Assembly (NCBI GenBank): GCA_947497755.1
Contig: CANMHT010000003.1
Location: 124,001 to 188,000, forward strand
Direction: 5' to 3'
Origin: an uncultured Polaribacter sp.
Lineage (GTDB): Bacteria; Bacteroidota; Bacteroidia; Flavobacteriales; Flavobacteriaceae
Length of the DNA stretch: 64,000 nt
The position numbers and the translations under genes were made by a program. Under the pieces are notes generated by a model. That model was not told the origin of the DNA, made no database searches, and saw only the letters and a list, made by a program, of their open reading frames with translations. Shown piece after piece: positions 1-64,000 of this stretch. Positions within the stretch are counted from its first letter, which is position 1. Each line of letters starts with the position of its first letter.

Positions 1-101
1 GAAAAGCCATTAGAATAACACCACCACTCACTATTTCTGATGAAGAAATTAAAATTGGATGTGAACTAATTTTAGAAGCTCTAAACGAGGTTATTCTATA
101 A
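1..101 (+). CDS. C-terminal end of a class-III PLP aminotransferase (partial)
   Basis: An open frame enters from the left edge and stops at 99-101. The visible 32 residues include the motif RITPPLTISDEEI, which is the C-terminal small-domain signature of acetylornithine/ornithine-type class-III aminotransferases, where the Arg-x-x-Pro-Pro stretch is conserved. The PLP lysine and the rest of the enzyme lie outside the window, so the exact substrate (acetylornithine, ornithine or another amine) cannot be told. The call rests on this motif only. Confidence 0.6.
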   Translation, partial: KAIRITPPLTISDEEIKIGCELILEALNEVIL

Positions 102-341
102 ATTTAACAAAAAACTAAAGTTCATAGCAACTTTTATAAACTTCACCCTAAAATCAACCCCTTTCACCCAGTTTTTAAGGGTAAAACGGGTTATTTTCTT
201 AAAATTTTCATAGTTTTTAACAGTATTTCTTAAACGATTGTTAAATGCTGTTAAGTTTATATTAAATACATAAAAATGATGAAACATCTTTTTAGTTATG
301 GCGTCTTTTTAGTGTAACATTTAACTTAAATCACTTTAATC

Positions 342-698
342 ATGAAAAATTTAAAAACTTTAATCGCCATCTTCGCAATTAGTCTTGCATCAGTTTTACC
401 TGCATCAGCAAACACAGGTTCAGAACCTAGTTCAAAAAACGCTAAAACTATTTTAAGAACAGAAATAGTAGAGTTATTAGGAAATCATAAATATGACCTA
501 AAAAACAAAGTATTAGAAGCGCAAGTTTCTGTAATGCTAAACAATCAAAACGAATTGGTTGTAGTTAGTGTAAATTCAAAAAACACTACCATCAATAGCT
601 ATGTAAAATATAAATTAAACTATAAAAAAATAAATGTAAAAGGAATTAAAAAAGGAACCGTATATAGAATTCCATTAAAAATGGTTCCTACAAAATAA
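342..698 (+). CDS. Small secreted protein, TonB-C-terminal-like fold suspected
   Basis: This 118-residue protein has a clear signal peptide (Lys-rich start, hydrophobic core, cleavage after about residue 23 at ASA), so it is exported to the periplasm or beyond. The mature part of about 95 residues has a beta-rich pattern: a strand with AQVSVMLNNQNELVVVSV, then a conserved-looking LNYKKINVKG and a final YRIPLKM. This order resembles the C-terminal domain of TonB-like energy transducers (strand, helix, strand ending in a Pro-containing beta strand), but no TonB transmembrane-proline-rich region is present. I see this as a free-standing periplasmic domain of unknown role. It is a single-gene unit closed by a terminator just after it. 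Confidence 0.6.
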   Translation: MKNLKTLIAIFAISLASVLPASANTGSEPSSKNAKTILRTEIVELLGNHKYDLKNKVLEAQVSVMLNNQNELVVVSVNSKNTTINSYVKYKLNYKKINVKGIKKGTVYRIPLKMVPTK

Positions 699-720
699 AC
701 TATAAAACCTTAGAAATTGA

Positions 721-747
721 AAGACTCCAATTTGGAGTCTTTTTTTA
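721..747 (+). terminator. Rho-independent terminator
   Basis: A near-perfect inverted repeat (AAGACTCCAA facing TTGGAGTCTT) is followed by a run of T. It starts 22 bases after the stop of the small secreted protein gene and closes that transcription unit. Confidence 0.85.
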
Positions 748-824
748 TATAAAAAAAGACTCGAGCATGTAACCAATACTTTTTTTTATGGTCATTAGAA
801 TATTATAAATTAAAATTACCCTAA

Positions 825-2276
825 ATGATAAGAAGAAATTTTCTCGTATTCGTAACAATTTTCACTACTTACTTTGCTATTGCTCAAGATTGTAATTGTT
901 CAGAAAACTTTACTTGGTTAAAAAAAACATTTGAAAAAAATGATGCCGGTTATCAGTATGTTATTGATCAAAAAGGTATTGAGGCCTACAATAAACATTC
1001 TGAAATTTATTTGAAAAAATCAAGACAAACCACAAATGTGAATGAATGTGCAGATTTAATGAAAAAATGGTCTCGATTTTTTAGAGCTGGTCATCTTTCT
1101 ATTCGTGTAAAACAACCACAAAGAAATAGTACTTCTAAAACAAAAAAGAATTCTAATTCTAACTGGGAAAGTAGAAAAATTAACCTTAAAAAGTTTAAAA
1201 AATATATCAATAAGAAAGAAAAAGCAGATTTTGAAGGTATTTGGAATTTAGATGGCTATAAAATTGGTATCAAAAAAGAAAATGAAAATTTTGTTGGATT
1301 TATTATAGAATCAACAAATAAAAATTGGAAAAAAAACTTTGTCAAGCTTAGTATCAACAAGCAAAACAATCTTAAATATAGAGCTGATTATTATATGGGT
1401 GATTTTTCTAAAACTACTTTTAATAAAGTTGAATTAGTTGGCAATAATGTTTTAAAACTTGGAAATTTTTACCTAAACAGAGTGAATAGTCCTTATAAAA
1501 ACAACGAAGATGTAGATCGTTTTATTAGACTAATTAGCACTTCTAAACCGGTAATAGAAAGAATTAACGCAACTACATTAGTTTTAAGAATACCTACTTT
1601 TAACTCTTCTGCAAGAAAAGCTATTAACGAACTACTTTCTAAACATAAAGAAGAAATATTAAAAACAGAAAACCTAATTATTGATATTAGAAACAATGGT
1701 GGTGGTAGTGATTCTAGTTATAGTCAAATAGTACCGTTTATATATACCAATCCAATAAAAACTATTGGTGTAGAATATTTATCTACTGAGCTTAACAATC
1801 AAAGAATGCTTGACTTTATTAATATAGATAGATATAATTTTACTGAAGAAGGTAAAAAATGGGCTAAAAGATCATACGATAAGCTTAAAACAAAAATTGG
1901 AGAATTTGTCAATTTAAAAAAATCTAATTACAGTATAAAAACATTAGATACAGTACATGCATATCCAAAAAATGTTGGAATCATCATTAATAAAAATAAT
2001 GGAAGTACAGCAGAACAATTTTTGTTGGCTGCCAAGCAAAGTAAAAAAGTAAAACTTTTTGGTACTACAACTTATGGTGTTTTAGATATTTCTAATATGT
2101 ATTTTGTAGATTTTCCTAGTGATAAATTTACCTTAGGATATAGTTTAACAAGAAGCTTACGAATTCCGGATATGACAATTGATAATAGAGGAATACAGCC
2201 AGATTATTATATTGATTCTAGCGTACCAGAATACCATTGGATTAAGTTTGTAAATGAAACTCTTAATAATAAATAA
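825..2276 (+). CDS. Secreted S41-family peptidase
   Basis: This 483-residue protein starts with a signal peptide (about residues 1-20, ending AIAQ). The C-terminal half holds an S41 (tail-specific/tricorn-core type) protease domain: LIIDIRNNGGGSDSS is the conserved strand-loop, and NNGSTAEQF carries the likely nucleophile Ser394 with Glu397 three residues on. An N-terminal AGHLSIRV around His90 matches the DGH motif that supplies the His of the tricorn-type catalytic tetrad. At the place where CtpA-type enzymes have their catalytic Lys (GEKTxGK), this protein has GTTTYG, so it should use Ser-His-Glu rather than Ser-Lys. I see no PDZ signature. Substrate is unknown. The gene stands alone between two terminators. 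Confidence 0.85.
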   Translation: MIRRNFLVFVTIFTTYFAIAQDCNCSENFTWLKKTFEKNDAGYQYVIDQKGIEAYNKHSEIYLKKSRQTTNVNECADLMKKWSRFFRAGHLSIRVKQPQRNSTSKTKKNSNSNWESRKINLKKFKKYINKKEKADFEGIWNLDGYKIGIKKENENFVGFIIESTNKNWKKNFVKLSINKQNNLKYRADYYMGDFSKTTFNKVELVGNNVLKLGNFYLNRVNSPYKNNEDVDRFIRLISTSKPVIERINATTLVLRIPTFNSSARKAINELLSKHKEEILKTENLIIDIRNNGGGSDSSYSQIVPFIYTNPIKTIGVEYLSTELNNQRMLDFINIDRYNFTEEGKKWAKRSYDKLKTKIGEFVNLKKSNYSIKTLDTVHAYPKNVGIIINKNNGSTAEQFLLAAKQSKKVKLFGTTTYGVLDISNMYFVDFPSDKFTLGYSLTRSLRIPDMTIDNRGIQPDYYIDSSVPEYHWIKFVNETLNNK

Positions 2277-2290
2277 AACCAATTTAAAAA

Positions 2291-2316
2291 GCCTGTAATT
2301 TTTTACAGGCTTTTTT
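2291..2316 (+). terminator. Bidirectional terminator between S41 peptidase and TlpA-like gene
   Basis: The stem GCCTGTAA/TTACAGGC is flanked by A-rich sequence on the left and a T run on the right. It lies between convergent genes and can serve both strands; its right edge touches the stop codon of the minus-strand gene. Confidence 0.85.
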
Positions 2317-2860
2317 ATTTTATCAAAGTATCTAATAAACTTCTTATTGAATCTGCATTCCAATTTGCAGCGCCTTTTTTAGCCACCATAACATTATGGT
2401 CTTTAGATAAAATATATGTTGCAGGAATTGTTGTACTTTTTAATTCTTTTGGTGTACTAGTTAATTCATTGTAAGTTGGAAAATCATAGCTTCGTTTATT
2501 GTAAAACTTGTTTACGGTATTCCAGTCTTCGTTTGTTATAAATAAAAAAGTAACTTTGTCTTTATAATCTTCGTACAATGCTTTCATACTAGGCATTTCT
2601 GCAATACATGGTGGACACCAAGTAGCCCAAAAACTTACAAATACTACTTTATTGTTTAAATCCTTAATGTCAATATTTTTCGCATTTAATCCTTTAAGTT
2701 TCCAATTAGCAATGGTTATTTTATGTTGATTTTCTACACTTTCTATACTTGGAGAAAAAGAAAATAATCGGATAAAATATACTTTTGTTGGAGGAAAAAT
2801 CATCAATCCAATTAGTAAAACAAAAGCGATATTAGTAAGCTGTTTTTTAGAAATTTTCAT
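2315..2860 (-). CDS. Membrane-anchored TlpA/ResA-like thioredoxin
   Basis: The 181-residue product has one N-terminal hydrophobic segment (about residues 8-26), with the rest predicted to face the periplasm. It carries a thioredoxin fold of the TlpA/ResA type: FWATWCPPCIAEMP holds the redox-active CxxC pair (CPPC), and TIPATYIL supplies the cis-proline loop. Such proteins reduce disulfides in apocytochromes or other exported proteins. No cytochrome maturation genes are nearby, so the partner is open. It is a single minus-strand gene with its stop inside the shared terminator. Confidence 0.9.
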   Translation of the reverse strand: MKISKKQLTNIAFVLLIGLMIFPPTKVYFIRLFSFSPSIESVENQHKITIANWKLKGLNAKNIDIKDLNNKVVFVSFWATWCPPCIAEMPSMKALYEDYKDKVTFLFITNEDWNTVNKFYNKRSYDFPTYNELTSTPKELKSTTIPATYILSKDHNVMVAKKGAANWNADSIRSLLDTLIK

Positions 2861-2908
2861 ACTATATAAAGATAATAGTCTTTGTCGAGAGTAGAAAAAA
2901 GTTATTAC

Positions 2909-2941
2909 AAAAAAAGTGCAATCTAATAAAAGATTGCACTT
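2909..2941 (-). terminator. Terminator of the RskA-like lipoprotein gene
   Basis: Stem AAGTGCAATCT/AGATTGCACTT with a six-base loop; read on the minus strand the stem is followed by a T run. It lies about 55 bases after the minus-strand lipoprotein stop. Confidence 0.85.
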
Positions 2942-2994
2942 CAGATCAAATCAAACCATTAACATAAAATAGTTGATCAAATCGTTTTATATGT

Positions 2995-3924
2995 TTATCT
3001 GTTTACAGTTCCTGTGATTGCTTTGTTAGCATAACTATTAGTCATACTTACTGAGGTTGCAGTTGCTTGATTATTCAATGTTACAGCAAATGGTTTCAAT
3101 CCAAAAGGAGTTTCTGCATCATTCATAGTTGGTTCAATAGAAATTACTACTGTAGCATTTTGTAAATCAATAGGGAAAGTTACCCCAGGATATCTATTAT
3201 TAGGATTTACAATAAAATCTTCTCCTGGAAATGGAGGTACTCCATTTGGCCCTTTAAATTCATTGTTGTTCGCAGCTCCAAAAAAACTAACATCTGCCAT
3301 ATTAGGGTCAGAAAATCTTCCTGTAGAAACTGGCGTCATTCCTCCATTAGAATTTGGTACTACAACCCAACCTTCATAGATCCATCCATTTGCTAAAGTT
3401 GGTAAATTAGTAAACCCACCTGCTGTTGGAGGTAAAGCATTGATAAACCAAATTCCGTTTGCATCAGATCCTACAGTTCCAACAGAAGGAGCTTTTAAAA
3501 AGAAACTACCTATTGCTGTTTCTAAGTTTGATGCACCATCATATAAAGCATCGTTTGTTGATGGAGAAGCTGTATTGTTTGTAAAATCTCCTTTTGAGAA
3601 AATCCATCCGCTTGGACTAGTTAAATCAGCTCCAGTTTCAGTTGCTGGTTCAATAGTTAATACATAAGTTGTTGCTGCATTTACCTTTGCAATATCAATA
3701 GAGCCACTTGTATGGTTTGTTCCTTCTGTATTAGAAAACCTTCCTGTAGATATTTTTTCATTTCCTACAATTAACCAACCTTCATACACATAGTTATCTC
3801 CTAAAGCTGGTAAATTTTGAAAAGATTGTGTTACTGTTTTTTCTGTGATTTCGTCGTTTTTAGAACAAGAAGTAAAAACGAGACCGATAGCTAATAATGC
3901 TACTGTAGTTATTTTTTTCATCAT
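2995..3924 (-). CDS. Lipoprotein with two RskA-like (anti-sigma-K C-terminal) domains
   Basis: I place the start at one of the two adjacent ATGs at 3919-3924, because the protein then begins MMKKITTVALLAIGLVFTSC, a lipoprotein signal with the lipobox Cys at about residue 20. Two repeated domains follow (about 35-110 and 172-290). Each opens with LPxL, then YEGWLIV or YEGWVVV, then STGRFS, and later has a strand with SIEPT or TIEPA. This order is that of the extracellular domain of RskA-type anti-sigma factors, but the protein has no transmembrane helix and no cytoplasmic anti-sigma domain, so it is not an anti-sigma factor itself. Its role is unknown. A Crp-family operator and a -7 element lie directly upstream. 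Confidence 0.75.
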   Translation of the reverse strand: MMKKITTVALLAIGLVFTSCSKNDEITEKTVTQSFQNLPALGDNYVYEGWLIVGNEKISTGRFSNTEGTNHTSGSIDIAKVNAATTYVLTIEPATETGADLTSPSGWIFSKGDFTNNTASPSTNDALYDGASNLETAIGSFFLKAPSVGTVGSDANGIWFINALPPTAGGFTNLPTLANGWIYEGWVVVPNSNGGMTPVSTGRFSDPNMADVSFFGAANNNEFKGPNGVPPFPGEDFIVNPNNRYPGVTFPIDLQNATVVISIEPTMNDAETPFGLKPFAVTLNNQATATSVSMTNSYANKAITGTVNR

Positions 3925-3950
3925 AATAGTATTTAATGTTAATGTTATGA

Positions 3951-3958
3951 CAAAACTA
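3951..3958 (-). promoter_or_regulatory. -7 promoter element of the RskA-like lipoprotein gene
   Basis: On the minus strand this reads TAGTTTTG, a full match to the Bacteroidota -7 consensus TAnnTTTG, about 27 bases before the chosen ATG. No TTG -33 element is found at the usual distance, which fits a promoter that needs an activator. Confidence 0.55.
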
Positions 3959-3979
3959 TTTTGTAACAATCTTTTAAAA

Positions 3980-3995
3980 TGTAAGCTAGCTTACA
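3980..3995. promoter_or_regulatory. Perfect 16-bp palindrome TGTAAGCTAGCTTACA, probable Crp/Fnr-family operator
   Basis: The palindrome has the half-site geometry of a Crp site (TGTGA-N6-TCACA) with A in place of the fourth G. Its centre lies about 33 bases upstream of the -7 element on the minus strand, that is, near -40 to -43 of the expected transcript start, the place of class II Crp activation. It begins one base past the stop of the adjacent Crp/Fnr regulator gene. Confidence 0.6.
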
Positions 3996-3996
3996 C

Positions 3997-4668
3997 TTAT
4001 GCACTTTTTTGCAAAATTCTTATTTCTTTTCTGTTAAAACTAATCACTTTTGCTTCTTTTAATTCATTCATAATCGAATTTAATGTAGGCCTGGATGTTC
4101 CAATTAAAGAAGCAATTTCTTTTTGAGTATACGGATGTTCAATTACTTTATCTCCAGTATGTTTACAATCATGTCCATATTGCTCACATAATTCATTCAG
4201 AAACTCTAGTAATCTTGTTTTTATGTCTTTAAAAAGTAATAATTGTAAACGTCTTTCTAATTTTTTAAAACGAAAACCTAAGAACTTATATACTTTCAAA
4301 CTAAATTTTTGATTATCTCTCATCAACTCATGCATTGCATCAACACTAATAGGGCAAATTGAAGTTGTATTGTCTACAGATTGAGCAAACTCTCTTCGAG
4401 TTTCTTCTCCTAAAATGGCTTTTTCTCCAAAAAGTTCACCTTTAGTAAGAATAGCATGTACTACTTCATTTCCATCTTCTGTATAGTATCCTATTTTTAC
4501 CTTTCCTTTTTCTATAAGATACACTTTCTTTGCTGCATCTGACTCAAAATAAACATAATCGTTCTTTTTATAATAATCAAAAGTGTGACATTGCTTGTAT
4601 TCTTTAAACTTATGTGGACAAAGTAGTTTAAATACATTTACATCTTCAAAATACCAAATTGAATTCAT
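3997..4668 (-). CDS. Crp/Fnr-family transcriptional regulator
   Basis: The 223-residue protein has an N-terminal cyclic-nucleotide-binding-type beta roll (about 25-125; motifs KVYLIEKGKVKIGYY and GELFGEKAIL) and a C-terminal winged helix with YTQKEIASLIGTSRPTLNSI as the helix-turn-helix. The GELFGE stretch is like that of Crp, but the Arg-Ser of the cAMP phosphate cassette is not seen (REFAQ instead), so the ligand is unclear. There is no Fnr-type cysteine cluster at the N-terminus. In the recognition helix, the residue matching E. coli Crp Glu181 is Pro. It is transcribed toward the RskA-like lipoprotein gene, and the palindrome between them is its best candidate target. Confidence 0.9.
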   Translation of the reverse strand: MNSIWYFEDVNVFKLLCPHKFKEYKQCHTFDYYKKNDYVYFESDAAKKVYLIEKGKVKIGYYTEDGNEVVHAILTKGELFGEKAILGEETRREFAQSVDNTTSICPISVDAMHELMRDNQKFSLKVYKFLGFRFKKLERRLQLLLFKDIKTRLLEFLNELCEQYGHDCKHTGDKVIEHPYTQKEIASLIGTSRPTLNSIMNELKEAKVISFNRKEIRILQKSA

Positions 4669-4721
4669 AATAAGTTAGTTTTAAGTTACCATTAAGGTCG
4701 AATAAAGAAATAAATACTTAC

Positions 4722-4747
4722 AAAAAAAGGCTCCAAATTGGAGCCTT
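4722..4747 (-). terminator. Terminator of acnA
   Basis: Stem GGCTCCAA/TTGGAGCC followed on the minus strand by seven T. It separates the aconitase gene from the Crp/Fnr gene downstream on the same strand. Confidence 0.85.
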
Positions 4748-4766
4748 CACTTTATTTATTTACAGA

Positions 4767-7034
4767 TTAAACTGCATTTTCCTTTTTGATTAAATTTAGT
4801 GCCGAACCTTCATTGTACCATTCAATTTGTCCTTGATTATACGTGTGATTAGCCAATATAGTATCTTTAGTTCCATCATAATGAACTACTTCTATTGTTA
4901 ATGGTTTTCCTGGTGCAAACTCTTTTAAATCTATAAAATTGAATGTATCATCTTCCTGAATTAAATCATAATCATTTTCATTGGCAAAGGTTAACCCTAA
5001 CATTCCTTGTTTTTTTAAATTGGTTTCATGAATTCTAGCAAATGATTTAACCAAAACTGCTACAACTCCCAAATGTCTTGGCTCCATTGCTGCATGCTCT
5101 CTTGATGATCCTTCACCATAATTATGATCACCAACTACAATTGTTTTGATTTCTTCAGCCTTATAAGCTCTTTGTGTTTTTGGAACTCCATCGTAATCAC
5201 CAGTCAGCTGGTTTTTTACAAAGTTTGTTTTCATATTAAAAGCATTTACAGCTCCAATCAAACAATTATTAGAAATATTATCTAAGTGTCCGCGATAACG
5301 TAGCCAAGGACCAGCCATAGAAATATGATCTGTAGTACATTTTCCATGAGCTTTAATCAACAGTTTTGCATTATTAATTTCATTTCCAATGGGTACAAAT
5401 GGAGTTAACAATTCTAAACGTTCAGAATTTGGATCTACAACTACTTCAACATTACTTCCGTCTTCTAGAGGTTCTAAATATCCATTATCTTCAACATCAA
5501 AACCTTTTGGAGGCAATTCCCATCCTGTTGGCTCATCCAAACGTACTTCTTCTCCATCTTCATTAATTAACACATCGGTTAAAGGATTAAAATCTAAACG
5601 ACCTGAAATCGCAATTGCTGCAGTTAACTCAGGAGAAGCTACAAATGCATGCGTATTTGGGTTTCCGTCTGCTCTTTTTGCAAAATTTCTATTAAAAGAA
5701 TGTACTATTGAATTTTTAGGAGCATTCTTCGGATCTTCATAACGTCCCCATTGTCCAATACAAGGGCCACAAGCATTGGTAAAAATTTTGGCTTCTAAGT
5801 TTTCAAAAACTTGTAGAATCCCATCTCTTTCAGCTGTATAACGCACTTGTTCAGATCCTGGATTGATTCCAAACTCTGCTTTGGTTTTTAATCCTTTATC
5901 AATGGCTTGTTGAGCAATAGAGGCTGCTCGTGACAAATCTTCATAAGAAGAATTGGTACAAGAACCAATTAGCCCCCATTCTACTTTTATTGGCCAATCG
6001 TTGGCTTTCGCTTTTGCTGTCATTGTTCCAACAGGTGTAGCTAAATCTGGAGTAAAAGGGCCGTTTAAATGAGGCATTAATTCATCTAGATTAATCTCTA
6101 TTACTTGATCAAAATATTCTGTTGGGTTTTCATATACTTCAGCATCTCCTGTTAAATGTTCTTTAATTTGATTCGCTGCATCAGCAATTTCATCTCTATC
6201 TGTAGCACGTAAATAACGCTCCATAGAGTCATCGTAACCAAAAGTAGAAGTTGTTGCTCCTATTTCTGCTCCCATGTTACAAATAGTTCCTTTTCCTGTA
6301 CATGACATTGCTTTAGCTCCTTCTCCAAAATACTCAACAATAGCTCCAGTTCCTCCTTTGGCAGAAACAATTCCAGCTACTTTTAAGATTACATCTTTTG
6401 GAGCAGTCCAACCAGATAATCTTCCTGTTAACTTAACACCTATCAATTTTGGAAACTTCAATTCCCAAGGCATTCCAGCCATTACATCTACAGCATCAGC
6501 ACCTCCAACACCAATAGCAACCATTCCCAAACCTCCAGCATTTACGGTATGTGAATCTGTACCGATCATCATACCGCCTGGAAATGCATAATTTTCTAAA
6601 ACTACTTGATGTATAATTCCAGCACCAGGTTTCCAAAAGCCAATTCCGTATTTATTAGAAACAGATTCTAAAAAATTAAATACTTCATTTGAATTGTTTA
6701 ATGCTGTTTGTAAATCTTGAGTTGCTCCAATTTTGGCCTGTATTAAATGATCACAATGTACCGTTGTTGGAACAGCCACTTTTTTCTTTCCTGCTTGCAT
6801 AAATTGCAACAAAGCCATTTGAGCGGTGGCATCTTGACAAGCGATTCTATCAGGAGCAAAATCAACATAATCTTTTCCTCTTTGAAATACTTTTGATGGT
6901 GTAGCATCCCAAAGGTGAGCGTACAGTATTTTCTCTGCTAATGTAAGTGGTTTACCTGTTAGTTTTTTAGCAGCCAATACGCGTTCTTCAAACGTTTTAT
7001 ACACTGCTTTAATCATGTCAATATCAAAGGCCAT
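4767..7034 (-). CDS. acnA: Aconitate hydratase, AcnA/mitochondrial type
   Basis: This enzyme interconverts citrate and isocitrate through cis-aconitate in the TCA cycle, using a 4Fe-4S cluster. The 755-residue length and the opening [13 protein letters not shown] are typical of the mitochondrial-type aconitase, shorter than the IRP/AcnA form of about 900. Cluster cysteines are seen in GSCTNSS (near residue 360) and [11 protein letters not shown] (near 421-424). The C-terminal swivel domain has [14 protein letters not shown], which binds substrate. The next gene upstream on the same strand is the unrelated-order AcnB aconitase, so this chromosome has both classes side by side. A terminator lies in the gap between them, so they are probably transcribed separately. 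Confidence 0.97.
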
Positions 7035-7174
7035 AGAATTATTTAGTTTTTAAATTATGCTTACTAATTTAACAAAAAATAATGATTGTTTTATCTAATT
7101 TAGTAGATATAATAATATTAAATAGTTAACTAACTTACTATAAATCAAAACTTTTTAAATATTCATATAAAAAA

Positions 7175-7207
7175 GAAACCCAAGCTTATGACTCGGGTTT
7201 CTTTTCT
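7175..7207 (-). terminator. Terminator of acnB in the acnB-acnA gap
   Basis: Stem GAAACCC/GGGTTTC with a 13-base loop, followed on the minus strand by a mixed A/T tract (TCTTTTTT). The rest of the gap (7035-7170) is AT-rich leader for acnA; I see no convincing promoter pair in it. Confidence 0.7.
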
Positions 7208-7225
7208 TTTTATAGTAATTAAGAA

Positions 7226-10003
7226 TTACATTACTAATTTACTTTTTGATGGTTTAAACTTTGTAAGTACAATACCATCAACAGAAGCTTCATATTCTTC
7301 CATTGTTGGAGTTCTTCCTAAAATAGTAGACAATACTACAACTGGTGTAGAAGATAGTAAAGACTCTCCTTTTTTATCATCAGTATCTTTTACAACTCTA
7401 CCTTGGAATAAACGTGTAGAAGTTGCCATTACAGTATCTCCAGGTTCTGCTTTTTCTTGATTTCCCATACATAAGTTACATCCTGGTCGCTCTAGATACA
7501 ACATATTTTCATACTTTTTTCGAGCTTCTCCTTTTGGAGCATCATCATCAAATACAAATCCAGAATATTTTTCTAATACATCCCAGTCTCCTTCTTCTTT
7601 TAGTTCATCTACAATATTATAAGTTGGTGGTGCTACCACTAAAGGAGCTTTAAACTCAACTTGACCGTGTTGCACTTCAATATTTTTTAGCATTTGAGCT
7701 AAAATTTTCATATCACCTTTATGTACCATACAAGAACCAACAAAACCTAAGTCTACTTGTTTTGTTCCGCCATAATAAGATAAAGGTCTAATTGTATCGT
7801 GAGTATAACGTTTAGAAACATCTTCGTTATGTACATCTGGATCAGCAATCATTGGTTCAGCAATCTCATCTAAATCAATCACTACTTCTGCATAATAATT
7901 AGCATTTGCATCTGGCTTTAATGCAGGTTTTGTTCCCGTTTTAACTTCTTCAATTCTTGCATTAGCCTTATCTACCAATCCTTTTAATACTTGCTTTTCA
8001 TTATCCATTCCTTTTTCAATAATGATCTGGATACGATCTCTTGCAATTTCTAAAGATTCTATTAAAGTAGCATCTTCAGAAATACAGATGGAAGCTTTTG
8101 CTTTCATTTCTGCTGTCCAATCTGTAAATGTAAAAGCCTGATCTGCTGTTAATGTTCCAATATGAACTTCTATAATTCTTCCTTGGAATACATTTTCTCC
8201 TCCAAACTGCTTTAACATTTGTTGCTGTGTAGCATGTACAACATCACGGAAATCCATAAAGCTTCTCATGTCTCCTTTAAAAGTAACTTTAACAGATTCT
8301 GGAATAGGCATAGTAGCTTCTCCTGTTGCTAATGCTAAAGCAACAGTTCCTGAATCAGCACCAAAAGCAACTCCTTTAGACATACGTGTATGAGAATCAC
8401 CACCAATAATAATATCCCAATCACCTACTGTAATATCATTCAATACTTTATGAATTACATCTGTCATTGCATGATAATTTCCTTTAGGATCACGTGCAGT
8501 AATTAATCCAAAATCATTCATAAATCTCATTAACCTTGGAATATTCGCTTTTGACTTATCATCCCAAACAGAAGCTGTATGGCATCCTGATTGATAACCT
8601 GCATCTACAATTGGAGAAATCACAGTTGCAGCCATCATTTCTAATTCTTGAGAAGTCATTAATCCTGTGGTATCTTGAGATCCAACTATATTAACTTCTA
8701 CTCGAACATTTGAACCTGCATGCAATGTTTTTCCTGGAGTAGTTCCAACCGCATTTTTATTAAAAATCTTTTCTACTGCAGTTAATCCTTGTCCTTCAAT
8801 TGAGATTTCTTTTGAAGCTGCATAAACTTGAGGAACTTCTATATTTAACACTTTACAGGCAAAAGTTTGTAGTTTTTTACCAAAAACTACTGCATAAGAT
8901 CCTCCAGCTTTGATAAATTCCATTTTTTGTGGAGTTAACGCCGAAGAAATATCTTTTAATTCTTGAGTTCCGTTGTATAATTTCTTTGTTTTTGTATTGA
9001 TGGTTAAAACAGTTCCTGTTTCTACAGAATATACTTGTTCTAAAACAGGCTCTCCGTCTTCATCAAAAATAGTATTTCCTTCTGCATCTTTTTTCTTTAC
9101 CCAGTTTTGAAGATCAACACCAATTCCTCCTGTTACTCCTACTGTAGTTAAGAAAATTGGAGCAATTCCATTTGTTCCTGCAATAACAGGTGCAATATTA
9201 ATAAATGGTACATAAGGGCTCGAAGAAATCCCTGTCCATAATGCCACATTATTTACTCCAGACATACGAGAAGATCCAACTCCCATAGTTCCTTTTTCTG
9301 CAATTAGCATAACACGTTTATCTGGGTGTTGTTCTTTTAATGCAAGTACTTCTTTTTGCATTTCTTTGTTATGTTCAAAAATAGATTGACCATGTAATTC
9401 TCTATCTGAACGAGAATGAGCATCTGCCCCAGGAGATAATAAATCTGTAGAAATATCACCTACTCCAGCTATATAAGTTACAATTTCTATCTCTTCTTCT
9501 ATTTCTGGTAATTTTGTAAAGAATTCTGCTTGAGCATAACTTTCTATTAATTCTTTTGCTATATCATTTCCTGATTGATAAGCTGTTTCTAAGCGTTCAG
9601 TATCTGCTTCATATAAAAATACTTGTGTTTTTAACACTTTAACTGCAGCTTCAGCAATAACAACATCATTTCCTAATGCTAAATCTAAAAGTACTTCAAT
9701 AGATGGTCCTCCTTTCATATGAGATAACTGCTCAAAAGCAAAAGCAGCAGTAATTTCTTCTACAGTTATTTCTCCTAAAATAATTTCTTTTAGAAATTTA
9801 GCTTTTACTCCAGCAGCACTTGTAGTACCTGGCAAAACATTATAAATAAAGAAGTTTAGAGATGTTTCACGATGTGGGTTCTCTACATCTTTAATTTGAG
9901 AAATAATGCTTTCTAATAATTCACTTCCATCAATAGGCTTAGGGTGTAATCCTAAACTTTTTCTTTCTTCAATCTCTTTTAGGTAATCTTCATAAATATT
10001 CAT
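7226..10003 (-). CDS. acnB: Bifunctional aconitate hydratase 2 / 2-methylisocitrate dehydratase
   Basis: The 925-residue protein has the AcnB domain order: an N-terminal HEAT-like helical domain (about 1-160), a swivel domain, then the three catalytic domains. Cluster cysteines are visible in GFVGSCMVHKGD (near residue 757) and in PGCNLCMGN (near 841). Substrate-binding motifs include GDSHTRMSKGV and ATSTRLFQGR. It catalyses citrate-isocitrate conversion and in many bacteria also 2-methyl-cis-aconitate hydration in propionate breakdown. Its upstream region is about 300 bases long with a -7 element far from the start, which suggests a long leader. Confidence 0.97.
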   Translation of the reverse strand: MNIYEDYLKEIEERKSLGLHPKPIDGSELLESIISQIKDVENPHRETSLNFFIYNVLPGTTSAAGVKAKFLKEIILGEITVEEITAAFAFEQLSHMKGGPSIEVLLDLALGNDVVIAEAAVKVLKTQVFLYEADTERLETAYQSGNDIAKELIESYAQAEFFTKLPEIEEEIEIVTYIAGVGDISTDLLSPGADAHSRSDRELHGQSIFEHNKEMQKEVLALKEQHPDKRVMLIAEKGTMGVGSSRMSGVNNVALWTGISSSPYVPFINIAPVIAGTNGIAPIFLTTVGVTGGIGVDLQNWVKKKDAEGNTIFDEDGEPVLEQVYSVETGTVLTINTKTKKLYNGTQELKDISSALTPQKMEFIKAGGSYAVVFGKKLQTFACKVLNIEVPQVYAASKEISIEGQGLTAVEKIFNKNAVGTTPGKTLHAGSNVRVEVNIVGSQDTTGLMTSQELEMMAATVISPIVDAGYQSGCHTASVWDDKSKANIPRLMRFMNDFGLITARDPKGNYHAMTDVIHKVLNDITVGDWDIIIGGDSHTRMSKGVAFGADSGTVALALATGEATMPIPESVKVTFKGDMRSFMDFRDVVHATQQQMLKQFGGENVFQGRIIEVHIGTLTADQAFTFTDWTAEMKAKASICISEDATLIESLEIARDRIQIIIEKGMDNEKQVLKGLVDKANARIEEVKTGTKPALKPDANANYYAEVVIDLDEIAEPMIADPDVHNEDVSKRYTHDTIRPLSYYGGTKQVDLGFVGSCMVHKGDMKILAQMLKNIEVQHGQVEFKAPLVVAPPTYNIVDELKEEGDWDVLEKYSGFVFDDDAPKGEARKKYENMLYLERPGCNLCMGNQEKAEPGDTVMATSTRLFQGRVVKDTDDKKGESLLSSTPVVVLSTILGRTPTMEEYEASVDGIVLTKFKPSKSKLVM

Positions 10004-10310
10004 ACGAAAAATATTTTCAAGGTTAAATTCAATACAGTTAAAATATGCATGAATTGTAATAATCTAATTTCTAATAGAATCTTTAATTTATAAAAATTCT
10101 AATGCACATCTAAAAAAACATTAACAATGATTTTCTACTTTTTTATGCATCGCAAAAGTACAATTTTTCAATTAAAATTATGTAATAAACAGTGAAATGA
10201 AGAAATTAATAAATAATTCTTATTTAATTTGATTTTAAATAGACAATACTCAATTTAAAAGCGTTTTTTACATGTATTTTTATCAAATTATCAATAAGAA
10301 AATAAAATAA
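10004..10310. other. AT-rich intergenic region with an acnB -7 element
   Basis: No gene is seen here. On the minus strand a TACTTTTG -7 element followed by C lies at 10153-10160, about 150 bases before the acnB start. If used, it gives a leader of roughly 140 bases. No matching TTG is found 20 bases upstream, so the promoter call is tentative. Confidence 0.4.
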
Positions 10311-10610
10311 AGCAGACTAATAAGCCGAATCCTGTTTCCGAAAAACGGAATCTTATCATTTATCTAGTTCTAAAATTACTTTTAGAATCAATCTGCCTAC
10401 CCCTTAGAATCGAACGAGTAGTTCTCAAGCTCTAATATACGTGGCATTGCACCGCATAGAGTTTACCTGGTTTCACTACAGCCTAACTGTACTTGCTTTC
10501 TGTTGCACTTGTCCTCAACTTACGTTGGACGGATGTTATCCGCTATGCTACTCTGAGGTGTCCGGACTTTCCTCTTTGTAAAAAAACAAAGCGATAAGAT
10601 AAGTCTGCTC
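10311..10610 (-). ncRNA. rnpB: RNase P RNA (bacterial class A)
   Basis: Read on the minus strand, the molecule begins GAGCAGACTTATC and ends AGTCTGCT, which pair as the P1 helix. Close to the 5' end is GAGGAAAGTCCGGAC, the strand of P4 that is nearly invariant in bacterial RNase P RNA, and farther on GGGTAGGCAGATTGATTCT and the 3' GATTCGGCTTATTAG. The length of about 300 bases is on the short side of the class, normal for Bacteroidota. It is the catalytic RNA that trims the 5' leader from pre-tRNA. The ends are set by the P1 pairing and may be off by a few bases. Confidence 0.95.
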
Positions 10611-10649
10611 AATTTTATGAATGCAAAAATACTGTTATTCTTACAAACA

Positions 10650-10686
10650 AAAAAAGTCGCTCAAAACATTTGAACGACTTTTTTTA
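10650..10686 (-). terminator. Terminator of the grpE-dnaJ unit
   Basis: Inverted repeat AAAGTCGCTCAAA/TTTGAACGACTTT with one mismatch and a T run on the minus strand, just past the dnaJ stop. Confidence 0.75.
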
Positions 10687-10703
10687 AGTGTATTTTTTAT
10701 ATG

Positions 10704-11840
10704 TTAAGAAAACATATCTTTTACTTTCTCAAAAAATGATTTGTCTGATTTATTTGGGCTTGGCATAAAGTTATCGTCTTCTTTCATCGCTTCAAAGAAC
10801 TTCTTTTGTTCTTTAGATAACTCTTGCGGTGTCCAAACATTTACATGTATTAAAAAATCACCATTACCATAACGTTCAATACTTGGCAATCCTTTTCCTT
10901 TTAATCTTAAAATCTTACCTGATTGGGTACCAGCATCAATTTTAATTTTTACTTTACCAGTAACGGTTTCTACTTCTTTACTTGTACCTAATACAGCTTC
11001 TGAGAAGTTGATGTATAAATCGTAATGAATATTAGTTCCTTCTCTTTTTAAAGTATCATGCTGAATTTCTTCAATCAATACTAATAAATCTCCTGGTATA
11101 GAGTTTTTACCTGGAGCTTCATTTCCTTTTCCTGCTACTTTTAATTGAACACCTTCAGTTACACCAGCAGGAATTTGGATTGAAACAGTTTCTTCTTTAA
11201 CAATTAATCCGCTTGCATCTGCTCCACTAGGCCTTTTATCAATAATTTCTCCAGCTCCTTGACATGAATTACAAGTTGCAGCTGTTTGCATTCTTCCTAA
11301 AATAGTATTCGTAACTCTAGTTACCTGACCACTACCATTACAAGTACTACATGTTTTATAAGTAACACCATCTGCTTTAACTTTTCTGCGAACTTTTACC
11401 TTCTTCTCTATTCCTTTTGCAATTTCTTCTAAAGTTAGTTTTACACGAATTCGCATATTACCTCCTTTAACACGTGCTTGCCTTTGGCCTCCGCCAAATC
11501 CAAATCCACCGCCACCGAAACCGCCACCGAAACCGCCACCGAAAATATCTCCAAATTGGCTAAAGATATCTTCCATGTTCATTCCGCCACCAAAGCCACC
11601 ACCACCGTGACCTCCTTCAAATGCTTGATGTCCGAATTGATCATAACGTGCTTTCTTATTCTCATCACTTAATACTTCATAAGCCTCAGCTGCTTCTTTA
11701 AACTTTTCTTCTGCAACTTTATCATCTGGATTTTTATCTGGATGGTATTTGATAGCCATCTTACGATATGCTTTTTTAATCTCTGCTCCAGAAGCTGATT
11801 TGCTTACTCCTAATATTTCGTAATAATCTCTTTTTGCCAT
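10704..11840 (-). CDS. dnaJ: Chaperone DnaJ (Hsp40) with a reduced zinc region
   Basis: This co-chaperone stimulates the ATPase of DnaK. The J domain (about 1-70) has the HPD motif in [10 protein letters not shown], followed by a long Gly/Phe-rich linker (about 75-125) and two C-terminal substrate-binding barrels. The zinc region is unusual: only two CxxCxGxG units are present (CSTCNGSG and CNSCQGAG), where the classical protein has four. By spacing and flanks these match units 2 and 3, which make zinc centre 2; units 1 and 4 (centre 1) are missing. It follows grpE with 71 bases between them, so the pair is probably one transcript. Confidence 0.97.
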
Positions 11841-11911
11841 TTCTTCTATTTTATATCATCAAACTAAATAGAATAGTTGTCATTTAATTCAATATGATAT
11901 TTACTTTTTAA

Positions 11912-12445
11912 TTATTGTCCAATAACTACTTTAGGGAATCTAATAATCTTATCTCCTAATTTATATCCTTTCTCTACACAGTCAATTACTTTTCCTTTTA
12001 GTTTATCTGATGGAGCAGGAATTTGTGTAATTGCTTCATGAATATCTGCATCAAAAGCATCACCTTCTTTCACTACCATTAAACTTAAACCCTTTTGTTC
12101 TAGTGTTTTTTTCAACTTATCGTTGATTAACTGCATTCCTTTTAACAACTCTTTGTCTTTAGCCTTTTTAATTTCTGACAAACCTCTGTCAAAATCATCC
12201 ATAATTGGCAGTAAAGATGTCATTAATTCTTGTCCAGCTGTCTTAAATAATTCTATTCTTTCTTTAGTTGTTCTCTTTTTATAGTTTTCAAACTCTGCAA
12301 ATAAACGTAAATATTTATCTTTTTCAGTTTGAATTAATTCTTCTGCTGTAGGTTCTTCTTTAACAACCTCCTGATTTTCTTCCACTTGGCCTTCAGCTTC
12401 AGTATTGTTTATTTCTTCTTCTTTTATATTTTCTTCTGTACTCAT
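11912..12445 (-). CDS. grpE: Nucleotide exchange factor GrpE
   Basis: The 177-residue protein has the GrpE layout: an acidic, Glu-rich N-terminus (1-40), a long coiled-coil helix with LRLFAEFENYKKRTTKER, and a small C-terminal beta domain ending with GYKLGDKIIRFPKVVIG. GrpE releases ADP from DnaK and works with the DnaJ encoded just downstream. No heat-shock regulatory element (such as CIRCE) is visible upstream. Confidence 0.96.
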   Translation of the reverse strand: MSTEENIKEEEINNTEAEGQVEENQEVVKEEPTAEELIQTEKDKYLRLFAEFENYKKRTTKERIELFKTAGQELMTSLLPIMDDFDRGLSEIKKAKDKELLKGMQLINDKLKKTLEQKGLSLMVVKEGDAFDADIHEAITQIPAPSDKLKGKVIDCVEKGYKLGDKIIRFPKVVIGQ

Positions 12446-12496
12446 TTTCTGTAATCGTTAAATTGTAGACAATTTATAGACAATAATTTTGCCAAT

Positions 12497-12525
12497 AAAA
12501 AAATAGTGCCAAACTGACACTATTT
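12497..12525 (-). terminator. Terminator of the DUF4290-murA unit
   Basis: Ten-base stem AAATAGTGCC/GACACTATTT (one G-T pair) with a T run on the minus strand, placed between the murA stop and the grpE start. Confidence 0.8.
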
Positions 12526-12548
12526 CTTGGTTATTTTTTAGAGATACT

Positions 12549-13859
12549 TTAATCTTCTATTCTTTCAATTCTAGCTCCAATTGATTTTAAACGAGCTTCT
12601 ATATTTTCGTAACCTCTATCAATTTGCTCAATATTATTAATAATACTTGTTCCTTTAGCAGATAATGCAGCAATCAGTAAAGAAATTCCTGCTCTAATAT
12701 CAGGAGAAGACATTTTAGTCGCTTTTAATTGAGATTTACGATCGTGACCAATAACAACTGCTCTATGAGGATCTGATAAAATCACTTTTGCTCCCATATC
12801 AATTAACTTATCTACAAAGAACAATCTACTTTCGAACATTTTTTGATGAATTAATACTGTTCCTTTTGCTTGTGTAGCAATTACCAAAACAATACTTAAT
12901 AAGTCTGGAGTGAATCCTGGCCAAGGAGCATCTGCAACAGTTAATACAGAACCATCAATATAATTCTGAATTTCGTAACTCTCCTGAGCTGGAATGTAAA
13001 TATCATCTCCTTTTCGTTCTAACTTAATTCCTAATTTTCTAAATACAGTAGGTATTTGTCCAAGATCTTTCCAACTAACATCTTTAATTGTTAATTCAGA
13101 CTGAGTCATTACTGCTACACCAATCCAACTTCCAATTTCAATCATATCTGGCAAAATTCGATGCCTACAACCACCTAAGTCACTAACACCTTCTATAGTT
13201 AATAAATTAGAACCAACACCAGAAATTCTAGCTCCCATAGAATTTAGCATTTTACATAATTGCTGAATATATGGTTCACAAGCAGCATTGTATATTGTAG
13301 TTGTTCCAGTTGCTAAAACAGACGCCATTAAAATATTTGCTGTCCCGGTAACAGAAGCTTCATCTAATAACATTTCTGTTCCATAAAGTTCTTCTGCTTC
13401 TACTCCGTAAAAATATTCTTCTCTATTATATCTAAACTTAGCTCCTAAGCGAATAAAACCTTCAAAGTGTGTATCTAATCTTCTTCTTCCAATCTTGTCT
13501 CCTCCTGGTCTTGGAATGTATCCTTTTCCAAAACGAGCCAATAACGGTCCAACAATCATTATAGAACCACGTAAAGAACTACCGTCTCTTTTAAAATCTG
13601 CAGATTCTAAATATTTTAAGTTAATTTCATCTGCTTGAAAACTATAAGAATTAGGTGCTAACTTTTCTATTTTAACTCCCAATTCTCCTAAGATAAATAT
13701 GAGTTTATTAACATCAATAATATCAGGTATGTTATCTATTACAACTTTTTTAGGAGTTAATAACACTGCACAAATAATTTGCAGTGCTTCATTTTTTGCT
13801 CCTTGAGGAGTAATTGTACCACTTAACTTGTGACCTCCTTCAATTTTAAATGATGCCAT
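12549..13859 (-). CDS. murA: UDP-N-acetylglucosamine 1-carboxyvinyltransferase
   Basis: MurA transfers enolpyruvate from PEP to UDP-GlcNAc, the first committed step of peptidoglycan synthesis in the cytoplasm. The 436-residue protein has the expected features, such as QGAKNEALQIICAVLL near the N-terminus and GTANILMASVLATG. The active-site loop reads RPGGDKIGRRRLD, so Asp121 stands where E. coli has Cys115, the residue alkylated by fosfomycin. Asp at this position is known from Mycobacterium and Chlamydia MurA and gives intrinsic fosfomycin resistance. The gene follows the DUF4290 gene with only two bases between them. Confidence 0.97.
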   Translation of the reverse strand: MASFKIEGGHKLSGTITPQGAKNEALQIICAVLLTPKKVVIDNIPDIIDVNKLIFILGELGVKIEKLAPNSYSFQADEINLKYLESADFKRDGSSLRGSIMIVGPLLARFGKGYIPRPGGDKIGRRRLDTHFEGFIRLGAKFRYNREEYFYGVEAEELYGTEMLLDEASVTGTANILMASVLATGTTTIYNAACEPYIQQLCKMLNSMGARISGVGSNLLTIEGVSDLGGCRHRILPDMIEIGSWIGVAVMTQSELTIKDVSWKDLGQIPTVFRKLGIKLERKGDDIYIPAQESYEIQNYIDGSVLTVADAPWPGFTPDLLSIVLVIATQAKGTVLIHQKMFESRLFFVDKLIDMGAKVILSDPHRAVVIGHDRKSQLKATKMSSPDIRAGISLLIAALSAKGTSIINNIEQIDRGYENIEARLKSIGARIERIED

Positions 13860-13861
13860 TC

Positions 13862-14497
13862 TTATTTTTTTCTATTATTTCTGTTACTTCTATTATTTTT
13901 GTGATTCTTACCTTGTTGAGAATTTCTCTTTTTTAACAAGCTTTTACTTTCTGACAATGCTTCTTCAGAATTTCTTAAGTCAATTTTACCATCAGATAGT
14001 TCAAATAAATGGTTAAAAATAACTGCATCATCCACAGTATCTTTATTCCAGTTTAAGTAGCATTTTTTCATGTGATTAGCAATGGTATATTCTAATGCTT
14101 CTCTTTTTTCTCCTTTTTCCCAAGTTAATGCAACATCAATCATGGTTTGAATATTGTTGCCATAATAACGATATCTTGAAGCTGATTTTGGGTATGGTAA
14201 TGCTCCTGGTTTTTCTTGTAATTCTTCTTTAGAAGGCTTTTCAAAAGGAGAATCGGCATCCAAATCAAAACCTGACATGATAAATAATTGATCCCATAAT
14301 TTGTGTTTAAAATCAGGAACATCGCGTAAGTGAGGTTGCAAATTCCCCATTACATCTACAATTGCTTTTGCCATTCTGTTACGTTCTTCTTTAGCTTCTA
14401 GAGCTACACAATGATCTACTAATTTCTGTATATGTCTACCGTATTCTGGGATCTTCATTAACGGTCTTTCTGAGTTGTATTCTAGTTCGAATTTCAT
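13862..14497 (-). CDS. DUF4290 protein of unknown function
   Basis: I recognise this 211-residue protein as DUF4290, a Bacteroidota-specific family, from its opening YNSERPLMKIPEYGRHIQ and the helical body that follows. It has no signal peptide and should be cytoplasmic. The C-terminal tail (about 185-211) is made almost only of Lys, Arg, Asn and Gln, a composition often seen in RNA- or DNA-contacting tails. It lies two bases before murA on the same strand, so the two are translated from one transcript. A role near cell-wall synthesis is only suggested by this linkage. Confidence 0.8.
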   Translation of the reverse strand: MKFELEYNSERPLMKIPEYGRHIQKLVDHCVALEAKEERNRMAKAIVDVMGNLQPHLRDVPDFKHKLWDQLFIMSGFDLDADSPFEKPSKEELQEKPGALPYPKSASRYRYYGNNIQTMIDVALTWEKGEKREALEYTIANHMKKCYLNWNKDTVDDAVIFNHLFELSDGKIDLRNSEEALSESKSLLKKRNSQQGKNHKNNRSNRNNRKK

Positions 14498-14618
14498 TCT
14501 TAAAATATCTTGAAATATAAAGCTATAACGCTTCTATTCTTTTTTTGTTTTTGAAGTATATAATGTTTGCAAATTAGCCATTTATTTTTAGTAATCAAAA
14601 ATTAAAAAAAGGCATTTT

Positions 14619-16943
14619 TTAACCAATCACTTTTAGCTTTGCAAACTGTAATAATAATTTTTTCTTTCCAACAGTACCAAATTTGATTTCTGCTTTCTTA
14701 TTTGGTCCTTTTCCTTCCAAGCTCAACACCTCTCCTGTACCAAATCTATTATGCTCAACAATACTACCAACTGTAACGCTACTGTCAAATAAATTTGTGT
14801 TTATTGAATCTGTTTTTACAATTCTTTTTAAGTTTTTTGGCTTTATAAAACTTTGTTCTTTTTTAGCCTTAAACTCTTGTTTTTTCTTTTTTATTGGCTT
14901 TTGAAAACGAATTGTTTTTGGAGAAGTATCAAATAAACTAGCATCTACAAATCTATTTACTGATGGTTCTGGCATTTTAGGAGTTAGATATTCTAGATAT
15001 TGATCATCTATTTCTTCCAAAAATCTACTTGGTTCTGCATCTGTCAATTTTCCCCAACGATAACGAGTTTGTGCATAGGTTAAATACGCTTGCTGTTCTG
15101 CTCTGGTTAAAGCAACATAAAATAACCTACGTTCTTCTTCCAATTCACTTCTGGTATTCATACTCATTCCAGATGGAAATAAGTTTTCTTCCAAACCAAC
15201 AACATATACATAAGGATATTCTAATCCTTTTGATTGATGTATAGTCATCATAGAAACTCTAGGTGAGTCATCTTTCTTTTCTGAATCAAAATCTGTAGCC
15301 AATGCCACATCTTCTAAAAATGAAGTTAAAGAAGCGTCTTCTCCTTGCTCTATTTTATCAGTAATAAAATCTTTTATTCCATTTAAAAGCTCTTGTACAT
15401 TCTCTACTTTTGTTACCGCTTCTGGAGTTCCGTCTTTTTCTAAATCTCTAATTAAACCTACTTTTTTCACTACAGTTTCTGCAACTTCAAAAGCATTTTT
15501 TGTTTGTGATTCTATTTGCATTGCCAATATAATATTGACAAAGTTTTGTAGCTTGTTTTTAGTTCCAGAATTGATTTTTATATCAATCTTATCTATGTTT
15601 CTTAAGACTTCGAAAATAGATTTATTATAGTGATTGGCAGCAATAGTAATTTTATCAATTGTTGTAGCTCCAATTCCTCTTGCTGGATAATTAATTACTC
15701 TTTTAAGCGCTTCTTCATCTTTTGGATTGATAAGCATTCTTAAATAAGAAAGTACATCTTTAATTTCTTTACGCTGATAAAAAGAAATTCCACCATAAAT
15801 CTTATACTTGATATCTTTTTTACGTAAAGCATCTTCGATAGCTCTAGATTGAGAATTGGTTCTATACAATACAGCAAAAGCATCTGCTTGTAACTGTTTG
15901 TTCATCATATTTTCCCAAATAGATTGAGCTACATATCTACCTTCTTCTCCATCAGAAATAGTACGCATTACCTTAATACTCTCTCCTTCATCATTTGAAG
16001 TCCAAACAACTTTATCTAAACGTGTTTTATTTTTCTCAATCACAGAATTGGCAGCTCTAACAATATTTTTTGTAGAACGGTAATTCTGCTCTAGTTTAAA
16101 AGTTTTAACACCTGGATAATCTTTCTGGAAATTTAAGATGTTATTGATATTTGCACCACGGAAACTATAAATACTTTGAGAATCATCTCCTACTACACAA
16201 ATATTTTGAAAGCGGTCTGCTAATGCTTTTACAATTAGATATTGTGAATGGTTTGTATCTTGATACTCATCAACCATAATATATCTAAAGCGATCTTGAT
16301 ATTTTGCCAACACATCTGGAAAACGAGCTAACAACTCATTAGTTCTTAACAATAAATCGTCAAAATCCATTGCTCCAGATTTAAAACATCTTGCTACATA
16401 TTCTTTATAAATATCTCCCGTTTTTGGTCTACTTGCCTGTAAGTCTGCTTCCATTAAATCAGAATTATTAAAGTAGGCATTTACAGTTATTAAACTATTT
16501 TTTAAAGATGATATTCTTCCTAATATTTGTTTGGGTTTATATCGGTCTTTATCCAGATTCATTTCTTTAATAATAGCAGTTATTAAACGAACAGAATCTT
16601 GAGAATCGTAAATTGTAAAATTTGAAGGAAAGCCTAATCTTTCTGCTTCTGAACGTAAAATTCTAGCAAAAACAGAGTGAAATGTTCCCATCCACAAATT
16701 TTTAGATTCACTTATTCCAACAACACCTGCAATACGTTCTTTCATTTCTCTTGCAGCTTTGTTTGTAAAAGTTAATGAAAGAATGTTAAAAGCATCTACA
16801 CCTTGCTGCATTAAATGCGCAATTCTGTAGGTTAATACACGGGTTTTACCAGAACCAGCACCAGCAATAATAATCATTGGTCCGTCTTTTTGCAAAACAG
16901 CTGCTTTTTGTGGCGGATTTAAAGTTTCTAAATAATTTGACAA
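14619..16943 (-). CDS. UvrD/PcrA-type ATP-dependent DNA helicase
   Basis: The 774-residue protein is a superfamily 1A 3'-5' helicase of the UvrD/PcrA/Rep group. Motif I (Walker A) is AGAGSGKTR near residue 30, motif II is MVDEYQDTNHSQY, and later motifs include VGDDSQSIYSFRGA, LEQNYRST, MTIHQSKGLEYPYV and VALTRAEQQAYL. The C-terminal 50 residues (VGSIVEHNRFGTGEVLSL) form the Tudor-like RNA polymerase-binding domain typical of PcrA. It should act in nucleotide excision and mismatch repair and in removing stalled complexes. A well-formed promoter lies just upstream on the minus strand, divergent from the SatD operon. Confidence 0.96.
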   Translation of the reverse strand: MSNYLETLNPPQKAAVLQKDGPMIIIAGAGSGKTRVLTYRIAHLMQQGVDAFNILSLTFTNKAAREMKERIAGVVGISESKNLWMGTFHSVFARILRSEAERLGFPSNFTIYDSQDSVRLITAIIKEMNLDKDRYKPKQILGRISSLKNSLITVNAYFNNSDLMEADLQASRPKTGDIYKEYVARCFKSGAMDFDDLLLRTNELLARFPDVLAKYQDRFRYIMVDEYQDTNHSQYLIVKALADRFQNICVVGDDSQSIYSFRGANINNILNFQKDYPGVKTFKLEQNYRSTKNIVRAANSVIEKNKTRLDKVVWTSNDEGESIKVMRTISDGEEGRYVAQSIWENMMNKQLQADAFAVLYRTNSQSRAIEDALRKKDIKYKIYGGISFYQRKEIKDVLSYLRMLINPKDEEALKRVINYPARGIGATTIDKITIAANHYNKSIFEVLRNIDKIDIKINSGTKNKLQNFVNIILAMQIESQTKNAFEVAETVVKKVGLIRDLEKDGTPEAVTKVENVQELLNGIKDFITDKIEQGEDASLTSFLEDVALATDFDSEKKDDSPRVSMMTIHQSKGLEYPYVYVVGLEENLFPSGMSMNTRSELEEERRLFYVALTRAEQQAYLTYAQTRYRWGKLTDAEPSRFLEEIDDQYLEYLTPKMPEPSVNRFVDASLFDTSPKTIRFQKPIKKKKQEFKAKKEQSFIKPKNLKRIVKTDSINTNLFDSSVTVGSIVEHNRFGTGEVLSLEGKGPNKKAEIKFGTVGKKKLLLQFAKLKVIG

Positions 16944-16968
16944 GGAAATAATTCTTTTAAAAGTGGTT

Positions 16969-16999
16969 CAAAAATACAATGTGCTTTTGAGTATTACAA
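16969..16999 (-). promoter_or_regulatory. Promoter of the uvrD/pcrA-like helicase gene
   Basis: On the minus strand TTG (16997-16999), exactly 20 bases, then TATTTTTG (16969-16976): a full Bacteroidota promoter. The -7 element lies 26 bases before the ATG. Confidence 0.65.
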
Positions 17000-17042
17000 T
17001 AAAAGTTATTGACATTTTAACTTTAATATTAAGTTTCGGCTC

Positions 17043-17113
17043 TTGAACCGATAATTACAAATATAGACTCAAAACCCGATAATTAAAAAAATAGGCTTAA
17101 AACCCGATAATTA
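17043..17113 (+). repeat. Three direct repeats (28-bp period) with core CCGATAATTA, upstream of satD
   Basis: The ten-base core occurs at 17048-17057, 17076-17085 and 17104-17113, so both intervals are exactly 28 bases. The first two full units agree at 20 of 28 positions; the third unit is cut by the promoter. The third core ends one base before the -33 TTG of the satD promoter. A weaker fourth copy may lie at 17015-17042 (shared GGCTC end). This looks like an array of operator sites, most likely for the HTH protein encoded by the first gene. Confidence 0.7.
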
Positions 17114-17144
17114 TTGTTTTCTTCAACTTAAAAAAGTATATTTA
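17114..17144 (+). promoter_or_regulatory. Promoter of the satD operon
   Basis: TTG (17114-17116), exactly 20 bases, then TATATTTA (17137-17144), one base off the -7 consensus. The ATG follows 20 bases later. The -33 element abuts the last iteron. Confidence 0.6.
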
Positions 17145-17163
17145 CTTTTTATTTACTTAGAAA

Positions 17164-17763
17164 ATGACAAGTATAATTACTGGAGATATTATTAATTCTA
17201 GAAAAACAACTACTCAAAACTGGCTAGTTCCTTTGAAAAAAATTTTCTCAAAACTCAATACTGGAGAAATTTTTAGAGGAGATAGTTTTCAAGTAGAAGT
17301 AAATAACATCGAAGAAACTTTTTTAATAGCACTTATTATAAAATCGACTATTAAAATAAATAAATCTGTTGATGTTAGAATGGCTATAGGTATTGGAAAT
17401 AAAGAGTACGATGCAGGTAACATTAAAGAATCGAGCGGTGAAGCATATATTAACTCTGGTAAAGCTTTTGACTCTTTAAAGAAACAAACTTTAACCATCA
17501 AATCTCCGTGGAAAGAATTAGATGAAGAACTTAATTTAGCTTTAGAACTAGGTTTACTCACTATGGATAATTGGACACCAAACTCTGCCGAATTTGTAAA
17601 AACCTCTTTAAATCATTTAGATGCAACACAAAAGCAACTGTCAGAAATTCTACAAATATCACAAAGCAGTGTGAGTGAACGTAGAAAAAGGTCTGGTTTA
17701 AATGAAATTTTAAAACTTGAAAAAAGATATCGTAAATTAGTTAGCTCAAAACTAACAAGATGA
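17164..17763 (+). CDS. SatD-family protein: cyclase-like N-terminus plus C-terminal HTH
   Basis: I assign this 199-residue protein to the SatD family from its start, which contains ITGDIINSR. The first 125 residues follow a pattern seen in class III nucleotide cyclases: FRGDSFQVEV (39-48), DVRMAIGIG (about 70-78) and SSGEAYINSGKAFDSL. The catalytic metal pair is not convincing, so a nucleotide-sensing rather than a synthesising role is more likely; this is my inference. Residues about 151-182 form a helix-turn-helix with QLSEILQISQSSVSERRKRSG, so the protein should bind DNA. Its stop overlaps the next start (ATGA), showing translational coupling. Three iterons lie in front of its promoter and are the obvious target. 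Confidence 0.75.
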   Translation: MTSIITGDIINSRKTTTQNWLVPLKKIFSKLNTGEIFRGDSFQVEVNNIEETFLIALIIKSTIKINKSVDVRMAIGIGNKEYDAGNIKESSGEAYINSGKAFDSLKKQTLTIKSPWKELDEELNLALELGLLTMDNWTPNSAEFVKTSLNHLDATQKQLSEILQISQSSVSERRKRSGLNEILKLEKRYRKLVSSKLTR

Positions 17764-18476
17764 TATTATTTTTAAAATTGCTGTTTGCTCATTTTTTAGG
17801 AGATTTTCTTTTACAACCAAAAAAATGGGTTGATGAAAAAGAGAAAAAGAAACTAAAATCTCCAAAACTCTATTATCATATTGGGATTCACACTTTACTA
17901 CTATTTATAGTACTTTCATTTGACTATAATTATTTTTTAGGTATTCTTTTTATAGCACTCACTCATTTTTGCATAGATATCAGCAAGCTCTATTTTCAGA
18001 AAAAGAAAAGTAAAGGCAGTTGGTTTTTTATAGATCAATTTCTACATCTATTTATCTTAATTGTAGTTGCTTTTTATTACAATTCATTAGATTTAAATTT
18101 TATCCAAACTCAAATAAACAGATTAATTCCACTTGCCCTTTGTGTACTTTTTATAACTACAGTTTCTTCTGTTATTGTAAAAACAATTATCAATCAATGG
18201 AAACCAGAAAGTAAAAAAGAAACCGACGATTCTTTAGCTAAAGCAGGGCGTTTAATTGGTATGTTAGAACGTTTGTTTGTCTTTGTTTTTGTTATTACCA
18301 ATCATTGGGGAGCAATAGGCTTCTTAGTAACTGCAAAATCGGTATTTCGTTTTGGAGATTTAACTTCTTCTAAAGATAGAAAATTAACAGAATATGTTTT
18401 AATTGGAACTTTATTAAGTTTCGGTTTAGCAATTCTAACAGGAATAGTATATTCGCAACTCATTAATATTTTTTAG
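17760..18476 (+). CDS. DUF3307 integral membrane protein
   Basis: The 238-residue protein matches DUF3307 by its opening LLFAHFLGDFLLQPKKW, followed by about six hydrophobic segments and short loops. The conserved HFLGDFLLQP and HIGIHTLLL stretches place Asp, Gln and His residues in or near the membrane, but no enzymatic function is known to me. Its start overlaps the satD stop by four bases and the next gene begins four bases after its stop, so the three genes form one tight operon. DUF3307 next to a SatD protein is a recurrent pairing. Its job is probably governed by SatD. Confidence 0.75.
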   Translation: MILFLKLLFAHFLGDFLLQPKKWVDEKEKKKLKSPKLYYHIGIHTLLLFIVLSFDYNYFLGILFIALTHFCIDISKLYFQKKKSKGSWFFIDQFLHLFILIVVAFYYNSLDLNFIQTQINRLIPLALCVLFITTVSSVIVKTIINQWKPESKKETDDSLAKAGRLIGMLERLFVFVFVITNHWGAIGFLVTAKSVFRFGDLTSSKDRKLTEYVLIGTLLSFGLAILTGIVYSQLINIF

Positions 18477-18480
18477 TTTT

Positions 18481-18993
18481 ATGGATACTAATATTACAGA
18501 ATTACTTGCCTTATCTCTCCCAACCATAATTATGGCAATAGTTGCTTATTATTTTTTCAACTTACATAGTAAAAACCTTAGTAATCAGAATAAATTTGAA
18601 GCACTAACCTTACGTAAAAAAGAAGGCCTACCTATTAAGCTTCAAGCACTTGAAAGGATGGTATTATTTTGTGATAGAATTAATCCAATAAAACTATTAA
18701 TTCGAGTAAAACCAATAGACAACTCCACTAATGACTATCTCCAATTATTACTAAAAAGCATTGAGCAAGAATTTGAACACAACTCAGTACAACAAATTTA
18801 CATTTCTGATGATTGTTGGAAAATAATTATTACTGCAAAAGCTGCCATTATTCAAAAATTAAAACAAGTAGCTTTAGAAAGTAATGATGCCCAAGATTTA
18901 CGTGAAAAAATGATGGTTACTTATCAGCAAACAGCACCTCCAACAGACACTGCTATTTCTGTTATAAAAAGCGAAGTTGCTAAACTTATATAA
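18481..18993 (+). CDS. Small membrane-anchored protein (DUF7935-like), third gene of the satD operon
   Basis: The 170-residue product has one N-terminal membrane helix (about 10-28) and a soluble alpha/beta remainder. It resembles a Bacteroidota family known as DUF7935, recognised by the order LRKKEGLPIKLQALERMVLF followed by INPIKLLIRV; I am less sure of the family name than of the fold pattern. No catalytic motif is visible. It begins four bases after the DUF3307 stop and ends in a strong terminator, so it is the last gene of this operon. Confidence 0.65.
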   Translation: MDTNITELLALSLPTIIMAIVAYYFFNLHSKNLSNQNKFEALTLRKKEGLPIKLQALERMVLFCDRINPIKLLIRVKPIDNSTNDYLQLLLKSIEQEFEHNSVQQIYISDDCWKIIITAKAAIIQKLKQVALESNDAQDLREKMMVTYQQTAPPTDTAISVIKSEVAKLI

Positions 18994-18997
18994 AAAT

Positions 18998-19027
18998 AAA
19001 GCCCTCAAAAAATGAGGGCTTTTTTAT
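18998..19027 (+). terminator. Strong terminator between the satD operon and the btuB-like gene
   Basis: Ten-base perfect stem AAAGCCCTCA/TGAGGGCTTT with a five-base loop and T runs in both directions. It serves the satD operon and the convergent receptor gene. Confidence 0.9.
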
Positions 19028-19046
19028 TGCAATAATTTAGGGGGAT

Positions 19047-20990
19047 TTAAAATTGCAATCTAACTCCTAACTTTACGTTTCTACCTCTTGTAGCATATCC
19101 TAAAGTCTCTTCGTAATCTTCATTAAATAAATTAGAAACTGTAGCAAAGAAAGTTACTGTTTCATCTAATAATTTATAATTTGCATTGAAATCTAACAGA
19201 TTATACGAAGGCAATACAACAGTTCCTCCAGCTGCTCCGAAACTTCCATACTGATCAAAATACGAACGCTCTCCAACATTTTTGTATACTAAAGAAACAA
19301 ATGTGTTTGCAAATGGAGCTACTTCTACATTTGCTACTATTTTATTTTTTGGAATATAATCTGCATTTACATCTTTTGTAATATGCGCATAACCTAACTG
19401 AACTTTTAGATTTTCTATTGGAGTAATTGTTATATTAGACTCTACTCCACTAACCTTTGTATTTCCTGTAGCATTTTCATAAGAACTTGTCCAAGGTGCA
19501 ACTGGTAACGAAACATAAATAATAGCATCTTCTACAGATCTATTAAAATACACAACATCTAACTGAAATAAGTTGTTGTATGCTCCTTCAAATCCAACTT
19601 CAAAAGTACCGCTTGTTTCTGGTTTTAAATCTACATTTCCAGAACTTCCGTTAAATAATTGATAAGTACTTGGAGCAATGAATGCTGTACTATAAGATGT
19701 TAAGGCTTTTAATTGTACATCTTCAATTGAAAAATTATAAGACACATTAGCATCATATACAAAATGGTTTCCGTATTTACTATGATTATTTAATCTACCA
19801 CCAACATTTGCATTTAAACCTAACTCAGAATTGTATACAACTGAAGCATAAGGATCTACGGTATTAAACTTTGCTAAACTTTTATCTATTCCTCCAAAAG
19901 GACTATTCGTTTGATTGTTATGATCTTGATAGTTAACTCCAGTAATTACTTGTAAATTATCATTAAAAGAATACCTATTTACAACATCAACATTAATACT
20001 TCTTCCTTCATAATCAATGTTAAAAATACTCTTAGAAAAAGAACTATACTGTGTTAAATTTCTTTCTACATTATTTAATGAAACTATAGCATAAGCTTCT
20101 CCTTTGTCGTATTTAAAGCTTGGTTTAATTCCGTAACGAATCTGAGAATACTCCCAAGAATTTCTATTATCATCTCTATAAGCTCCTGCATCAAACTGAG
20201 AGTCAAATGCTTCATAATTTAAGAATCCATCTAGTTTAAATCCACCAAATTTGTATCCTAACTTTAACATTCCGCTTTCTTTATAAAAAGCATCCTCTTC
20301 AAAAATCGCCCCTGTATTACTCTTTGCTGCTGACAAACCAGAAGAACCTGTAAGATTAAAAGAAGCCAAGTAATTAAAATTATCTACAGTACCGTTAATA
20401 TTAATATTTTGGTTTCTATCATTTAGCTTAAAGTTGCTAGAATTTGCATCGTTATTACTTCCAACACTTACTTCATAACTTCCAGAGATGTTATTTTTAG
20501 ATGATTTTTTCAATATAATATTAATCACTCCAGTAGCAGCTCCAGACCCATAAAGTGTACTTGATGCTCCTTTTAACACCTCTATAGATTCAATTTGATT
20601 TAGCGATAATAATCTTAAATCGTATTCTTGGTTAATTCCTGTTGGATCTGAAACAGGTATTCCATCAATTAATACTACAACCTGTCTACTTCTACCTCCA
20701 CGAATGTAAGTTCCTACAACCCTACCTCGGTTAGAATTAGCTCCATTTAATTCTACCCCTGTAACATTGTTTAATAATTCAATTACTGTTTTACCTGCAT
20801 TGTTTTTAATTTCTTGCTGTGTAATTTTAGTAATAACCTTTCCAATCTTTTCTTTTTCTAGTTTGAATTTTGTTGCCGAAATTACCACTTCATCAAGTTC
20901 AATTTCTTTTTCTTTTGATTTTTGCGCAAATACGCTTGTATTAGCTATAGTTAAAGCTAATACACCAACTGCTAGTAGTTGTTTTTTCAT
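19047..20990 (-). CDS. btuB: TonB-dependent vitamin B12 receptor (BtuB-like)
   Basis: This 647-residue outer-membrane protein has a signal peptide (to about residue 22, VFAQ), a TonB box in EIELDEVVISATK, a plug domain with IRGGRSRQVVVLIDGIPV and LYGSGAATGVINIIL, and a C-terminal barrel ending in Phe. Size and plug are those of the BtuB/vitamin transporter class, without the N-terminal carboxypeptidase-like or STN domains. The substrate is set by context: the leader carries a cobalamin riboswitch, so cobalamin or a related corrinoid is the likely cargo. A divergent BtuF-like lipoprotein gene lies on the other side of the riboswitch. Confidence 0.93.
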   Translation of the reverse strand: MKKQLLAVGVLALTIANTSVFAQKSKEKEIELDEVVISATKFKLEKEKIGKVITKITQQEIKNNAGKTVIELLNNVTGVELNGANSNRGRVVGTYIRGGRSRQVVVLIDGIPVSDPTGINQEYDLRLLSLNQIESIEVLKGASSTLYGSGAATGVINIILKKSSKNNISGSYEVSVGSNNDANSSNFKLNDRNQNININGTVDNFNYLASFNLTGSSGLSAAKSNTGAIFEEDAFYKESGMLKLGYKFGGFKLDGFLNYEAFDSQFDAGAYRDDNRNSWEYSQIRYGIKPSFKYDKGEAYAIVSLNNVERNLTQYSSFSKSIFNIDYEGRSINVDVVNRYSFNDNLQVITGVNYQDHNNQTNSPFGGIDKSLAKFNTVDPYASVVYNSELGLNANVGGRLNNHSKYGNHFVYDANVSYNFSIEDVQLKALTSYSTAFIAPSTYQLFNGSSGNVDLKPETSGTFEVGFEGAYNNLFQLDVVYFNRSVEDAIIYVSLPVAPWTSSYENATGNTKVSGVESNITITPIENLKVQLGYAHITKDVNADYIPKNKIVANVEVAPFANTFVSLVYKNVGERSYFDQYGSFGAAGGTVVLPSYNLLDFNANYKLLDETVTFFATVSNLFNEDYEETLGYATRGRNVKLGVRLQF

Positions 20991-21050
20991 TACTAATGAT
21001 TTAATTTAAACAAATAAATCAGGAAAATTTTGTACGATATGTCCCAGTAC

Positions 21051-21075
21051 AAAAACTTTTATCCCGAAAGTTTTT
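21051..21075 (-). promoter_or_regulatory. Hairpin between riboswitch and btuB start, candidate expression platform
   Basis: Perfect nine-base stem AAAAACTTT/AAAGTTTTT with a seven-base loop, directly downstream of the riboswitch on the minus strand and about 60 bases before the ATG. It is AT-only apart from one C-G pair, so it is weak as a terminator. Confidence 0.4.
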
Positions 21076-21086
21076 ACTTTTGAGTT

Positions 21087-21245
21087 CTGGTAGGTCTCCT
21101 GGCTTGCGTCTTGTAATTTACCTTCCCATTAAATTAACAGTGGTACAAAGAATAATTACAAGCATCTTTTCTTAAAAGACTAAGCTTACAGTTGCGGGAA
21201 CAGCTTTGGAATTGTATTTTAAAATACGCACCAAATTCCCTTTTA
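21087..21245 (-). ncRNA. Cobalamin (B12) riboswitch
   Basis: Read on the minus strand the leader contains TTCCCGCAACTGTAAGC and, farther on, the B12 box AGCCAGGAGACCTACC (21089-21104), which are the two best-conserved parts of the cobalamin aptamer. The order and spacing of GGGAATTTGGTG, the CCCGCAACTG segment and the B12 box agree with the family. On binding adenosylcobalamin it should switch off the btuB-like gene downstream. The outer limits are approximate; a further hairpin at about 21248-21275 may extend the 5' end. Confidence 0.95.
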
Positions 21246-21288
21246 ATTTATCTCCTTTTGCATAAGGCGATAAAACCAAAATTCGCCA

Positions 21289-21296
21289 CAAATGTA
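21289..21296 (-). promoter_or_regulatory. -7 element for the riboswitch/btuB transcript
   Basis: TACATTTG on the minus strand, a consensus match placed a few bases before the riboswitch leader. No TTG is found 20 bases upstream. Confidence 0.45.
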
Positions 21297-21366
21297 ATTC
21301 AATTTCTATTGCTGATAAAATTTTATTCAGAACATTTTTGTAATCTTGCATTTCAAAATAACAGAG

Positions 21367-22503
21367 ATGAAGTTTTTATTTAAAATAGTATTCGTAGCGA
21401 TTTTATGCATTGGTTGTCAGCAAAATAAATCAACAAAAAGCACAAACAACAAACCTAAAGAATTAATAAAGGTTAAATACGCTAAAGGATTTGATATTCA
21501 AGATTTTAACAATTCAAAAAAACTAATTATAAAAACACCTTATCCAAATGCAAAAGAACAATTTGAATACATCATTACGACCAACACAGATCGTCAGAAA
21601 ATGTACCCAAAAGGCACATTAATTACCGCTCCTGTACAAAAAATTGTAGTGACTTCTACCACACATATTCCAATGTTAGAACTTTTGGGAGTAGAAAATA
21701 CACTTGTTGGGTTTCCACATACAAAATATATTTCCTCTAAAAAAACTAGAAAATTAATTGCCAATCATAGTATTAAAGAAATTGGCGTTAAAGGAGATTT
21801 AAACACTGAAATTTTACTTGATCTTCATCCTGATATAGTAGTTGGCTTTAGTATGAGCAAAACGAACAAATCATTAAATCTGATAGAAAAATCTGGAATT
21901 CCAGTAGTTTTAAATGGTGATTGGCTTGAAGAAACTCCGCTTGGTAGAGCCGAATGGATTAAGTTTTTTGGTGTTTTATACAACAAAGAAAAAGAAGCAG
22001 ACAGCATTTTTAAAAGCATTGAAGAAAACTACAACAAAGCAAAATTAATCGCTAGCAAGGCTACCAAATCTCCTAGCATCTTATCTGGAGCTATTATGAG
22101 TAAAGACATTTGGAATTTACCAGCCGGAGAAAGTTTTGTTGCTCAGTTTTTAAAAGATGCAAACACCAATTACTTGTGGAAAGACACTAAAGGTAAAGGA
22201 AGTTTATCTATTAGCTTTGAAAGTGTTTTAGACAAAGGGAAAAATGCCGACTTATGGATTGCTCCAGGGTATTTTAGAACTAAAAAACAATTACTAAGTA
22301 GAAACAAAAACTACAGCACTTTTACAGCTTTAAAAAAAGACAGACTTTATACTTTTGCCAATACCACTGGAGAAACTGGCGGCTCAATTTATTTTGAATT
22401 AGGACCAACAAGACCAGATTTGGTTTTAAAAGACATTATTAAGATTGCACACCCAGAATTATTAAAAGACTATACCTCTACATTTTTTAGTAAAATGGAG
22501 TAA
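21367..22503 (+). CDS. Periplasmic substrate-binding lipoprotein, BtuF-like
   Basis: I start this at 21367 because the protein then opens MKFLFKIVFVAILCIGC, a lipoprotein signal with the lipobox Cys near residue 17. The 378-residue product has the two-lobed helical-linker fold of the iron-siderophore/B12-binding class (TroA/BtuF-like): KIVVTSTTHIPMLELLGVEN is the usual first-lobe motif and LDLHPDIVVGF the second. Its divergent partner is a B12 receptor under a cobalamin riboswitch, so cobalamin is the favoured ligand. Its own transcript runs the other way and is not under that riboswitch. No ABC permease or ATPase follows; the next gene is convergent and unrelated. Confidence 0.85.
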   Translation: MKFLFKIVFVAILCIGCQQNKSTKSTNNKPKELIKVKYAKGFDIQDFNNSKKLIIKTPYPNAKEQFEYIITTNTDRQKMYPKGTLITAPVQKIVVTSTTHIPMLELLGVENTLVGFPHTKYISSKKTRKLIANHSIKEIGVKGDLNTEILLDLHPDIVVGFSMSKTNKSLNLIEKSGIPVVLNGDWLEETPLGRAEWIKFFGVLYNKEKEADSIFKSIEENYNKAKLIASKATKSPSILSGAIMSKDIWNLPAGESFVAQFLKDANTNYLWKDTKGKGSLSISFESVLDKGKNADLWIAPGYFRTKKQLLSRNKNYSTFTALKKDRLYTFANTTGETGGSIYFELGPTRPDLVLKDIIKIAHPELLKDYTSTFFSKME

Positions 22504-22514
22504 TAAAAAAACAA

Positions 22515-23369
22515 TTAATCTTCTTTTAAAATTCTTCTTATTGGGATTGGCATATCTACACCTTCTGTGATAAAGCGCTTATGAACAGCTTCTTTTAAAG
22601 CACATTTAATCTTAAATTCTTTAAAAGGATTATCTATCCATACGTATGCTCTGATATGAATAAAACTTTCTGTTACATCAATAACACGCACCTCAATTTG
22701 ATTGGTGGTTGTTAACACTTCTGTTGGTGTTCTAAAATCAATTACACCATCTAACTTAAGAGCTTCTTCTTCTATTATTCTCTTTGCTAGATCTAAATCA
22801 GCAAACAATCCCAGTTTAAAATTATTAAAGCTTAAAATATGAGAATCTTCTATGGTATGATTTAATACAGATTCTGTACTAATAATAGAATTTGGAATGA
22901 TAAGTCGTTTGTTTTCAAAATTATTGATTACCGTATGACGCAAAGTAATATCTTCTACAATACCAATTCTATTTTCATCTAATTTGATATAATCTCCAAC
23001 TCTAAAAGGCTTAAAAACAACTATAAAAGCTCCAGCAATTAAATTAGAAATTGCCGCTTGTGCAGCAAAACCAATAATTGCAGCTAAAATTCCAGCTCCA
23101 GAAAAAATAAATGTTGCCTTGCTTTTAAAAGCAGGCACAGTCATTATGATATAAACAAAAGCAAATAAGCCTACAAAAAACTTAATCGAGTTTTTTAAAA
23201 ACTGTAAACTAGTGTTCTTATACTTTTCTGATTTGGATTTTTTTAAATAGCTAACAATGAAAAAACGAAGTAAACGCGACAATAACCATGAAAGCAAAAT
23301 CACCACAACAATATAAATAGATATATTCCATGCTGCATCTAACTTTAATATTTCGTCTAGTATTTTCAT
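22515..23369 (-). CDS. Mechanosensitive ion channel, MscS family
   Basis: The 284-residue protein has three hydrophobic segments (about 15-35, 60-80 and 90-115) and then the MscS pore helix and beta domain: GFAAQAAISNLIAGAFIVVFKPFRVGDYIKL is the family signature region, followed by the beta domain with VEDITLRHTVI. The length matches the short E. coli MscS type. It releases solutes when membrane tension rises. It lies downstream of parC with a gap of 55 bases on the same strand, and may be read through from that unit. Confidence 0.93.
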   Translation of the reverse strand: MKILDEILKLDAAWNISIYIVVVILLSWLLSRLLRFFIVSYLKKSKSEKYKNTSLQFLKNSIKFFVGLFAFVYIIMTVPAFKSKATFIFSGAGILAAIIGFAAQAAISNLIAGAFIVVFKPFRVGDYIKLDENRIGIVEDITLRHTVINNFENKRLIIPNSIISTESVLNHTIEDSHILSFNNFKLGLFADLDLAKRIIEEEALKLDGVIDFRTPTEVLTTTNQIEVRVIDVTESFIHIRAYVWIDNPFKEFKIKCALKEAVHKRFITEGVDMPIPIRRILKED

Positions 23370-23424
23370 ATCTTAAAAGTAAAAAGCAATATCTTAGGAA
23401 TTTACCTAATCGCTTCGCTATAAT

Positions 23425-26151
23425 CTAAAATAGTTTTGTCTGATTCTCGTCGTCCTTTGCTTTTTGCTCAGCTTTTTTCTTTTCTATGGTTTTTTGTAAT
23501 GCCTTTTTAGCTTTTTCTTCACTACTAAGTAGCACAGGTTTTTCTGGTATTTTTTCTAAGTTTGTAATTTCTAATGGCAAGGTTTCTTCAGAAATAACCT
23601 CCTCTTCAACTACTTCAATTTCTTCTGATGTAATTTCTTCTGGTTCTTCATAAGGTAAAGGATCTAATAAATTCACCTGTCTTATTTTATCTGTTGTTAA
23701 TTGATTTCCTTGCGCTTTTATTCCTTTTACAGCAATAAAATCTTCAAAATTCACTTCAATATTATCTAAGCTTCTTTTAGAAAATACAACTTCTGCCATT
23801 GGTCTATAATCTGTAGCTACAATTTCTAATTGTGATTTAGGATGCTCAGAAATAAACAATTCTTCCTTATCTACATTCTCAATTAAAAAACGTTTTACAT
23901 AATAGCGTTCTTTTTCTCCATCAAAATAAATTGCAGAAAGTGGCTTTTTAGGGTTCCACTTTTCTAACACAATCATATCATCGTTAAAATGAGTCGCTAA
24001 ATTTGGAGTGATTGCTTTTGCTTTTCCTGATTGATGTACAATTAACAACTTATCTTCTGCTCTAAACTCTCCCAACAACTCACCTCTTTCATCAACATTT
24101 AATCGTTGTACAGTATCATCAAACCAAATTTTACGAGGTTTTAAGGTAGAAACACCAGCCGACTTAAACTCAATTTTTTTAATTGGATATTTGGTAATTG
24201 TATTTCCTCTAACACCTCTACCTTTAACAGCTAAATCAGCAAAATCGATATCCCATTTTAATTTTTTAACACTACCAACAGCACGAAGGTTTATCGTAAC
24301 TACTTCTGCTTCACCATTTGGATTTGCAGTAAAATACAACACTTTAGAACCTTTGCTTCCATTGGTTAAATCGTATTCTTTGTCTCTAGTAACTCCAGTA
24401 ACAGTAAAACGCTTCATATAACTTGGTCCTCGTGTTCCATCTTTATACATCATATTATACACCGTACGTTTGTCTTTTTTCTTAAAGACAGAAATATGAA
24501 TAATATCTTTACCTACAAAGGTTTTATTTGCCACTTTAGTCACCATCATTTTACCGTCAGATCGAAACACAATAATATCGTCAATATCTGCACAATCAGT
24601 AACATATTCATCCTTACGCAATGAAGTTCCAATAAAACCTTCTTCTCTATTTACATAAAGTTTTGTATTTCTAATAACTACTTTGGTAGCAACAATATCA
24701 TCAAAGATTCTGATTTCTGTTTTACGCTCTCTACCTTTACCATAGGTAGTTTTTAATCGTTTAAAGTAATCGATTGCATATTCAATCAAATTCTCTAAAT
24801 AATTTTTTACTTCAGCAATTTTTTCTTCTAAGCTTTCTATATGCTGTTTCGCTTTGTCAATATCGAATTTAGAAATCTTTTTAATTCTAATTTCTGTTAA
24901 CCTCACAATATCCTCTTCAGTAACAGCTCTTTTTAAATGCTTTATATGTGGTTGCAATCCTTTATCAATAGCCTCAATAACTCCTTCCCAAGTTTCTTGC
25001 TCTTCTATATCTCTATAAATACGATTCTCAATAAAAATTCGCTCTAAAGAAGAAAAATGCCATTGCTCCTCTAGTTCATTTAACTGAATCTCTAACTCTC
25101 TTTTTAATAAGTGTACTGTATAATCTGTCGATTTTTTTAGCACTTCAGAAACACCTATAAAAACTGGTTTATTATCTTCAATAACACAACACAACGGAGA
25201 AATAGACGACTCGCAACTAGTAAATGCATATAAGGCATCAATGGTTTTATCTGGTGAAATTCCAGTTGGTAAATGCACCAATATTTCTACATTAGCAGCA
25301 GTATTATCTTCAATCTTCTTAATTTTTATCTTTCCTTTTTCATTGGCTTTGATAATACTATCAATTAAAGAAGTAGTTGTAGTTGTATATGGAATCTCAG
25401 TAATTACCAATGTTTTTTTATCAAGCTGAGATATTTTAGCTCTTACTCTAACTTTACCTCCGCGTTTACCATCATTATAATTGGTAAAATCTGCAACACC
25501 ACCAGTTAAAAAATCTGGTACAATTTTAAAGCTACGTCCTTTTAAATATTTTATAGAAGCATCAATTAACTCATTAAAATTATGAGGCAATATCTTAGTA
25601 GAAAGTCCAACTGCAATTCCTTCTCCTCCTTGCGCTAACAACATTGGAAATTTTACAGGAAGATTAACAGGTTCTTTTCTACGACCGTCATAAGACGCTT
25701 GCCATTCGGTAGTTTTTGGATTAAAAACAACATCTAATGCAAATTTAGAAAGTCGTGCTTCTATATATCTTGATGCTGCAGCTCGATCTCCAGTTAATGT
25801 ATTTCCCCAGTTTCCTTGCATATCAATAAGCAATTCTTTTTGCCCCAATTGTACCATAGCATCAGCAATGGAAGCATCTCCGTGAGGGTGATACTGCATG
25901 GTATGACCAACAATATTTGCTACTTTATTGTAGCGTCCATCATCTAAATCTTTCATAGAATGCATAATACGACGCTGTACTGGTTTAAAACCATCATCTA
26001 TTGCAGGAACCGCTCTTTCTAAAATTACATACGAAGCATAATCTAGAAACCATTCCTTGTACATTCCTGTCACTTTAGTAATTGTTTCTACCGAATCATT
26101 TTCATGATTCAATTCTTGTTCGTGCTCGTAATCGTTGTTTTCTTCGCTCAT
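23425..26151 (-). CDS. parC: DNA topoisomerase IV subunit A
   Basis: The 908-residue protein has the breakage-reunion domain of type IIA topoisomerases with the active-site Tyr129 in AAASRYIEARLS, a tower and coiled-coil gate, and a C-terminal beta-pinwheel region. The last 100 residues are rich in Glu and Lys. The partner is ParE, encoded just upstream, so I call topoisomerase IV rather than gyrase. In the quinolone-contact region the sequence is YHPHGDASIADAMV, with Ala at the position of E. coli GyrA Ser83. It is the third gene of the parE-small ORF-parC unit. Confidence 0.93.
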   Translation of the reverse strand: MSEENNDYEHEQELNHENDSVETITKVTGMYKEWFLDYASYVILERAVPAIDDGFKPVQRRIMHSMKDLDDGRYNKVANIVGHTMQYHPHGDASIADAMVQLGQKELLIDMQGNWGNTLTGDRAAASRYIEARLSKFALDVVFNPKTTEWQASYDGRRKEPVNLPVKFPMLLAQGGEGIAVGLSTKILPHNFNELIDASIKYLKGRSFKIVPDFLTGGVADFTNYNDGKRGGKVRVRAKISQLDKKTLVITEIPYTTTTTSLIDSIIKANEKGKIKIKKIEDNTAANVEILVHLPTGISPDKTIDALYAFTSCESSISPLCCVIEDNKPVFIGVSEVLKKSTDYTVHLLKRELEIQLNELEEQWHFSSLERIFIENRIYRDIEEQETWEGVIEAIDKGLQPHIKHLKRAVTEEDIVRLTEIRIKKISKFDIDKAKQHIESLEEKIAEVKNYLENLIEYAIDYFKRLKTTYGKGRERKTEIRIFDDIVATKVVIRNTKLYVNREEGFIGTSLRKDEYVTDCADIDDIIVFRSDGKMMVTKVANKTFVGKDIIHISVFKKKDKRTVYNMMYKDGTRGPSYMKRFTVTGVTRDKEYDLTNGSKGSKVLYFTANPNGEAEVVTINLRAVGSVKKLKWDIDFADLAVKGRGVRGNTITKYPIKKIEFKSAGVSTLKPRKIWFDDTVQRLNVDERGELLGEFRAEDKLLIVHQSGKAKAITPNLATHFNDDMIVLEKWNPKKPLSAIYFDGEKERYYVKRFLIENVDKEELFISEHPKSQLEIVATDYRPMAEVVFSKRSLDNIEVNFEDFIAVKGIKAQGNQLTTDKIRQVNLLDPLPYEEPEEITSEEIEVVEEEVISEETLPLEITNLEKIPEKPVLLSSEEKAKKALQKTIEKKKAEQKAKDDENQTKLF

Positions 26152-26162
26152 AGAGTGAATAA

Positions 26163-26354
26163 TTATTTTTCAGATTCTTTATGTTGCATTTGTAATGAAA
26201 TCAATATCAGCAATGGAGCCAATATTCCTAAAATAGCTCCTGAATTTTCTTTACTAAATACATTATTCCAATTCATTTGTACTAACCAAAATAACATGAT
26301 AATAATTAAAACTATCATTAGTACAATTCTAAAGGTTTTCTTTTTAGGCTTCAT
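26163..26354 (-). CDS. Small two-helix membrane protein between parE and parC
   Basis: The 63-residue product has a Lys-rich start (MKPKKKTFR) and two hydrophobic stretches (about 8-26 and 38-54), with a charged C-terminus. Its ATG lies inside the last codons of parE (11-base overlap), and it ends 11 bases before parC, so it is placed to be translated together with both. No family is known to me. The overlap and the absence of stop codons in this frame support a real gene, but a role in chromosome decatenation is not shown by the sequence. Confidence 0.65.
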
Positions 26355-28200
26355 CTATCAAATCTAATTCTACTTTCAAATTTTCGATGATAAACTTCTG
26401 TCTATCAGGCGTATTTTTTCCCATATAAAAAGAAAGCATCTCTTCTACAGACATTTCTTTATCTAACATTACAGGATCTAATCGAATATCGTTTCCAATA
26501 AAATGTACAAACTCATTAGGAGAAATCTCTCCCAATCCTTTAAATCGTGTAATTTCTGGTTTTCCTCTTAATTTACCTATTGCTTCTTGCTTCTCTTCTT
26601 CAGAGTAGCAATAAATGGTTTCTTTTTTATTTCGAACCCTAAATAAAGGCGTTTCTAAAATATATAAATGCCCTTCTTTAATCACTTCAGGAAAAAACTG
26701 TAAAAAGAAAGTAATTAATAACAAACGAATATGCATTCCATCTACATCGGCATCAGTTGCAATGACAATATTATTATAACGCAGTCCTTCCAATCCATCT
26801 TCTATGTTTAAAGCAGCCTGAAGTAAGTTAAATTCTTCATTTTCATAAACAATCTTCTTGGTAAGTCCGTAAGAGTTTAAAGGTTTTCCTTTTAAACTAA
26901 AAACAGCTTGTGTATTTACATTTCTAGATTTGGTAATAGAACCAGAAGCCGAATCTCCCTCTGTTATAAACAAAGTTGTATCTAAATATGCTTCTTTTTT
27001 TGTATCTCCAAAGTGAATTCTACAATCTCGTAATTTCTTATTATGCAAGTTCGCTTTTTTAGCGCGTTCTCTTGCTATTTTTCGAATTCCAGAAAGCTCT
27101 TTACGCTCTCTTTCTGCTTGAATAATTTTACGTTGAATTGCTTCAGCGGTATCAGTATTCTTATGTAAATAATTATCTAGTTTCGTCTTAACAAAATCAT
27201 TAATAAAAGTTCTAACAGTAGGCAAACCACCTCCCATTTCTGTAGAACCTAATTTTGTTTTGGTCTGACTTTCAAAAACAGGCTCCATCACCTTAATACT
27301 AACTGCAGAAATAATTGATTTACGAATATCAGAAGCATCGTAATTTTTACCAAAGAACTCTCTAACTGTTTTTACAATAGCTTCTCTAAATGCAGCTTGA
27401 TGTGTTCCTCCCTGAGTTGTATGTTGCCCATTAACAAAAGAATGATACTCTTCTGAGTATTGCGTTTTACTATGCGTTAAGGCAATCTCAATATCATCGT
27501 CTTTTAAATGCACTATCGGATAGCGTAAATCTGTTTCTGAAGTATTTTCTTGTAATAAATCTTTTAATCCGTTTTCAGAATGGTATTTTTCTCCGTTAAA
27601 AACAATGGTTAACCCTGTATTTAAATACACATAGTTTTTAAGCATTTTTGCCACATATTCATTTCTGAATTTGTATTTACCAAAAATACTTTCGTCTGGA
27701 ATAAATTGCACTTTTGTTCCTTTTCGCAAAGAAGAAGTATGCGGGTCTTCTTTTAGCGTTAAACTACCTTGTTCAAATTCTGCAAAAGCCGTTTCACCAT
27801 CTCTTACCGATTGCACTTTAAAATATGTAGATAAAGCATTTACTGCTTTGGTACCAACTCCATTCAGTCCAACCGATTTCTTAAACGCTTTAGAATCATA
27901 TTTACCACCAGTATTCATTTTAGAAACAACATCTACAACTTTTCCTAGCGGAATACCACGACCATAATCACGAACTGTTACTTGTTTATCTCTAATAGAA
28001 ATTTCGATTGTTTTCCCTGCACCCATTACAAACTCATCAATGGAGTTATCTAGAACTTCTTTTAAAAGAATGTAAATCCCATCATCTGGAGAAGATCCAT
28101 CTCCCAATTTACCAATATACATTCCTGGACGCATACGGATATGCTCTTTCCAATCGAGAGATCGAATATTGTCTTCGGTATATCTTGTTTCTTTTGCCAT
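26344..28200 (-). CDS. parE: DNA topoisomerase IV subunit B
   Basis: The 618-residue protein has the GHKL ATPase domain ([31 protein letters not shown]), the transducer domain, and the TOPRIM domain with EGDSASGS and [13 protein letters not shown]. It lacks the long insert of about 170 residues that E. coli-type GyrB carries, so ParE fits better. With ParC it unlinks daughter chromosomes. It is the first gene of the unit with the small membrane ORF and parC. Confidence 0.94.
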
Positions 28201-28285
28201 AAATTAAGAAGGTTGAATGCCTTGCTAAAATAACATTTAGAACTAAAAAAAGAAATGCTCTAACAAATTAGTTATTAACAGAATT

Positions 28286-29188
28286 TCAACTTTTAATTGT
28301 TTTCTTTTTTACCACAAAAAAGACTCCTAAAATTACAATCATTGCACCCAAAATTTGCAAGCTAGAAATACTTTCATCTAAAAAAATATAGGCTAAAATT
28401 ATGGTTGCAATTGGCCCAATACTTCCTAAAATTGAAAAAGAAGATGCGCCCATTTTTTTTATTGCTAATGAAACCAAAAAAGACGGAATTATTGTAGAAA
28501 CAAACGCCATTAAAACACTTAAAACATATACTTCTTTCGGGTAGTTTATCAGTGACATTCTATCAGTGATTAAATAATGAGCAATCACACAAATTGCAGA
28601 AACAACCATTGCATAAGACGTAAATAACATTACTCCAAACTTAGAAATTAACCAGCCACTACCTACTAAATATACCGCATAAGTTAAAGCACTTAAAAAG
28701 ATTAGAAACACACCTAAATACACATGATTTCCTGATACTTCAACTTCATTCCAAAATGCGATAATCACTCCAACATAAGTAATGATAATTGCCCCAACTT
28801 GCTCTTTTGTTATTTTTGTTTTAAAAAATATCCTAGAAATAATAAGCACCAATGTTGGATAGACAAATAAGACAATTCTTTCAAGTCCTGCGGTTATATA
28901 TTGGAGTCCTAAAAAATCAAAATAACTTGCAAGATAATACCCTATGAAACCAAAGAAGATAATCCACAAATAATCTGTCTTTTTTACTACCTCTTCTTGT
29001 TTTGATTTAAAATAATAAATAAGTCCTAAATAAACTGGCAAAGAAAAGCCTAAACGAAACAATAACAAGTGAACTGAACTCACTTCATATTGATAGGCTA
29101 ATTTTACTAAAACTGCTTTTGCAGAAAACAAAACTATCCCAACAATAGCAATAAACCAACCTGAATTTATAGAATTAAAAAAACGCAT
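28286..29188 (-). CDS. EamA-family (DMT) transporter
   Basis: The product has ten predicted membrane helices in two EamA halves, with a first helix opening SGWFIAIVGIVLFSAKAVLVKLAY and a second-half Gly-Ser-Gly signature near SIGPIATIILAYIFLDE. Such carriers export small metabolites, often amino acids, but the substrate is unknown. I start at the ATG 29186-29188 (MRFFNSINSG), not at the TTG six bases upstream. That ATG lies inside the stem of a strong hairpin that looks like the terminator of ychF, so expression depends on read-through or on opening of that hairpin. Confidence 0.88.
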   Translation of the reverse strand: MRFFNSINSGWFIAIVGIVLFSAKAVLVKLAYQYEVSSVHLLLFRLGFSLPVYLGLIYYFKSKQEEVVKKTDYLWIIFFGFIGYYLASYFDFLGLQYITAGLERIVLFVYPTLVLIISRIFFKTKITKEQVGAIIITYVGVIIAFWNEVEVSGNHVYLGVFLIFLSALTYAVYLVGSGWLISKFGVMLFTSYAMVVSAICVIAHYLITDRMSLINYPKEVYVLSVLMAFVSTIIPSFLVSLAIKKMGASSFSILGSIGPIATIILAYIFLDESISSLQILGAMIVILGVFFVVKKKTIKS

Positions 29189-29216
29189 GCTCAAATGTAC
29201 ATGGCATGCGTTTTTT
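29177..29216 (-). terminator. ychF terminator hairpin that contains the EamA start codon
   Basis: Stem CGCATGC/GCATGCG extended by A6/T6 pairs, loop of 13 bases, T run on both strands. It sits 41 bases past the ychF stop, and the EamA ATG is within its downstream arm. Confidence 0.75.
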
Positions 29217-29257
29217 AAAAAAGTTATTATCGTTATAAATTACGATGTTCAGATTAC

Positions 29258-30349
29258 TTAAACATTAAATCTAAAATTCATCATATCTCCATCCTGTACA
29301 ATATATTCTTTACCTTCTACAGATAATTTTCCGGCTTCTTTTACTTTTGCTTCACTACCTAAAGAAACATAATCATTATATTTAATTACTTCTGCTCTAA
29401 TAAATCCTTTTTCAAAATCTGTATGAATAACTCCGGCAGCTTGAGGTGCTGTATCTCCAATATTAATTGTCCAAGCTCTTACTTCTTTTACTCCGGCAGT
29501 AAAGTATGTTTGAAGATTTAATAGTTTATAAGCCGCTCTAATTAGCTTTGAAGAACCTGGCTCTTCTAAACCTATATCTGCTAAAAACATTTGACGCTCT
29601 TCATAATCGTCTAATTCATTAATATCAGCTTCTGTTCCAACAGCTAAAATAATAATCTCTGCATCTTCATCTGCAACTGCTTCTTTCACTTTTTCAACAT
29701 ATGCATTACCTGAAACAGCAGAACCTTCATCTACATTACAAACATATAACACAGGTTTAATTGTAATTAACTGCAATGGTTTTACTGATTCCATTTCCTT
29801 TTCTGAAAACTCAATAGTTCTTACAGATTTTCCTTCTAAAAGTGTTTCCTGAATCTTTAATAGAACTTCTAATTCTACTTGTGCTTCCTTGTTTCCTGTT
29901 TTAGCAGTTCTTTTTACTCTTTCTAAACGTTTCTCTACAGTTTCTAAATCTTTTAACTGTAATTCAATATCAATCGTTTCTTTATCTCTAATTGGATCTA
30001 TGGTTGTATCAACATGTATAATATTATCATTATCAAAACAACGCAACACATGAATAATTGCATCAGTTTCTCTAATATTTGCTAAGAATTGATTTCCTAA
30101 TCCTTCACCTTTACTTGCTCCTCTAACCAAACCTGCAATATCTACAATTTCAACGGTAGCAGGCACTACTCTTTCTGGATTTACTAACTCCTCTAATTTC
30201 TCTAATCTTTCGTCTGGCACATTTACCACACCTACATTAGGTTCTATTGTACAAAATGGGAAGTTTGCACTTTGTGCTTTTGCGTTAGACAAACAGTTAA
30301 ATAATGTTGATTTTCCTACGTTTGGTAATCCTACAATTCCAGCTTTCAT
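29258..30349 (-). CDS. ychF: Ribosome-binding GTPase/ATPase YchF
   Basis: The 363-residue protein is an Obg-family nucleotidase. The P-loop GLPNVGKSTLFN is at residues 6-17, the switch-II region is DIAGLVRGASKGEGLGNQFL, and the C-terminal TGS domain ends with IVQDGDMMNFRFNV. YchF binds ribosomes and prefers ATP. The start agrees with the family, MKAGIVGLPNVG. It has its own promoter element and terminator. Confidence 0.97.
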   Translation of the reverse strand: MKAGIVGLPNVGKSTLFNCLSNAKAQSANFPFCTIEPNVGVVNVPDERLEKLEELVNPERVVPATVEIVDIAGLVRGASKGEGLGNQFLANIRETDAIIHVLRCFDNDNIIHVDTTIDPIRDKETIDIELQLKDLETVEKRLERVKRTAKTGNKEAQVELEVLLKIQETLLEGKSVRTIEFSEKEMESVKPLQLITIKPVLYVCNVDEGSAVSGNAYVEKVKEAVADEDAEIIILAVGTEADINELDDYEERQMFLADIGLEEPGSSKLIRAAYKLLNLQTYFTAGVKEVRAWTINIGDTAPQAAGVIHTDFEKGFIRAEVIKYNDYVSLGSEAKVKEAGKLSVEGKEYIVQDGDMMNFRFNV

Positions 30350-30379
30350 GTAATATTTTATTCAAAATTTTTGCGATTG

Positions 30380-30387
30380 CAAATATA
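30380..30387 (-). promoter_or_regulatory. -7 element of ychF
   Basis: TATATTTG followed by C on the minus strand, a full consensus match about 30 bases before the ychF start; no TTG at 20 bases upstream. Confidence 0.5.
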
Positions 30388-30526
30388 GGACTTTGTATGT
30401 AATTACACCTAATAGACTCTTAATTATACAGCAATCTTACATAAAGATGCAAAAGTGATTAATTATTTTTTTAGTACTTTTAGAAAACGCCCCTTATTAA
30501 AAACTTAACAAACTATTTATTTTTTG

Positions 30527-31093
30527 ATGGAAAAATTATCTGATCAATTTGTTTGGAAGTCCTTAAAAGAGGGAGATTTAAATGCCTTTTCAATTTTATT
30601 CAAGACCTACTATCCTATTTTATATAACTATGGATTAAAAATTGCAAAAGATATTCCGCTAACAGAAGATTCTTTACAAGATTTCTTCTTATATGTTTAT
30701 GAGCACAGAGAAAATTTAAGTGATTTAGATACGATTGCTCCTTATTTATTTTCTTCATATAGAAGAGCACTTATAAAAAAACTAAAGAAAAAATCTAATA
30801 CAATACCTGTAGATGAGTTTGATAATAGTATTGTTGACATAGAATTTACTCCAGAAGAAATACTAACACAACAAGAAAGTGATACTTTTAAAAATCAAAA
30901 CATTAGTAAATTACTAAACAAGCTTCCTAAAAGACAAAAAGAAGCGATTTATTTAAAATACTATAGCGGCTTAAAAACAAAAGACATTGCTACCGTTATG
31001 AATGTAAATTATCAGAGCGTTGTAAACACAATACATAAAGCAATTAAAAATTTAAGAGAAGAAGTTGCTATAATTCAATTAATTAATTCTTAA
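30527..31093 (+). CDS. ECF-type RNA polymerase sigma factor
   Basis: The protein of about 188 residues has sigma region 2 (FKTYYPILYNYGLKIAKD, DSLQDFFLYVYEH) and region 4 (LPKRQKEAIYLKYYSGLKTKDIATVM, then a recognition helix VNYQSVVNTIHKAIKNL). It lacks regions 1 and 3, which is the ECF layout. I choose the ATG at 30527 over the TTG three bases before it. The next gene is an FecR-type anti-sigma factor and then come two TonB receptors, the order of FecI/FecR cell-surface signalling. The sigma factor should activate one or both receptor genes. Confidence 0.93.
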   Translation: MEKLSDQFVWKSLKEGDLNAFSILFKTYYPILYNYGLKIAKDIPLTEDSLQDFFLYVYEHRENLSDLDTIAPYLFSSYRRALIKKLKKKSNTIPVDEFDNSIVDIEFTPEEILTQQESDTFKNQNISKLLNKLPKRQKEAIYLKYYSGLKTKDIATVMNVNYQSVVNTIHKAIKNLREEVAIIQLINS

Positions 31094-31190
31094 TTTTACA
31101 CAAAATTTAGAGTATATTTTTTGTAAATCTTACTTACATAATATACAAGCAAAAACTATATCCTCCACAACCATAGTTTAACAGCAATTA

Positions 31191-32198
31191 ATGACAAAGA
31201 AAAAATACGATAGCATAAACGATTTTTTAAACGATCAGTCTTTTAAAAACTGGGCTAAGGATAAAAACTTAACAGACACTAACTTTTGGGAAAATTGGTT
31301 AGCCAATAATCCTGATAAAAAAGAATTAATGTTTGAAGCAAGGGATTATCTTATAGGTATTCAGTTTCAAAGAATTGTTCCTATACTCTCAGAAAGTGAA
31401 AGATCATGGGATTTCTTTGAAAAAACATTAAAAGAAAAACAATCACTTACAAAAGAAAACAAAAAGAAACCTACTTATTTCACTCCTTTAAAAATAGCAG
31501 CTTCTATAGTTATTCTGTTAAGTATTAGTGTTTACTTTTTTATTAATCAACCAACAAGAGTTACACATTCTACAGGTTTTGGAGAAATACTTAGTTTAAA
31601 GTTAAAAGATGGCAGTACTGTAACCTTAAATGCCAATTCTTCCATTTCTTATTATAACAATCAAAACCGTAAAGTTTGGTTAGATGGAGAAGCTTTTTTT
31701 GAAGTTGATAAAAAGAAAACTACTCAAGCAAAATTTTGGGTAATCACCAAAGATTTAACAGTAGAAGTATATGGTACTTCATTTAATGTAAATACTAAAA
31801 GAGAAAAAACTGCTGTCTTTTTAGAAGAAGGTAAAGTTTGGCTTGAACTTAAAAATGGGAAAACTAAAAAAATGATTCCTGGAAATTACATTTCCTATTC
31901 TCACAAAAAAGATAGCATATTAGAGCAAAAAGAATTAATAAATGCTACACTACAAACTTCATGGAAAAATAGTACTACACTTGTTTTTGACAAAATGTTA
32001 TTAAAAGATGCCATGCAAAAAGTTGAAGAAACTTATGGGGTAAAAGTGATATTTAAAGACGATGTCAGTAAAAATAAAATTATTACAGGTGGAGTACCAA
32101 TTACCAACCTTGACATATGTATCAAAGCTATTGAAAAGTCTGTTAATGTAGATATTAGAAAGGAAAACCAACAGTTAATCATTCAAAATAAAAAATAG
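31191..32198 (+). CDS. FecR-family anti-sigma factor
   Basis: The 335-residue protein has a cytoplasmic N-terminal region (about 1-95) that would bind the sigma factor, one membrane helix (about 102-120, ending YFFI), and a periplasmic FecR domain with VTLNANSSISYY, WLDGEAFFEV and VYGTSFNV. The C-terminus has the DUF4974 pattern (LLKDAMQKVEETYGVKVIF), which resembles the STN fold and is thought to contact the receptor. It follows the sigma gene by 97 bases and precedes the STN-bearing receptor by 25, which fits a FecI-FecR-FecA type circuit. Confidence 0.94.
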   Translation: MTKKKYDSINDFLNDQSFKNWAKDKNLTDTNFWENWLANNPDKKELMFEARDYLIGIQFQRIVPILSESERSWDFFEKTLKEKQSLTKENKKKPTYFTPLKIAASIVILLSISVYFFINQPTRVTHSTGFGEILSLKLKDGSTVTLNANSSISYYNNQNRKVWLDGEAFFEVDKKKTTQAKFWVITKDLTVEVYGTSFNVNTKREKTAVFLEEGKVWLELKNGKTKKMIPGNYISYSHKKDSILEQKELINATLQTSWKNSTTLVFDKMLLKDAMQKVEETYGVKVIFKDDVSKNKIITGGVPITNLDICIKAIEKSVNVDIRKENQQLIIQNKK

Positions 32199-32223
32199 TA
32201 TATTTACTAAATTCCTGTTTTGA

Positions 32224-34941
32224 ATGCGACCAAAGAAATCTTTAGTAATATCTATTTTATTAATTGGCCTCTTTTTTTTTCCAAATATTTCACGTGCTCA
32301 AAACAAAAATACTGCTTCAAAAAAAATACTTCTAACTGAACTATTAGATGCTGTAAGTAAAAAACATCAAGTTTTTTTCACATACAACCCTAAACTATTT
32401 GAAAAAAAACTAGTTAGCAATAAATATCTCAAATATCCTTCTGTAGTTTCCATTTTAAAACATTTAAAAGAAGAAATCGGTATTTATTGCGAAAACCTTA
32501 GTAATGGTTATTATGTTATTTACTTAAGAAAACCAACTAAAAATGAATTAGTCAGTGTCCAAAATTTCTTAGACAAATCCATACAGTTTGGTATTCAACT
32601 AAATGAAGTTGTTATTACTGGTAACAGAGCAAAACCTAGAACTATTTTGGACTCTCCTATTCCAATTGATAACATTTATGCTGAAGAATTAAAAAGTAGC
32701 GGAAAAAATACTTTAGACAGAATGCTTACCTTTAAGGTTCCTTCTTTTAATTCACAAAACCAAGCTATTTCAGATGCTACAGCACACTACAACCCAGCTG
32801 ACTTAAGAGGATTGGGGCCTAGTAGAATTCTTGTTTTAATAAATGGAAAGCGCAAAAATCAAAGCGCACAAATATATCTAAATAGAACTCCTGGAAAAGG
32901 GGAAGTTGGTGTAGATTTAAATAGTATTCCTCCTGCAGCAATATCTAGAATAGAAATTTTACGTGATGGAGCTTCAGCTCAATATGGATCTGATGCTATT
33001 GCTGGTGTTATTAATATTATTCTAAAAAAAGATGCAGATTTTTCTTCTTTCAATACAACTTCAGGCATCACAACAGAATTAGATGGCTTTCATTTATCTG
33101 CCGATTATAATACCAGTTTCTCTATTGCAAACAAAGGGTTTATAAATTTAACGCTGAGCTATTACCATCAAAATTTCACTAACCGAGCTGGAAAACCTGG
33201 AATAGAAGATCTGCCGAACAATCCACTACCTCATTGGGTTGAATGGGCAAAAGAAAACCCTGCATTAGGAATGCGAGTTGGTCAACCAGACATGAAAAAA
33301 CAAGACATTTTCATCAATTCTGAATACCCAATTAATCCACAAATAAAATTTTATTCATTTCATGGATACACCAAAAGATCAGGAAAAAGTTTTGCTTATT
33401 ACAGAGCTCCATATTGGAGACAATCTGATGTTGGAGATTTAGGTTTTTTATCTACTCCAGAAGATTTTGTTGGTTACCAACCTACTTTTGAATCATCAAT
33501 AAACGATCATATAAACGCAACTGGTATTCAATTTAAACTTAATCCTAATTGGACATTTGACAGCAGCATTACTTACGGAAGCAATAAAATACTATATACC
33601 GTAAATAATTCTGTAAATAGCGACTATTTAAAAGACCATGGAACCTCTCCAACAACATTTAACCCTGGTGGATATCAACTCGAAAACACCATATTAAACT
33701 TAGATTTTACAGGTATCATTTCTAAAAAAATTAGTATTGCTACTGGTATCGAATACAAAAAAGAAACCTTTAAAGGTTTTGAAGGAGATTCGTTTTCTTA
33801 TTATAAAGGAGGGTCAGATTCTTTTGCAGGAATTAAACCTTCTGAGTCTGGAACATGGTCTAGAAACAATATTGCTGGTTACCTTCAAATGGATTATGAT
33901 ATCAATGAGGTTTTTTTAGTTGGTTTAGCAGGTAGATACGAAGATTTCTCTGATTTTGGAAGCAACTTTTCTTGGAAAATAAGTAGTCGCTATAAAATAA
34001 CTCCTAAAGCTGTTTTAAGAGCTTCACTTAGTACTGGTTTTCGTGCTCCTACCCTGCATCAACGTCATTTAACAAATAGCCAGTATATTCCTATCCCTGG
34101 GTCTTCCATGCCCTTATTACAACGAACTTTAGCAAATAACAACTCTACCGTCAAAGCACTTGGAATTCCTAATTTATTTGCAGAAACTTCTGAAAATCTT
34201 TCAGCAGGCTTTACTTATAAACACGACAATAACTTTTCTGCATCTATAGATTTTTACCACATTAAAGTACACGATAGAATTCTTTTTTCCTCTCAAATTG
34301 GCTATAAAAATGGCTCACCAAACAATATTACAAACCCTGTAGAACAAATACTAACAAATAATAATGTTGAAGCTGTTCAATTATTTATTAATGCTGGTGA
34401 CACCAAAACTACTGGTGCAGATATAATTGCAAGTTATAGAAATATTAAAATAAATAAACACAATACCCTTCATTTAAGCTTTGCTTCTAATTTTAATGCA
34501 ACAGTTCTTGATGCCATAACTACACCAAAAATTCTATCTTCTGCTGGTTATAATATTTTTGATAGACAAGAAGAAGGTTTGATAGTTAGCGCTAGGCCAA
34601 AATCAAAATTAATCTTTGGAGCAAATTATGTGACTAAAAAATGGGATATGACAATTAATACTACTCGATTTGGAAAAGTAACTATTACTGCGCCCGAATC
34701 TGGAGGCACTGATCAAATATTAACTTCTAAAATTACTTCTGATTTAGGGTTTAACTATAAGATATCTAAAAACTTACTCTTAAAATCTTACATCAATAAT
34801 CTTTTTGATATTTATCCAGATAAAACATTAAAATCTACCCAAACAACTCAGGCTGGAAAGCGTTTTCAGTATTCTTCAGAAGTTCAACAGTTAGGGCAAC
34901 TTGGAAGAAATTTTTCTATTGGATTTAACTATATATTTTAA
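32224..34941 (+). CDS. TonB-dependent receptor with N-terminal STN signalling domain
   Basis: The 905-residue protein has a signal peptide (to about residue 26), an STN domain (about 35-105: LTELLDAVSKKHQVFFTYNPK, VVSILKHLKEE, YYVIYL), a TonB box region (LNEVVITGN), a plug with RGLGPSRILVLINGKRK and YGSDAIAGVINIILKKD, and a barrel ending in Phe. It has no carboxypeptidase-like domain, which is unusual for Bacteroidota receptors with an STN. The plug and barrel are strongly similar to the next gene. Its STN domain should signal to the FecR protein encoded just upstream. There is no SusD partner, so it is not a glycan SusCD receptor. Ligand unknown. Confidence 0.93.
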   Translation: MRPKKSLVISILLIGLFFFPNISRAQNKNTASKKILLTELLDAVSKKHQVFFTYNPKLFEKKLVSNKYLKYPSVVSILKHLKEEIGIYCENLSNGYYVIYLRKPTKNELVSVQNFLDKSIQFGIQLNEVVITGNRAKPRTILDSPIPIDNIYAEELKSSGKNTLDRMLTFKVPSFNSQNQAISDATAHYNPADLRGLGPSRILVLINGKRKNQSAQIYLNRTPGKGEVGVDLNSIPPAAISRIEILRDGASAQYGSDAIAGVINIILKKDADFSSFNTTSGITTELDGFHLSADYNTSFSIANKGFINLTLSYYHQNFTNRAGKPGIEDLPNNPLPHWVEWAKENPALGMRVGQPDMKKQDIFINSEYPINPQIKFYSFHGYTKRSGKSFAYYRAPYWRQSDVGDLGFLSTPEDFVGYQPTFESSINDHINATGIQFKLNPNWTFDSSITYGSNKILYTVNNSVNSDYLKDHGTSPTTFNPGGYQLENTILNLDFTGIISKKISIATGIEYKKETFKGFEGDSFSYYKGGSDSFAGIKPSESGTWSRNNIAGYLQMDYDINEVFLVGLAGRYEDFSDFGSNFSWKISSRYKITPKAVLRASLSTGFRAPTLHQRHLTNSQYIPIPGSSMPLLQRTLANNNSTVKALGIPNLFAETSENLSAGFTYKHDNNFSASIDFYHIKVHDRILFSSQIGYKNGSPNNITNPVEQILTNNNVEAVQLFINAGDTKTTGADIIASYRNIKINKHNTLHLSFASNFNATVLDAITTPKILSSAGYNIFDRQEEGLIVSARPKSKLIFGANYVTKKWDMTINTTRFGKVTITAPESGGTDQILTSKITSDLGFNYKISKNLLLKSYINNLFDIYPDKTLKSTQTTQAGKRFQYSSEVQQLGQLGRNFSIGFNYIF

Positions 34942-35055
34942 TCCTATCCACCTAAAAAACATATTAAATTCACATAAAAAACCACTTAATTTTAAAAAGT
35001 TCTCTGTTTTTTAACAAAAAAATCACAAAAAGAAGAGTATAAAAAAACAATCTCA

Positions 35056-35074
35056 TACTTATTAGTAATAAGTA
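35056..35074. repeat. 19-bp perfect palindrome upstream of the second receptor
   Basis: TACTTATTA, G, TAATAAGTA: nine-base arms around one base, in the 197-base gap between the two receptor genes, 64 bases before the second ATG. It may be an operator or part of an ECF-dependent promoter; there is no T run after it, so it is not a normal terminator. Confidence 0.6.
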
Positions 35075-35138
35075 GCATAATATTTTAAATCAACACAAAC
35101 TATTTAAGCTACTATATTATTAACAAAAACTATAATTT

Positions 35139-37775
35139 ATGAGAAAATTTACACTTTTACTTTGTGCTTTTTTATGCATAAGTTTTGCTTTCTCTCAGCA
35201 AAAAGTTACAGGAACTATTGTAGACTCTAATAACGAACCTCTACCCGGAGCCAATGTTGTAGAGAAAGGAACTACTAATGGAACTACATCAGATTTTAAT
35301 GGACAATTTACTTTAACCGTAAAAGAAAATGGAACCTTAGTGGTTAGCTTTGCAGGTTTCGAAACAAAAGAAGTAGCTGTAAATGGGAAAAAAACCTTTA
35401 CAATAATGCTATCAGAAGGATTGCAATTGGATGAAATTGTAATTACAGGTAACCGAGCTAAACCAAGAACTATTTTAGATTCTCCAGTACCAATTGATAA
35501 TATTGATGTTTCTGACTTACAAAAAAGTGGAAAGCCTACTTTTGATAGAATGTTAGTTTTTAAAGTTCCATCTTTCAACTCTCAAAATCAAGCTATTTCT
35601 GATGCAACAGCGCATTACGATCCTGCAGATTTAAGAGGTTTAGGTCCAAGTAGAACTTTAGTACTTGTTAATGGAAAACGTAAAAATCAAAGTGCACAGG
35701 TTTACCTAAATAGAACTCCTGGAAAAGGAGAAGTTGGAGTTGATTTAAAAAGTATTCCAACTGCTGCTATAGAAAGAGTTGAAGTTTTGCGTGATGGCGC
35801 TTCGGCACAATATGGTTCTGATGCTATTGCTGGTGTATTAAATATTATCTTAAAAAAAGATGTAAAATTCTCAACTTTTACTTCAAAAGCAGGAATCACC
35901 TCTGAAAATGACGGATTTAATTTCTCTGCAGATTACAATACTGCTTTTGAATTTGGAGAAGGTGGTTTTGTTAACTTAACACTAGGTTACTACAAACAAA
36001 ATATTACCAATAGAGCTGGAATCGTATCTGACACAGGTACAACTCCGAGAGATATCAAATGGTTAGCAGAAAATCCAACTGCAAATATGACTGTTGGACA
36101 ACCAGAAATGGAAAAAGGTGATTTATTTATAAACATGGAACATCCTTTAGGAAAAGATGCTACATTATATTCTTTCCATGGATTTACTACAAGAACTGGT
36201 AAAAGTTTTGCTTATTATAGAGCTCCATATTGGAGAAATGATGTAGCTAATGCTAACTTTATTACTGCAGATCCGAATGATTTTATTGGATATCAGCCAA
36301 CTTTTGAAATAGAGATTAATGACCATATCAATTCAGCGGGAATAAAATTTGCTTTATCAGAAAACTGGAATGCAGATGCGAGTATTACTTTCGGGTCTAA
36401 CGATGTATTTTATACGGTAAACAATTCTGTTAATAGAGATTATTTAGCAGATCATGGTACTTCTCCTAGAACTTTTAAACCTGGTGGTTACCGATTAACC
36501 AATGTAATTGGAAACTTAGATTTCTCTGGATTATTATCAGAACAAGTAAGTGCTGCTTTTGGTTTGGAATACAAAAGAGAAAGTTTTAGAGCATTTGAAG
36601 GTAATCCTTTATCATATTACAAAGGAGGTTCTGATTCTTTTGCTGGAATTAAACCTGATGAAGCTGGATTATGGAATCGTAGCAATATTGCCGTTTACGG
36701 ACAATTAGACTACGATATTAATGAAGATTTTTTAATTGGTTTTGCAGGAAGATATGAAGACTTTACTGATGCTGGTACTAATTTTTCTTGGAAAGTAAAT
36801 GGTAGATATAAATTAGGAGAAAAAGGAGCTTTTAGAGCTTCTTATAGTACAGGATTTAGAGCACCTACACTACATCAAAGTCACATTACTTTAAGTCAAT
36901 ATATCATTGTTGCAGGTTCTTCTGAGCCTTTATTACAAGGTACATTAGCAAATGATAACCCAGCAGTACAAGCTTTAGGCGTACCAAAATTAACACATGA
37001 GATCTCTAAAAATATCTCTGCAGGTTTAACTTATAAGTTTAATTCAAACTTTTCTGCTTCTCTAGATTTCTATCAAATAAAAGTAGATGATAGAGTTTTA
37101 TTTTCTTCTCAAATTGGTTATAAAAATGGTTCTCCTCCATCTGGTGGGAATCCAGCAGTTATTACCAATCCAGTAGAACAAATTTTAGCAGATAACAATG
37201 TTGTTGCTGTACAAGTATTTATTAATGCTGGAGACACCAAAACTACTGGAGCTGATTTGGTATTAAACTACAGAAACCTTTTTAATCTTAAAGAAGGAAG
37301 TTTAAACGCTAGTTTAGCAGCTAACTTTAACAAAACTACTTTAGACGCAATTTCTACTCCTACTGCATTGGCAAATGCAGGTTATAACATTTTTGACAGA
37401 CAAGAGCAAGGGCTAATTACTAACTCAAGACCAAGATCAAAATATATTTTAGGATTGAACTATGTTGGTTCTAAATGGGATGTTATTTTAAACAACTCTC
37501 GTTTTGGAGAAGTAACAGTTACTGCTCCTGAATCTGGAGGAACAGACCAAGTTCTTTCTCCAAAAATCTCTACAGATTTTGGATTGGTTTACAAGTTAAC
37601 AGATAAGATTAGTTTTAACGGAAATATTAATAATATATTCAATGTATATCCAGATGTTACTTTAGCATCTACAAATACTGCACAAGCTGGAAGTAGATTT
37701 AAGTATTCTTCTGAAGTACAACAATTAGGACAACTAGGAACAAACTTCAGTATTGGTTTAAACTACAAGTTCTAA
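35139..37775 (+). CDS. TonB-dependent receptor with carboxypeptidase-like N-terminal domain, paralogue of the preceding receptor
   Basis: The 878-residue protein has a signal peptide (to about residue 20), a carboxypeptidase-regulatory-like beta-sandwich (about 22-95: VTGTIVDSNNEPLPGANVV, FNGQFTLTV), a TonB box region (LQLDEIVITGN), then a plug and barrel. From the GNRAKPRTILDSP segment to the end it matches the preceding receptor at most positions by eye, so the two arose by duplication. It has no STN domain, so it should transport without signalling. Of the two it has the more usual Bacteroidota form. The gene ends in a GC-poor hairpin and a second strong shared terminator. Confidence 0.94.
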   Translation: MRKFTLLLCAFLCISFAFSQQKVTGTIVDSNNEPLPGANVVEKGTTNGTTSDFNGQFTLTVKENGTLVVSFAGFETKEVAVNGKKTFTIMLSEGLQLDEIVITGNRAKPRTILDSPVPIDNIDVSDLQKSGKPTFDRMLVFKVPSFNSQNQAISDATAHYDPADLRGLGPSRTLVLVNGKRKNQSAQVYLNRTPGKGEVGVDLKSIPTAAIERVEVLRDGASAQYGSDAIAGVLNIILKKDVKFSTFTSKAGITSENDGFNFSADYNTAFEFGEGGFVNLTLGYYKQNITNRAGIVSDTGTTPRDIKWLAENPTANMTVGQPEMEKGDLFINMEHPLGKDATLYSFHGFTTRTGKSFAYYRAPYWRNDVANANFITADPNDFIGYQPTFEIEINDHINSAGIKFALSENWNADASITFGSNDVFYTVNNSVNRDYLADHGTSPRTFKPGGYRLTNVIGNLDFSGLLSEQVSAAFGLEYKRESFRAFEGNPLSYYKGGSDSFAGIKPDEAGLWNRSNIAVYGQLDYDINEDFLIGFAGRYEDFTDAGTNFSWKVNGRYKLGEKGAFRASYSTGFRAPTLHQSHITLSQYIIVAGSSEPLLQGTLANDNPAVQALGVPKLTHEISKNISAGLTYKFNSNFSASLDFYQIKVDDRVLFSSQIGYKNGSPPSGGNPAVITNPVEQILADNNVVAVQVFINAGDTKTTGADLVLNYRNLFNLKEGSLNASLAANFNKTTLDAISTPTALANAGYNIFDRQEQGLITNSRPRSKYILGLNYVGSKWDVILNNSRFGEVTVTAPESGGTDQVLSPKISTDFGLVYKLTDKISFNGNINNIFNVYPDVTLASTNTAQAGSRFKYSSEVQQLGQLGTNFSIGLNYKF

Positions 37776-37810
37776 AAAGAAACATAAATTGTAAGTTGAT
37801 TATTTGCAAA

Positions 37811-37845
37811 AGCATCCAGCTAAATTATTTTGGTTGGGTGTTTTT
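37811..37845 (+). terminator. Terminator of the second TonB receptor gene
   Basis: Stem CATCCAGC/GTTGGGTG (with two G-T pairs) and a T run, 36 bases past the receptor stop. Confidence 0.65.
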
Positions 37846-37850
37846 AGTTA

Positions 37851-37889
37851 AAAAAAAAGCCGAAGTAATATTACTTCGGCTTTTTTTTA
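37851..37889. terminator. Bidirectional terminator between receptor and ferredoxin genes
   Basis: A long, nearly perfect palindrome (core AGCCGAAGTAATATTACTTCGGCT, written here as arms AGCCGAAGTAA/TTACTTCGGCT) flanked by A8 and T8. It serves both convergent genes. Confidence 0.9.
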
Positions 37890-37903
37890 ATACTCTAATT
37901 TTA

Positions 37904-38266
<363 letters not shown>

Positions 38267-38276
38267 TCAGTTTATG

Positions 38277-38284
38277 TAACTTTG
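38277..38284 (+). promoter_or_regulatory. -7 element of the acyl-CoA reductase gene
   Basis: TAACTTTG on the plus strand, a full consensus match, 41 bases before the ATG; at the -33 position there is TAG in place of TTG. Its expected transcript start falls inside the -7 element of the divergent ferredoxin promoter. Confidence 0.5.
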
Positions 38285-38289
38285 CGGTG

Positions 38290-38320
38290 CAAAAATAAGT
38301 CCAAAATAATTTAGAACCAA
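38290..38320 (-). promoter_or_regulatory. Promoter of the ferredoxin gene
   Basis: On the minus strand TTG (38318-38320), exactly 20 bases, then TATTTTTG (38290-38297), 36 bases before the ferredoxin start. Confidence 0.65.
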
Positions 38321-38325
38321 AATAA

Positions 38326-39384
38326 ATGGATACAATCCAAAATAGAATTTCTGCTTTTGTCAAATTAGGTAACTTTTTAAGTCAATATTCGCTCTCTGAA
38401 ATACAAAAAAAAGAAGGAATTGACTTTAATGATTTGTTTTTTGATGGTTTTAAACATCAAATAAAACTCGCAGAAGAAAATAACACTTGGTTTACCAAAG
38501 AAAATATTCTCTTTTCATTAGAAGGTTGGTCAAACTCTTTAACTGATAAAAATATTTCTTATTGGTTAGAAAATCAAAACTTTAATACATCACAAAAAAA
38601 TGTTGCCATTATCATGGCTGGAAATATTCCTTTGGTTGGCTTTCATGATTTTTTAGCTGTTTTAATTTCTGGTCATTCTGTATTAGTAAAGCAATCTTCT
38701 AATGACAAAAACTTACTACCTTTTATAGCCAAATATTTAGAATATGTTGAGCCTAGTTTCAAAGGAAAAATTCAATTTACAGAACAAAAGCTAACCAATT
38801 TTGATGCTGTAATTGCTACTGGAAGCGACAATACTGCACGTTATTTTGAACATTATTTTAAAGATAAACCAAATATCATTAGAAAGAATAGAAATTCTGC
38901 CGCAATCTTAACTGGTAATGAAAGTGAAAATGATTTAAACAATCTTAGCAATGATATATTTCAGTATTTCGGATTAGGTTGTAGAAGTGTTTCAAAACTT
39001 TTTGTTCCAAAAGACTATAATTTTGATGCCTTTTTTAAAGGAATGTACAACAAATCAGAAATTATTAACAATGTAAAATATGCTAATAATTATGATTACA
39101 ACAAAGCCGTTTATTTAATGAGTGAATTTGACTTGTTAGAAAATGGTTTTTTAATGATCAAAGAAGATGAGAGTTATGCCTCTCCTATTGCGACTGTATT
39201 TTATGAATACTATTCTGATAAAAACCAATTACAGCAGAAGTTAATACAAGATGCAGATAAAATACAATGTATTGTTGCTAAAGATTTTTCTGATGCTGAA
39301 ATTGAATTTGGTCAAACCCAAAATCCACAACTATGGGATTATGCAGATGGTATAAACACCTTAGAATTTTTAGTAAAAATTTAA
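38326..39384 (+). CDS. LuxC-family acyl-CoA reductase
   Basis: The 352-residue protein is of the LuxC/acyl-CoA reductase family in the aldehyde dehydrogenase superfamily. It has VAIIMAGNIPLVGFHDFL (nucleotide-binding start) and the catalytic Cys219 in YFGLGCRSVS. LuxC makes fatty aldehydes from acyl groups with NADPH. No luxA, luxB, luxD or luxE is nearby, so bioluminescence is not indicated; in Flavobacteria such genes stand beside ferredoxin and serC, as here. The physiological substrate is unknown. Its promoter overlaps that of the ferredoxin gene. Confidence 0.85.
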   Translation: MDTIQNRISAFVKLGNFLSQYSLSEIQKKEGIDFNDLFFDGFKHQIKLAEENNTWFTKENILFSLEGWSNSLTDKNISYWLENQNFNTSQKNVAIIMAGNIPLVGFHDFLAVLISGHSVLVKQSSNDKNLLPFIAKYLEYVEPSFKGKIQFTEQKLTNFDAVIATGSDNTARYFEHYFKDKPNIIRKNRNSAAILTGNESENDLNNLSNDIFQYFGLGCRSVSKLFVPKDYNFDAFFKGMYNKSEIINNVKYANNYDYNKAVYLMSEFDLLENGFLMIKEDESYASPIATVFYEYYSDKNQLQQKLIQDADKIQCIVAKDFSDAEIEFGQTQNPQLWDYADGINTLEFLVKI

Positions 39385-39494
39385 TGCATAAAACAAGTAA
39401 AAAGTAGCATCTTTGTTAAGACAAAATCAATCATAAAAAAACTAAAATATAACTAGTAAAAGCTTATAATTAGAACGCAATAACAACATCACAA

Positions 39495-40559
39495 ATGAAA
39501 AAGCATAATTTTAGCGCGGGGCCATGTATTTTACCAGAAGAAGTTTTAAAAAAAGCTTCTGAAGCTGTACTGAATTTTAATAACGATAACCTTTCTTTAG
39601 TTGAAATTTCGCACAGAAGTAAGTCTTTTGTAGCTGTTATGGAGAAAGCAAGAGCATTGGTTTTAGAATTACTAAACTTAGAAAACCATGGTTATCAAGT
39701 GCTTTTTTTACAAGGTGGAGCAAGCACACAATTTTTAATGTCTGCTTACAACTTTTTAAACACTAAAGCAGCTTATTTAAATACTGGAACTTGGAGTAGC
39801 AAAGCAATTAAAGAAGCTAAATTATTTGGCGAATTGGTTGAAGTAGCTTCTTCTAAAGATAAAAACTTTAGCTATATACCTAAAGACTACAATATTCCAA
39901 CTGATGCAGATTATTTTCATTGCACAAGTAACAACACCATCTTTGGAACACAAATGAAAACTTTTCCAGAGTTTGATGGAATAACTATTTGTGATATGAG
40001 TTCTGATATCTTCTCTCGTCAATTAGATTTTTCAAAGTTTGATTTGATTTATGCTGGAGCTCAAAAAAATATGGGACCAGCCGGAACTACATTAATAGTA
40101 ATCAAAGAAGAGATTCTAAACACTATTGAAAGAGAAGTTCCTTCAATGTTAAGCTACAAAACACATATTGAGAAAGACAGTATGTTTAACACACCTTCTG
40201 TTTTTGCAGTATATGTTTCTATGCTTACTTTAGAATGGTTAAAAGATTTAGGTGGAATTCCTTTTATAGAAAAAGTAAATGAGAAAAAAGCCAATTTACT
40301 TTATACAGAAATAGACAGAAACCCTTTATTTAAAGGTATGGTTGCCAAAGAAGATAGAAGTATTATGAATGCTACTTTTACCTTAACTGATGAAAATTTA
40401 AAAGCAACTTTTGATCAATTATGCGAACAAGCTGGAATTAGCGGTATTAATGGTCATAGAAGTGTTGGTGGTTATAGAGCAAGTATGTACAATGCATTAC
40501 CTTTATATAGTGTACAAGCTTTAGTGGATGTAATGCAAGAGTTAGAAAGAAAAATATAA
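39495..40559 (+). CDS. serC: Phosphoserine aminotransferase
   Basis: SerC converts 3-phosphohydroxypyruvate and glutamate to phosphoserine in serine synthesis, and acts in pyridoxal phosphate synthesis as well. The 354-residue protein opens with HNFSAGPCILP, the family's start, and has the PLP Lys in YAGAQKNMGPAG. The C-terminal GHRSVGGYRASMYNA is the substrate-binding end of this family. It is followed by a serA-like gene, then DUF1015 and yggS genes, all on the plus strand with small gaps. Confidence 0.97.
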   Translation: MKKHNFSAGPCILPEEVLKKASEAVLNFNNDNLSLVEISHRSKSFVAVMEKARALVLELLNLENHGYQVLFLQGGASTQFLMSAYNFLNTKAAYLNTGTWSSKAIKEAKLFGELVEVASSKDKNFSYIPKDYNIPTDADYFHCTSNNTIFGTQMKTFPEFDGITICDMSSDIFSRQLDFSKFDLIYAGAQKNMGPAGTTLIVIKEEILNTIEREVPSMLSYKTHIEKDSMFNTPSVFAVYVSMLTLEWLKDLGGIPFIEKVNEKKANLLYTEIDRNPLFKGMVAKEDRSIMNATFTLTDENLKATFDQLCEQAGISGINGHRSVGGYRASMYNALPLYSVQALVDVMQELERKI

Positions 40560-40626
40560 GTTGTAAAGAATTAAAATTATTTACCTACGATTAAAATAGT
40601 TTTTGATTTTTATCCTTAAAAAAGAA

Positions 40627-41580
40627 ATGATGAAAATATTAGCAAATGATGGAATTTCACAAAGTGGAATTGATGTTTTAGAGAAAAATGGATTTGAAGT
40701 TATCACTACAAAAGTAGCTCAAAACCAATTAGAAAATTTTATTAACGAGCACTCTATAGATGCTATTTTAGTGAGAAGTGCCACCCAAGTTCGTCAAGAA
40801 TTAATTGAAGCTTGCCCTAGTTTAAAATTGATTGGTCGTGGTGGTGTAGGAATGGACAATATTGATGTAGAATATGCAATTGACAATGGTTTACATGTTA
40901 TCAATACTCCAAATGCTTCTTCAAGTTCGGTAGCAGAATTAGTGTTTGCACATTTGTTTGGAATGGTTCGTTTTTTACATCAAGCAAATAGAGAAATGCC
41001 TTTAGAAGGAGATACTCGTTTTAAAGATTTAAAGAAAGACTTTGGTTCAGGTACAGAATTAAGAGGTAAAACTCTTGGAATTATTGGACTTGGTAGAATT
41101 GGAAAAGAGGTAGCAAAAATTGCTTTAGGTATAGGAATGAAAGTAATTGCTACTGATGATTATGTTAATGAAGCTACCATTGATCTTTCATTTTTTAATG
41201 GTCAATCTATTGCGATTAACATAGAAACCGAAGCCTTTGATGAAGTCTTAAAAAATGCTGATTTTATTACATTACATGTTCCAAATCAAGAACAATATCT
41301 TATTGGAAACGATCAATTTAATTCTATGAAAGATGGTGTTGGTATTATTAATGCTGCACGAGGTGGTGTTATTGATGAAGTTGCCTTAGTAAATGCTATT
41401 GATTCAGGAAAAGTTAGATATGCTGGTTTAGATGTATTTGAAAAAGAACCAACTCCAGAAGTACAGTTATTAATGAATCCAGATATTTCATTAACTCCGC
41501 ATATTGGAGCAGCTACTGTAGAAGCTCAAAACAGAATTGGAGAAGAACTGGCTTTACAAATTATAAAATTACTTTCTTAA
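40627..41580 (+). CDS. serA: D-3-phosphoglycerate dehydrogenase-like enzyme
   Basis: The protein of about 317 residues is a D-2-hydroxyacid dehydrogenase with a Rossmann NAD site GLGRIGKEVAKIA and the catalytic set Arg (NAARGGVID), Glu (FEKEPTP) and His (LTPHIGAAT). I start at one of the two ATGs at 40627-40632; a TTG farther upstream lies in less likely leader. It is short: there is no C-terminal ACT domain, so it should not be inhibited by serine in the way of E. coli SerA. It sits next to serC, so 3-phosphoglycerate is the expected substrate. Confidence 0.88.
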   Translation: MMKILANDGISQSGIDVLEKNGFEVITTKVAQNQLENFINEHSIDAILVRSATQVRQELIEACPSLKLIGRGGVGMDNIDVEYAIDNGLHVINTPNASSSSVAELVFAHLFGMVRFLHQANREMPLEGDTRFKDLKKDFGSGTELRGKTLGIIGLGRIGKEVAKIALGIGMKVIATDDYVNEATIDLSFFNGQSIAINIETEAFDEVLKNADFITLHVPNQEQYLIGNDQFNSMKDGVGIINAARGGVIDEVALVNAIDSGKVRYAGLDVFEKEPTPEVQLLMNPDISLTPHIGAATVEAQNRIGEELALQIIKLLS

Positions 41581-41587
41581 TAAGTGC

Positions 41588-42826
41588 ATGGCTATAGTTA
41601 AACCTTTTAAAGCAATTAGGGCAACTAGAGATAAAGTTGCATTAGTTTCTACTAAATCTCGTGAGATTTATACACCAGAAATGTTAGATGCCAAATTAGC
41701 ATTTAACCCATATACTTTTTTACATGTTATTAATCCTGGTTACAAATATCACAAACAAGATGTAAGTGGAGAATTACGCTTTAAATTAGTCCATAACAGG
41801 TATTTAGAATTTAAAGAAGAGCAGTATTTTACACAAGATGAGAGTCCAGCTTTTTATATCTATCAAAAGAAATCTGCTCAAAACTCTTTTTGTGGAATCA
41901 TTTCTGCAACTTCAGTAGAAGATTACCATAATGATGTTATAAAAAAGCATGAAGGTACTTTACAACAAAGAGAACTTTTGTTTGAAAATTACCTAAAAAA
42001 TACAGGTTTTAATGCAGAACCTGTACTACTCACCTATCCAGATAATAGTACAATAGAAACCATTATAAAGAAATATCAGCAAGAAAGAACCGAATACGAG
42101 TTTACCACAACAGATAAGGAAACACATTTACTCTGGATTGTAAAAAATACTAAAGACATTGAAGAAATAACCAATGCCTTTAAAGAAGTTAAAACTTTAT
42201 ATATTGCTGATGGTCATCATAGATCTACGTCTTCTTGCTTATTAGCACAACGATTAGCCAAAGAAAATCCTGATCATACCGGTAACGAAGCTTATAATTT
42301 TTTTATGAGTTATTTATTACCAGAAAGTCAGCTTAGTATTTATGAATTTAATCGATTTATTAAAGACTTAAACGGATTAACACCTGATGAATTTCTAATT
42401 GAATTGGATACCTATTTCAGAATAGAAAATAGAGGTCAAGAACTATATAAGCCTACAAAAAAACATCATTTTAGCATGTATTTAAATGGCGAATTTTATT
42501 CACTATACTTGCGTAAATCTGCTTATGAGTTTACCAATGCATTGAGTAAACTAGATGCAGAGATTTTATATCAAACAGTTTTAAAACCTATACTTGGAAT
42601 TCAAGACATTAGAAACGATTCAAAAATTATTTATTCTCAAAACAAATCAGATAGTTTAGAATTAAAAACAAAAGTAGATACTGGTGAATACAAGGTGTCT
42701 TTTGGTATGATGCCAACTGATATTGACGAACTAAAAAGCATTGTAGATTCTGGATTATTAATGCCTCCAAAAACTACTTATATAGAACCAAAATTAAGAA
42801 GTGCTTTAACTATTTACGAATTTTAA
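41588..42826 (+). CDS. DUF1015-family protein
   Basis: The 412-residue protein belongs to DUF1015, recognised by its start VKPFKAIRATRDKV and the conserved LYIADGHHRSTSS near the middle. It has no signal peptide. The family is often linked with serine-synthesis genes, as here between serA and yggS, but the reaction is not established. The gene begins seven bases after the serA stop and ends two bases before yggS, so it is transcribed and probably translated with them. Confidence 0.85.
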   Translation: MAIVKPFKAIRATRDKVALVSTKSREIYTPEMLDAKLAFNPYTFLHVINPGYKYHKQDVSGELRFKLVHNRYLEFKEEQYFTQDESPAFYIYQKKSAQNSFCGIISATSVEDYHNDVIKKHEGTLQQRELLFENYLKNTGFNAEPVLLTYPDNSTIETIIKKYQQERTEYEFTTTDKETHLLWIVKNTKDIEEITNAFKEVKTLYIADGHHRSTSSCLLAQRLAKENPDHTGNEAYNFFMSYLLPESQLSIYEFNRFIKDLNGLTPDEFLIELDTYFRIENRGQELYKPTKKHHFSMYLNGEFYSLYLRKSAYEFTNALSKLDAEILYQTVLKPILGIQDIRNDSKIIYSQNKSDSLELKTKVDTGEYKVSFGMMPTDIDELKSIVDSGLLMPPKTTYIEPKLRSALTIYEF

Positions 42827-42828
42827 TT

Positions 42829-43497
42829 ATGATTGCAGGAATAAAAGAAAATCTTGAAATAATAAAAGCTAGTATTCCAGAAAATGTAACTCTAGTTGCT
42901 GTATCTAAAACCAAACCTAACAAAGATATTTTAGAAGCTTATCATGCAGGTCATCGTGTTTTTGGTGAAAACAAAATTCAAGAAATGGTCGCTAAGCATG
43001 AAGAATTGCCTAAAGATATTCAATGGCATATGATTGGGCATTTACAAAGTAATAAGGTAAAATACATGGCACACTTTGTAGATTTAATTCATGGTGTAGA
43101 TAGTTTTAAAACACTAAAAGAGATTAATAAACAAGCAAAAAAACATAACAGAGTTATCAATTGTTTGCTCCAAGCTAAAATTGCTAAGGAATATACTAAA
43201 TTCGGACTCTCTTTTGATGAGATTTCTACAATACTAGCTTCAGAAGAGTTTTCTTCATTAAAAAATATCAAAGTAATTGGTTTAATGGGAATGGCAACAT
43301 TTACAGACAATCAAGAGCAATTAAAAGATGAGTTTTCTTCATTAAAAATATTTTTTGATCAACAACAACAAAATCACAGCACTTTAACTACGTTATCTAT
43401 GGGAATGAGTGGCGATTATGAGTTGGCTATAGAAAATGGAAGCTCTATGGTAAGAGTTGGTAGTGCTATTTTTGGCGCAAGAAATTATATTGTGTAA
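42829..43497 (+). CDS. yggS: YggS-family pyridoxal phosphate homeostasis protein
   Basis: The 222-residue protein is a single-domain alanine-racemase-like TIM barrel. The PLP Lys is in VTLVAVSKTKPN, and the family signatures GENKIQEM, WHMIGHLQSNKVKYM and LSMGMSGDYELAIENGSSMVRVG are all present. YggS/PROSC controls free PLP. It overlaps no other gene and is followed, 28 bases on, by the exonuclease gene with its own Shine-Dalgarno site. Confidence 0.96.
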   Translation: MIAGIKENLEIIKASIPENVTLVAVSKTKPNKDILEAYHAGHRVFGENKIQEMVAKHEELPKDIQWHMIGHLQSNKVKYMAHFVDLIHGVDSFKTLKEINKQAKKHNRVINCLLQAKIAKEYTKFGLSFDEISTILASEEFSSLKNIKVIGLMGMATFTDNQEQLKDEFSSLKIFFDQQQQNHSTLTTLSMGMSGDYELAIENGSSMVRVGSAIFGARNYIV

Positions 43498-43525
43498 TTT
43501 TACGCAAAAATTAAAGGGGAAGAAT

Positions 43526-44605
43526 TTGTACGCAATTTTAGACATTGAAACTACTGGTGGAAAATTTAATGAAGAAGGGATTACTGAAATTGCAATCTAC
43601 AAGTACGACGGTCACCAAATTATAGACCAATTCATTACACTTATCAATCCTGAAAAAGAAATCCAGCCTTTTGTTGTACAATTAACAGGTATCAATAATA
43701 AAATGCTGCGAAATGCTCCTAAATTTCATGAAGTTGCTAAGCGTATTATTGAAATAACAGAATCTTGCACTATTGTTGCACACAATTCTAGTTTTGACTA
43801 TCGTATTTTAAAAACCGAATACAACCGTTTAGGCTATAATTACGAAAGAGACACCTTATGTACAGTAGAATTAAGTAGAAAATTAATTCCAGATCAAGCT
43901 TCATACAGTTTAGGTAAACTCTGTAAATCTCTAGGAATTCCAATGAGCGATAGACATAGAGCTTCTGGGGATGCACTAGCTACAATTCAATTATTTAAAT
44001 TATTAATTGATAAAGATCTAGATAAATCTATTATTGAAAATACAATTAAGCATTTTGACTGTAAAAAAACGGCTCAAAAATTATCTTCTTTAATTGATGA
44101 AGCACCAAGAACTATGGGTGTTTATTATTTACATAGAGAAGATGGGAAAATCATTTTTATGGGAAAAGGAAATAATATCAAAAACGATATTAATAACCAA
44201 TTCATAAAAAACACCAAACGAGGAAAAATCATACAAAACAGAACCACTTCTATTAGTTATGAGCCTACAGGTAACCTTTTAATTACCAACTTAAAATACT
44301 ATACTGAATTAGAGTTAAACAAGCCAAAATATAACTTAAGAAGAAAAAGAAAATTGTCATTAGATGCTTTTAATAATGACAATATGTTGCTGATAGACAA
44401 AGGAAGAACCATTGATGAGCACTCAGTTATTCTGATAGAAAATAATGAAGTAGTTGGCTATTGTTTTACCAATTTAGCATTTCAAGAGAATCATTTAGAT
44501 ATTTTAAAAACGATGATTACTCCAGTTGATAACAAGTTACTTGCAAAAACAATAATAAAAAACTATCTAAAAAATAAAAACGTTGCTAAAATTATTCGGT
44601 TTTAA
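43526..44605 (+). CDS. DnaQ-like exonuclease with C-terminal GIY-YIG-like domain
   Basis: I place the start at the TTG 43526 because the protein then begins MYAILDIETTGG, the family start, and a strong Shine-Dalgarno-like AAAGGGGAAGAA stands 4 bases before it. The first 170 residues form a DEDDh 3'-5' exonuclease (DIETTG, NSSFDYRIL, HRASGDALAT). A GIY-YIG-like domain follows (about 190-265), but its signature is degenerate: GVYYLHREDG and FMGKGNNIK where UvrC-like enzymes have YIGKSxxxR, so nuclease activity of that half is doubtful. The last 90 residues have no known domain. It ends the serC operon. Confidence 0.85.
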   Translation: MYAILDIETTGGKFNEEGITEIAIYKYDGHQIIDQFITLINPEKEIQPFVVQLTGINNKMLRNAPKFHEVAKRIIEITESCTIVAHNSSFDYRILKTEYNRLGYNYERDTLCTVELSRKLIPDQASYSLGKLCKSLGIPMSDRHRASGDALATIQLFKLLIDKDLDKSIIENTIKHFDCKKTAQKLSSLIDEAPRTMGVYYLHREDGKIIFMGKGNNIKNDINNQFIKNTKRGKIIQNRTTSISYEPTGNLLITNLKYYTELELNKPKYNLRRKRKLSLDAFNNDNMLLIDKGRTIDEHSVILIENNEVVGYCFTNLAFQENHLDILKTMITPVDNKLLAKTIIKNYLKNKNVAKIIRF

Positions 44606-44681
44606 GTACTAAAAACAAACTAGTTATATCAGATTTTCAACTTTTTTAAGTAATTTTATAGGAAATACGAAAAATTACGTA

Positions 44682-44712
44682 TTGTTTTTTGTGATAAAAG
44701 CCTCCAATTTTG
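44682..44712 (+). promoter_or_regulatory. Promoter of the two-protease operon
   Basis: TTG (44682-44684), exactly 20 bases, then CAATTTTG (44705-44712), one base off consensus, 24 bases before the ATG. An inverted repeat AATACG-N8-CGTATT (44664-44683) overlaps the -33 element and is centred near -45, a possible operator. Confidence 0.55.
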
Positions 44713-44736
44713 TGCAATAACCTAAAAACAAACATC

Positions 44737-46173
44737 ATGAAAAAGTCCTCTTTTGTGCTATTTTTTAGCTTTTTTACTACGCTAATTTTTTCCCAACAAT
44801 TCGCTACTGGATTAGATTTTAGTAAAGAAAAATACGAAGCTGTTACAGAAACAGCGCCATTAATTACTAGAAGTGTTACTTCTGTTCCTAAAAGTTTTAG
44901 TTTAAAAGCCTTTGCTCCTACACCAGGAAATCAAGGTAATCAACCTTCTTGTGTTGGTTGGGCTAGCGGTTATGGAGCTAGAACTATTGCCAATGCCATA
45001 AAAAATAATTGGAAGTATAATACCTCAAAAATTAATCAAAACACCTTCTCTCCTGCTTTTGTTTACAATCTAATTAAATTTAAGGGAGATGTTAACTGTA
45101 AAAGAGGTTCTTATATCGCAGATGCGATGAAACTGTTAAATACCTACGGAATTTTACAATTAAAAGACTTTAGTTATAATTCTACTAATTGCACAACAAA
45201 ACCTTCTAATTACGGGTATCAAAAAGCAAAAAATAATACCATTTTATCTTACGAAAGATTAGCCAAATGGGATAATCCTTATAATTTGGTTGGAAAAGTA
45301 AAAAAAGCAATTGCTAATAAAAATCCTGTTGTCATTGGCATGCAAATTCATTCATCTTTCTATAAAGCTAAAGGTGTTTGGAATGGAGATACCACCAAAA
45401 GATTAGGAGGTCATGCTATGGTTGTTGTTGGTTATGACGACAATAAATATGGAGGTGCTTTTGAAATCTTAAATTCTTGGGGAACAAAATGGGGTAACAA
45501 TGGATATATTTGGGTTAAATACAACGATTTTAAAAACTACACCAAAACGGCCTATGTTTTAATTGATAAAACCAAAAAGAAAAACAATACCAATGTTACC
45601 AATTATAATTCTTTAGCTGGTCAGATTACCTTACGATTAAGTAATGGAAGTAATATGTATCCAACATTAACAAATAATGCTTCAAGAAATTTTAATATTG
45701 TAAAAGCTTCAAATACTACTTATAGAATTGATAAAAGCTATACTTCTGGTACTCAATTTAGAATTTATTTAAAAGCTAAACAAAGAGGATATGTGTATTT
45801 AATTGGATATGGTTCTGGAGATAGATCGGTTAATAAACTATATCCTTTTGATAATTTTAGTGATTACTTTAACTACACAAATAGCGAAATTGCTTTCCCA
45901 AATGAAGATTATTTTATAGAGTTTGACTCTAAACCAGGAAGAGATATTCTTTGTGTTTTATATAGCAAAGAAAAATTAAACATCAATAGTATTGTCAATG
46001 CTGCTAGGAATGGATCTGGAGATTTTGTTTCGAATGTAAAAAAAGCCCTACAATATAAAATGTTTAAAGGAAGTGATATCAAATTTGAAAGAAATAATAT
46101 TGCTTTTTCTACAAAAGGAAGCAATAGAAACTCTAAAGTTGTACCTATATTTATAGAAATGAACCATCAATAA
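44737..46173 (+). CDS. Secreted C1 (papain-like) cysteine protease with DUF4384 domain
   Basis: I start at the ATG 44737, which gives a signal peptide (Lys-Lys, hydrophobic core, cleavage near FSQQ at 17-20); an earlier TTG would not. The 478-residue protein has a papain-like domain with Cys72 in NQGNQPSCVGWA, His226 in GGHAMVVVGYDD and Asn246 in ILNSWGTKWGNNG, so the catalytic set is complete. Residues about 300-470 match DUF4384 (FRIYLKAKQRGYVYLIGYG...LYPFDN). There is no visible prodomain of the usual inhibitor type. The caspase-like protease gene begins 10 bases after its stop. Substrate is unknown. Confidence 0.92.
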   Translation: MKKSSFVLFFSFFTTLIFSQQFATGLDFSKEKYEAVTETAPLITRSVTSVPKSFSLKAFAPTPGNQGNQPSCVGWASGYGARTIANAIKNNWKYNTSKINQNTFSPAFVYNLIKFKGDVNCKRGSYIADAMKLLNTYGILQLKDFSYNSTNCTTKPSNYGYQKAKNNTILSYERLAKWDNPYNLVGKVKKAIANKNPVVIGMQIHSSFYKAKGVWNGDTTKRLGGHAMVVVGYDDNKYGGAFEILNSWGTKWGNNGYIWVKYNDFKNYTKTAYVLIDKTKKKNNTNVTNYNSLAGQITLRLSNGSNMYPTLTNNASRNFNIVKASNTTYRIDKSYTSGTQFRIYLKAKQRGYVYLIGYGSGDRSVNKLYPFDNFSDYFNYTNSEIAFPNEDYFIEFDSKPGRDILCVLYSKEKLNINSIVNAARNGSGDFVSNVKKALQYKMFKGSDIKFERNNIAFSTKGSNRNSKVVPIFIEMNHQ

Positions 46174-46183
46174 ACAAACCGTT

Positions 46184-49100
46184 ATGAAAACTAAAACCTT
46201 CTTATTAGCTTTCTTTATATCCCTCGTTTACTGCAATAGTGTCCAAGCACAATTTTTAAAATCTGGTCAAGGTAAATTAATCTATGAAGAAAATTTTTCT
46301 TCAAAAGGTAATTGGCCGGTTTCTACTAATGAAATTAGAAGTTTAGAAGTAAAAAATGGCAAATATTACTTTGAACATTTTAGAGATGGTGAAAATTGGA
46401 ATGTAACCACTAGAACTATTGACTTTGATCCTAAAAAAGATTTTGAAATTGAAATGTCTTTTCAGAAAATATCTGGTCCAAAATCTGCTGCTACTGGGTT
46501 AACTTATGGAACAAAAGATGGAAATAACACCTATCATTTTGTATTAAGTGATAATCAATATCGTATTTCAGAAAAAAAAGATGGAAAGTTTATTCGAATT
46601 AAAAGCTGGTCAACTTCTAGCAATATCAAAACTAGTTATTACGATTATAATAAATTAAAAATTGTAAAAAGAGACAGTAGATTACGTTATTACATCAATG
46701 GTAGCTTAGTTAGCACTCAAGATTTTAAACCTTTTCATAGCAACAAAATTGGAGTTGTAGTTTACAATCAACAAAAAGTTGCTATTGATTATTTTAGAGT
46801 TAGACAACAATCTAGTAGTACTATTGTTAAAAATACCACCACAAAAAAGCCTTCAAAGACAATCTTATTTGAAGGGTTTAATAGCAATCAGAATAATTGG
46901 TCTGAAACCAATAATGAAAGCATAGGTTTAGATATAACAAACGGAGATTACGTAATAAATCATAAAAGAGAAAAAGGCGGATGGTCTTCTACCATTAGTA
47001 GAAAATATGATACTTCTAGAGATTTTAGAATTAGTGCTCAGCTCAAAAAAAGAACTGGAATTCTAAATAATGGATATGGAATCATTTTTGGAAGAGAAGA
47101 TAGTAATAATCAAAATCAATTCTTTATTTCTGGTAGAGGTTCCTTTATGATTAGTGTTCATAAAAATGGAAAAGTAAATTATTTAAAAGAATGGACATCT
47201 TCTAGTCATATTAAAACAGGAAATGGCGCTACCAATATTCTTACTGTAAAAAAGGTTGGAAGCAAACTTCAGTATTTAATTAACAGTAAAATTGTATATA
47301 CTAGTTATTCTTACGAATCTTTTGGAGATAGAACAGGTTTTATTGTTTACGATAGGCAAAAAATTGCTGTTGGCTATTTAAGTATGACTTATTTAGATGA
47401 TAAAGTTACGAATACAAATACTACTGTTACAACAAATACAACATCTGGTAAAAAACTTATTTTCGAAGATGATTTTACTAGTAACAATAACAATTGGGCA
47501 GAACGCTCTGATGACAAATCAGATTTATCTATTAAAAATAATAAATATTACTTTGAACATAAAAGAACATCTGGAGGTTGGTCTACAACCAAACTAATTG
47601 ATATTGATACTTCTAAGGATTTTGAAATTGAATCTAAAATCCTAAAAATTAGTGGTATTAGAAACAACGGTTTCGGATTTACTTTTGGTAGAAAAGATAG
47701 CGATAATCAATTTGTATTTACTATTACTTCTAATGGTTCCTACTCAATTGATCAATATAAAGATGGTAAATACACAGCCATTAAAGACTGGACCAAATCT
47801 TCACATATAAAAACAGGAAATTACGCATACAATACCTTAAAAATAAAAAAAGAAAGGGGTTTTATTAAGTTTTATGTAAACGATAGATACCTAACTTTAT
47901 ATACACACAAGCCTTTTATGGGGAATCGTTTTGGGTTTGTTGTGTATAATAACCAAAAAATTGCCATTGATGATTTAAAAATTAAGTATATCAATCAAAA
48001 AGATACTTATAGACCAACTATTGTAGCCAATGGAGAAAGTGTATTGACAGAATACTTTACTGATAATAAAAATAGCTGGCCTGTTGGAGAATTTACCAAT
48101 AGAACCATTTCTGTTGACAAAAGTCACTACAATTTCGAATTCAAAGAAAGCGGTGGCTGGGGTGTTAATATTCCAAAAACCATAGATACTTCTAGAGATT
48201 TTGAAATAAAAACTACTATTAAGAAGACAAGTGGTGTTAACAACTATTCTTATGGGTTACAATGGGGTAAAGATGGAAAAAACTCTTTTAGATTTTACCT
48301 AACAGGAAATGGATATTACAAAGTTGCCAGAGTTGTTGATGGAAAAGAAGAATTGATTAAAAAGTTTACGCTTTCATCAGCAATTAAAAAAGGAAATGGA
48401 GTTAACAATACTTTACGAATAGTTAAACAAGGTGATAATTATAAATATTATGTAAATGATACCTACTTAACAGAATCTAACTTTGAATCTTTTTACGGAC
48501 ATCGATTAGGTTTTGTTGTTTTTAACAAACAAAAAATTAGTGTTGACAATCTTTATATTAAATACTTAAAGAAATCCAACAATACTATCGTTACTACCAA
48601 TACCTTAAAAGTACCATTAAACGAGAGCTTCTCAAACAATACTAATGGGTGGAATTTAACTGATAATAGTAATATAAAAACTAGAATTAGCAATGGTAAG
48701 TTATATGTTAATAGTCATTTAGATAAAGGCGGAGCTTTTATTAGTAAAAAAGTGGGAATAGATACAAGTAGAGATTTTATTATAGAAACTTCTGTAACAA
48801 GATTAACCAGTAATTCTAAGAGTCCAATTGCCTTTGTTTTTGGTAGAAAAAATAACACCAACGAATTTGATTTATTTTTATCAAGTAGCGGAAGTTATTT
48901 ATTGAGAAAGTTAAAGAATGATAACTCAGAAAAGTTGATTCCTTGGACATCTTCTTCTACGTTAAATACACAGACATACCAGGCAAATAAAATTAAGATT
49001 GTTAAATCTGGAAATCTGTTACGTATTTATATCAATGATCAATATGTAAATGAAGCTCCATATACTGAGTTTTTTGGAAACTATATGGGATTTAGTGTTT

Positions 49101-50194
49101 ATGACAAGCAAGAAATCTCTATAGATTATTTAAATGTCACCTACCCTTCTGCTAGTTTTAATACACCGCCAAAAGTTGTTATTACAGAACCTGTAGTACA
49201 ACGTGGCTTTAAAATTGTAAAAACCAAAAGGATTTTAGTAAAAGGAAAAGCTACAGATAAAGATGGTATTTACGAAGTAATTATTAATGGTGTAGATGCC
49301 AATATTTCTGATGATGGTAGTTTTACAGCTAATGTGCCATTAAAAATTGGTACTAATGACTTAATTGTAAAAGCAACCGATTTAAAACAAGCTTCTTCTA
49401 CCAAAAAGTTTACAATTAAACGTAAATCTCCAGATGTGGTTGATGATCCTGTAGTTGTAAAAAAAGATAAAAAAATCAATACTGGTTTTGGTAAATACTA
49501 TGCTTTACTTATTGGAGTAAGTGATTATGGAGATGGTGCTATTACAGATTTAGGAGGTTTACCAACCAAAGATGCTAAAGACTTAGCCAATGTATTAATT
49601 AATAAATACAATTTTGAAAGAGAAAATGTTGTGATGCTTAACAATAGTCCAAAAGCCAATGATATTATTAAAGAGTTTAGTAAGCTTAAAAAGAAAATCA
49701 CAGAGAAAGATAATTTATTAGTTTTCTATGCCGGACATGGAATTTATGATGAAGTAAGTCAGGTTGGTCATTGGTTACCTTCTGATGCTGATATGGAATA
49801 TGAATTAAATCTGATTAGTAATTCTCAAGTTGTAGACTTTTTAAAGGCAATTCGCTCTAAACATACATTATTAATTTCTGATGCTTGTTTTAGTGGAAGT
49901 ATTTTTAAGACAAGATCTTTTGAGAAATCACCAAAATCAATTCAGAAAAAATATGAATTAACAAGTAGAAAAGCAATTACTAGCGGAACCTTAAAAACAG
50001 TTCCAAATAAAAGTATGTTCTTAAAATATTTATTAAAAAGATTAGAAACTAACACAAATTCTTATTTATCTGCTAGGCAATTGTTTAATAGAATTGAAGA
50101 ACCTGTGATGAATAATAGCCCAAATACTCCACAATATGGAACCATTTACGGAATAGGAGATGAAGGTGGAGATTTTATCTTTATCAAAAATTAA
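46184..50194 (+). CDS. Secreted caspase-like protease with five tandem repeats and an Ig-like domain
   Basis: This 1336-residue protein has a signal peptide (to about residue 22, VQAQ). Five repeats of about 190-198 residues follow, beginning near residues 29, 225, 423, 618 and 806; each has a FxENF or FxDxF start, a W-P/W-S turn, a GFxFGRKD-like stretch, and NRFGFVVYNxQKIAIDxLxVxY at the end. They look like concanavalin-type or 3-keto-disaccharide-hydrolase-type beta-sandwiches that could bind glycans; this is inference. An Ig-like domain (about 995-1085) leads to a C14 caspase-like domain (about 1104-1330) with His1185 in FYAGHG and Cys1235 in SDACFSGS. It is the second gene of the two-protease operon. 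Confidence 0.92.
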   Translation: MKTKTFLLAFFISLVYCNSVQAQFLKSGQGKLIYEENFSSKGNWPVSTNEIRSLEVKNGKYYFEHFRDGENWNVTTRTIDFDPKKDFEIEMSFQKISGPKSAATGLTYGTKDGNNTYHFVLSDNQYRISEKKDGKFIRIKSWSTSSNIKTSYYDYNKLKIVKRDSRLRYYINGSLVSTQDFKPFHSNKIGVVVYNQQKVAIDYFRVRQQSSSTIVKNTTTKKPSKTILFEGFNSNQNNWSETNNESIGLDITNGDYVINHKREKGGWSSTISRKYDTSRDFRISAQLKKRTGILNNGYGIIFGREDSNNQNQFFISGRGSFMISVHKNGKVNYLKEWTSSSHIKTGNGATNILTVKKVGSKLQYLINSKIVYTSYSYESFGDRTGFIVYDRQKIAVGYLSMTYLDDKVTNTNTTVTTNTTSGKKLIFEDDFTSNNNNWAERSDDKSDLSIKNNKYYFEHKRTSGGWSTTKLIDIDTSKDFEIESKILKISGIRNNGFGFTFGRKDSDNQFVFTITSNGSYSIDQYKDGKYTAIKDWTKSSHIKTGNYAYNTLKIKKERGFIKFYVNDRYLTLYTHKPFMGNRFGFVVYNNQKIAIDDLKIKYINQKDTYRPTIVANGESVLTEYFTDNKNSWPVGEFTNRTISVDKSHYNFEFKESGGWGVNIPKTIDTSRDFEIKTTIKKTSGVNNYSYGLQWGKDGKNSFRFYLTGNGYYKVARVVDGKEELIKKFTLSSAIKKGNGVNNTLRIVKQGDNYKYYVNDTYLTESNFESFYGHRLGFVVFNKQKISVDNLYIKYLKKSNNTIVTTNTLKVPLNESFSNNTNGWNLTDNSNIKTRISNGKLYVNSHLDKGGAFISKKVGIDTSRDFIIETSVTRLTSNSKSPIAFVFGRKNNTNEFDLFLSSSGSYLLRKLKNDNSEKLIPWTSSSTLNTQTYQANKIKIVKSGNLLRIYINDQYVNEAPYTEFFGNYMGFSVYDKQEISIDYLNVTYPSASFNTPPKVVITEPVVQRGFKIVKTKRILVKGKATDKDGIYEVIINGVDANISDDGSFTANVPLKIGTNDLIVKATDLKQASSTKKFTIKRKSPDVVDDPVVVKKDKKINTGFGKYYALLIGVSDYGDGAITDLGGLPTKDAKDLANVLINKYNFERENVVMLNNSPKANDIIKEFSKLKKKITEKDNLLVFYAGHGIYDEVSQVGHWLPSDADMEYELNLISNSQVVDFLKAIRSKHTLLISDACFSGSIFKTRSFEKSPKSIQKKYELTSRKAITSGTLKTVPNKSMFLKYLLKRLETNTNSYLSARQLFNRIEEPVMNNSPNTPQYGTIYGIGDEGGDFIFIKN

Positions 50195-50232
50195 AATAGT
50201 TGTATTTTAGCTTTATCAACAAAATTTAGTTT

Positions 50233-51060
50233 TTGAAAAAACAATCTACAAATACAAATACCTCTTTTAAACATCGGCTTCATGAAATTATTTATGAAGC
50301 CGATACTCGTGGAGGAAAAATCTTTGACGTAGTATTACTTATTGCGATTCTAGCAAGTATCATATTAGTAATGTTAGAGAGTGTCAATAGTTTTGATGCT
50401 AAGTATCATACTTTTTTAGATATTTCTGAATGGGTAATTACCATCCTCTTCTCTATTGAATATATTCTTAGAATTGTCGCTATAAAAAAACCTTTAAAAT
50501 ATATTTTTAGTTTTTACGGAATCATAGATCTCCTTTCTACAATTCCAAAGTACTTAGCAATTGCTTTTGCTGGTACTCATCAACTTGCTGCTTTAAGAGC
50601 ATTACGCTTATTAAGAGTATTTAGAATTTTAAAACTAGCAAGGTATATTGGTGCTTCTAACCGATTGGTTATTGCATTAAAAGCAAGTAGAGCAAAAATT
50701 GCTGTATTTCTATTTTTTGTAATTATTTTGTGCATCATTTTAGGAACTATTATGTATATGATAGAAGGAGAAGAAAATGGTTTTACTAGTATTCCTAGAA
50801 GTGTTTATTGGGCTATTGTTACTTTAACTACTGTTGGTTATGGAGACATTGCTCCTAATACTCCATTAGGACAATTTATTGCGAGTATTATCATGATTTT
50901 AGGATATGGTATCATTGCAATTCCAACTGGTATTGTAACCTCAGAAATGACCAAAACAGATAAAATTCATACCAATACACAATCTTGTCCAAATTGTTTA
51001 GCTGGTGAGCATATAGATGATGCAGAATTTTGCTATAATTGCGGAAATAAACTGAACTAA
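50233..51060 (+). CDS. Voltage-gated potassium channel-like protein with C-terminal zinc ribbon
   Basis: The 275-residue protein has six membrane segments. S4 carries the regular Arg array LRALRLLRVFRILKLAR, and the pore loop holds the K+ filter TVGYGD (201-205). After S6, a cytoplasmic tail ends in a zinc ribbon CPNCLAGEH...FCYNCGNKLN (four Cys, about 254-271). The first codon is TTG (50233), since no ATG is available before the first conserved helix. The next gene, miaA, starts at the base after its stop. It is 38 bases downstream of the caspase-like gene and may be read through from that operon, but a functional link is not shown. Confidence 0.92.
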   Translation: MKKQSTNTNTSFKHRLHEIIYEADTRGGKIFDVVLLIAILASIILVMLESVNSFDAKYHTFLDISEWVITILFSIEYILRIVAIKKPLKYIFSFYGIIDLLSTIPKYLAIAFAGTHQLAALRALRLLRVFRILKLARYIGASNRLVIALKASRAKIAVFLFFVIILCIILGTIMYMIEGEENGFTSIPRSVYWAIVTLTTVGYGDIAPNTPLGQFIASIIMILGYGIIAIPTGIVTSEMTKTDKIHTNTQSCPNCLAGEHIDDAEFCYNCGNKLN

Positions 51061-51975
51061 ATGTCGTCTATAAAAAAGCAAACTCTTATTACAATTGTTG
51101 GTCCAACTGCTATTGGAAAAACTGCTTTGAGTATTCAATTAGCAAAGCATTTCAATGCAGAAATTATTTCTTGTGACTCTCGTCAATTTTACAAAGAAAT
51201 GACTATTGGTACTGCGGTACCTTCTACAGATGAATTAAGTGCTGCTAAACATCATTTTATTCAGAATAGAAGTATTTATGATGATTATAATGTTGGTGAT
51301 TTTGAACGAGATGCCTTACTAACACTAGAAGAGCTTTTTAAAAAGAATGATATCGTAATTATGGTTGGCGGTAGTGGCCTATATGTTGATGCCGTAATTG
51401 ATGGATTGGATTATTTCCCAACAGTTGATCCTTCTATTAGAAAACAATTAAATCAACGGTTAGAAACAAACGGACTCGCTTCTTTACAAAACCAATTAAA
51501 AGAATTAGATATTGAAACATACAATGCTATTGCTTTGGCTAATCCACAAAGAGTAATTAGAGCTTTAGAGGTTTGTATTGGCTCTGGACAAACATATTCT
51601 AGTTTTAAAAACAAACCAAAAATACCACGAAATTTTAATGTTATTAAAATTGGGTTAAATGCTGATAGAGAAATTATTTACAACAGAATTAATCAGCGTG
51701 TAGATATTATGCTAAAAGAAGGACTTTTAGAAGAAGCTAAAGTACTGTATCCTTCTAAAGATTTAAATGCTTTACAAACTGTTGGCTACAGAGAACTGTT
51801 TGCTTATTTTGATGGAGAATTCACACAAGAATTTGCCATAGAAGAAATCAAAAAAAACACCAGAAGATTTGCGAAAAGGCAATTAACTTGGTTTAGAAAA
51901 GATACTTCTATTCTTTGGTTTGATTTCCAATCAGATATTCCAAAAATTATTAAAACTATTAAAGAAAACTTATAA
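51061..51975 (+). CDS. miaA: tRNA dimethylallyltransferase
   Basis: MiaA adds a dimethylallyl group to A37 of tRNAs reading UNN codons. The 304-residue protein has the P-loop VGPTAIGKTALS near the N-terminus, the DSRQFYKEMTIGTA motif that binds tRNA and the metal, GGSGLYVDAVIDGLD, and the C-terminal RRFAKRQLTWFR motif typical of the family. Its ATG directly follows the stop of the channel gene, so the two are in one operon, an arrangement also found in other Bacteroidota. Confidence 0.97.
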   Translation: MSSIKKQTLITIVGPTAIGKTALSIQLAKHFNAEIISCDSRQFYKEMTIGTAVPSTDELSAAKHHFIQNRSIYDDYNVGDFERDALLTLEELFKKNDIVIMVGGSGLYVDAVIDGLDYFPTVDPSIRKQLNQRLETNGLASLQNQLKELDIETYNAIALANPQRVIRALEVCIGSGQTYSSFKNKPKIPRNFNVIKIGLNADREIIYNRINQRVDIMLKEGLLEEAKVLYPSKDLNALQTVGYRELFAYFDGEFTQEFAIEEIKKNTRRFAKRQLTWFRKDTSILWFDFQSDIPKIIKTIKENL

Positions 51976-52020
51976 GCTGTTAAAAAATTACAAATAATTA
52001 GGCTAAAACATTTGCTTTCT

Positions 52021-52028
52021 TATATTTG
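52021..52028 (+). promoter_or_regulatory. -7 element of the OmpH/Skp-like gene
   Basis: TATATTTG followed by C, a full consensus match 18 bases before the ATG; TTA stands at the -33 place. Confidence 0.5.
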
Positions 52029-52045
52029 CTGAAAACTAATTAAAA

Positions 52046-52549
52046 ATGAAAACTAAAATTACTCTTTTAATTGCCATATTCTGTCTTGGATTTTATAGCA
52101 ATGCTCAAACTAAAGTTGGAACTGTAGATAGTGAATTAATACTTTCTAAAATGCCACAATTAAAACAAGTTCTAAAAAGAATAAATAATTATGCTACAAA
52201 ATTAGATTCTATTAATAATTCTAAAGTTAAAGATTATGATGCTAAGGTAAAGGCCTACAATTCTGAATTAGAAACATTAACAGAGGCGGCAAAAAAAATT
52301 AGAGTAAATGAAATCTCTATTTTGAATAACGACATCAATAAGTTTAGGCAAAACGGAACCAAAATGATGCAAATTAGAAGAGAAGAGTTTATGAGACCTT
52401 TGTACAATAAGATTGCAGAAACTGTGGCTCAAATTGCCAAAGAAAAAGGATATACACAAATTTTAACTGTTAAAGGAAATCAATTTGCTTATATTGATGA
52501 AAAACATGACATTACTAAATTAGTTTTAGCAAAGCTAAATTTAAAATAA
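52046..52549 (+). CDS. OmpH/Skp-like periplasmic chaperone
   Basis: The 167-residue protein has a signal peptide (to about residue 20, SNAQ), then GTVDSELILSKMPQLKQVL, the beta-strand start of Skp/OmpH, a pair of long charged helices (about 45-130) that form the tentacle coiled coil, and a final strand ILTVKGNQFAYIDEKHDI. Skp-type chaperones hold unfolded outer-membrane proteins on the way to BAM. No bamA or lpx genes are in the window, so this is probably one of several paralogues. It is a single-gene unit with a terminator. Confidence 0.88.
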   Translation: MKTKITLLIAIFCLGFYSNAQTKVGTVDSELILSKMPQLKQVLKRINNYATKLDSINNSKVKDYDAKVKAYNSELETLTEAAKKIRVNEISILNNDINKFRQNGTKMMQIRREEFMRPLYNKIAETVAQIAKEKGYTQILTVKGNQFAYIDEKHDITKLVLAKLNLK

Positions 52550-52573
52550 TACTAAAAAGAACTCTTAATTCTT

Positions 52574-52604
52574 AAGTCAGAACGTTTGTTCTGGCTTTTT
52601 TTTT
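52574..52604 (+). terminator. Terminator of the OmpH/Skp-like gene
   Basis: Ten-base stem AAGTCAGAAC/GTTCTGGCTT with a four-base loop and nine T. Its right edge overlaps the stop codon of the convergent DUF58 gene. Confidence 0.85.
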
Positions 52605-53937
52605 ATATCAATCCTTTAGATTTAAACATAAGGTACTTGTTTATTACATTGATAGATAACTGCTCCGGTTTAGTCAAAATGGCGTTGATTCCTCTTTTCT
52701 CTAGTTCTTTTACAATTAATCGTTTATCATAAGAAAATTTTTCTGCTAAAGTCTTGTAGTAAATTTCTTGTAAATCATTTGCTTTCCCTTCGATAAGCTC
52801 TTCTAATTCAGTATTTTCAAAGAACACAACAATTAATAAATGCTTTTTTGCCAAAGCCATTAAGTATGGTAATTGCCTTTTTAGAGAAGAAATATGTTCA
52901 AAATTGGTATATAAAATTAATAAACTTCGCTGATTCACTTTACGTTTTACCATTCCATATAACATTCCAAAATCAGAATCAGTAAAATCAGTATTGATAT
53001 TATACAGCGTTTCGTTAATTGTAGATAAATGTGTTTTCTTATTACTAGCCAATACCATATTCTCTACTTTTTTAGAAAAAGTAAACATCCCAGCTTTATC
53101 ATTCTTTAGCAAAGCAATATTTGAAAATGCTAATGTAGAATTAATGGCATAATCTAAAAGCTTTAATTCATTAAAAGGCATTTTCATTACTCTACCAGTA
53201 TCAATAATAGAATAAATGGGTTGAGATTTTTCATCTTGATACTGATTTAGCATCAATTCTCCCTTTTTCGCTGTCGCTTTCCAATTTATGGTTCTTACAT
53301 CATCTCCAACCACATAGTTTTTAATTTGTTCAAACTCTAAAGTATGTCCAATTCTTCTAATTTTCTTTAAACCAACCGTGGTTAATTTATTACTTATCGC
53401 TAAAAACTCATATTTCTTCATCTGAACATAAGATGGATACACTGCTACCATTGCATTGGTATCAAAAGAAAATTTTCTAGAAAAGAAAGACAAGGTTGTA
53501 GCCGCATATAAGTTTAAGTTTCCAAAGTAATATTCTCCTCTTTCAAAAGGAGTTAATAGATATTCAAAAGATTCATTGGTATGCTTTTCTATTGTTTTTC
53601 GGTAATTAAAATCGCGTTTCTGAAACTGAAAAGGAAGTTCATCTATCACTAAAAGTTGTATCGCAAAAGGGTATTGATTACGAATTGTTATAGACACCTT
53701 ATTTTCATCAGAATTAGAAAATTTTTTAGGTAAAGTTCTAGAAGCTTCAATTCCTTTTTTAAATCGAAATAACAATACAATATCCATCAAAGAAACTACA
53801 ATAAAGGCCATGGCTAAAAACCATGCAATCGCTTCTAAAACAGCAATCCAATACGACAATAAAAATATTGCAGATACAATTGAAATATAGGCAAAAAACC
53901 TATTGTGAATATGTAATTGTTTGTAAAAATTAAGCAC
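52603..53937 (-). CDS. DUF58 (BatB-associated) protein
   Basis: The 444-residue protein has two or three membrane segments in the first 60 residues and the DUF58 signature GDDVRTINWKATAKKGELMLNQY near the middle, followed by a VWA-like fold (PIYSIIDTGRVM). Its start codon is GTG, and the G of that codon is also the last base of the MoxR stop TAG, so the two genes overlap by one base and are translationally coupled. DUF58 proteins act with MoxR AAA ATPases in membrane-protein complex assembly; the client is not known here. Confidence 0.92.
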   Translation of the reverse strand: MLNFYKQLHIHNRFFAYISIVSAIFLLSYWIAVLEAIAWFLAMAFIVVSLMDIVLLFRFKKGIEASRTLPKKFSNSDENKVSITIRNQYPFAIQLLVIDELPFQFQKRDFNYRKTIEKHTNESFEYLLTPFERGEYYFGNLNLYAATTLSFFSRKFSFDTNAMVAVYPSYVQMKKYEFLAISNKLTTVGLKKIRRIGHTLEFEQIKNYVVGDDVRTINWKATAKKGELMLNQYQDEKSQPIYSIIDTGRVMKMPFNELKLLDYAINSTLAFSNIALLKNDKAGMFTFSKKVENMVLASNKKTHLSTINETLYNINTDFTDSDFGMLYGMVKRKVNQRSLLILYTNFEHISSLKRQLPYLMALAKKHLLIVVFFENTELEELIEGKANDLQEIYYKTLAEKFSYDKRLIVKELEKRGINAILTKPEQLSINVINKYLMFKSKGLI

Positions 53938-54941
53938 TATCTCGGAACTTCAACTGTTTGAATAATCATTTCTATCACTCTATCTGTAGTATAACCTTCC
54001 ATTTCTCTTTCTGGTGTTAACATTACACGATGTCTCAATACAGGAAATAGACTTTTCTTTACATCTTCAGGAATCACAAAATCTCTTCCATTTATTGCAG
54101 CAAAAGCTTTGGCTGCCATCAATACAGCTATACTTGCTCTTGGAGATCCTCCAAGATATAAATGTGGATGTGATCTTGTATTTAAAATAATCTCTGCAAT
54201 GTATTTTACCACTTTCTCTTCTACAATAATGCTATGCACTTTTTCTCTAAATGAAAGTAATTCTTCTGTAGATAAAACTGCTTCAATTAGTGTTTCTACT
54301 TTTGCTCCTTTCCTACTGTTATGATTGTTGATTATTAGTATTTCTTCTTCTAAATTTGGATAACCAACTTTTATTTTAAATAAAAAACGATCTAATTGCG
54401 CTTCAGGTAAAGCATAAGTTCCCTCCTGCTCTATTGGATTTTGTGTGGCTAACACCATAAACGGATCGTTCATTTTATATTGATTTCCGTCTATTGTTAT
54501 TTGTTTTTCTTCCATCACTTCAAACAAAGCAGCTTGTGTTTTTGCTGGTGCTCTGTTAATTTCATCAATTAAAACCAAATTTGAAAAAATGGGTCCGTTT
54601 TTAAACTCAAAATCAGATGTTTTCATGTTTAACACCGAAGTTCCTAAAACATCAGAAGGCATTAAATCTGGTGTAAACTGAATTCTATTAAAATCTGTAT
54701 GGATAGTTTTTGAAAGCAATTTTGCTGTAATTGTTTTAGCAACTCCAGGTACTCCTTCAATTAAAACATGTCCGTCTGCTAATAAAGAAACCAACAACAA
54801 TTCTACAAACTCTTCTTGTCCAACAATTACTTTTCTTAATTGTTCTTTTATTTTATCAACTGCGATTTTTAATTCAGATAAGTCTATTCGATTAGAAAAA
54901 GGTTGATTTTCTTCTTGGTTGTGCGATGTTTGTGTTTCCAT
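53937..54941 (-). CDS. MoxR-family AAA+ ATPase
   Basis: The 334-residue protein has the Walker A GVPGVAKTITAK, Walker B LVLIDEINRAPAKTQAAL, and the helix-2 insert typical of MoxR, with sensor 1 LATQNPIEQEGTY and the C-terminal GGSPRASIAVLMAAKA. MoxR ATPases work as chaperones that activate or assemble partner complexes, with VWA or DUF58 proteins. It is the fifth gene of a six-gene minus-strand operon, placed directly before DUF58. Confidence 0.95.
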   Translation of the reverse strand: METQTSHNQEENQPFSNRIDLSELKIAVDKIKEQLRKVIVGQEEFVELLLVSLLADGHVLIEGVPGVAKTITAKLLSKTIHTDFNRIQFTPDLMPSDVLGTSVLNMKTSDFEFKNGPIFSNLVLIDEINRAPAKTQAALFEVMEEKQITIDGNQYKMNDPFMVLATQNPIEQEGTYALPEAQLDRFLFKIKVGYPNLEEEILIINNHNSRKGAKVETLIEAVLSTEELLSFREKVHSIIVEEKVVKYIAEIILNTRSHPHLYLGGSPRASIAVLMAAKAFAAINGRDFVIPEDVKKSLFPVLRHRVMLTPEREMEGYTTDRVIEMIIQTVEVPR

Positions 54942-54949
54942 ATCCTATT

Positions 54950-56146
54950 TTATATCTGTTTGTTTTTAAAGTTTTCTATTAAAGTATTTAACTCCATAAG
55001 TTGTTCTTTAGTTATGATAGATAAACTTTGTATACTTTTAATTTTTTGAAACAATGCTTGTACCTCTTTTACATCATTACCACTTCTCAAGGCAACAAAA
55101 TTGTAAAACTCTTCATTTATAATTGTTGTGGGAACATGCAATTGTGTTCTAATATATTCTAAAAAATAATTGATTTTATGTGTTGCTATACTTTTATGCT
55201 CAGATTTTTCATAATACATATTAGCAATGGTTCTTGTAAACGCTAAACTTTGGTTTTTTAACGGAGTAACTATTGGTATGATTCTCTGAGTTCTTTTTCC
55301 TTTAAAAATCACAAAAAATAAAATACCAATTAAGGCCGTATAATATGCCCATCTAAGATTATCTAAACTAAGTACATAATGCATAGGAGAAGTTACTTTA
55401 GACTTTCCTGTTTTATAATAAGCATCGTAAAAAATAGGCTTATCATTATCTATATACGACAATACAGAAGATACATATTTATGATTTTCTTCTTTTAATA
55501 AATTGTAGTTGGTAAATGCTAATGGAAAAGTGTGAAAATAGAACTTTCCTTTTCCAAATTGATATTGTATAAAGTTAATGCCACTTGCTTCTTGTAAAGA
55601 ATCTGATTCATTAATAATTAATTTGCCTAATGCTTTTGTTTTAATTGTATCTGTTTTAGAAAAAACATAATTATAGGTTTCCCTATCAAATTCAATTACA
55701 GTAGTATCTAAATGTTTATTTAACAATTGATAAGATGTATTTTCCTTAAAAGCACTGGTTGTTAATTGACTCGTTTCAATGCCTAAAGTATCAATCCATA
55801 CTCTATTAGTAGACATAAAAACATCGTTTCCTCTTTCTACAAACTTTAACAACTCATTTAACTCTTCAGTTCCAAAATTTAAAGCCCCATTTACAAAAAA
55901 ATATGTACCTCGTAATGTCGTGTCTTTTAAAAATAAATAAGGAACTTCCTTAACTGTTTTTATCGTTGTATTCGGAAATACTTTTTGGATTTCTTTGGAT
56001 AGTACATAAGTTCCATACGGAATCTTATGATGACTAGCATAACTAGGAAACCAATTGATAGGTTTAGGCTTGGTTGACTCCATAAAAATTATGAGCGCAA
56101 ACATAGCGATGAAAATGGAAAAGTATATTTTTAATTTTTTATCCAA
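54950..56146 (-). CDS. DUF4350 protein
   Basis: The 398-residue protein has one N-terminal membrane helix (about 8-24), a periplasmic region with PYGTYVLSKEIQKVFP and YFFVNGALNFGTEELNELLKFVERGNDVFMS, a second helix at about 265-285, and a cytoplasmic tail of about 110 residues. This is the DUF4350 family, related to the sugar-binding-like GldG/ABC accessory fold. It lies between DUF4129 and MoxR genes with two- and eight-base gaps, so it belongs to the same complex. Confidence 0.85.
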   Translation of the reverse strand: MDKKLKIYFSIFIAMFALIIFMESTKPKPINWFPSYASHHKIPYGTYVLSKEIQKVFPNTTIKTVKEVPYLFLKDTTLRGTYFFVNGALNFGTEELNELLKFVERGNDVFMSTNRVWIDTLGIETSQLTTSAFKENTSYQLLNKHLDTTVIEFDRETYNYVFSKTDTIKTKALGKLIINESDSLQEASGINFIQYQFGKGKFYFHTFPLAFTNYNLLKEENHKYVSSVLSYIDNDKPIFYDAYYKTGKSKVTSPMHYVLSLDNLRWAYYTALIGILFFVIFKGKRTQRIIPIVTPLKNQSLAFTRTIANMYYEKSEHKSIATHKINYFLEYIRTQLHVPTTIINEEFYNFVALRSGNDVKEVQALFQKIKSIQSLSIITKEQLMELNTLIENFKNKQI

Positions 56147-56148
56147 AC

Positions 56149-56880
56149 CTAATTAATTTTTCTTTCGATGATAGCTATATTTTCAATACCCTTTTGGTAT
56201 TCAGCATTATTTATTTCAAAATTACCATACCATACAAAATCATAAAAACGGGTTACTATTTCAAATTCAGTATGTATATTTTTGGGTGCTAATTCCTTAA
56301 TATAATCTTCGTTTGTTTTTTGTTGTTCCCAGATTATAAGTTCCTTATTGGATAGTTTTTGTAATAGTAAAACGTACTGATACCTAATTGCTAACCTGTA
56401 ATTCTCTTCTTTAATCGCTTTGGCAATCAATGCTGGCAAATCTTTACTGTGCAATAATTCTTCTTCATTAGCAATCTGAACAACCTGCTTGTTTGTTTGT
56501 CCATTAAAAATGTTTTTCGAATTAATTTTTAAAAAGAAATTGATGATCAAGTACAATACAAAGGCCGCAATTAAATAGGGTAAAATTCTAAAAAACACCA
56601 TTGCTAATCCAACTGGAGTTTCGATATCATCAAAAAACCAAGAAAAGAATTTACGTAATATTCTATTAATCCAATCAGAAAATTGATTGTATAAAGATGG
56701 CCCTTCCTTTTCTATTTCATACTCAAAAGCAGTATCGTTTTTGTAGTTTGTTATGTTTTCTTCGTTAAACTGTTTCTTTACTATTCTAAATGTATCAATA
56801 GCTATCTCTTTAGTTGTTTCTTGTGCAGAAACCGCTAAAAAAGAACCTAATAAAACGATATATAAAACTACTTTTTTCAA
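56149..56880 (-). CDS. DUF4129 protein
   Basis: The 243-residue protein has a signal peptide or first membrane segment (about 3-19), a second membrane helix near 90-115, and a C-terminal DUF4129 domain with LAIRYQYVLLLQKLSNKELIIWEQQKTNEDYI. DUF4129 is a regular partner of MoxR/DUF58 operons. It starts four bases after the stop of the preceding membrane gene, and its stop is two bases before the DUF4350 start. Confidence 0.85.
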   Translation of the reverse strand: MKKVVLYIVLLGSFLAVSAQETTKEIAIDTFRIVKKQFNEENITNYKNDTAFEYEIEKEGPSLYNQFSDWINRILRKFFSWFFDDIETPVGLAMVFFRILPYLIAAFVLYLIINFFLKINSKNIFNGQTNKQVVQIANEEELLHSKDLPALIAKAIKEENYRLAIRYQYVLLLQKLSNKELIIWEQQKTNEDYIKELAPKNIHTEFEIVTRFYDFVWYGNFEINNAEYQKGIENIAIIERKIN

Positions 56881-56884
56881 TGAA

Positions 56885-57769
56885 TTAATTGCCTAAACTA
56901 TCTATTTTATCCATTGCACCACTTGCATTTTTTTGCTCATTTATATCAAAATACAGAAACACATTAGAGATTAAAGTAATGGCATACAATACAAATTGTC
57001 CAATATATGATACTCCATTAAGAATTAAATAAATTGGATCTGTAAAAGATCCTGCTAAAACTGCAGGGTCATTAGCAGAAATAATGGTTCCCATTTTTAT
57101 AAAAAAGTAGATCATTGCAGGAATTGAGAAGATATACCCTAAAATAGTAGTAATTAACCAAACCACTAATACCACACCAAAAGTTTCCCACCAATGTCCA
57201 TTTATAAATTTAAATGAATAACTTATGGTATCTCCAGCACCTAAATTATGATACACTAAAATTGGTGCAGCCAATGATAAAACTACTCCTGTATAAAATA
57301 CTGGAAAGACACACAAAAGCGCACTCATAAAAAGAATCAATCCAACCAAAATAAAAAGTCCAGTAAAAGACCAAAACTTGTCTTTTACCCTATCCTTTAT
57401 CATTTGATAATCGATTACTCCTTTATTATCTATATACGATTTTATATAATACAAAGCCGTAATATTCATTACTACATAAGCAATCAGAAAAAATACAGAC
57501 ATAAATAATATCGATATAAACATTAAACCTACATTAGGTTCATTATAAACACCTACATCAACTGTAAGATCAAATCCTCCAAAAAAATCAGAAAACGAAG
57601 ACATATAGAAGAATAAAGCTCCTATTGCTATGATCATTGGAAAAAATGATGTTCTTATAATTGTACCAAAAAATGGTTTCCATTGCAGTCTTAAAAACTT
57701 AAACGTATCAGAAATTATTGCTCCTAAATCTCTTTCTTTCTTAAACTCTACATAATTATCATTGTACAT
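56885..57769 (-). CDS. Multi-pass membrane protein in the MoxR operon
   Basis: The 294-residue protein has a charged cytoplasmic start (KKERDLGAIISDTFKFLRLQW) and about six hydrophobic segments. It resembles the membrane domain of glycerophosphoryl diester phosphodiesterase-like or DUF4013-like proteins, in the same place where MoxR clusters of other Flavobacteria carry such a gene, but I cannot name the family with certainty. Its first 11 bases overlap the end of the SpoIIM gene, so they are translated together. Confidence 0.7.
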   Translation of the reverse strand: MYNDNYVEFKKERDLGAIISDTFKFLRLQWKPFFGTIIRTSFFPMIIAIGALFFYMSSFSDFFGGFDLTVDVGVYNEPNVGLMFISILFMSVFFLIAYVVMNITALYYIKSYIDNKGVIDYQMIKDRVKDKFWSFTGLFILVGLILFMSALLCVFPVFYTGVVLSLAAPILVYHNLGAGDTISYSFKFINGHWWETFGVVLVVWLITTILGYIFSIPAMIYFFIKMGTIISANDPAVLAGSFTDPIYLILNGVSYIGQFVLYAITLISNVFLYFDINEQKNASGAMDKIDSLGN

Positions 57770-58727
57770 CTCTTTGTAATTTTTTAGTTAGTTTGATTGG
57801 ATAAATGATGTAATAAAACACTATTAAACTAAGTGAATTTAAAATAATAAAGATTGCTAACCAGTCTGGCATTTCGGTATGCCGTGTAACAAAACCTTCT
57901 AAAAAACCTGCTACAATAAAAAACGGCACAGTGCTTATCATTATCTTTAATCCTTCTTTTATACTTTTCTTAAATGATTCTAACCGCGAATAAGTCTTTG
58001 GAAATAGTATTCCATTACCCAAAACCATTCCAGCGCAACCCGCAATAATAATTACTGCAATTTCTATGGTACCATGAATCCAGATAGTTCTTGAAGATTC
58101 CCACAACAATCCTTTATCATAGAAAAAATAAAGGAATGAGCCTAACATAATTCCGTTTTGCATCATTACGAATAAAGTACCAATAGAAAATAAGATTCCC
58201 AAAACAAAAGCCATCATTGCTACTCTGATATTATTAATGGTAATTCCCAAAAACATATCCATTTCTGCTTGTTTTTTATACACTGCCATCGGATCTCCTT
58301 TTTCGATATTCTCTAAAGTCATATTTACATATGCATCTCCTAAAATAACTCGAACAAAATCAATATCATTTGCAGCAGAGAAAGCTCCAACTATAGCAAA
58401 AAATAAAAATACCGAGAATGTTATTAGCAATTGCTTTTGGTGCTTATAAAAAGCTAATGGAAATTCTGTTTTAAAAAAGGAAACAAAACGGTTTTTACTT
58501 TCTTTTTTAGTCACATAAATTTTTAAATGCGCAGAAGCGGCAACCCCATTTAAATAAGCAACAACATTACTATTTGGGTAAAAAGTTTTGGCATAACTTA
58601 AATCATCAGTAATTTCAATATATAAATCAGACAATCGATCTGGTGAAATCGTTACTTTTTTAGACAATATATCTTCAAATTGTTGCCACTTTTCTTTATG
58701 CTTTTTTATAAACGCGGCTTCTCTCAT
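57759..58727 (-). CDS. SpoIIM-like (stage II sporulation M) membrane protein
   Basis: The 322-residue protein has a cytoplasmic N-terminal third (about 1-105) and then five or six membrane segments. The family's pattern is in the segments FFAIVGAFSAANDI, NNIRVAMMAFVLGILFSIGTLFVM and GTIEIAVIIIAGCAGMVLGNGILFP. The Escherichia and Bacillus relatives are involved in membrane or engulfment processes, but this organism does not sporulate. It is the first gene of the six-gene minus-strand operon and is divergent from an RDD-family gene. Confidence 0.9.
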   Translation of the reverse strand: MREAAFIKKHKEKWQQFEDILSKKVTISPDRLSDLYIEITDDLSYAKTFYPNSNVVAYLNGVAASAHLKIYVTKKESKNRFVSFFKTEFPLAFYKHQKQLLITFSVFLFFAIVGAFSAANDIDFVRVILGDAYVNMTLENIEKGDPMAVYKKQAEMDMFLGITINNIRVAMMAFVLGILFSIGTLFVMMQNGIMLGSFLYFFYDKGLLWESSRTIWIHGTIEIAVIIIAGCAGMVLGNGILFPKTYSRLESFKKSIKEGLKIMISTVPFFIVAGFLEGFVTRHTEMPDWLAIFIILNSLSLIVFYYIIYPIKLTKKLQRDVQ

Positions 58728-58825
58728 TTATAAGAAAAAAGGTGTGTATTTATTAATGTACTCATAGAATCTTTTTATATTCGCTTTTCTCAATGAAAAA
58801 GACGAATAACAAATAACGACAAAAA

Positions 58826-59542
58826 ATGGATAATTTTCAAATAGAAACCGCTCAAAATATTTCTATCCATCAAAACATTGCACATGGTACTACAAGAATA
58901 GGTTCTTTTATTTTAGACCAACTTATTATTGGTGGCTATGCTTTTATTATGATGCTACTTTTAGGAATTATGGATTTTAAACATGGTTTTGATGCTTGGG
59001 TATATTATCTTTTATTTGGGTTACCTATTCTTTTTTATCGATTGGTTTTTGAAATTTTAATGAATGGACAAACACCTGGTAAGTATTATAACCAAATACG
59101 TGTGGTTAAATTAGATGGTTCTAAACCAAAATTTAGCAACTATCTATTGAGATGGATGCTTAATTTTATTGATTTTTCTATTTCTTCTGGTTCAGTTGCT
59201 TTGGTAAGTATTTTTTTTACAAAAAAAGGGCAGCGATTAGGAGATCTGGCTGCAGGCACAACTGTTATTAGCGAAAAGAAACGTGTAACAATTGCACAAA
59301 CTTTAGCTGTAAATTTACCAGATAATTACACACCTTCTTTTCCTCAAGTTACTGTATTAACAGATTCAGATATACAAACCATAAAAAACGTTTTCATTAC
59401 TGCTAAAAGAAAACACAATCATCAAGTTATAATGAAATTGCATGCTAAAATTGTTGATCTTACTCAGATAAAATCAGATTTAAAAGCTATGGAATTTATA
59501 GAAACTATACTTAAAGATTATTCATATTATACTCAACAATAA
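58826..59542 (+). CDS. RDD-family membrane protein
   Basis: The 238-residue protein has the RDD motif region (GTTRIGSFILDQLII, with Arg and two Asp features) in three membrane segments, and ends with a cytoplasmic tail of about 80 residues. RDD proteins are common next to MoxR/SpoIIM operons, and this one is divergent from it with 98 bases between the starts. The function is unknown; transport has been proposed for some members. Confidence 0.88.
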   Translation: MDNFQIETAQNISIHQNIAHGTTRIGSFILDQLIIGGYAFIMMLLLGIMDFKHGFDAWVYYLLFGLPILFYRLVFEILMNGQTPGKYYNQIRVVKLDGSKPKFSNYLLRWMLNFIDFSISSGSVALVSIFFTKKGQRLGDLAAGTTVISEKKRVTIAQTLAVNLPDNYTPSFPQVTVLTDSDIQTIKNVFITAKRKHNHQVIMKLHAKIVDLTQIKSDLKAMEFIETILKDYSYYTQQ

Positions 59543-59907
59543 GACATTTAATTTGTATACTTTTCAATGAAAAAATATACTTAAAAATTACTGTTTTCAA
59601 CTATCAAAACTAACAACCTCACCCATTATTAATTACATATTTTTTTAACTCTTTTTTAAATACTTTTAAAATTTATTAATACTATTATTGATTATTTACG
59701 AATAATAATCATAAAAAAATCAGAATTTCAAAAAGGCATAAAAGCAATATTGATAAATTATTAACCAATTATTTGCAAGAATATGCAAAGGCGTTCATTT
59801 AAAATTTATTCTCTTTTTTTTTACAGTTGATTTTCTATTTTTGAATGGTATAGAATCCTTAACTGAATTTAAAACAACCCCCTAGCAATGATATAATCAT
59901 TGTTAAA
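59543..59907. other. 365-base AT-rich intergenic region
   Basis: I see no gene in this stretch. It is about 85% A+T with no long hairpin. A plus-strand -7 element TATTTTTG at 59836-59843 lies 64 bases before the next ATG; there is no TTG at 20 bases upstream. Confidence 0.45.
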
Positions 59908-60282
59908 ATGACCAAAAAAATGAAAAAACTACTAGAAAAAGAGTTAGAGCTTATAAAACCTGCTATCAAAACACAAGTATCACATAAACTGCAATCTAAT
60001 TTCCATACAAAAGCTGGAAATAAAATAAACAAAGTAATAAGTGTAAACATTAAAAAAATCCAATTTGATTTAGAGAATTCTATTATTAGAGAAGACCTTG
60101 TAATTAATGATGTAAAAATAAAAGCTCGAGTTCAAACCTATTCAAATACAGGAAAATCTAAACATTCTACTATTTCTCTAAAATTAGATAATGATGTTCA
60201 TCTTACTTTTCTAAAAAGTATCAATCAGTACAAAATTATGAACTCTAGTCATTTTAAGATTGTAGACCTTAGTCAAAATTAA
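59908..60282 (+). CDS. Hypothetical small protein
   Basis: The 124-residue protein is Lys-rich, with no signal peptide or membrane helix. The first 45 residues look helical (KKLLEKELELIKPAIKTQVS), the rest has alternating short strands (QFDLENSIIREDLVINDVKIKARVQTY...STISLKLDNDVHLTFLKSINQYKI). I recognise no family. An ATG at the tenth codon region (MTKKMKK) gives the alternative start 59920. The gene is isolated, with a long AT-rich leader and a strong terminator. Confidence 0.5.
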   Translation: MTKKMKKLLEKELELIKPAIKTQVSHKLQSNFHTKAGNKINKVISVNIKKIQFDLENSIIREDLVINDVKIKARVQTYSNTGKSKHSTISLKLDNDVHLTFLKSINQYKIMNSSHFKIVDLSQN

Positions 60283-60297
60283 TTATGACTATTAAAA

Positions 60298-60340
60298 AAG
60301 TAAAAGCCCCGAATAAATTCGGGGCTTTTACTTTTATTTT
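60298..60340. terminator. Strong bidirectional terminator between the small gene and guaB
   Basis: Sixteen-base perfect stem AAGTAAAAGCCCCGAA/TTCGGGGCTTTTACTT with a four-base loop, T run at the right and A run at the left. It serves both convergent genes. Confidence 0.92.
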
Positions 60341-60349
60341 ATTTGTAAA

Positions 60350-61825
60350 CTATCGTCTACTATAATTTGGTGCTTCTTTAGTAATAGCAACATCATGTGG
60401 ATGACTTTCATTAATTCCACTTGCTGTAATACGCACAAATTTTCCAGTTTCTTTTAAGGTTTCAACATCTTTTGCTCCACAATATCCCATACCAGCTTTT
60501 AAACCACCAACAAATTGGTGAATGCTTTCAACCAATTCACCTTTATAAGGAACACGACCTACAATTCCTTCAGGTACCAATTTTTTAATATCGTCTTCAA
60601 CATCTTGGAAATAACGGTCTTTAGAACCTTTTTTCATTGCTTCAATAGATCCCATTCCTCTGTAAGACTTAAATTTTCTTCCTTCGTAAATAATAGTTTC
60701 TCCTGGTGATTCTTTTGTTCCAGCCAATAAAGAACCCAACATTACACAATCTGCTCCAGCAGCTATTGCTTTTGGAATATCCCCTGTATAACGAATACCA
60801 CCATCAGCAATTACTGGTACTCCAGATCCTTTAATAGCAGCAGCTACTTCTAAAACGGCAGAAAATTGTGGAAAACCAACACCAGCTACTACTCTAGTTG
60901 TACAAATAGAACCAGGTCCAATACCAACTTTAACAGCATCTGCTCCGGCATCTACTAAAAACTGTGCAGCTTCTGCTGTGGCTATATTTCCAACAACTAC
61001 TTCTAAAGTTGGAAACTTTTCTTTTACTGCTTTTAATGCTTCTACAACTCCTTTTGTATGTCCATGAGCGGTATCAATAATTACTGCATCTACTCCAGCA
61101 TTTACTAAAGCCTCTGCTCTTTCAACAACATCTGCAGTTACACCTAAAGCAGCAGCAACACGTAAACGACCGTAAGTATCTTTATTTGCTGTAGGTTTTT
61201 GAGTTACTTTGGTAATATCTCTAAAAGTGATTAACCCTACCAACTTATTATTCCCATCTACAACAGGTAATTTTTCAATTTTATTTTCTTGTAAAATAAC
61301 TTCTGCCTGAGTTAAAGAAGTACCTTCTGCAGCAGTAACCAAATTTTTAGAAGTCATTACTTCAGAAATTGGTCTGTCGTTATTTTTCTCAAACCTCAAG
61401 TCTCTATTAGTAACAATTCCAATTAAATAACCTTCATCATCTACAACAGGAATTCCGCCAATTCTATGCTCACGCATATTAGCTTTTGCATCAATAACTT
61501 TAGCTGTAATTGGTAAAGTAATTGGATCTATAATCATTCCTGATTCTGCACGCTTTACCTTTCTTACTTCTTGAGCTTGCTGCTCAATTGTCATATTTTT
61601 GTGTAACACTCCTATTCCTCCTTCTCTAGCAATAGCAATAGCCATTGAAGATTCTGTTACAGTATCCATCGCTGCAGAAACGATTGGTACATTAATAGTA
61701 ATGTTTTTGGTAAATTTTGTTTGGATATTTACTTCTCTAGGAAGCACTTCAGAAAAGGCTGGTACTAAAAGTACATCATCGTAGGTTAATCCTTCTCCAA
61801 CAAGTTTAGAATTGTGAGCTTTCAT
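60350..61825 (-). CDS. guaB: Inosine-5'-monophosphate dehydrogenase
   Basis: GuaB oxidises IMP to XMP with NAD+, the first step toward GMP. The 491-residue protein has the TIM-barrel catalytic domain with the active-site Cys in [11 protein letters not shown] (near residue 306), the flap with the conserved Arg-Tyr, and two CBS domains (about 95-205) inserted near the N-terminus, which sense adenine and guanine nucleotides. MGSIEAM and GMGYCGAKD are as in the bacterial type. It is a single-gene unit with its own -7 element. Confidence 0.97.
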
Positions 61826-61855
61826 GGTACAATCAACTTAAAAATTAATTGCAAG

Positions 61856-61863
61856 CAAATATA
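61856..61863 (-). promoter_or_regulatory. -7 element of guaB
   Basis: TATATTTG followed by C on the minus strand, a full consensus match about 31 bases before the guaB start; no TTG at 20 bases upstream. Confidence 0.5.
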
Positions 61864-61890
61864 CTGCATTTGTTCCGATAATTTTAATTT

Positions 61891-61986
61891 TTTATTCTGA
61901 ATAAAATTTTATTTGTATTTATTCTAAATAAGCTTTGTTATTACATATTTTCTTTCGTCCTTTGCACTTAATTAGAATCAATCTAA
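61891..61986 (+). promoter_or_regulatory. Control region of the porin-imelysin unit with three inverted repeats
   Basis: TTTATTCTGAATAAA (61891-61905) is a perfect 7+1+7 palindrome; TTTATTCTAAATAAG (61918-61932) is a second copy, 27 bases on, differing at two positions. A likely promoter follows (TTG at 61935-61937, 20 bases, then TCCTTTGC). At 61972-61986, near the expected transcript start, lies TTAGA-N5-TCTAA. The two left copies have the ATTCTAAAT type of Fur-like boxes reported for Bacteroidota; this naming is inference. Confidence 0.5.
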
Positions 61987-61995
61987 ATTAAAATA

Positions 61996-63330
61996 ATGAA
62001 GCAAACATTACTATTCACAATAATGTTAGGTATTACAATGTCAGTAAATTCACAAGAAATAACTGATTATTCTAAACTTAAAGAAGATTTAAAAAAAGAA
62101 ATATTAGCCGATTTAAACAAAAAGAATCAGCAGAAAAAAGAGAACAAATTTAAGTCAAGGTTTCAATTAAAAGGATATGGTGTTGTAAACTACTACAATT
62201 ATAAATGGGATACAGATACAGAAAAAAGAAATGCAGTAGATGCAGAACGTTTAAATCTATATTTCAACTACAAGTTTAGTCACAAAATTCTATTAAAAAC
62301 AGAATTCGAAATTGAGCATGGAGGTACTGGAGTAACTAAAGAATTAGATAAATTAGAAGAGTTTGGAGAATTTGAAACAGAAGTTGAAGCTGGTGGTGAA
62401 GCAAAACTAGAACAAATATATATTGACATTGCTTATCGTAACTATTTAAATTTTAAAATAGGTAGGTTTAAAGTCTACTTTGGATTGAGTCAGAACTTAG
62501 ATACTCCAGATGAATACTTTACTACACACAGACCAGAAATGGAAAATGAACTACTACCTTTAGGTTGGTATGAAACTGGGGTAGAACTTAATGGTCATTT
62601 ATTTCAAAATAAGTTACAATACCGTTTAGCATTTGTTAATGGTTTAGATGCAACAGGTTTTAGCTCTCGTGGTTTTATAAAAAACGGTCATCAAACACGT
62701 TTTGAAATGGCAAATGCTGAAAATTGGGCTGTAGCATTACGTTTAGATTATAAATTTGGCTCTCATAAAAATTCTTTTGCAGGAATTTCTGGTTATTTTG
62801 GAAATACTGCTGATAACAGGCCAAAACCAGATTTAAAAGCTACTGCGTATTTGGCATTGGTAGAAGGTCATATTTCTTATAATGAAGGTCCTTTACGTTT
62901 CAATTCAGTTGTGCTTTATGGAAATCTTCAGAATTCTGATTTAATAACTCAGAGAAATAAAAATCTTTCTAATGCACTAGGTGTAAAAAGAACTCCTGTT
63001 GGTAAAAATGTACTCGGATTTTCTACAGAAATAGGATATAATATTTTGTCTATAAAAAACCAAGAAACTAAACATAAAATATATCCTTTTATCCGCTATG
63101 ATTTTTACGATTCTATGTATAAAACACATACTACAATAACAGATAACCCTAGATGGGAGCGCAGTGTAATTACTAGTGGGTTAAATTGGTTTATACACAA
63201 AGGAGTCATTTTAAAAGCCCAATATTCTAATAGAACATTAGGCTCAAAGAAATTAGATTCTCAAGGAGCATTGACAAATAATAATGAAAAGGAAAAAACT
63301 TTTTCTGCAGGTGTAGGATTCGTCTTCTAA
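61996..63330 (+). CDS. Outer-membrane porin (phosphate-selective-porin-like)
   Basis: The 444-residue protein has a signal peptide (to about residue 19, VNSQ), a short periplasmic helix rich in Lys and Glu (about 24-48, probably a coiled coil that trimerises) and then a beta-barrel of about 16 strands with alternating aromatic patterns (YGVVNYYNYKW, RLNLYFNYKF), ending in Phe at VGFVF. It is of the OprO/OprP-like class by layout. Its neighbour is an imelysin-type lipoprotein, so iron or haem-related uptake is a better guess than phosphate. Three inverted repeats stand in its promoter region. Confidence 0.85.
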   Translation: MKQTLLFTIMLGITMSVNSQEITDYSKLKEDLKKEILADLNKKNQQKKENKFKSRFQLKGYGVVNYYNYKWDTDTEKRNAVDAERLNLYFNYKFSHKILLKTEFEIEHGGTGVTKELDKLEEFGEFETEVEAGGEAKLEQIYIDIAYRNYLNFKIGRFKVYFGLSQNLDTPDEYFTTHRPEMENELLPLGWYETGVELNGHLFQNKLQYRLAFVNGLDATGFSSRGFIKNGHQTRFEMANAENWAVALRLDYKFGSHKNSFAGISGYFGNTADNRPKPDLKATAYLALVEGHISYNEGPLRFNSVVLYGNLQNSDLITQRNKNLSNALGVKRTPVGKNVLGFSTEIGYNILSIKNQETKHKIYPFIRYDFYDSMYKTHTTITDNPRWERSVITSGLNWFIHKGVILKAQYSNRTLGSKKLDSQGALTNNNEKEKTFSAGVGFVF

Positions 63331-63370
63331 ATACAAAAACAATAAACAAATTATATATAAACAAACCATT

Positions 63371-64000
63371 ATGAAAAAAGTAATTTTAAATGTAAAAACT
63401 CTTGTACTAGCCCTATTTGCTATAAGTATTATTAGTTGTAGTGATACTAATGAGGTGATTGAGCAAGCAACCGATTATAAAGCTATTATTACCAATTTAG
63501 CTGATAATGTTTATACGCAAACTTATAAAGATTTAGATGAACAAGCAGGTGTATTAAAAGCAAAATTAGATGCTTTACAAACCAATCAAAATGCAACAAC
63601 TTTAAAAGAAGCTAGAGATGCTTGGAGAGCTACAAGACAACCTTGGGAAAGCTCTGAAGCATTTTTATTTGGTCCTGCAGGAGAAACTGGTTCTGGAGCA
63701 TTAAGCTTAGACGGTAAATTAGATAGTTGGCCAGTTGCTGTTAATGATTTGGAAACATTTTTAACAGGGTCTACTGTTATAACACAAGCTATAGTTGCTG
63801 GTCATGATGATACTTGGAAAGGTTTTCATGGTATTGAATACTTACTTTGGGGAGCAACTGGAGTTAAAACTAGTGCAGATTTCACAGCAAGAGAATTAAG
63901 CTATTTAACTTTTCTTTCAAGTGAATTAAAAAAGAACACTAATGACTTATATACTGGTTGGACAACTGGTGGTTTTGCAACTATTTTTAAAGCAGCGGGT
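63371..64000 (+). CDS. Imelysin-family lipoprotein (partial, runs off the window)
   Basis: The gene starts 40 bases after the porin stop. The 210 visible residues open with a lipoprotein signal (MKKVILNVKTLVLALFAI, lipobox SIISC near residue 23). The GxHxxE motif of the imelysin (M75, IrpA-like) family is visible at 151-156 as GFHGIE, with YLLWG after it, and RQPWESSEAFLFGP is a second family motif. Such proteins are iron-regulated and sit in haem or iron uptake loci of Bacteroidota. The C-terminal half is outside the window. Confidence 0.92.
   Translation, partial: MKKVILNVKTLVLALFAISIISCSDTNEVIEQATDYKAIITNLADNVYTQTYKDLDEQAGVLKAKLDALQTNQNATTLKEARDAWRATRQPWESSEAFLFGPAGETGSGALSLDGKLDSWPVAVNDLETFLTGSTVITQAIVAGHDDTWKGFHGIEYLLWGATGVKTSADFTARELSYLTFLSSELKKNTNDLYTGWTTGGFATIFKAAG

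Follow-up and report, generated by a model that had tools for sequence, protein, structure and literature searches.

The two protease genes studied here belong to a module of two exported proteases that recurs in many bacteria. Their pairing across genomes is well supported, which favours seeing the proteases as a unit; what is new is that both exported proteases of a pair often carry one Arg motif. The genes lie in the window, our name for the whole analysed stretch of 64,000 nucleotides from an uncultured Polaribacter sp., with the following features.

44665..44682, + strand: palindrome ATACG-N8-CGTAT, conserved among 9 aligned upstream regions; candidate operator of the pair
44681..44712, + strand: promoter-like ATTG-N20-CAATTTTG (read from sequence)
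44737..46173, + strand: exported C1-DUF4384 protease gene, P0001, 478 aa (ORF, Pfam, structure model)
44884..45576, + strand: papain-like catalytic domain (structural match to xylellain 3ois; limits approximate)
44950-44952, 45412-45414 and 45472-45474, + strand: codons of Cys72, His226 and Asn246
45685..45705, + strand: shared motif of the C1 partner, R317-NFNIVK, in the loop just before the Pfam DUF4384 match
45739..45972, + strand: DUF4384 domain (Pfam PF14326, 2.8e-7)
46184..50194, + strand: exported repeat-Ig-caspase gene, P0002, 1336 aa (ORF, Pfam/NCBIfam, model)
46268..46819, + strand: repeat 1, putative LamG/concanavalin-like beta sandwich (likeness to repeats 4-5)
46853..47398, + strand: repeat 2 (repeat alignment)
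47453..47998, + strand: repeat 3 (repeat alignment)
48032..48577, + strand: repeat 4 (repeat alignment, model, fold search)
48605..49156, + strand: repeat 5 (repeat alignment, model, fold search)
49169..49426, + strand: Ig-like domain, Glucodextran_B (Pfam 1.8e-9)
49202..49222, + strand: shared motif of the caspase partner, R1007-GFKIVK (alignment, model, genome pattern search)
49499..50113, + strand: caspase domain (PF00656 3.5e-17; metacaspase-4 Z 21.9)
49736-49738 and 49886-49888, + strand: codons of His1185 and Cys1235

Both ORFs are open and intact, and P0002 starts 10 bases past the P0001 stop. The best reading of the P0001 start is ATG 44737; an alternative TTG, at 44710, falls within the promoter-like sequence. 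The N-terminal hydrophobic cores of both proteins are compatible with signal peptides by a crude hydropathy score. The earlier note's outline, a C1 and DUF4384 gene followed 10 bases on by a caspase gene, was confirmed, with the ORFs, Pfam matches and catalytic residues all in place. Neither protein matched a type IX secretion tail in NCBIfam (E up to 0.1), which presumably includes models of the type IX C-terminal sorting domains.

Pfam assigned P0001 to Peptidase_C1 (2.2e-14), and its DUF4384 match scored 31 bits, above the gathering score of 27. Residues 22-279 of the model superimposed on xylellain, a bacterial C1A peptidase (PDB 3ois), with Z 28.7 and rmsd 2.0 over 238 residues. The C1 fold is the same, but the matched xylellain chain is a papain-type domain alone, whereas P0001 adds DUF4384 and has a caspase partner. 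With its papain fold, Cys-His-Asn and oxyanion Gln (Q66), P0001 belongs to the papain family; the catalytic residues listed in the earlier note were read at their codons and, like Q66, are kept in 67/67 aligned caspase-adjacent C1-DUF4384 proteins, window included. The VIA-align matches listed for the structure models comprised catalytic domains only and none for the DUF4384 fold.

P0002 carries five beta-sandwich-like repeats, then an Ig-like domain, then a complete caspase domain. The tandem repeats, recognized earlier, are indeed present and 28-44% identical, and matched no Pfam family above the cut-off. With a two-repeat model of repeats 4-5 (pTM 0.42) as the Foldseek query, the top matches listed included laminin LG domains, galectins and a glycosidase of ConA-like fold (E 4e-13 to 4e-8). 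Pfam Peptidase_C14 was unreported on the full protein; on its last 351 residues (986-1336), PF00656 was found at 3.5e-17. The modelled caspase fold, which matches metacaspase-4, and the His-Cys dyad place P0002 in family C14/orthocaspases, and the complete His1185/Cys1235 pair described before holds. MALT1 paracaspase has a similar caspase fold (Z about 20), and the titles of matched entries name a caspase-IG3 unit; P0002 differs from MALT1 in having an Ig-like domain of Glucodextran_B type ahead of its caspase. MALT1 prefers a basic P1 residue. In P0002, two acids align with the metacaspase S1 pocket, which we take to be determinants of Arg/Lys cutting; they are invariant in 20 aligned caspases, as is the His column, the latter because the members were chosen from G-H-G-bearing caspases. 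From these acids, the P0002 caspase is an orthocaspase predicted to cut after Arg or Lys. Cleavage by orthocaspases after positively charged residues has been described (PMC6426788).

The pair is no local peculiarity: 52 of 79 C1-DUF4384 genes among the best 80 of 492 confirmed matches, a set biased toward the window's kind, have a same-strand caspase gene within 300 bases. In family, order and class surveys, 11 of 51 C1-DUF4384 genes (window included) were paired at this distance and 14 had any caspase in the fetched stretch; C1 genes without DUF4384 were paired with a caspase in 4/22 cases. By gene rank from C1-DUF4384, caspases filled 54/150 slots at rank 1, 6/131 at rank 2, 1/124 at rank 3 and 0/371 at ranks 4-10, and in 7/7 checked pair-holding genomes of the window's own family the one caspase match was the neighbour. 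These rank counts and sole-caspase genomes rule out a chance neighbourhood. Across 64 pairs, the tree of the C1 proteins is correlated with that of the caspases (r 0.64; 0/2000 shuffles as high), and pairs persist across distant caspase branches and in both gene orders.

Within the pairs, C1-DUF4384 is constant and the caspase variable, carrying LamG-like, TPR, beta-propeller, MORN or WG repeats; the window's class consists of an exchangeable repeat scaffold, an Ig-like domain and a caspase. The earlier suggestion that the repeats hold the enzyme at a surface or glycan is rejected as a general role because this scaffold is exchanged among relatives; the absence of a Pfam family for the repeats and of a type IX tail match also weighs on it. 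Nearly every partner retains its catalytic residues. G-H-G is present in 68/71 partner caspases, the 68 entered in the caspase tree, and lacking in the other three caspase-matching neighbour ORFs and in L154; in one set of caspase ORFs, 26/32 had it. One C1 gene may stand beside 9 caspases (G666) or 5 (G794 cluster), and no C1-caspase fusion occurred among the ORFs of 160 sources.

Pairing is not uniform over the family. Of 130 C1-DUF4384 proteins placed in a tree, 34 form a clade without caspase neighbours; among the other 96, 67 have a same-strand caspase within 3 kb and 29 do not. The question raised in the earlier note, whether the two genes are found apart in most genomes, has a divided answer: together in one large part of the family, apart in another. 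In the clade of 34, 29 proteins start MPIRM-like and contain a hydrophobic segment near residues 40-70, and four look lipoprotein-like; its members are therefore probably anchored and not cytosolic. For 7 of the 29 unpaired genes outside this clade, less than 0.8 kb of downstream sequence was available, and for an eighth (L237) the next gene is cut. Among the 29, a group of 7 has no caspase anywhere in the stretch; in its two scanned members, the neighbours are instead a metalloprotease of M48 type and a small protein. Where a longer overlapping ORF took the place of another (L138, L151, L157), the displaced ORF was excluded from the pairing count, and L206 is cut before DUF4384.

A defence system was considered and rejected: PADLOC returned a generic caspase model as its only match (5.3e-12), and the window's downstream ion-channel-like gene is kept in 10/13 close-relative loci (L179-L191; by eye), which makes a mobile island unlikely.

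The shared Arg motif was first noticed by eye, and its pattern was defined only later. Both copies lie in uncertain parts of the models (pLDDT <50 at 318-322 in P0001; a low-confidence stretch covering 1006-1008 in P0002). Pairs with the C1 gene first usually carry a partner-matched R-[NG]-[FLI]-x-[VIA] in both proteins. R-[NG]-[FL]-x-[VI] occurs in both proteins of 33/55 testable pairs (caspase G-H-G after residue 150, D-A/S-C after G-H-G), and each of the 33 motif-bearing C1s in those pairs has a caspase with the motif too; these counts, like those of the pairs, are not independent because the sequences are related. L234, whose C1 has the motif and whose nearest caspase ORF is a 126-residue piece, was dropped. 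Similarity of the motif windows was 21.2 for true partners versus 10.6 for shuffled ones (0/5000 as high), and 21.2 versus 19.3 (10/5000 as high) when shuffling stayed within two groups set by a rule using motif and protein length. All 9 G666 caspases and all 5 of the G794 cluster carry the motif, each set beside one motif-bearing C1. Among unpaired controls, picked from higher-scoring unpaired matches (1/20 stretches, L268, without a caspase ORF), the motif stood 60-260 residues before G-H-G in 0/14 C-terminal-type caspases; 3/10 scanned control caspases had a Pfam Ig-type match. For all three motif-bearing C1s outside the anchored clade that have no caspase (L192, L227, L237), a contig end truncates the locus: in L192 the C1 gene itself, in L237 the next ORF, 52% identical to a propeller-caspase protein, and in L227 a 233-residue ORF that matched nothing.

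The window's own genome encodes R[NG]Fx[IVM]VK in the P0001 and P0002 genes and nowhere else (DNA pattern, decoded by hand). We propose no third substrate because the whole-genome DNA pattern revealed no third gene with the window's full version of the tag. DUF4384 and the Ig-like domain are unlike by profile (hhalign probability 1.3%), and the motif is therefore no relic of a common domain. Its distribution differs by class. Of the 22 class I pairs, the motif is present in 1 C1 and 10 caspases, so this class must work otherwise; C1s without it number 4/14 in class II and 5/27 in class III. Class II caspases, with a Pfam Ig-type match in 0/9, usually carry two copies, which is odd for a single switch site.

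Upstream of P0001, the single well-formed promoter of the earlier note stood in part: promoter-like ATTG-N20-CAATTTTG is present, but comes only moderately close to the Bacteroidetes consensus, TTTG-N19-TAnnTTTG. A sigma-70 scan was uninformative (40 sites observed versus 38.3 expected). The palindrome, absent from the earlier note, overlaps this promoter-like stretch. In 159 survey loci (2.37 Mb), all 13 of its exact matches are found a short way upstream of C1-DUF4384 genes; in the whole own genome it occurs at 4 places, C12:92646 and 94253 among them, and also marks a two-component-regulator locus. A NarL-type regulator is encoded at C12:98464-99117 of that genome.

The reading we tentatively favour, with a confidence just short of even, is an exported protease relay in which an Arg-specific caspase cuts both itself and the C1 protease at a common site. 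The suggestion in the earlier note that one protease could process the other thereby gains some indirect backing from the shared Arg motif. The scaffold would sense or anchor in the periplasm; the engaged caspase would cut after the motif Arg in its own pre-caspase segment and likewise in the C1 partner, which would release the catalytic domain of each from its regulatory part, and the freed C1 protease may be the common executioner. A fuller version is possible, and we hold it with more reserve: an extracytoplasmic relay in which one papain-like executioner is fed by orthocaspases with exchangeable sensor scaffolds (as many as nine per cluster) through an Arg cleavage tag that both partners carry and that co-varies, under a dedicated two-component regulator. 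In Polaribacter-type bacteria, a NarL-type response regulator might bind the upstream palindrome and switch the operon.

The direction could be reversed, the C1 protease acting as activator that cuts the caspases and itself at the motif, and the caspases with their varied scaffolds being the effectors. A single common activator would suit one C1, the constant partner, beside 9 or 5 motif-bearing caspases, and the xylellain alignment takes in the N-terminal stretch of the C1 model (22-279). However, an invariant P1-type Arg with variable preceding residues suits an orthocaspase better than a papain-like enzyme, for which the P2 residue usually matters, and we regard this reversal as unlikely. 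Equally improbable in our view is that the motif stays uncut and is a docking strand, for a common third partner or for each other, which keeps the proteases together. The alternating hydrophobics after the Arg could extend a beta sheet, the double copy in most class II caspases is in keeping with binding, and both loops are poorly ordered in the single-chain models; yet a basic-specific protease would act on just such a site, an Arg followed by a small or polar residue within a flexible loop, and by eye no third neighbour recurs across classes.

Least probable among these alternatives are co-regulated yet independent degradative or housekeeping periplasmic proteases, whose adjacency would reflect common use only. 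The palindrome also lies upstream of the C1 gene at L235, in the caspase-free group, and the unpaired 29/96 outside the anchored clade fit such independence, but the partner-matched motif, the retention of pairs over distant branches and both gene orders, and the caspase clusters with one C1 speak against it.

Known systems share parts of this design. In two-gene EACC1-caspase systems, a constant gene adjoins a caspase gene with very diverse fused domains (Kaur et al. 2020, PMC7159879), the same arrangement of constant component and variable caspase as in the window. There, a single-TM EACC1 domain serves as the constant component, and the caspase is N-terminal with the variable domains behind it (PMC7159879); here, the constant component is a C1-DUF4384 protease, the caspase usually sits at the C-terminal end, and both proteins are exported. 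P0002 scored 73.4 bits against the NCBIfam model of the EACC1-type caspase, below its cut-off of 140, and the 5' gene is C1-DUF4384, no EACC1 domain gene being present as 5' partner. Prokaryotic metacaspases likewise occur in operons, with proteolysis domains in 23/217, N-terminal helices that may be signal peptides, and WD40 architectures; in the portion of that study available, the word "papain" is absent from the main text and neither a C1-caspase pair nor a common motif is among the contents (PMC3501461). A parallel in action to the proposed relay is MaOC1, an orthocaspase whose target, an antitoxin, is encoded by a neighbouring gene and is cut most likely in its basic-residue part (PMC7935541). 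That target belongs to a toxin-antitoxin module and is no second protease, and the available text describes no site common to both. A C1-caspase pair of the present kind was described nowhere in the literature searched.

Caspase homologues are common in Bacteroidota, and to our knowledge few bacterial ones have known substrates. If the motif is a cut site, many exported orthocaspases would gain a predicted substrate and an exact site. The C1-DUF4384 family would gain a function, and the constant-partner-plus-variable-caspase design of EACC1 systems would reach the cell envelope. The relay, should it hold true, would join two unrelated clans of cysteine proteases into a bacterial counterpart of an initiator-executioner cascade.

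The protease operon of the window, which lies in a 3.70 Mb genome close to Polaribacter, consists of a papain-like C1 gene followed by a caspase gene.

44665-44682, palindrome ATACG-N8-CGTAT upstream of the pair; several relatives have it as ATACGTCAAATGACGTAT
44737-46173, gene 1 (478 residues): hydrophobic N-terminus, papain-like domain and DUF4384
46184-50194, gene 2 (1336 residues): hydrophobic N-terminus, five repeats, Glucodextran_B Ig-like domain and C-terminal caspase domain

Reading of the codons confirmed the gene coordinates and the catalytic residues that the earlier note had assigned to both proteins. The gene 1 model reached a mean pLDDT of 91.8 and matched xylellain with a Z of 28.7. 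For the C-terminal 724 residues of gene 2 the mean pLDDT was 77.1 and the pTM 0.42; in this predicted model, the caspase part matched metacaspase-4 with a Z of 21.9. The five repeats share 28-44% mutual identity. Given the Foldseek likeness of this model to galectin and laminin LG structures, and its pLDDT and pTM, a LamG/concanavalin-like fold of the repeats is likely but not firm. Two non-catalytic cysteines of gene 1, C121 (45097-45099) and C152 (45190-45192), are conserved in 67/67 C1 proteins with a caspase beside them and in the 34 members of a caspase-free C1 clade; judged from sequence, they probably form a disulfide, which would fit an exported enzyme.

Gene 1 was matched in 16 of the 149 genomes of the family survey, the window's own included. 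One other genome, G131 of the same genus, had a window-type pair, with four repeats; in G012, G105 and G114 a different type of caspase protein came directly after the C1-DUF4384 gene. Named genomes yielded 492 loci, of which the best 80 were kept; among these, the C1 gene had its closest named relatives in uncultured Flavobacteriaceae, Polaribacter, Lutibacter and Tenacibaculum. In this set, a same-strand caspase ORF lay within 300 bases of 52/79 C1-DUF4384 genes, 29 downstream and 23 upstream, with gaps of at most 21 bases in 38/52 pairs, a value that hinges on mechanically chosen starts. Counted by gene rank from C1 in the same best 80 loci, caspases filled 54/150 slots at rank 1, 6/131 at rank 2, 1/124 at rank 3 and 0/371 at ranks 4-10. 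Pairs were found in Bacteroidota and in records labelled Chlorobiota, Pelagicoccus, Puniceicoccaceae, Rhodobacteraceae, Aestuariivita and Sulfurovum, some of them metagenome bins whose organism labels may be wrong. We take Pelagicoccus and Puniceicoccaceae to be Verrucomicrobiota, and Rhodobacteraceae and Aestuariivita to be Alphaproteobacteria.

From surveys of the family, order and class (149, 395 and 345 genomes), 51 C1-DUF4384 genes were retrieved, window included, and 11/51 had a same-strand caspase within 300 bases. The difference in pairing rates between gene sets is largely due to the caspase-free clade of 34 probably membrane-anchored or lipoprotein-like forms (L127-L165), recovered in a tree of 130 C1 domains. 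Outside it, a caspase lay within 3 kb in 67/96 cases, and the caspase-neighbour label required 13 changes on the tree versus a shuffled mean of 43.7. Within the clade, a caspase was found within 3 kb in 0/34; 29 members start with an MPIRM-like sequence, end in a Gly-rich tail and are hydrophobic around residues 40-70, and others are lipoprotein-like. In 51 genomes scanned with a caspase profile, 7/7 pair-bearing genomes of the window's family gave a single match, namely the C1 neighbour.

The partner caspases form separate branches, here called classes I, II and III, with the window in class III. Class I is mostly from Bacteroidales, and its caspase gene is usually 5' of C1. Catalytic G-H-G is kept in 68/71 partner caspases, the exceptions being short ORFs or pieces, and scaffolds vary between loci.

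Scaffolds of caspase partners (Pfam matches)
TPR: L122, L214, L166
MORN: L203
WG with Sel1: L221
WG alone: L241
WD40: L258
OmpA with sub-threshold propeller models: L255

The LamG-like repeats of caspase partners have no Pfam match and number 2 to 5 among relatives. At L059:7757-9628 (G003) the same repeat is flanked by a MORN-like repeat on one side and a trypsin-like protease domain on the other, and the module is thus common to another protease class. Glucodextran_B exceeded the Pfam cut-off in the window, L122 and L214; no match of this type was found in the 9 class II caspases scanned, whose pre-caspase segment was placed by alignment only. WD40 was above cut-off in four of these nine, and the other five had sub-threshold propeller matches only. 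In L169 (G781), DUF4384 matched the caspase below cut-off and the adjacent C1 protein lacked it; the domain has apparently changed partner. One C1-DUF4384 gene adjoins nine consecutive caspase genes in G666 (L259, L122), and the single C1 gene of G794 (L260, L261) is accompanied by four caspases in a row from 2.8 kb on and a fifth ~12 kb farther. C1 and caspase trees were correlated (r 0.64, 64 pairs; none of 2000 shuffles above 0.10), partly because of common species descent. Just 5' of the pair, several loci (L044:10764-12716, L120, L179-L181, L185-L187) encode a ~650-residue protein absent in the window; that of L044 matches DUF3857 above cut-off and, weakly, a transglutaminase.

Both partners share an arginine motif, R317-NFNIVK N-terminal to DUF4384 in the C1 protein of the window and R1007-GFKIVK within the Ig-like domain of its caspase protein. 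RNLVVEDD-like stretches occur in both partners of many class II pairs, RGLKVV in both partners of Mucilaginibacter pairs, and RGIKAV with RGIQAV in one Saprospiraceae pair. The motif was noticed by side-by-side reading of alignments, and the pattern R[NG][LFWIM]x[VIAT] was fixed afterwards; it was present in both proteins of 33/55 testable pairs (caspase 46/55, C1 33/55), and in these pairs 0/33 motif-bearing C1 proteins stood beside a caspase without it. By class, C1 and caspase counts were 1/22 and 10/22 (I), 10/14 and 13/14 (II), and 22/27 and 24/27 (III). True partners were more alike in the motif stretch than shuffled ones. The motif also tracked gene order, with C1 carrying it in 32/41 C1-first versus 2/26 caspase-first pairs, and it lay mostly at a near-fixed distance N-terminal to the catalytic His. 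In the clusters of G666 and G794 (nine and five caspases) 14/14 had it; it was found in none of three unpaired caspases of G794, 0/34 C1 proteins of the anchored clade and, at the matching place, 0/14 unpaired C-terminal caspases, few of which have an Ig-type match. In the window's genome, a six-frame DNA pattern for R[NG]Fx[IVM]VK hit 11 places; decoding by hand showed the peptide at two only, the C1 and caspase genes of the window.

We tentatively read the motif as the cut site of the caspase, at slightly under an even chance. A cut there would separate scaffold and caspase in one partner, and DUF4384 and the C1 domain in the other. This reading draws on the invariant Arg in the P1 place, on the flexibility of the loops, and on the acids that align with those of the S1 pocket in metacaspases and are invariant in 20/20 caspases aligned. 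Orthocaspases, moreover, are described in PMC6426788 as favouring positively charged residues. Rival explanations make the C1 protease the cutter, take the motif for a docking strand, or have C1 and caspase merely co-regulated. The motif falls in low-confidence model stretches (residues 318-322 in the C1 protein, and a stretch covering 1006-1008 in the caspase protein); eight other stretches of the caspase-protein model are of low confidence too. Profile comparison revealed no likeness between DUF4384 and the Ig-like domain.

All 13 exact palindromes in 159 surveyed loci (2.37 Mb) lay just upstream of a C1-DUF4384 gene. These 13 include one in a class II locus (L047) and one in L235 of the caspase-free C1-DUF4384 group (L045, L046, L121, L235, L240, L245, L254); forms with one or two mismatches occur elsewhere, e.g., L049, L119, L190 and L237, and upstream of the gene in L045, L046, L121, L122 and L245 no palindrome worth naming was found. 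The window's genome has four exact matches: one at the protease operon, two at C12:92646 and C12:94253 (L302:6647 and L302:8254), and a fourth adjoining a gene judged transposase-like by eye. Encoded in L302 are a histidine kinase with TPR and a regulator that shares 79% identity with a protein of G397 in which receiver and GerE (NarL/LuxR-type) domains are combined; several exported-looking proteins without Pfam matches are also encoded there. The palindrome is a candidate operator common to the protease operon and L302, which would make the two a candidate envelope regulon. In G397, identical palindromes precede the pair and, by ~50 bases, the regulator, whose locus has two looser ones as well. 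As counter-evidence, G131 has the pair and a palindrome yet no close regulator orthologue (best 37%), and G218, G348 and G442, of the same genus and without the C1 gene, had neither a strict palindrome nor a close intact regulator; G442 retains a broken 67-residue regulator stretch (65% identity).

Of published designs, the EACC1-caspase two-gene system (PMC7159879) comes closest, together with metacaspase operons whose proteolysis domains are unspecified (PMC3501461). The component families are already known; no description of an exported C1-caspase module or of its shared tag turned up in the open-access literature searched on DUF4384, caspases and orthocaspases. In L045 and L046, the two caspase-free loci scanned, the genes that come after C1-DUF4384 encode M48-type metalloproteases and a small protein; C1-DUF4384 may thus partner exported proteases in general. 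Across the pairs, pairing and catalysis are conserved, the motif is matched between partners, and the scaffolds are exchangeable.
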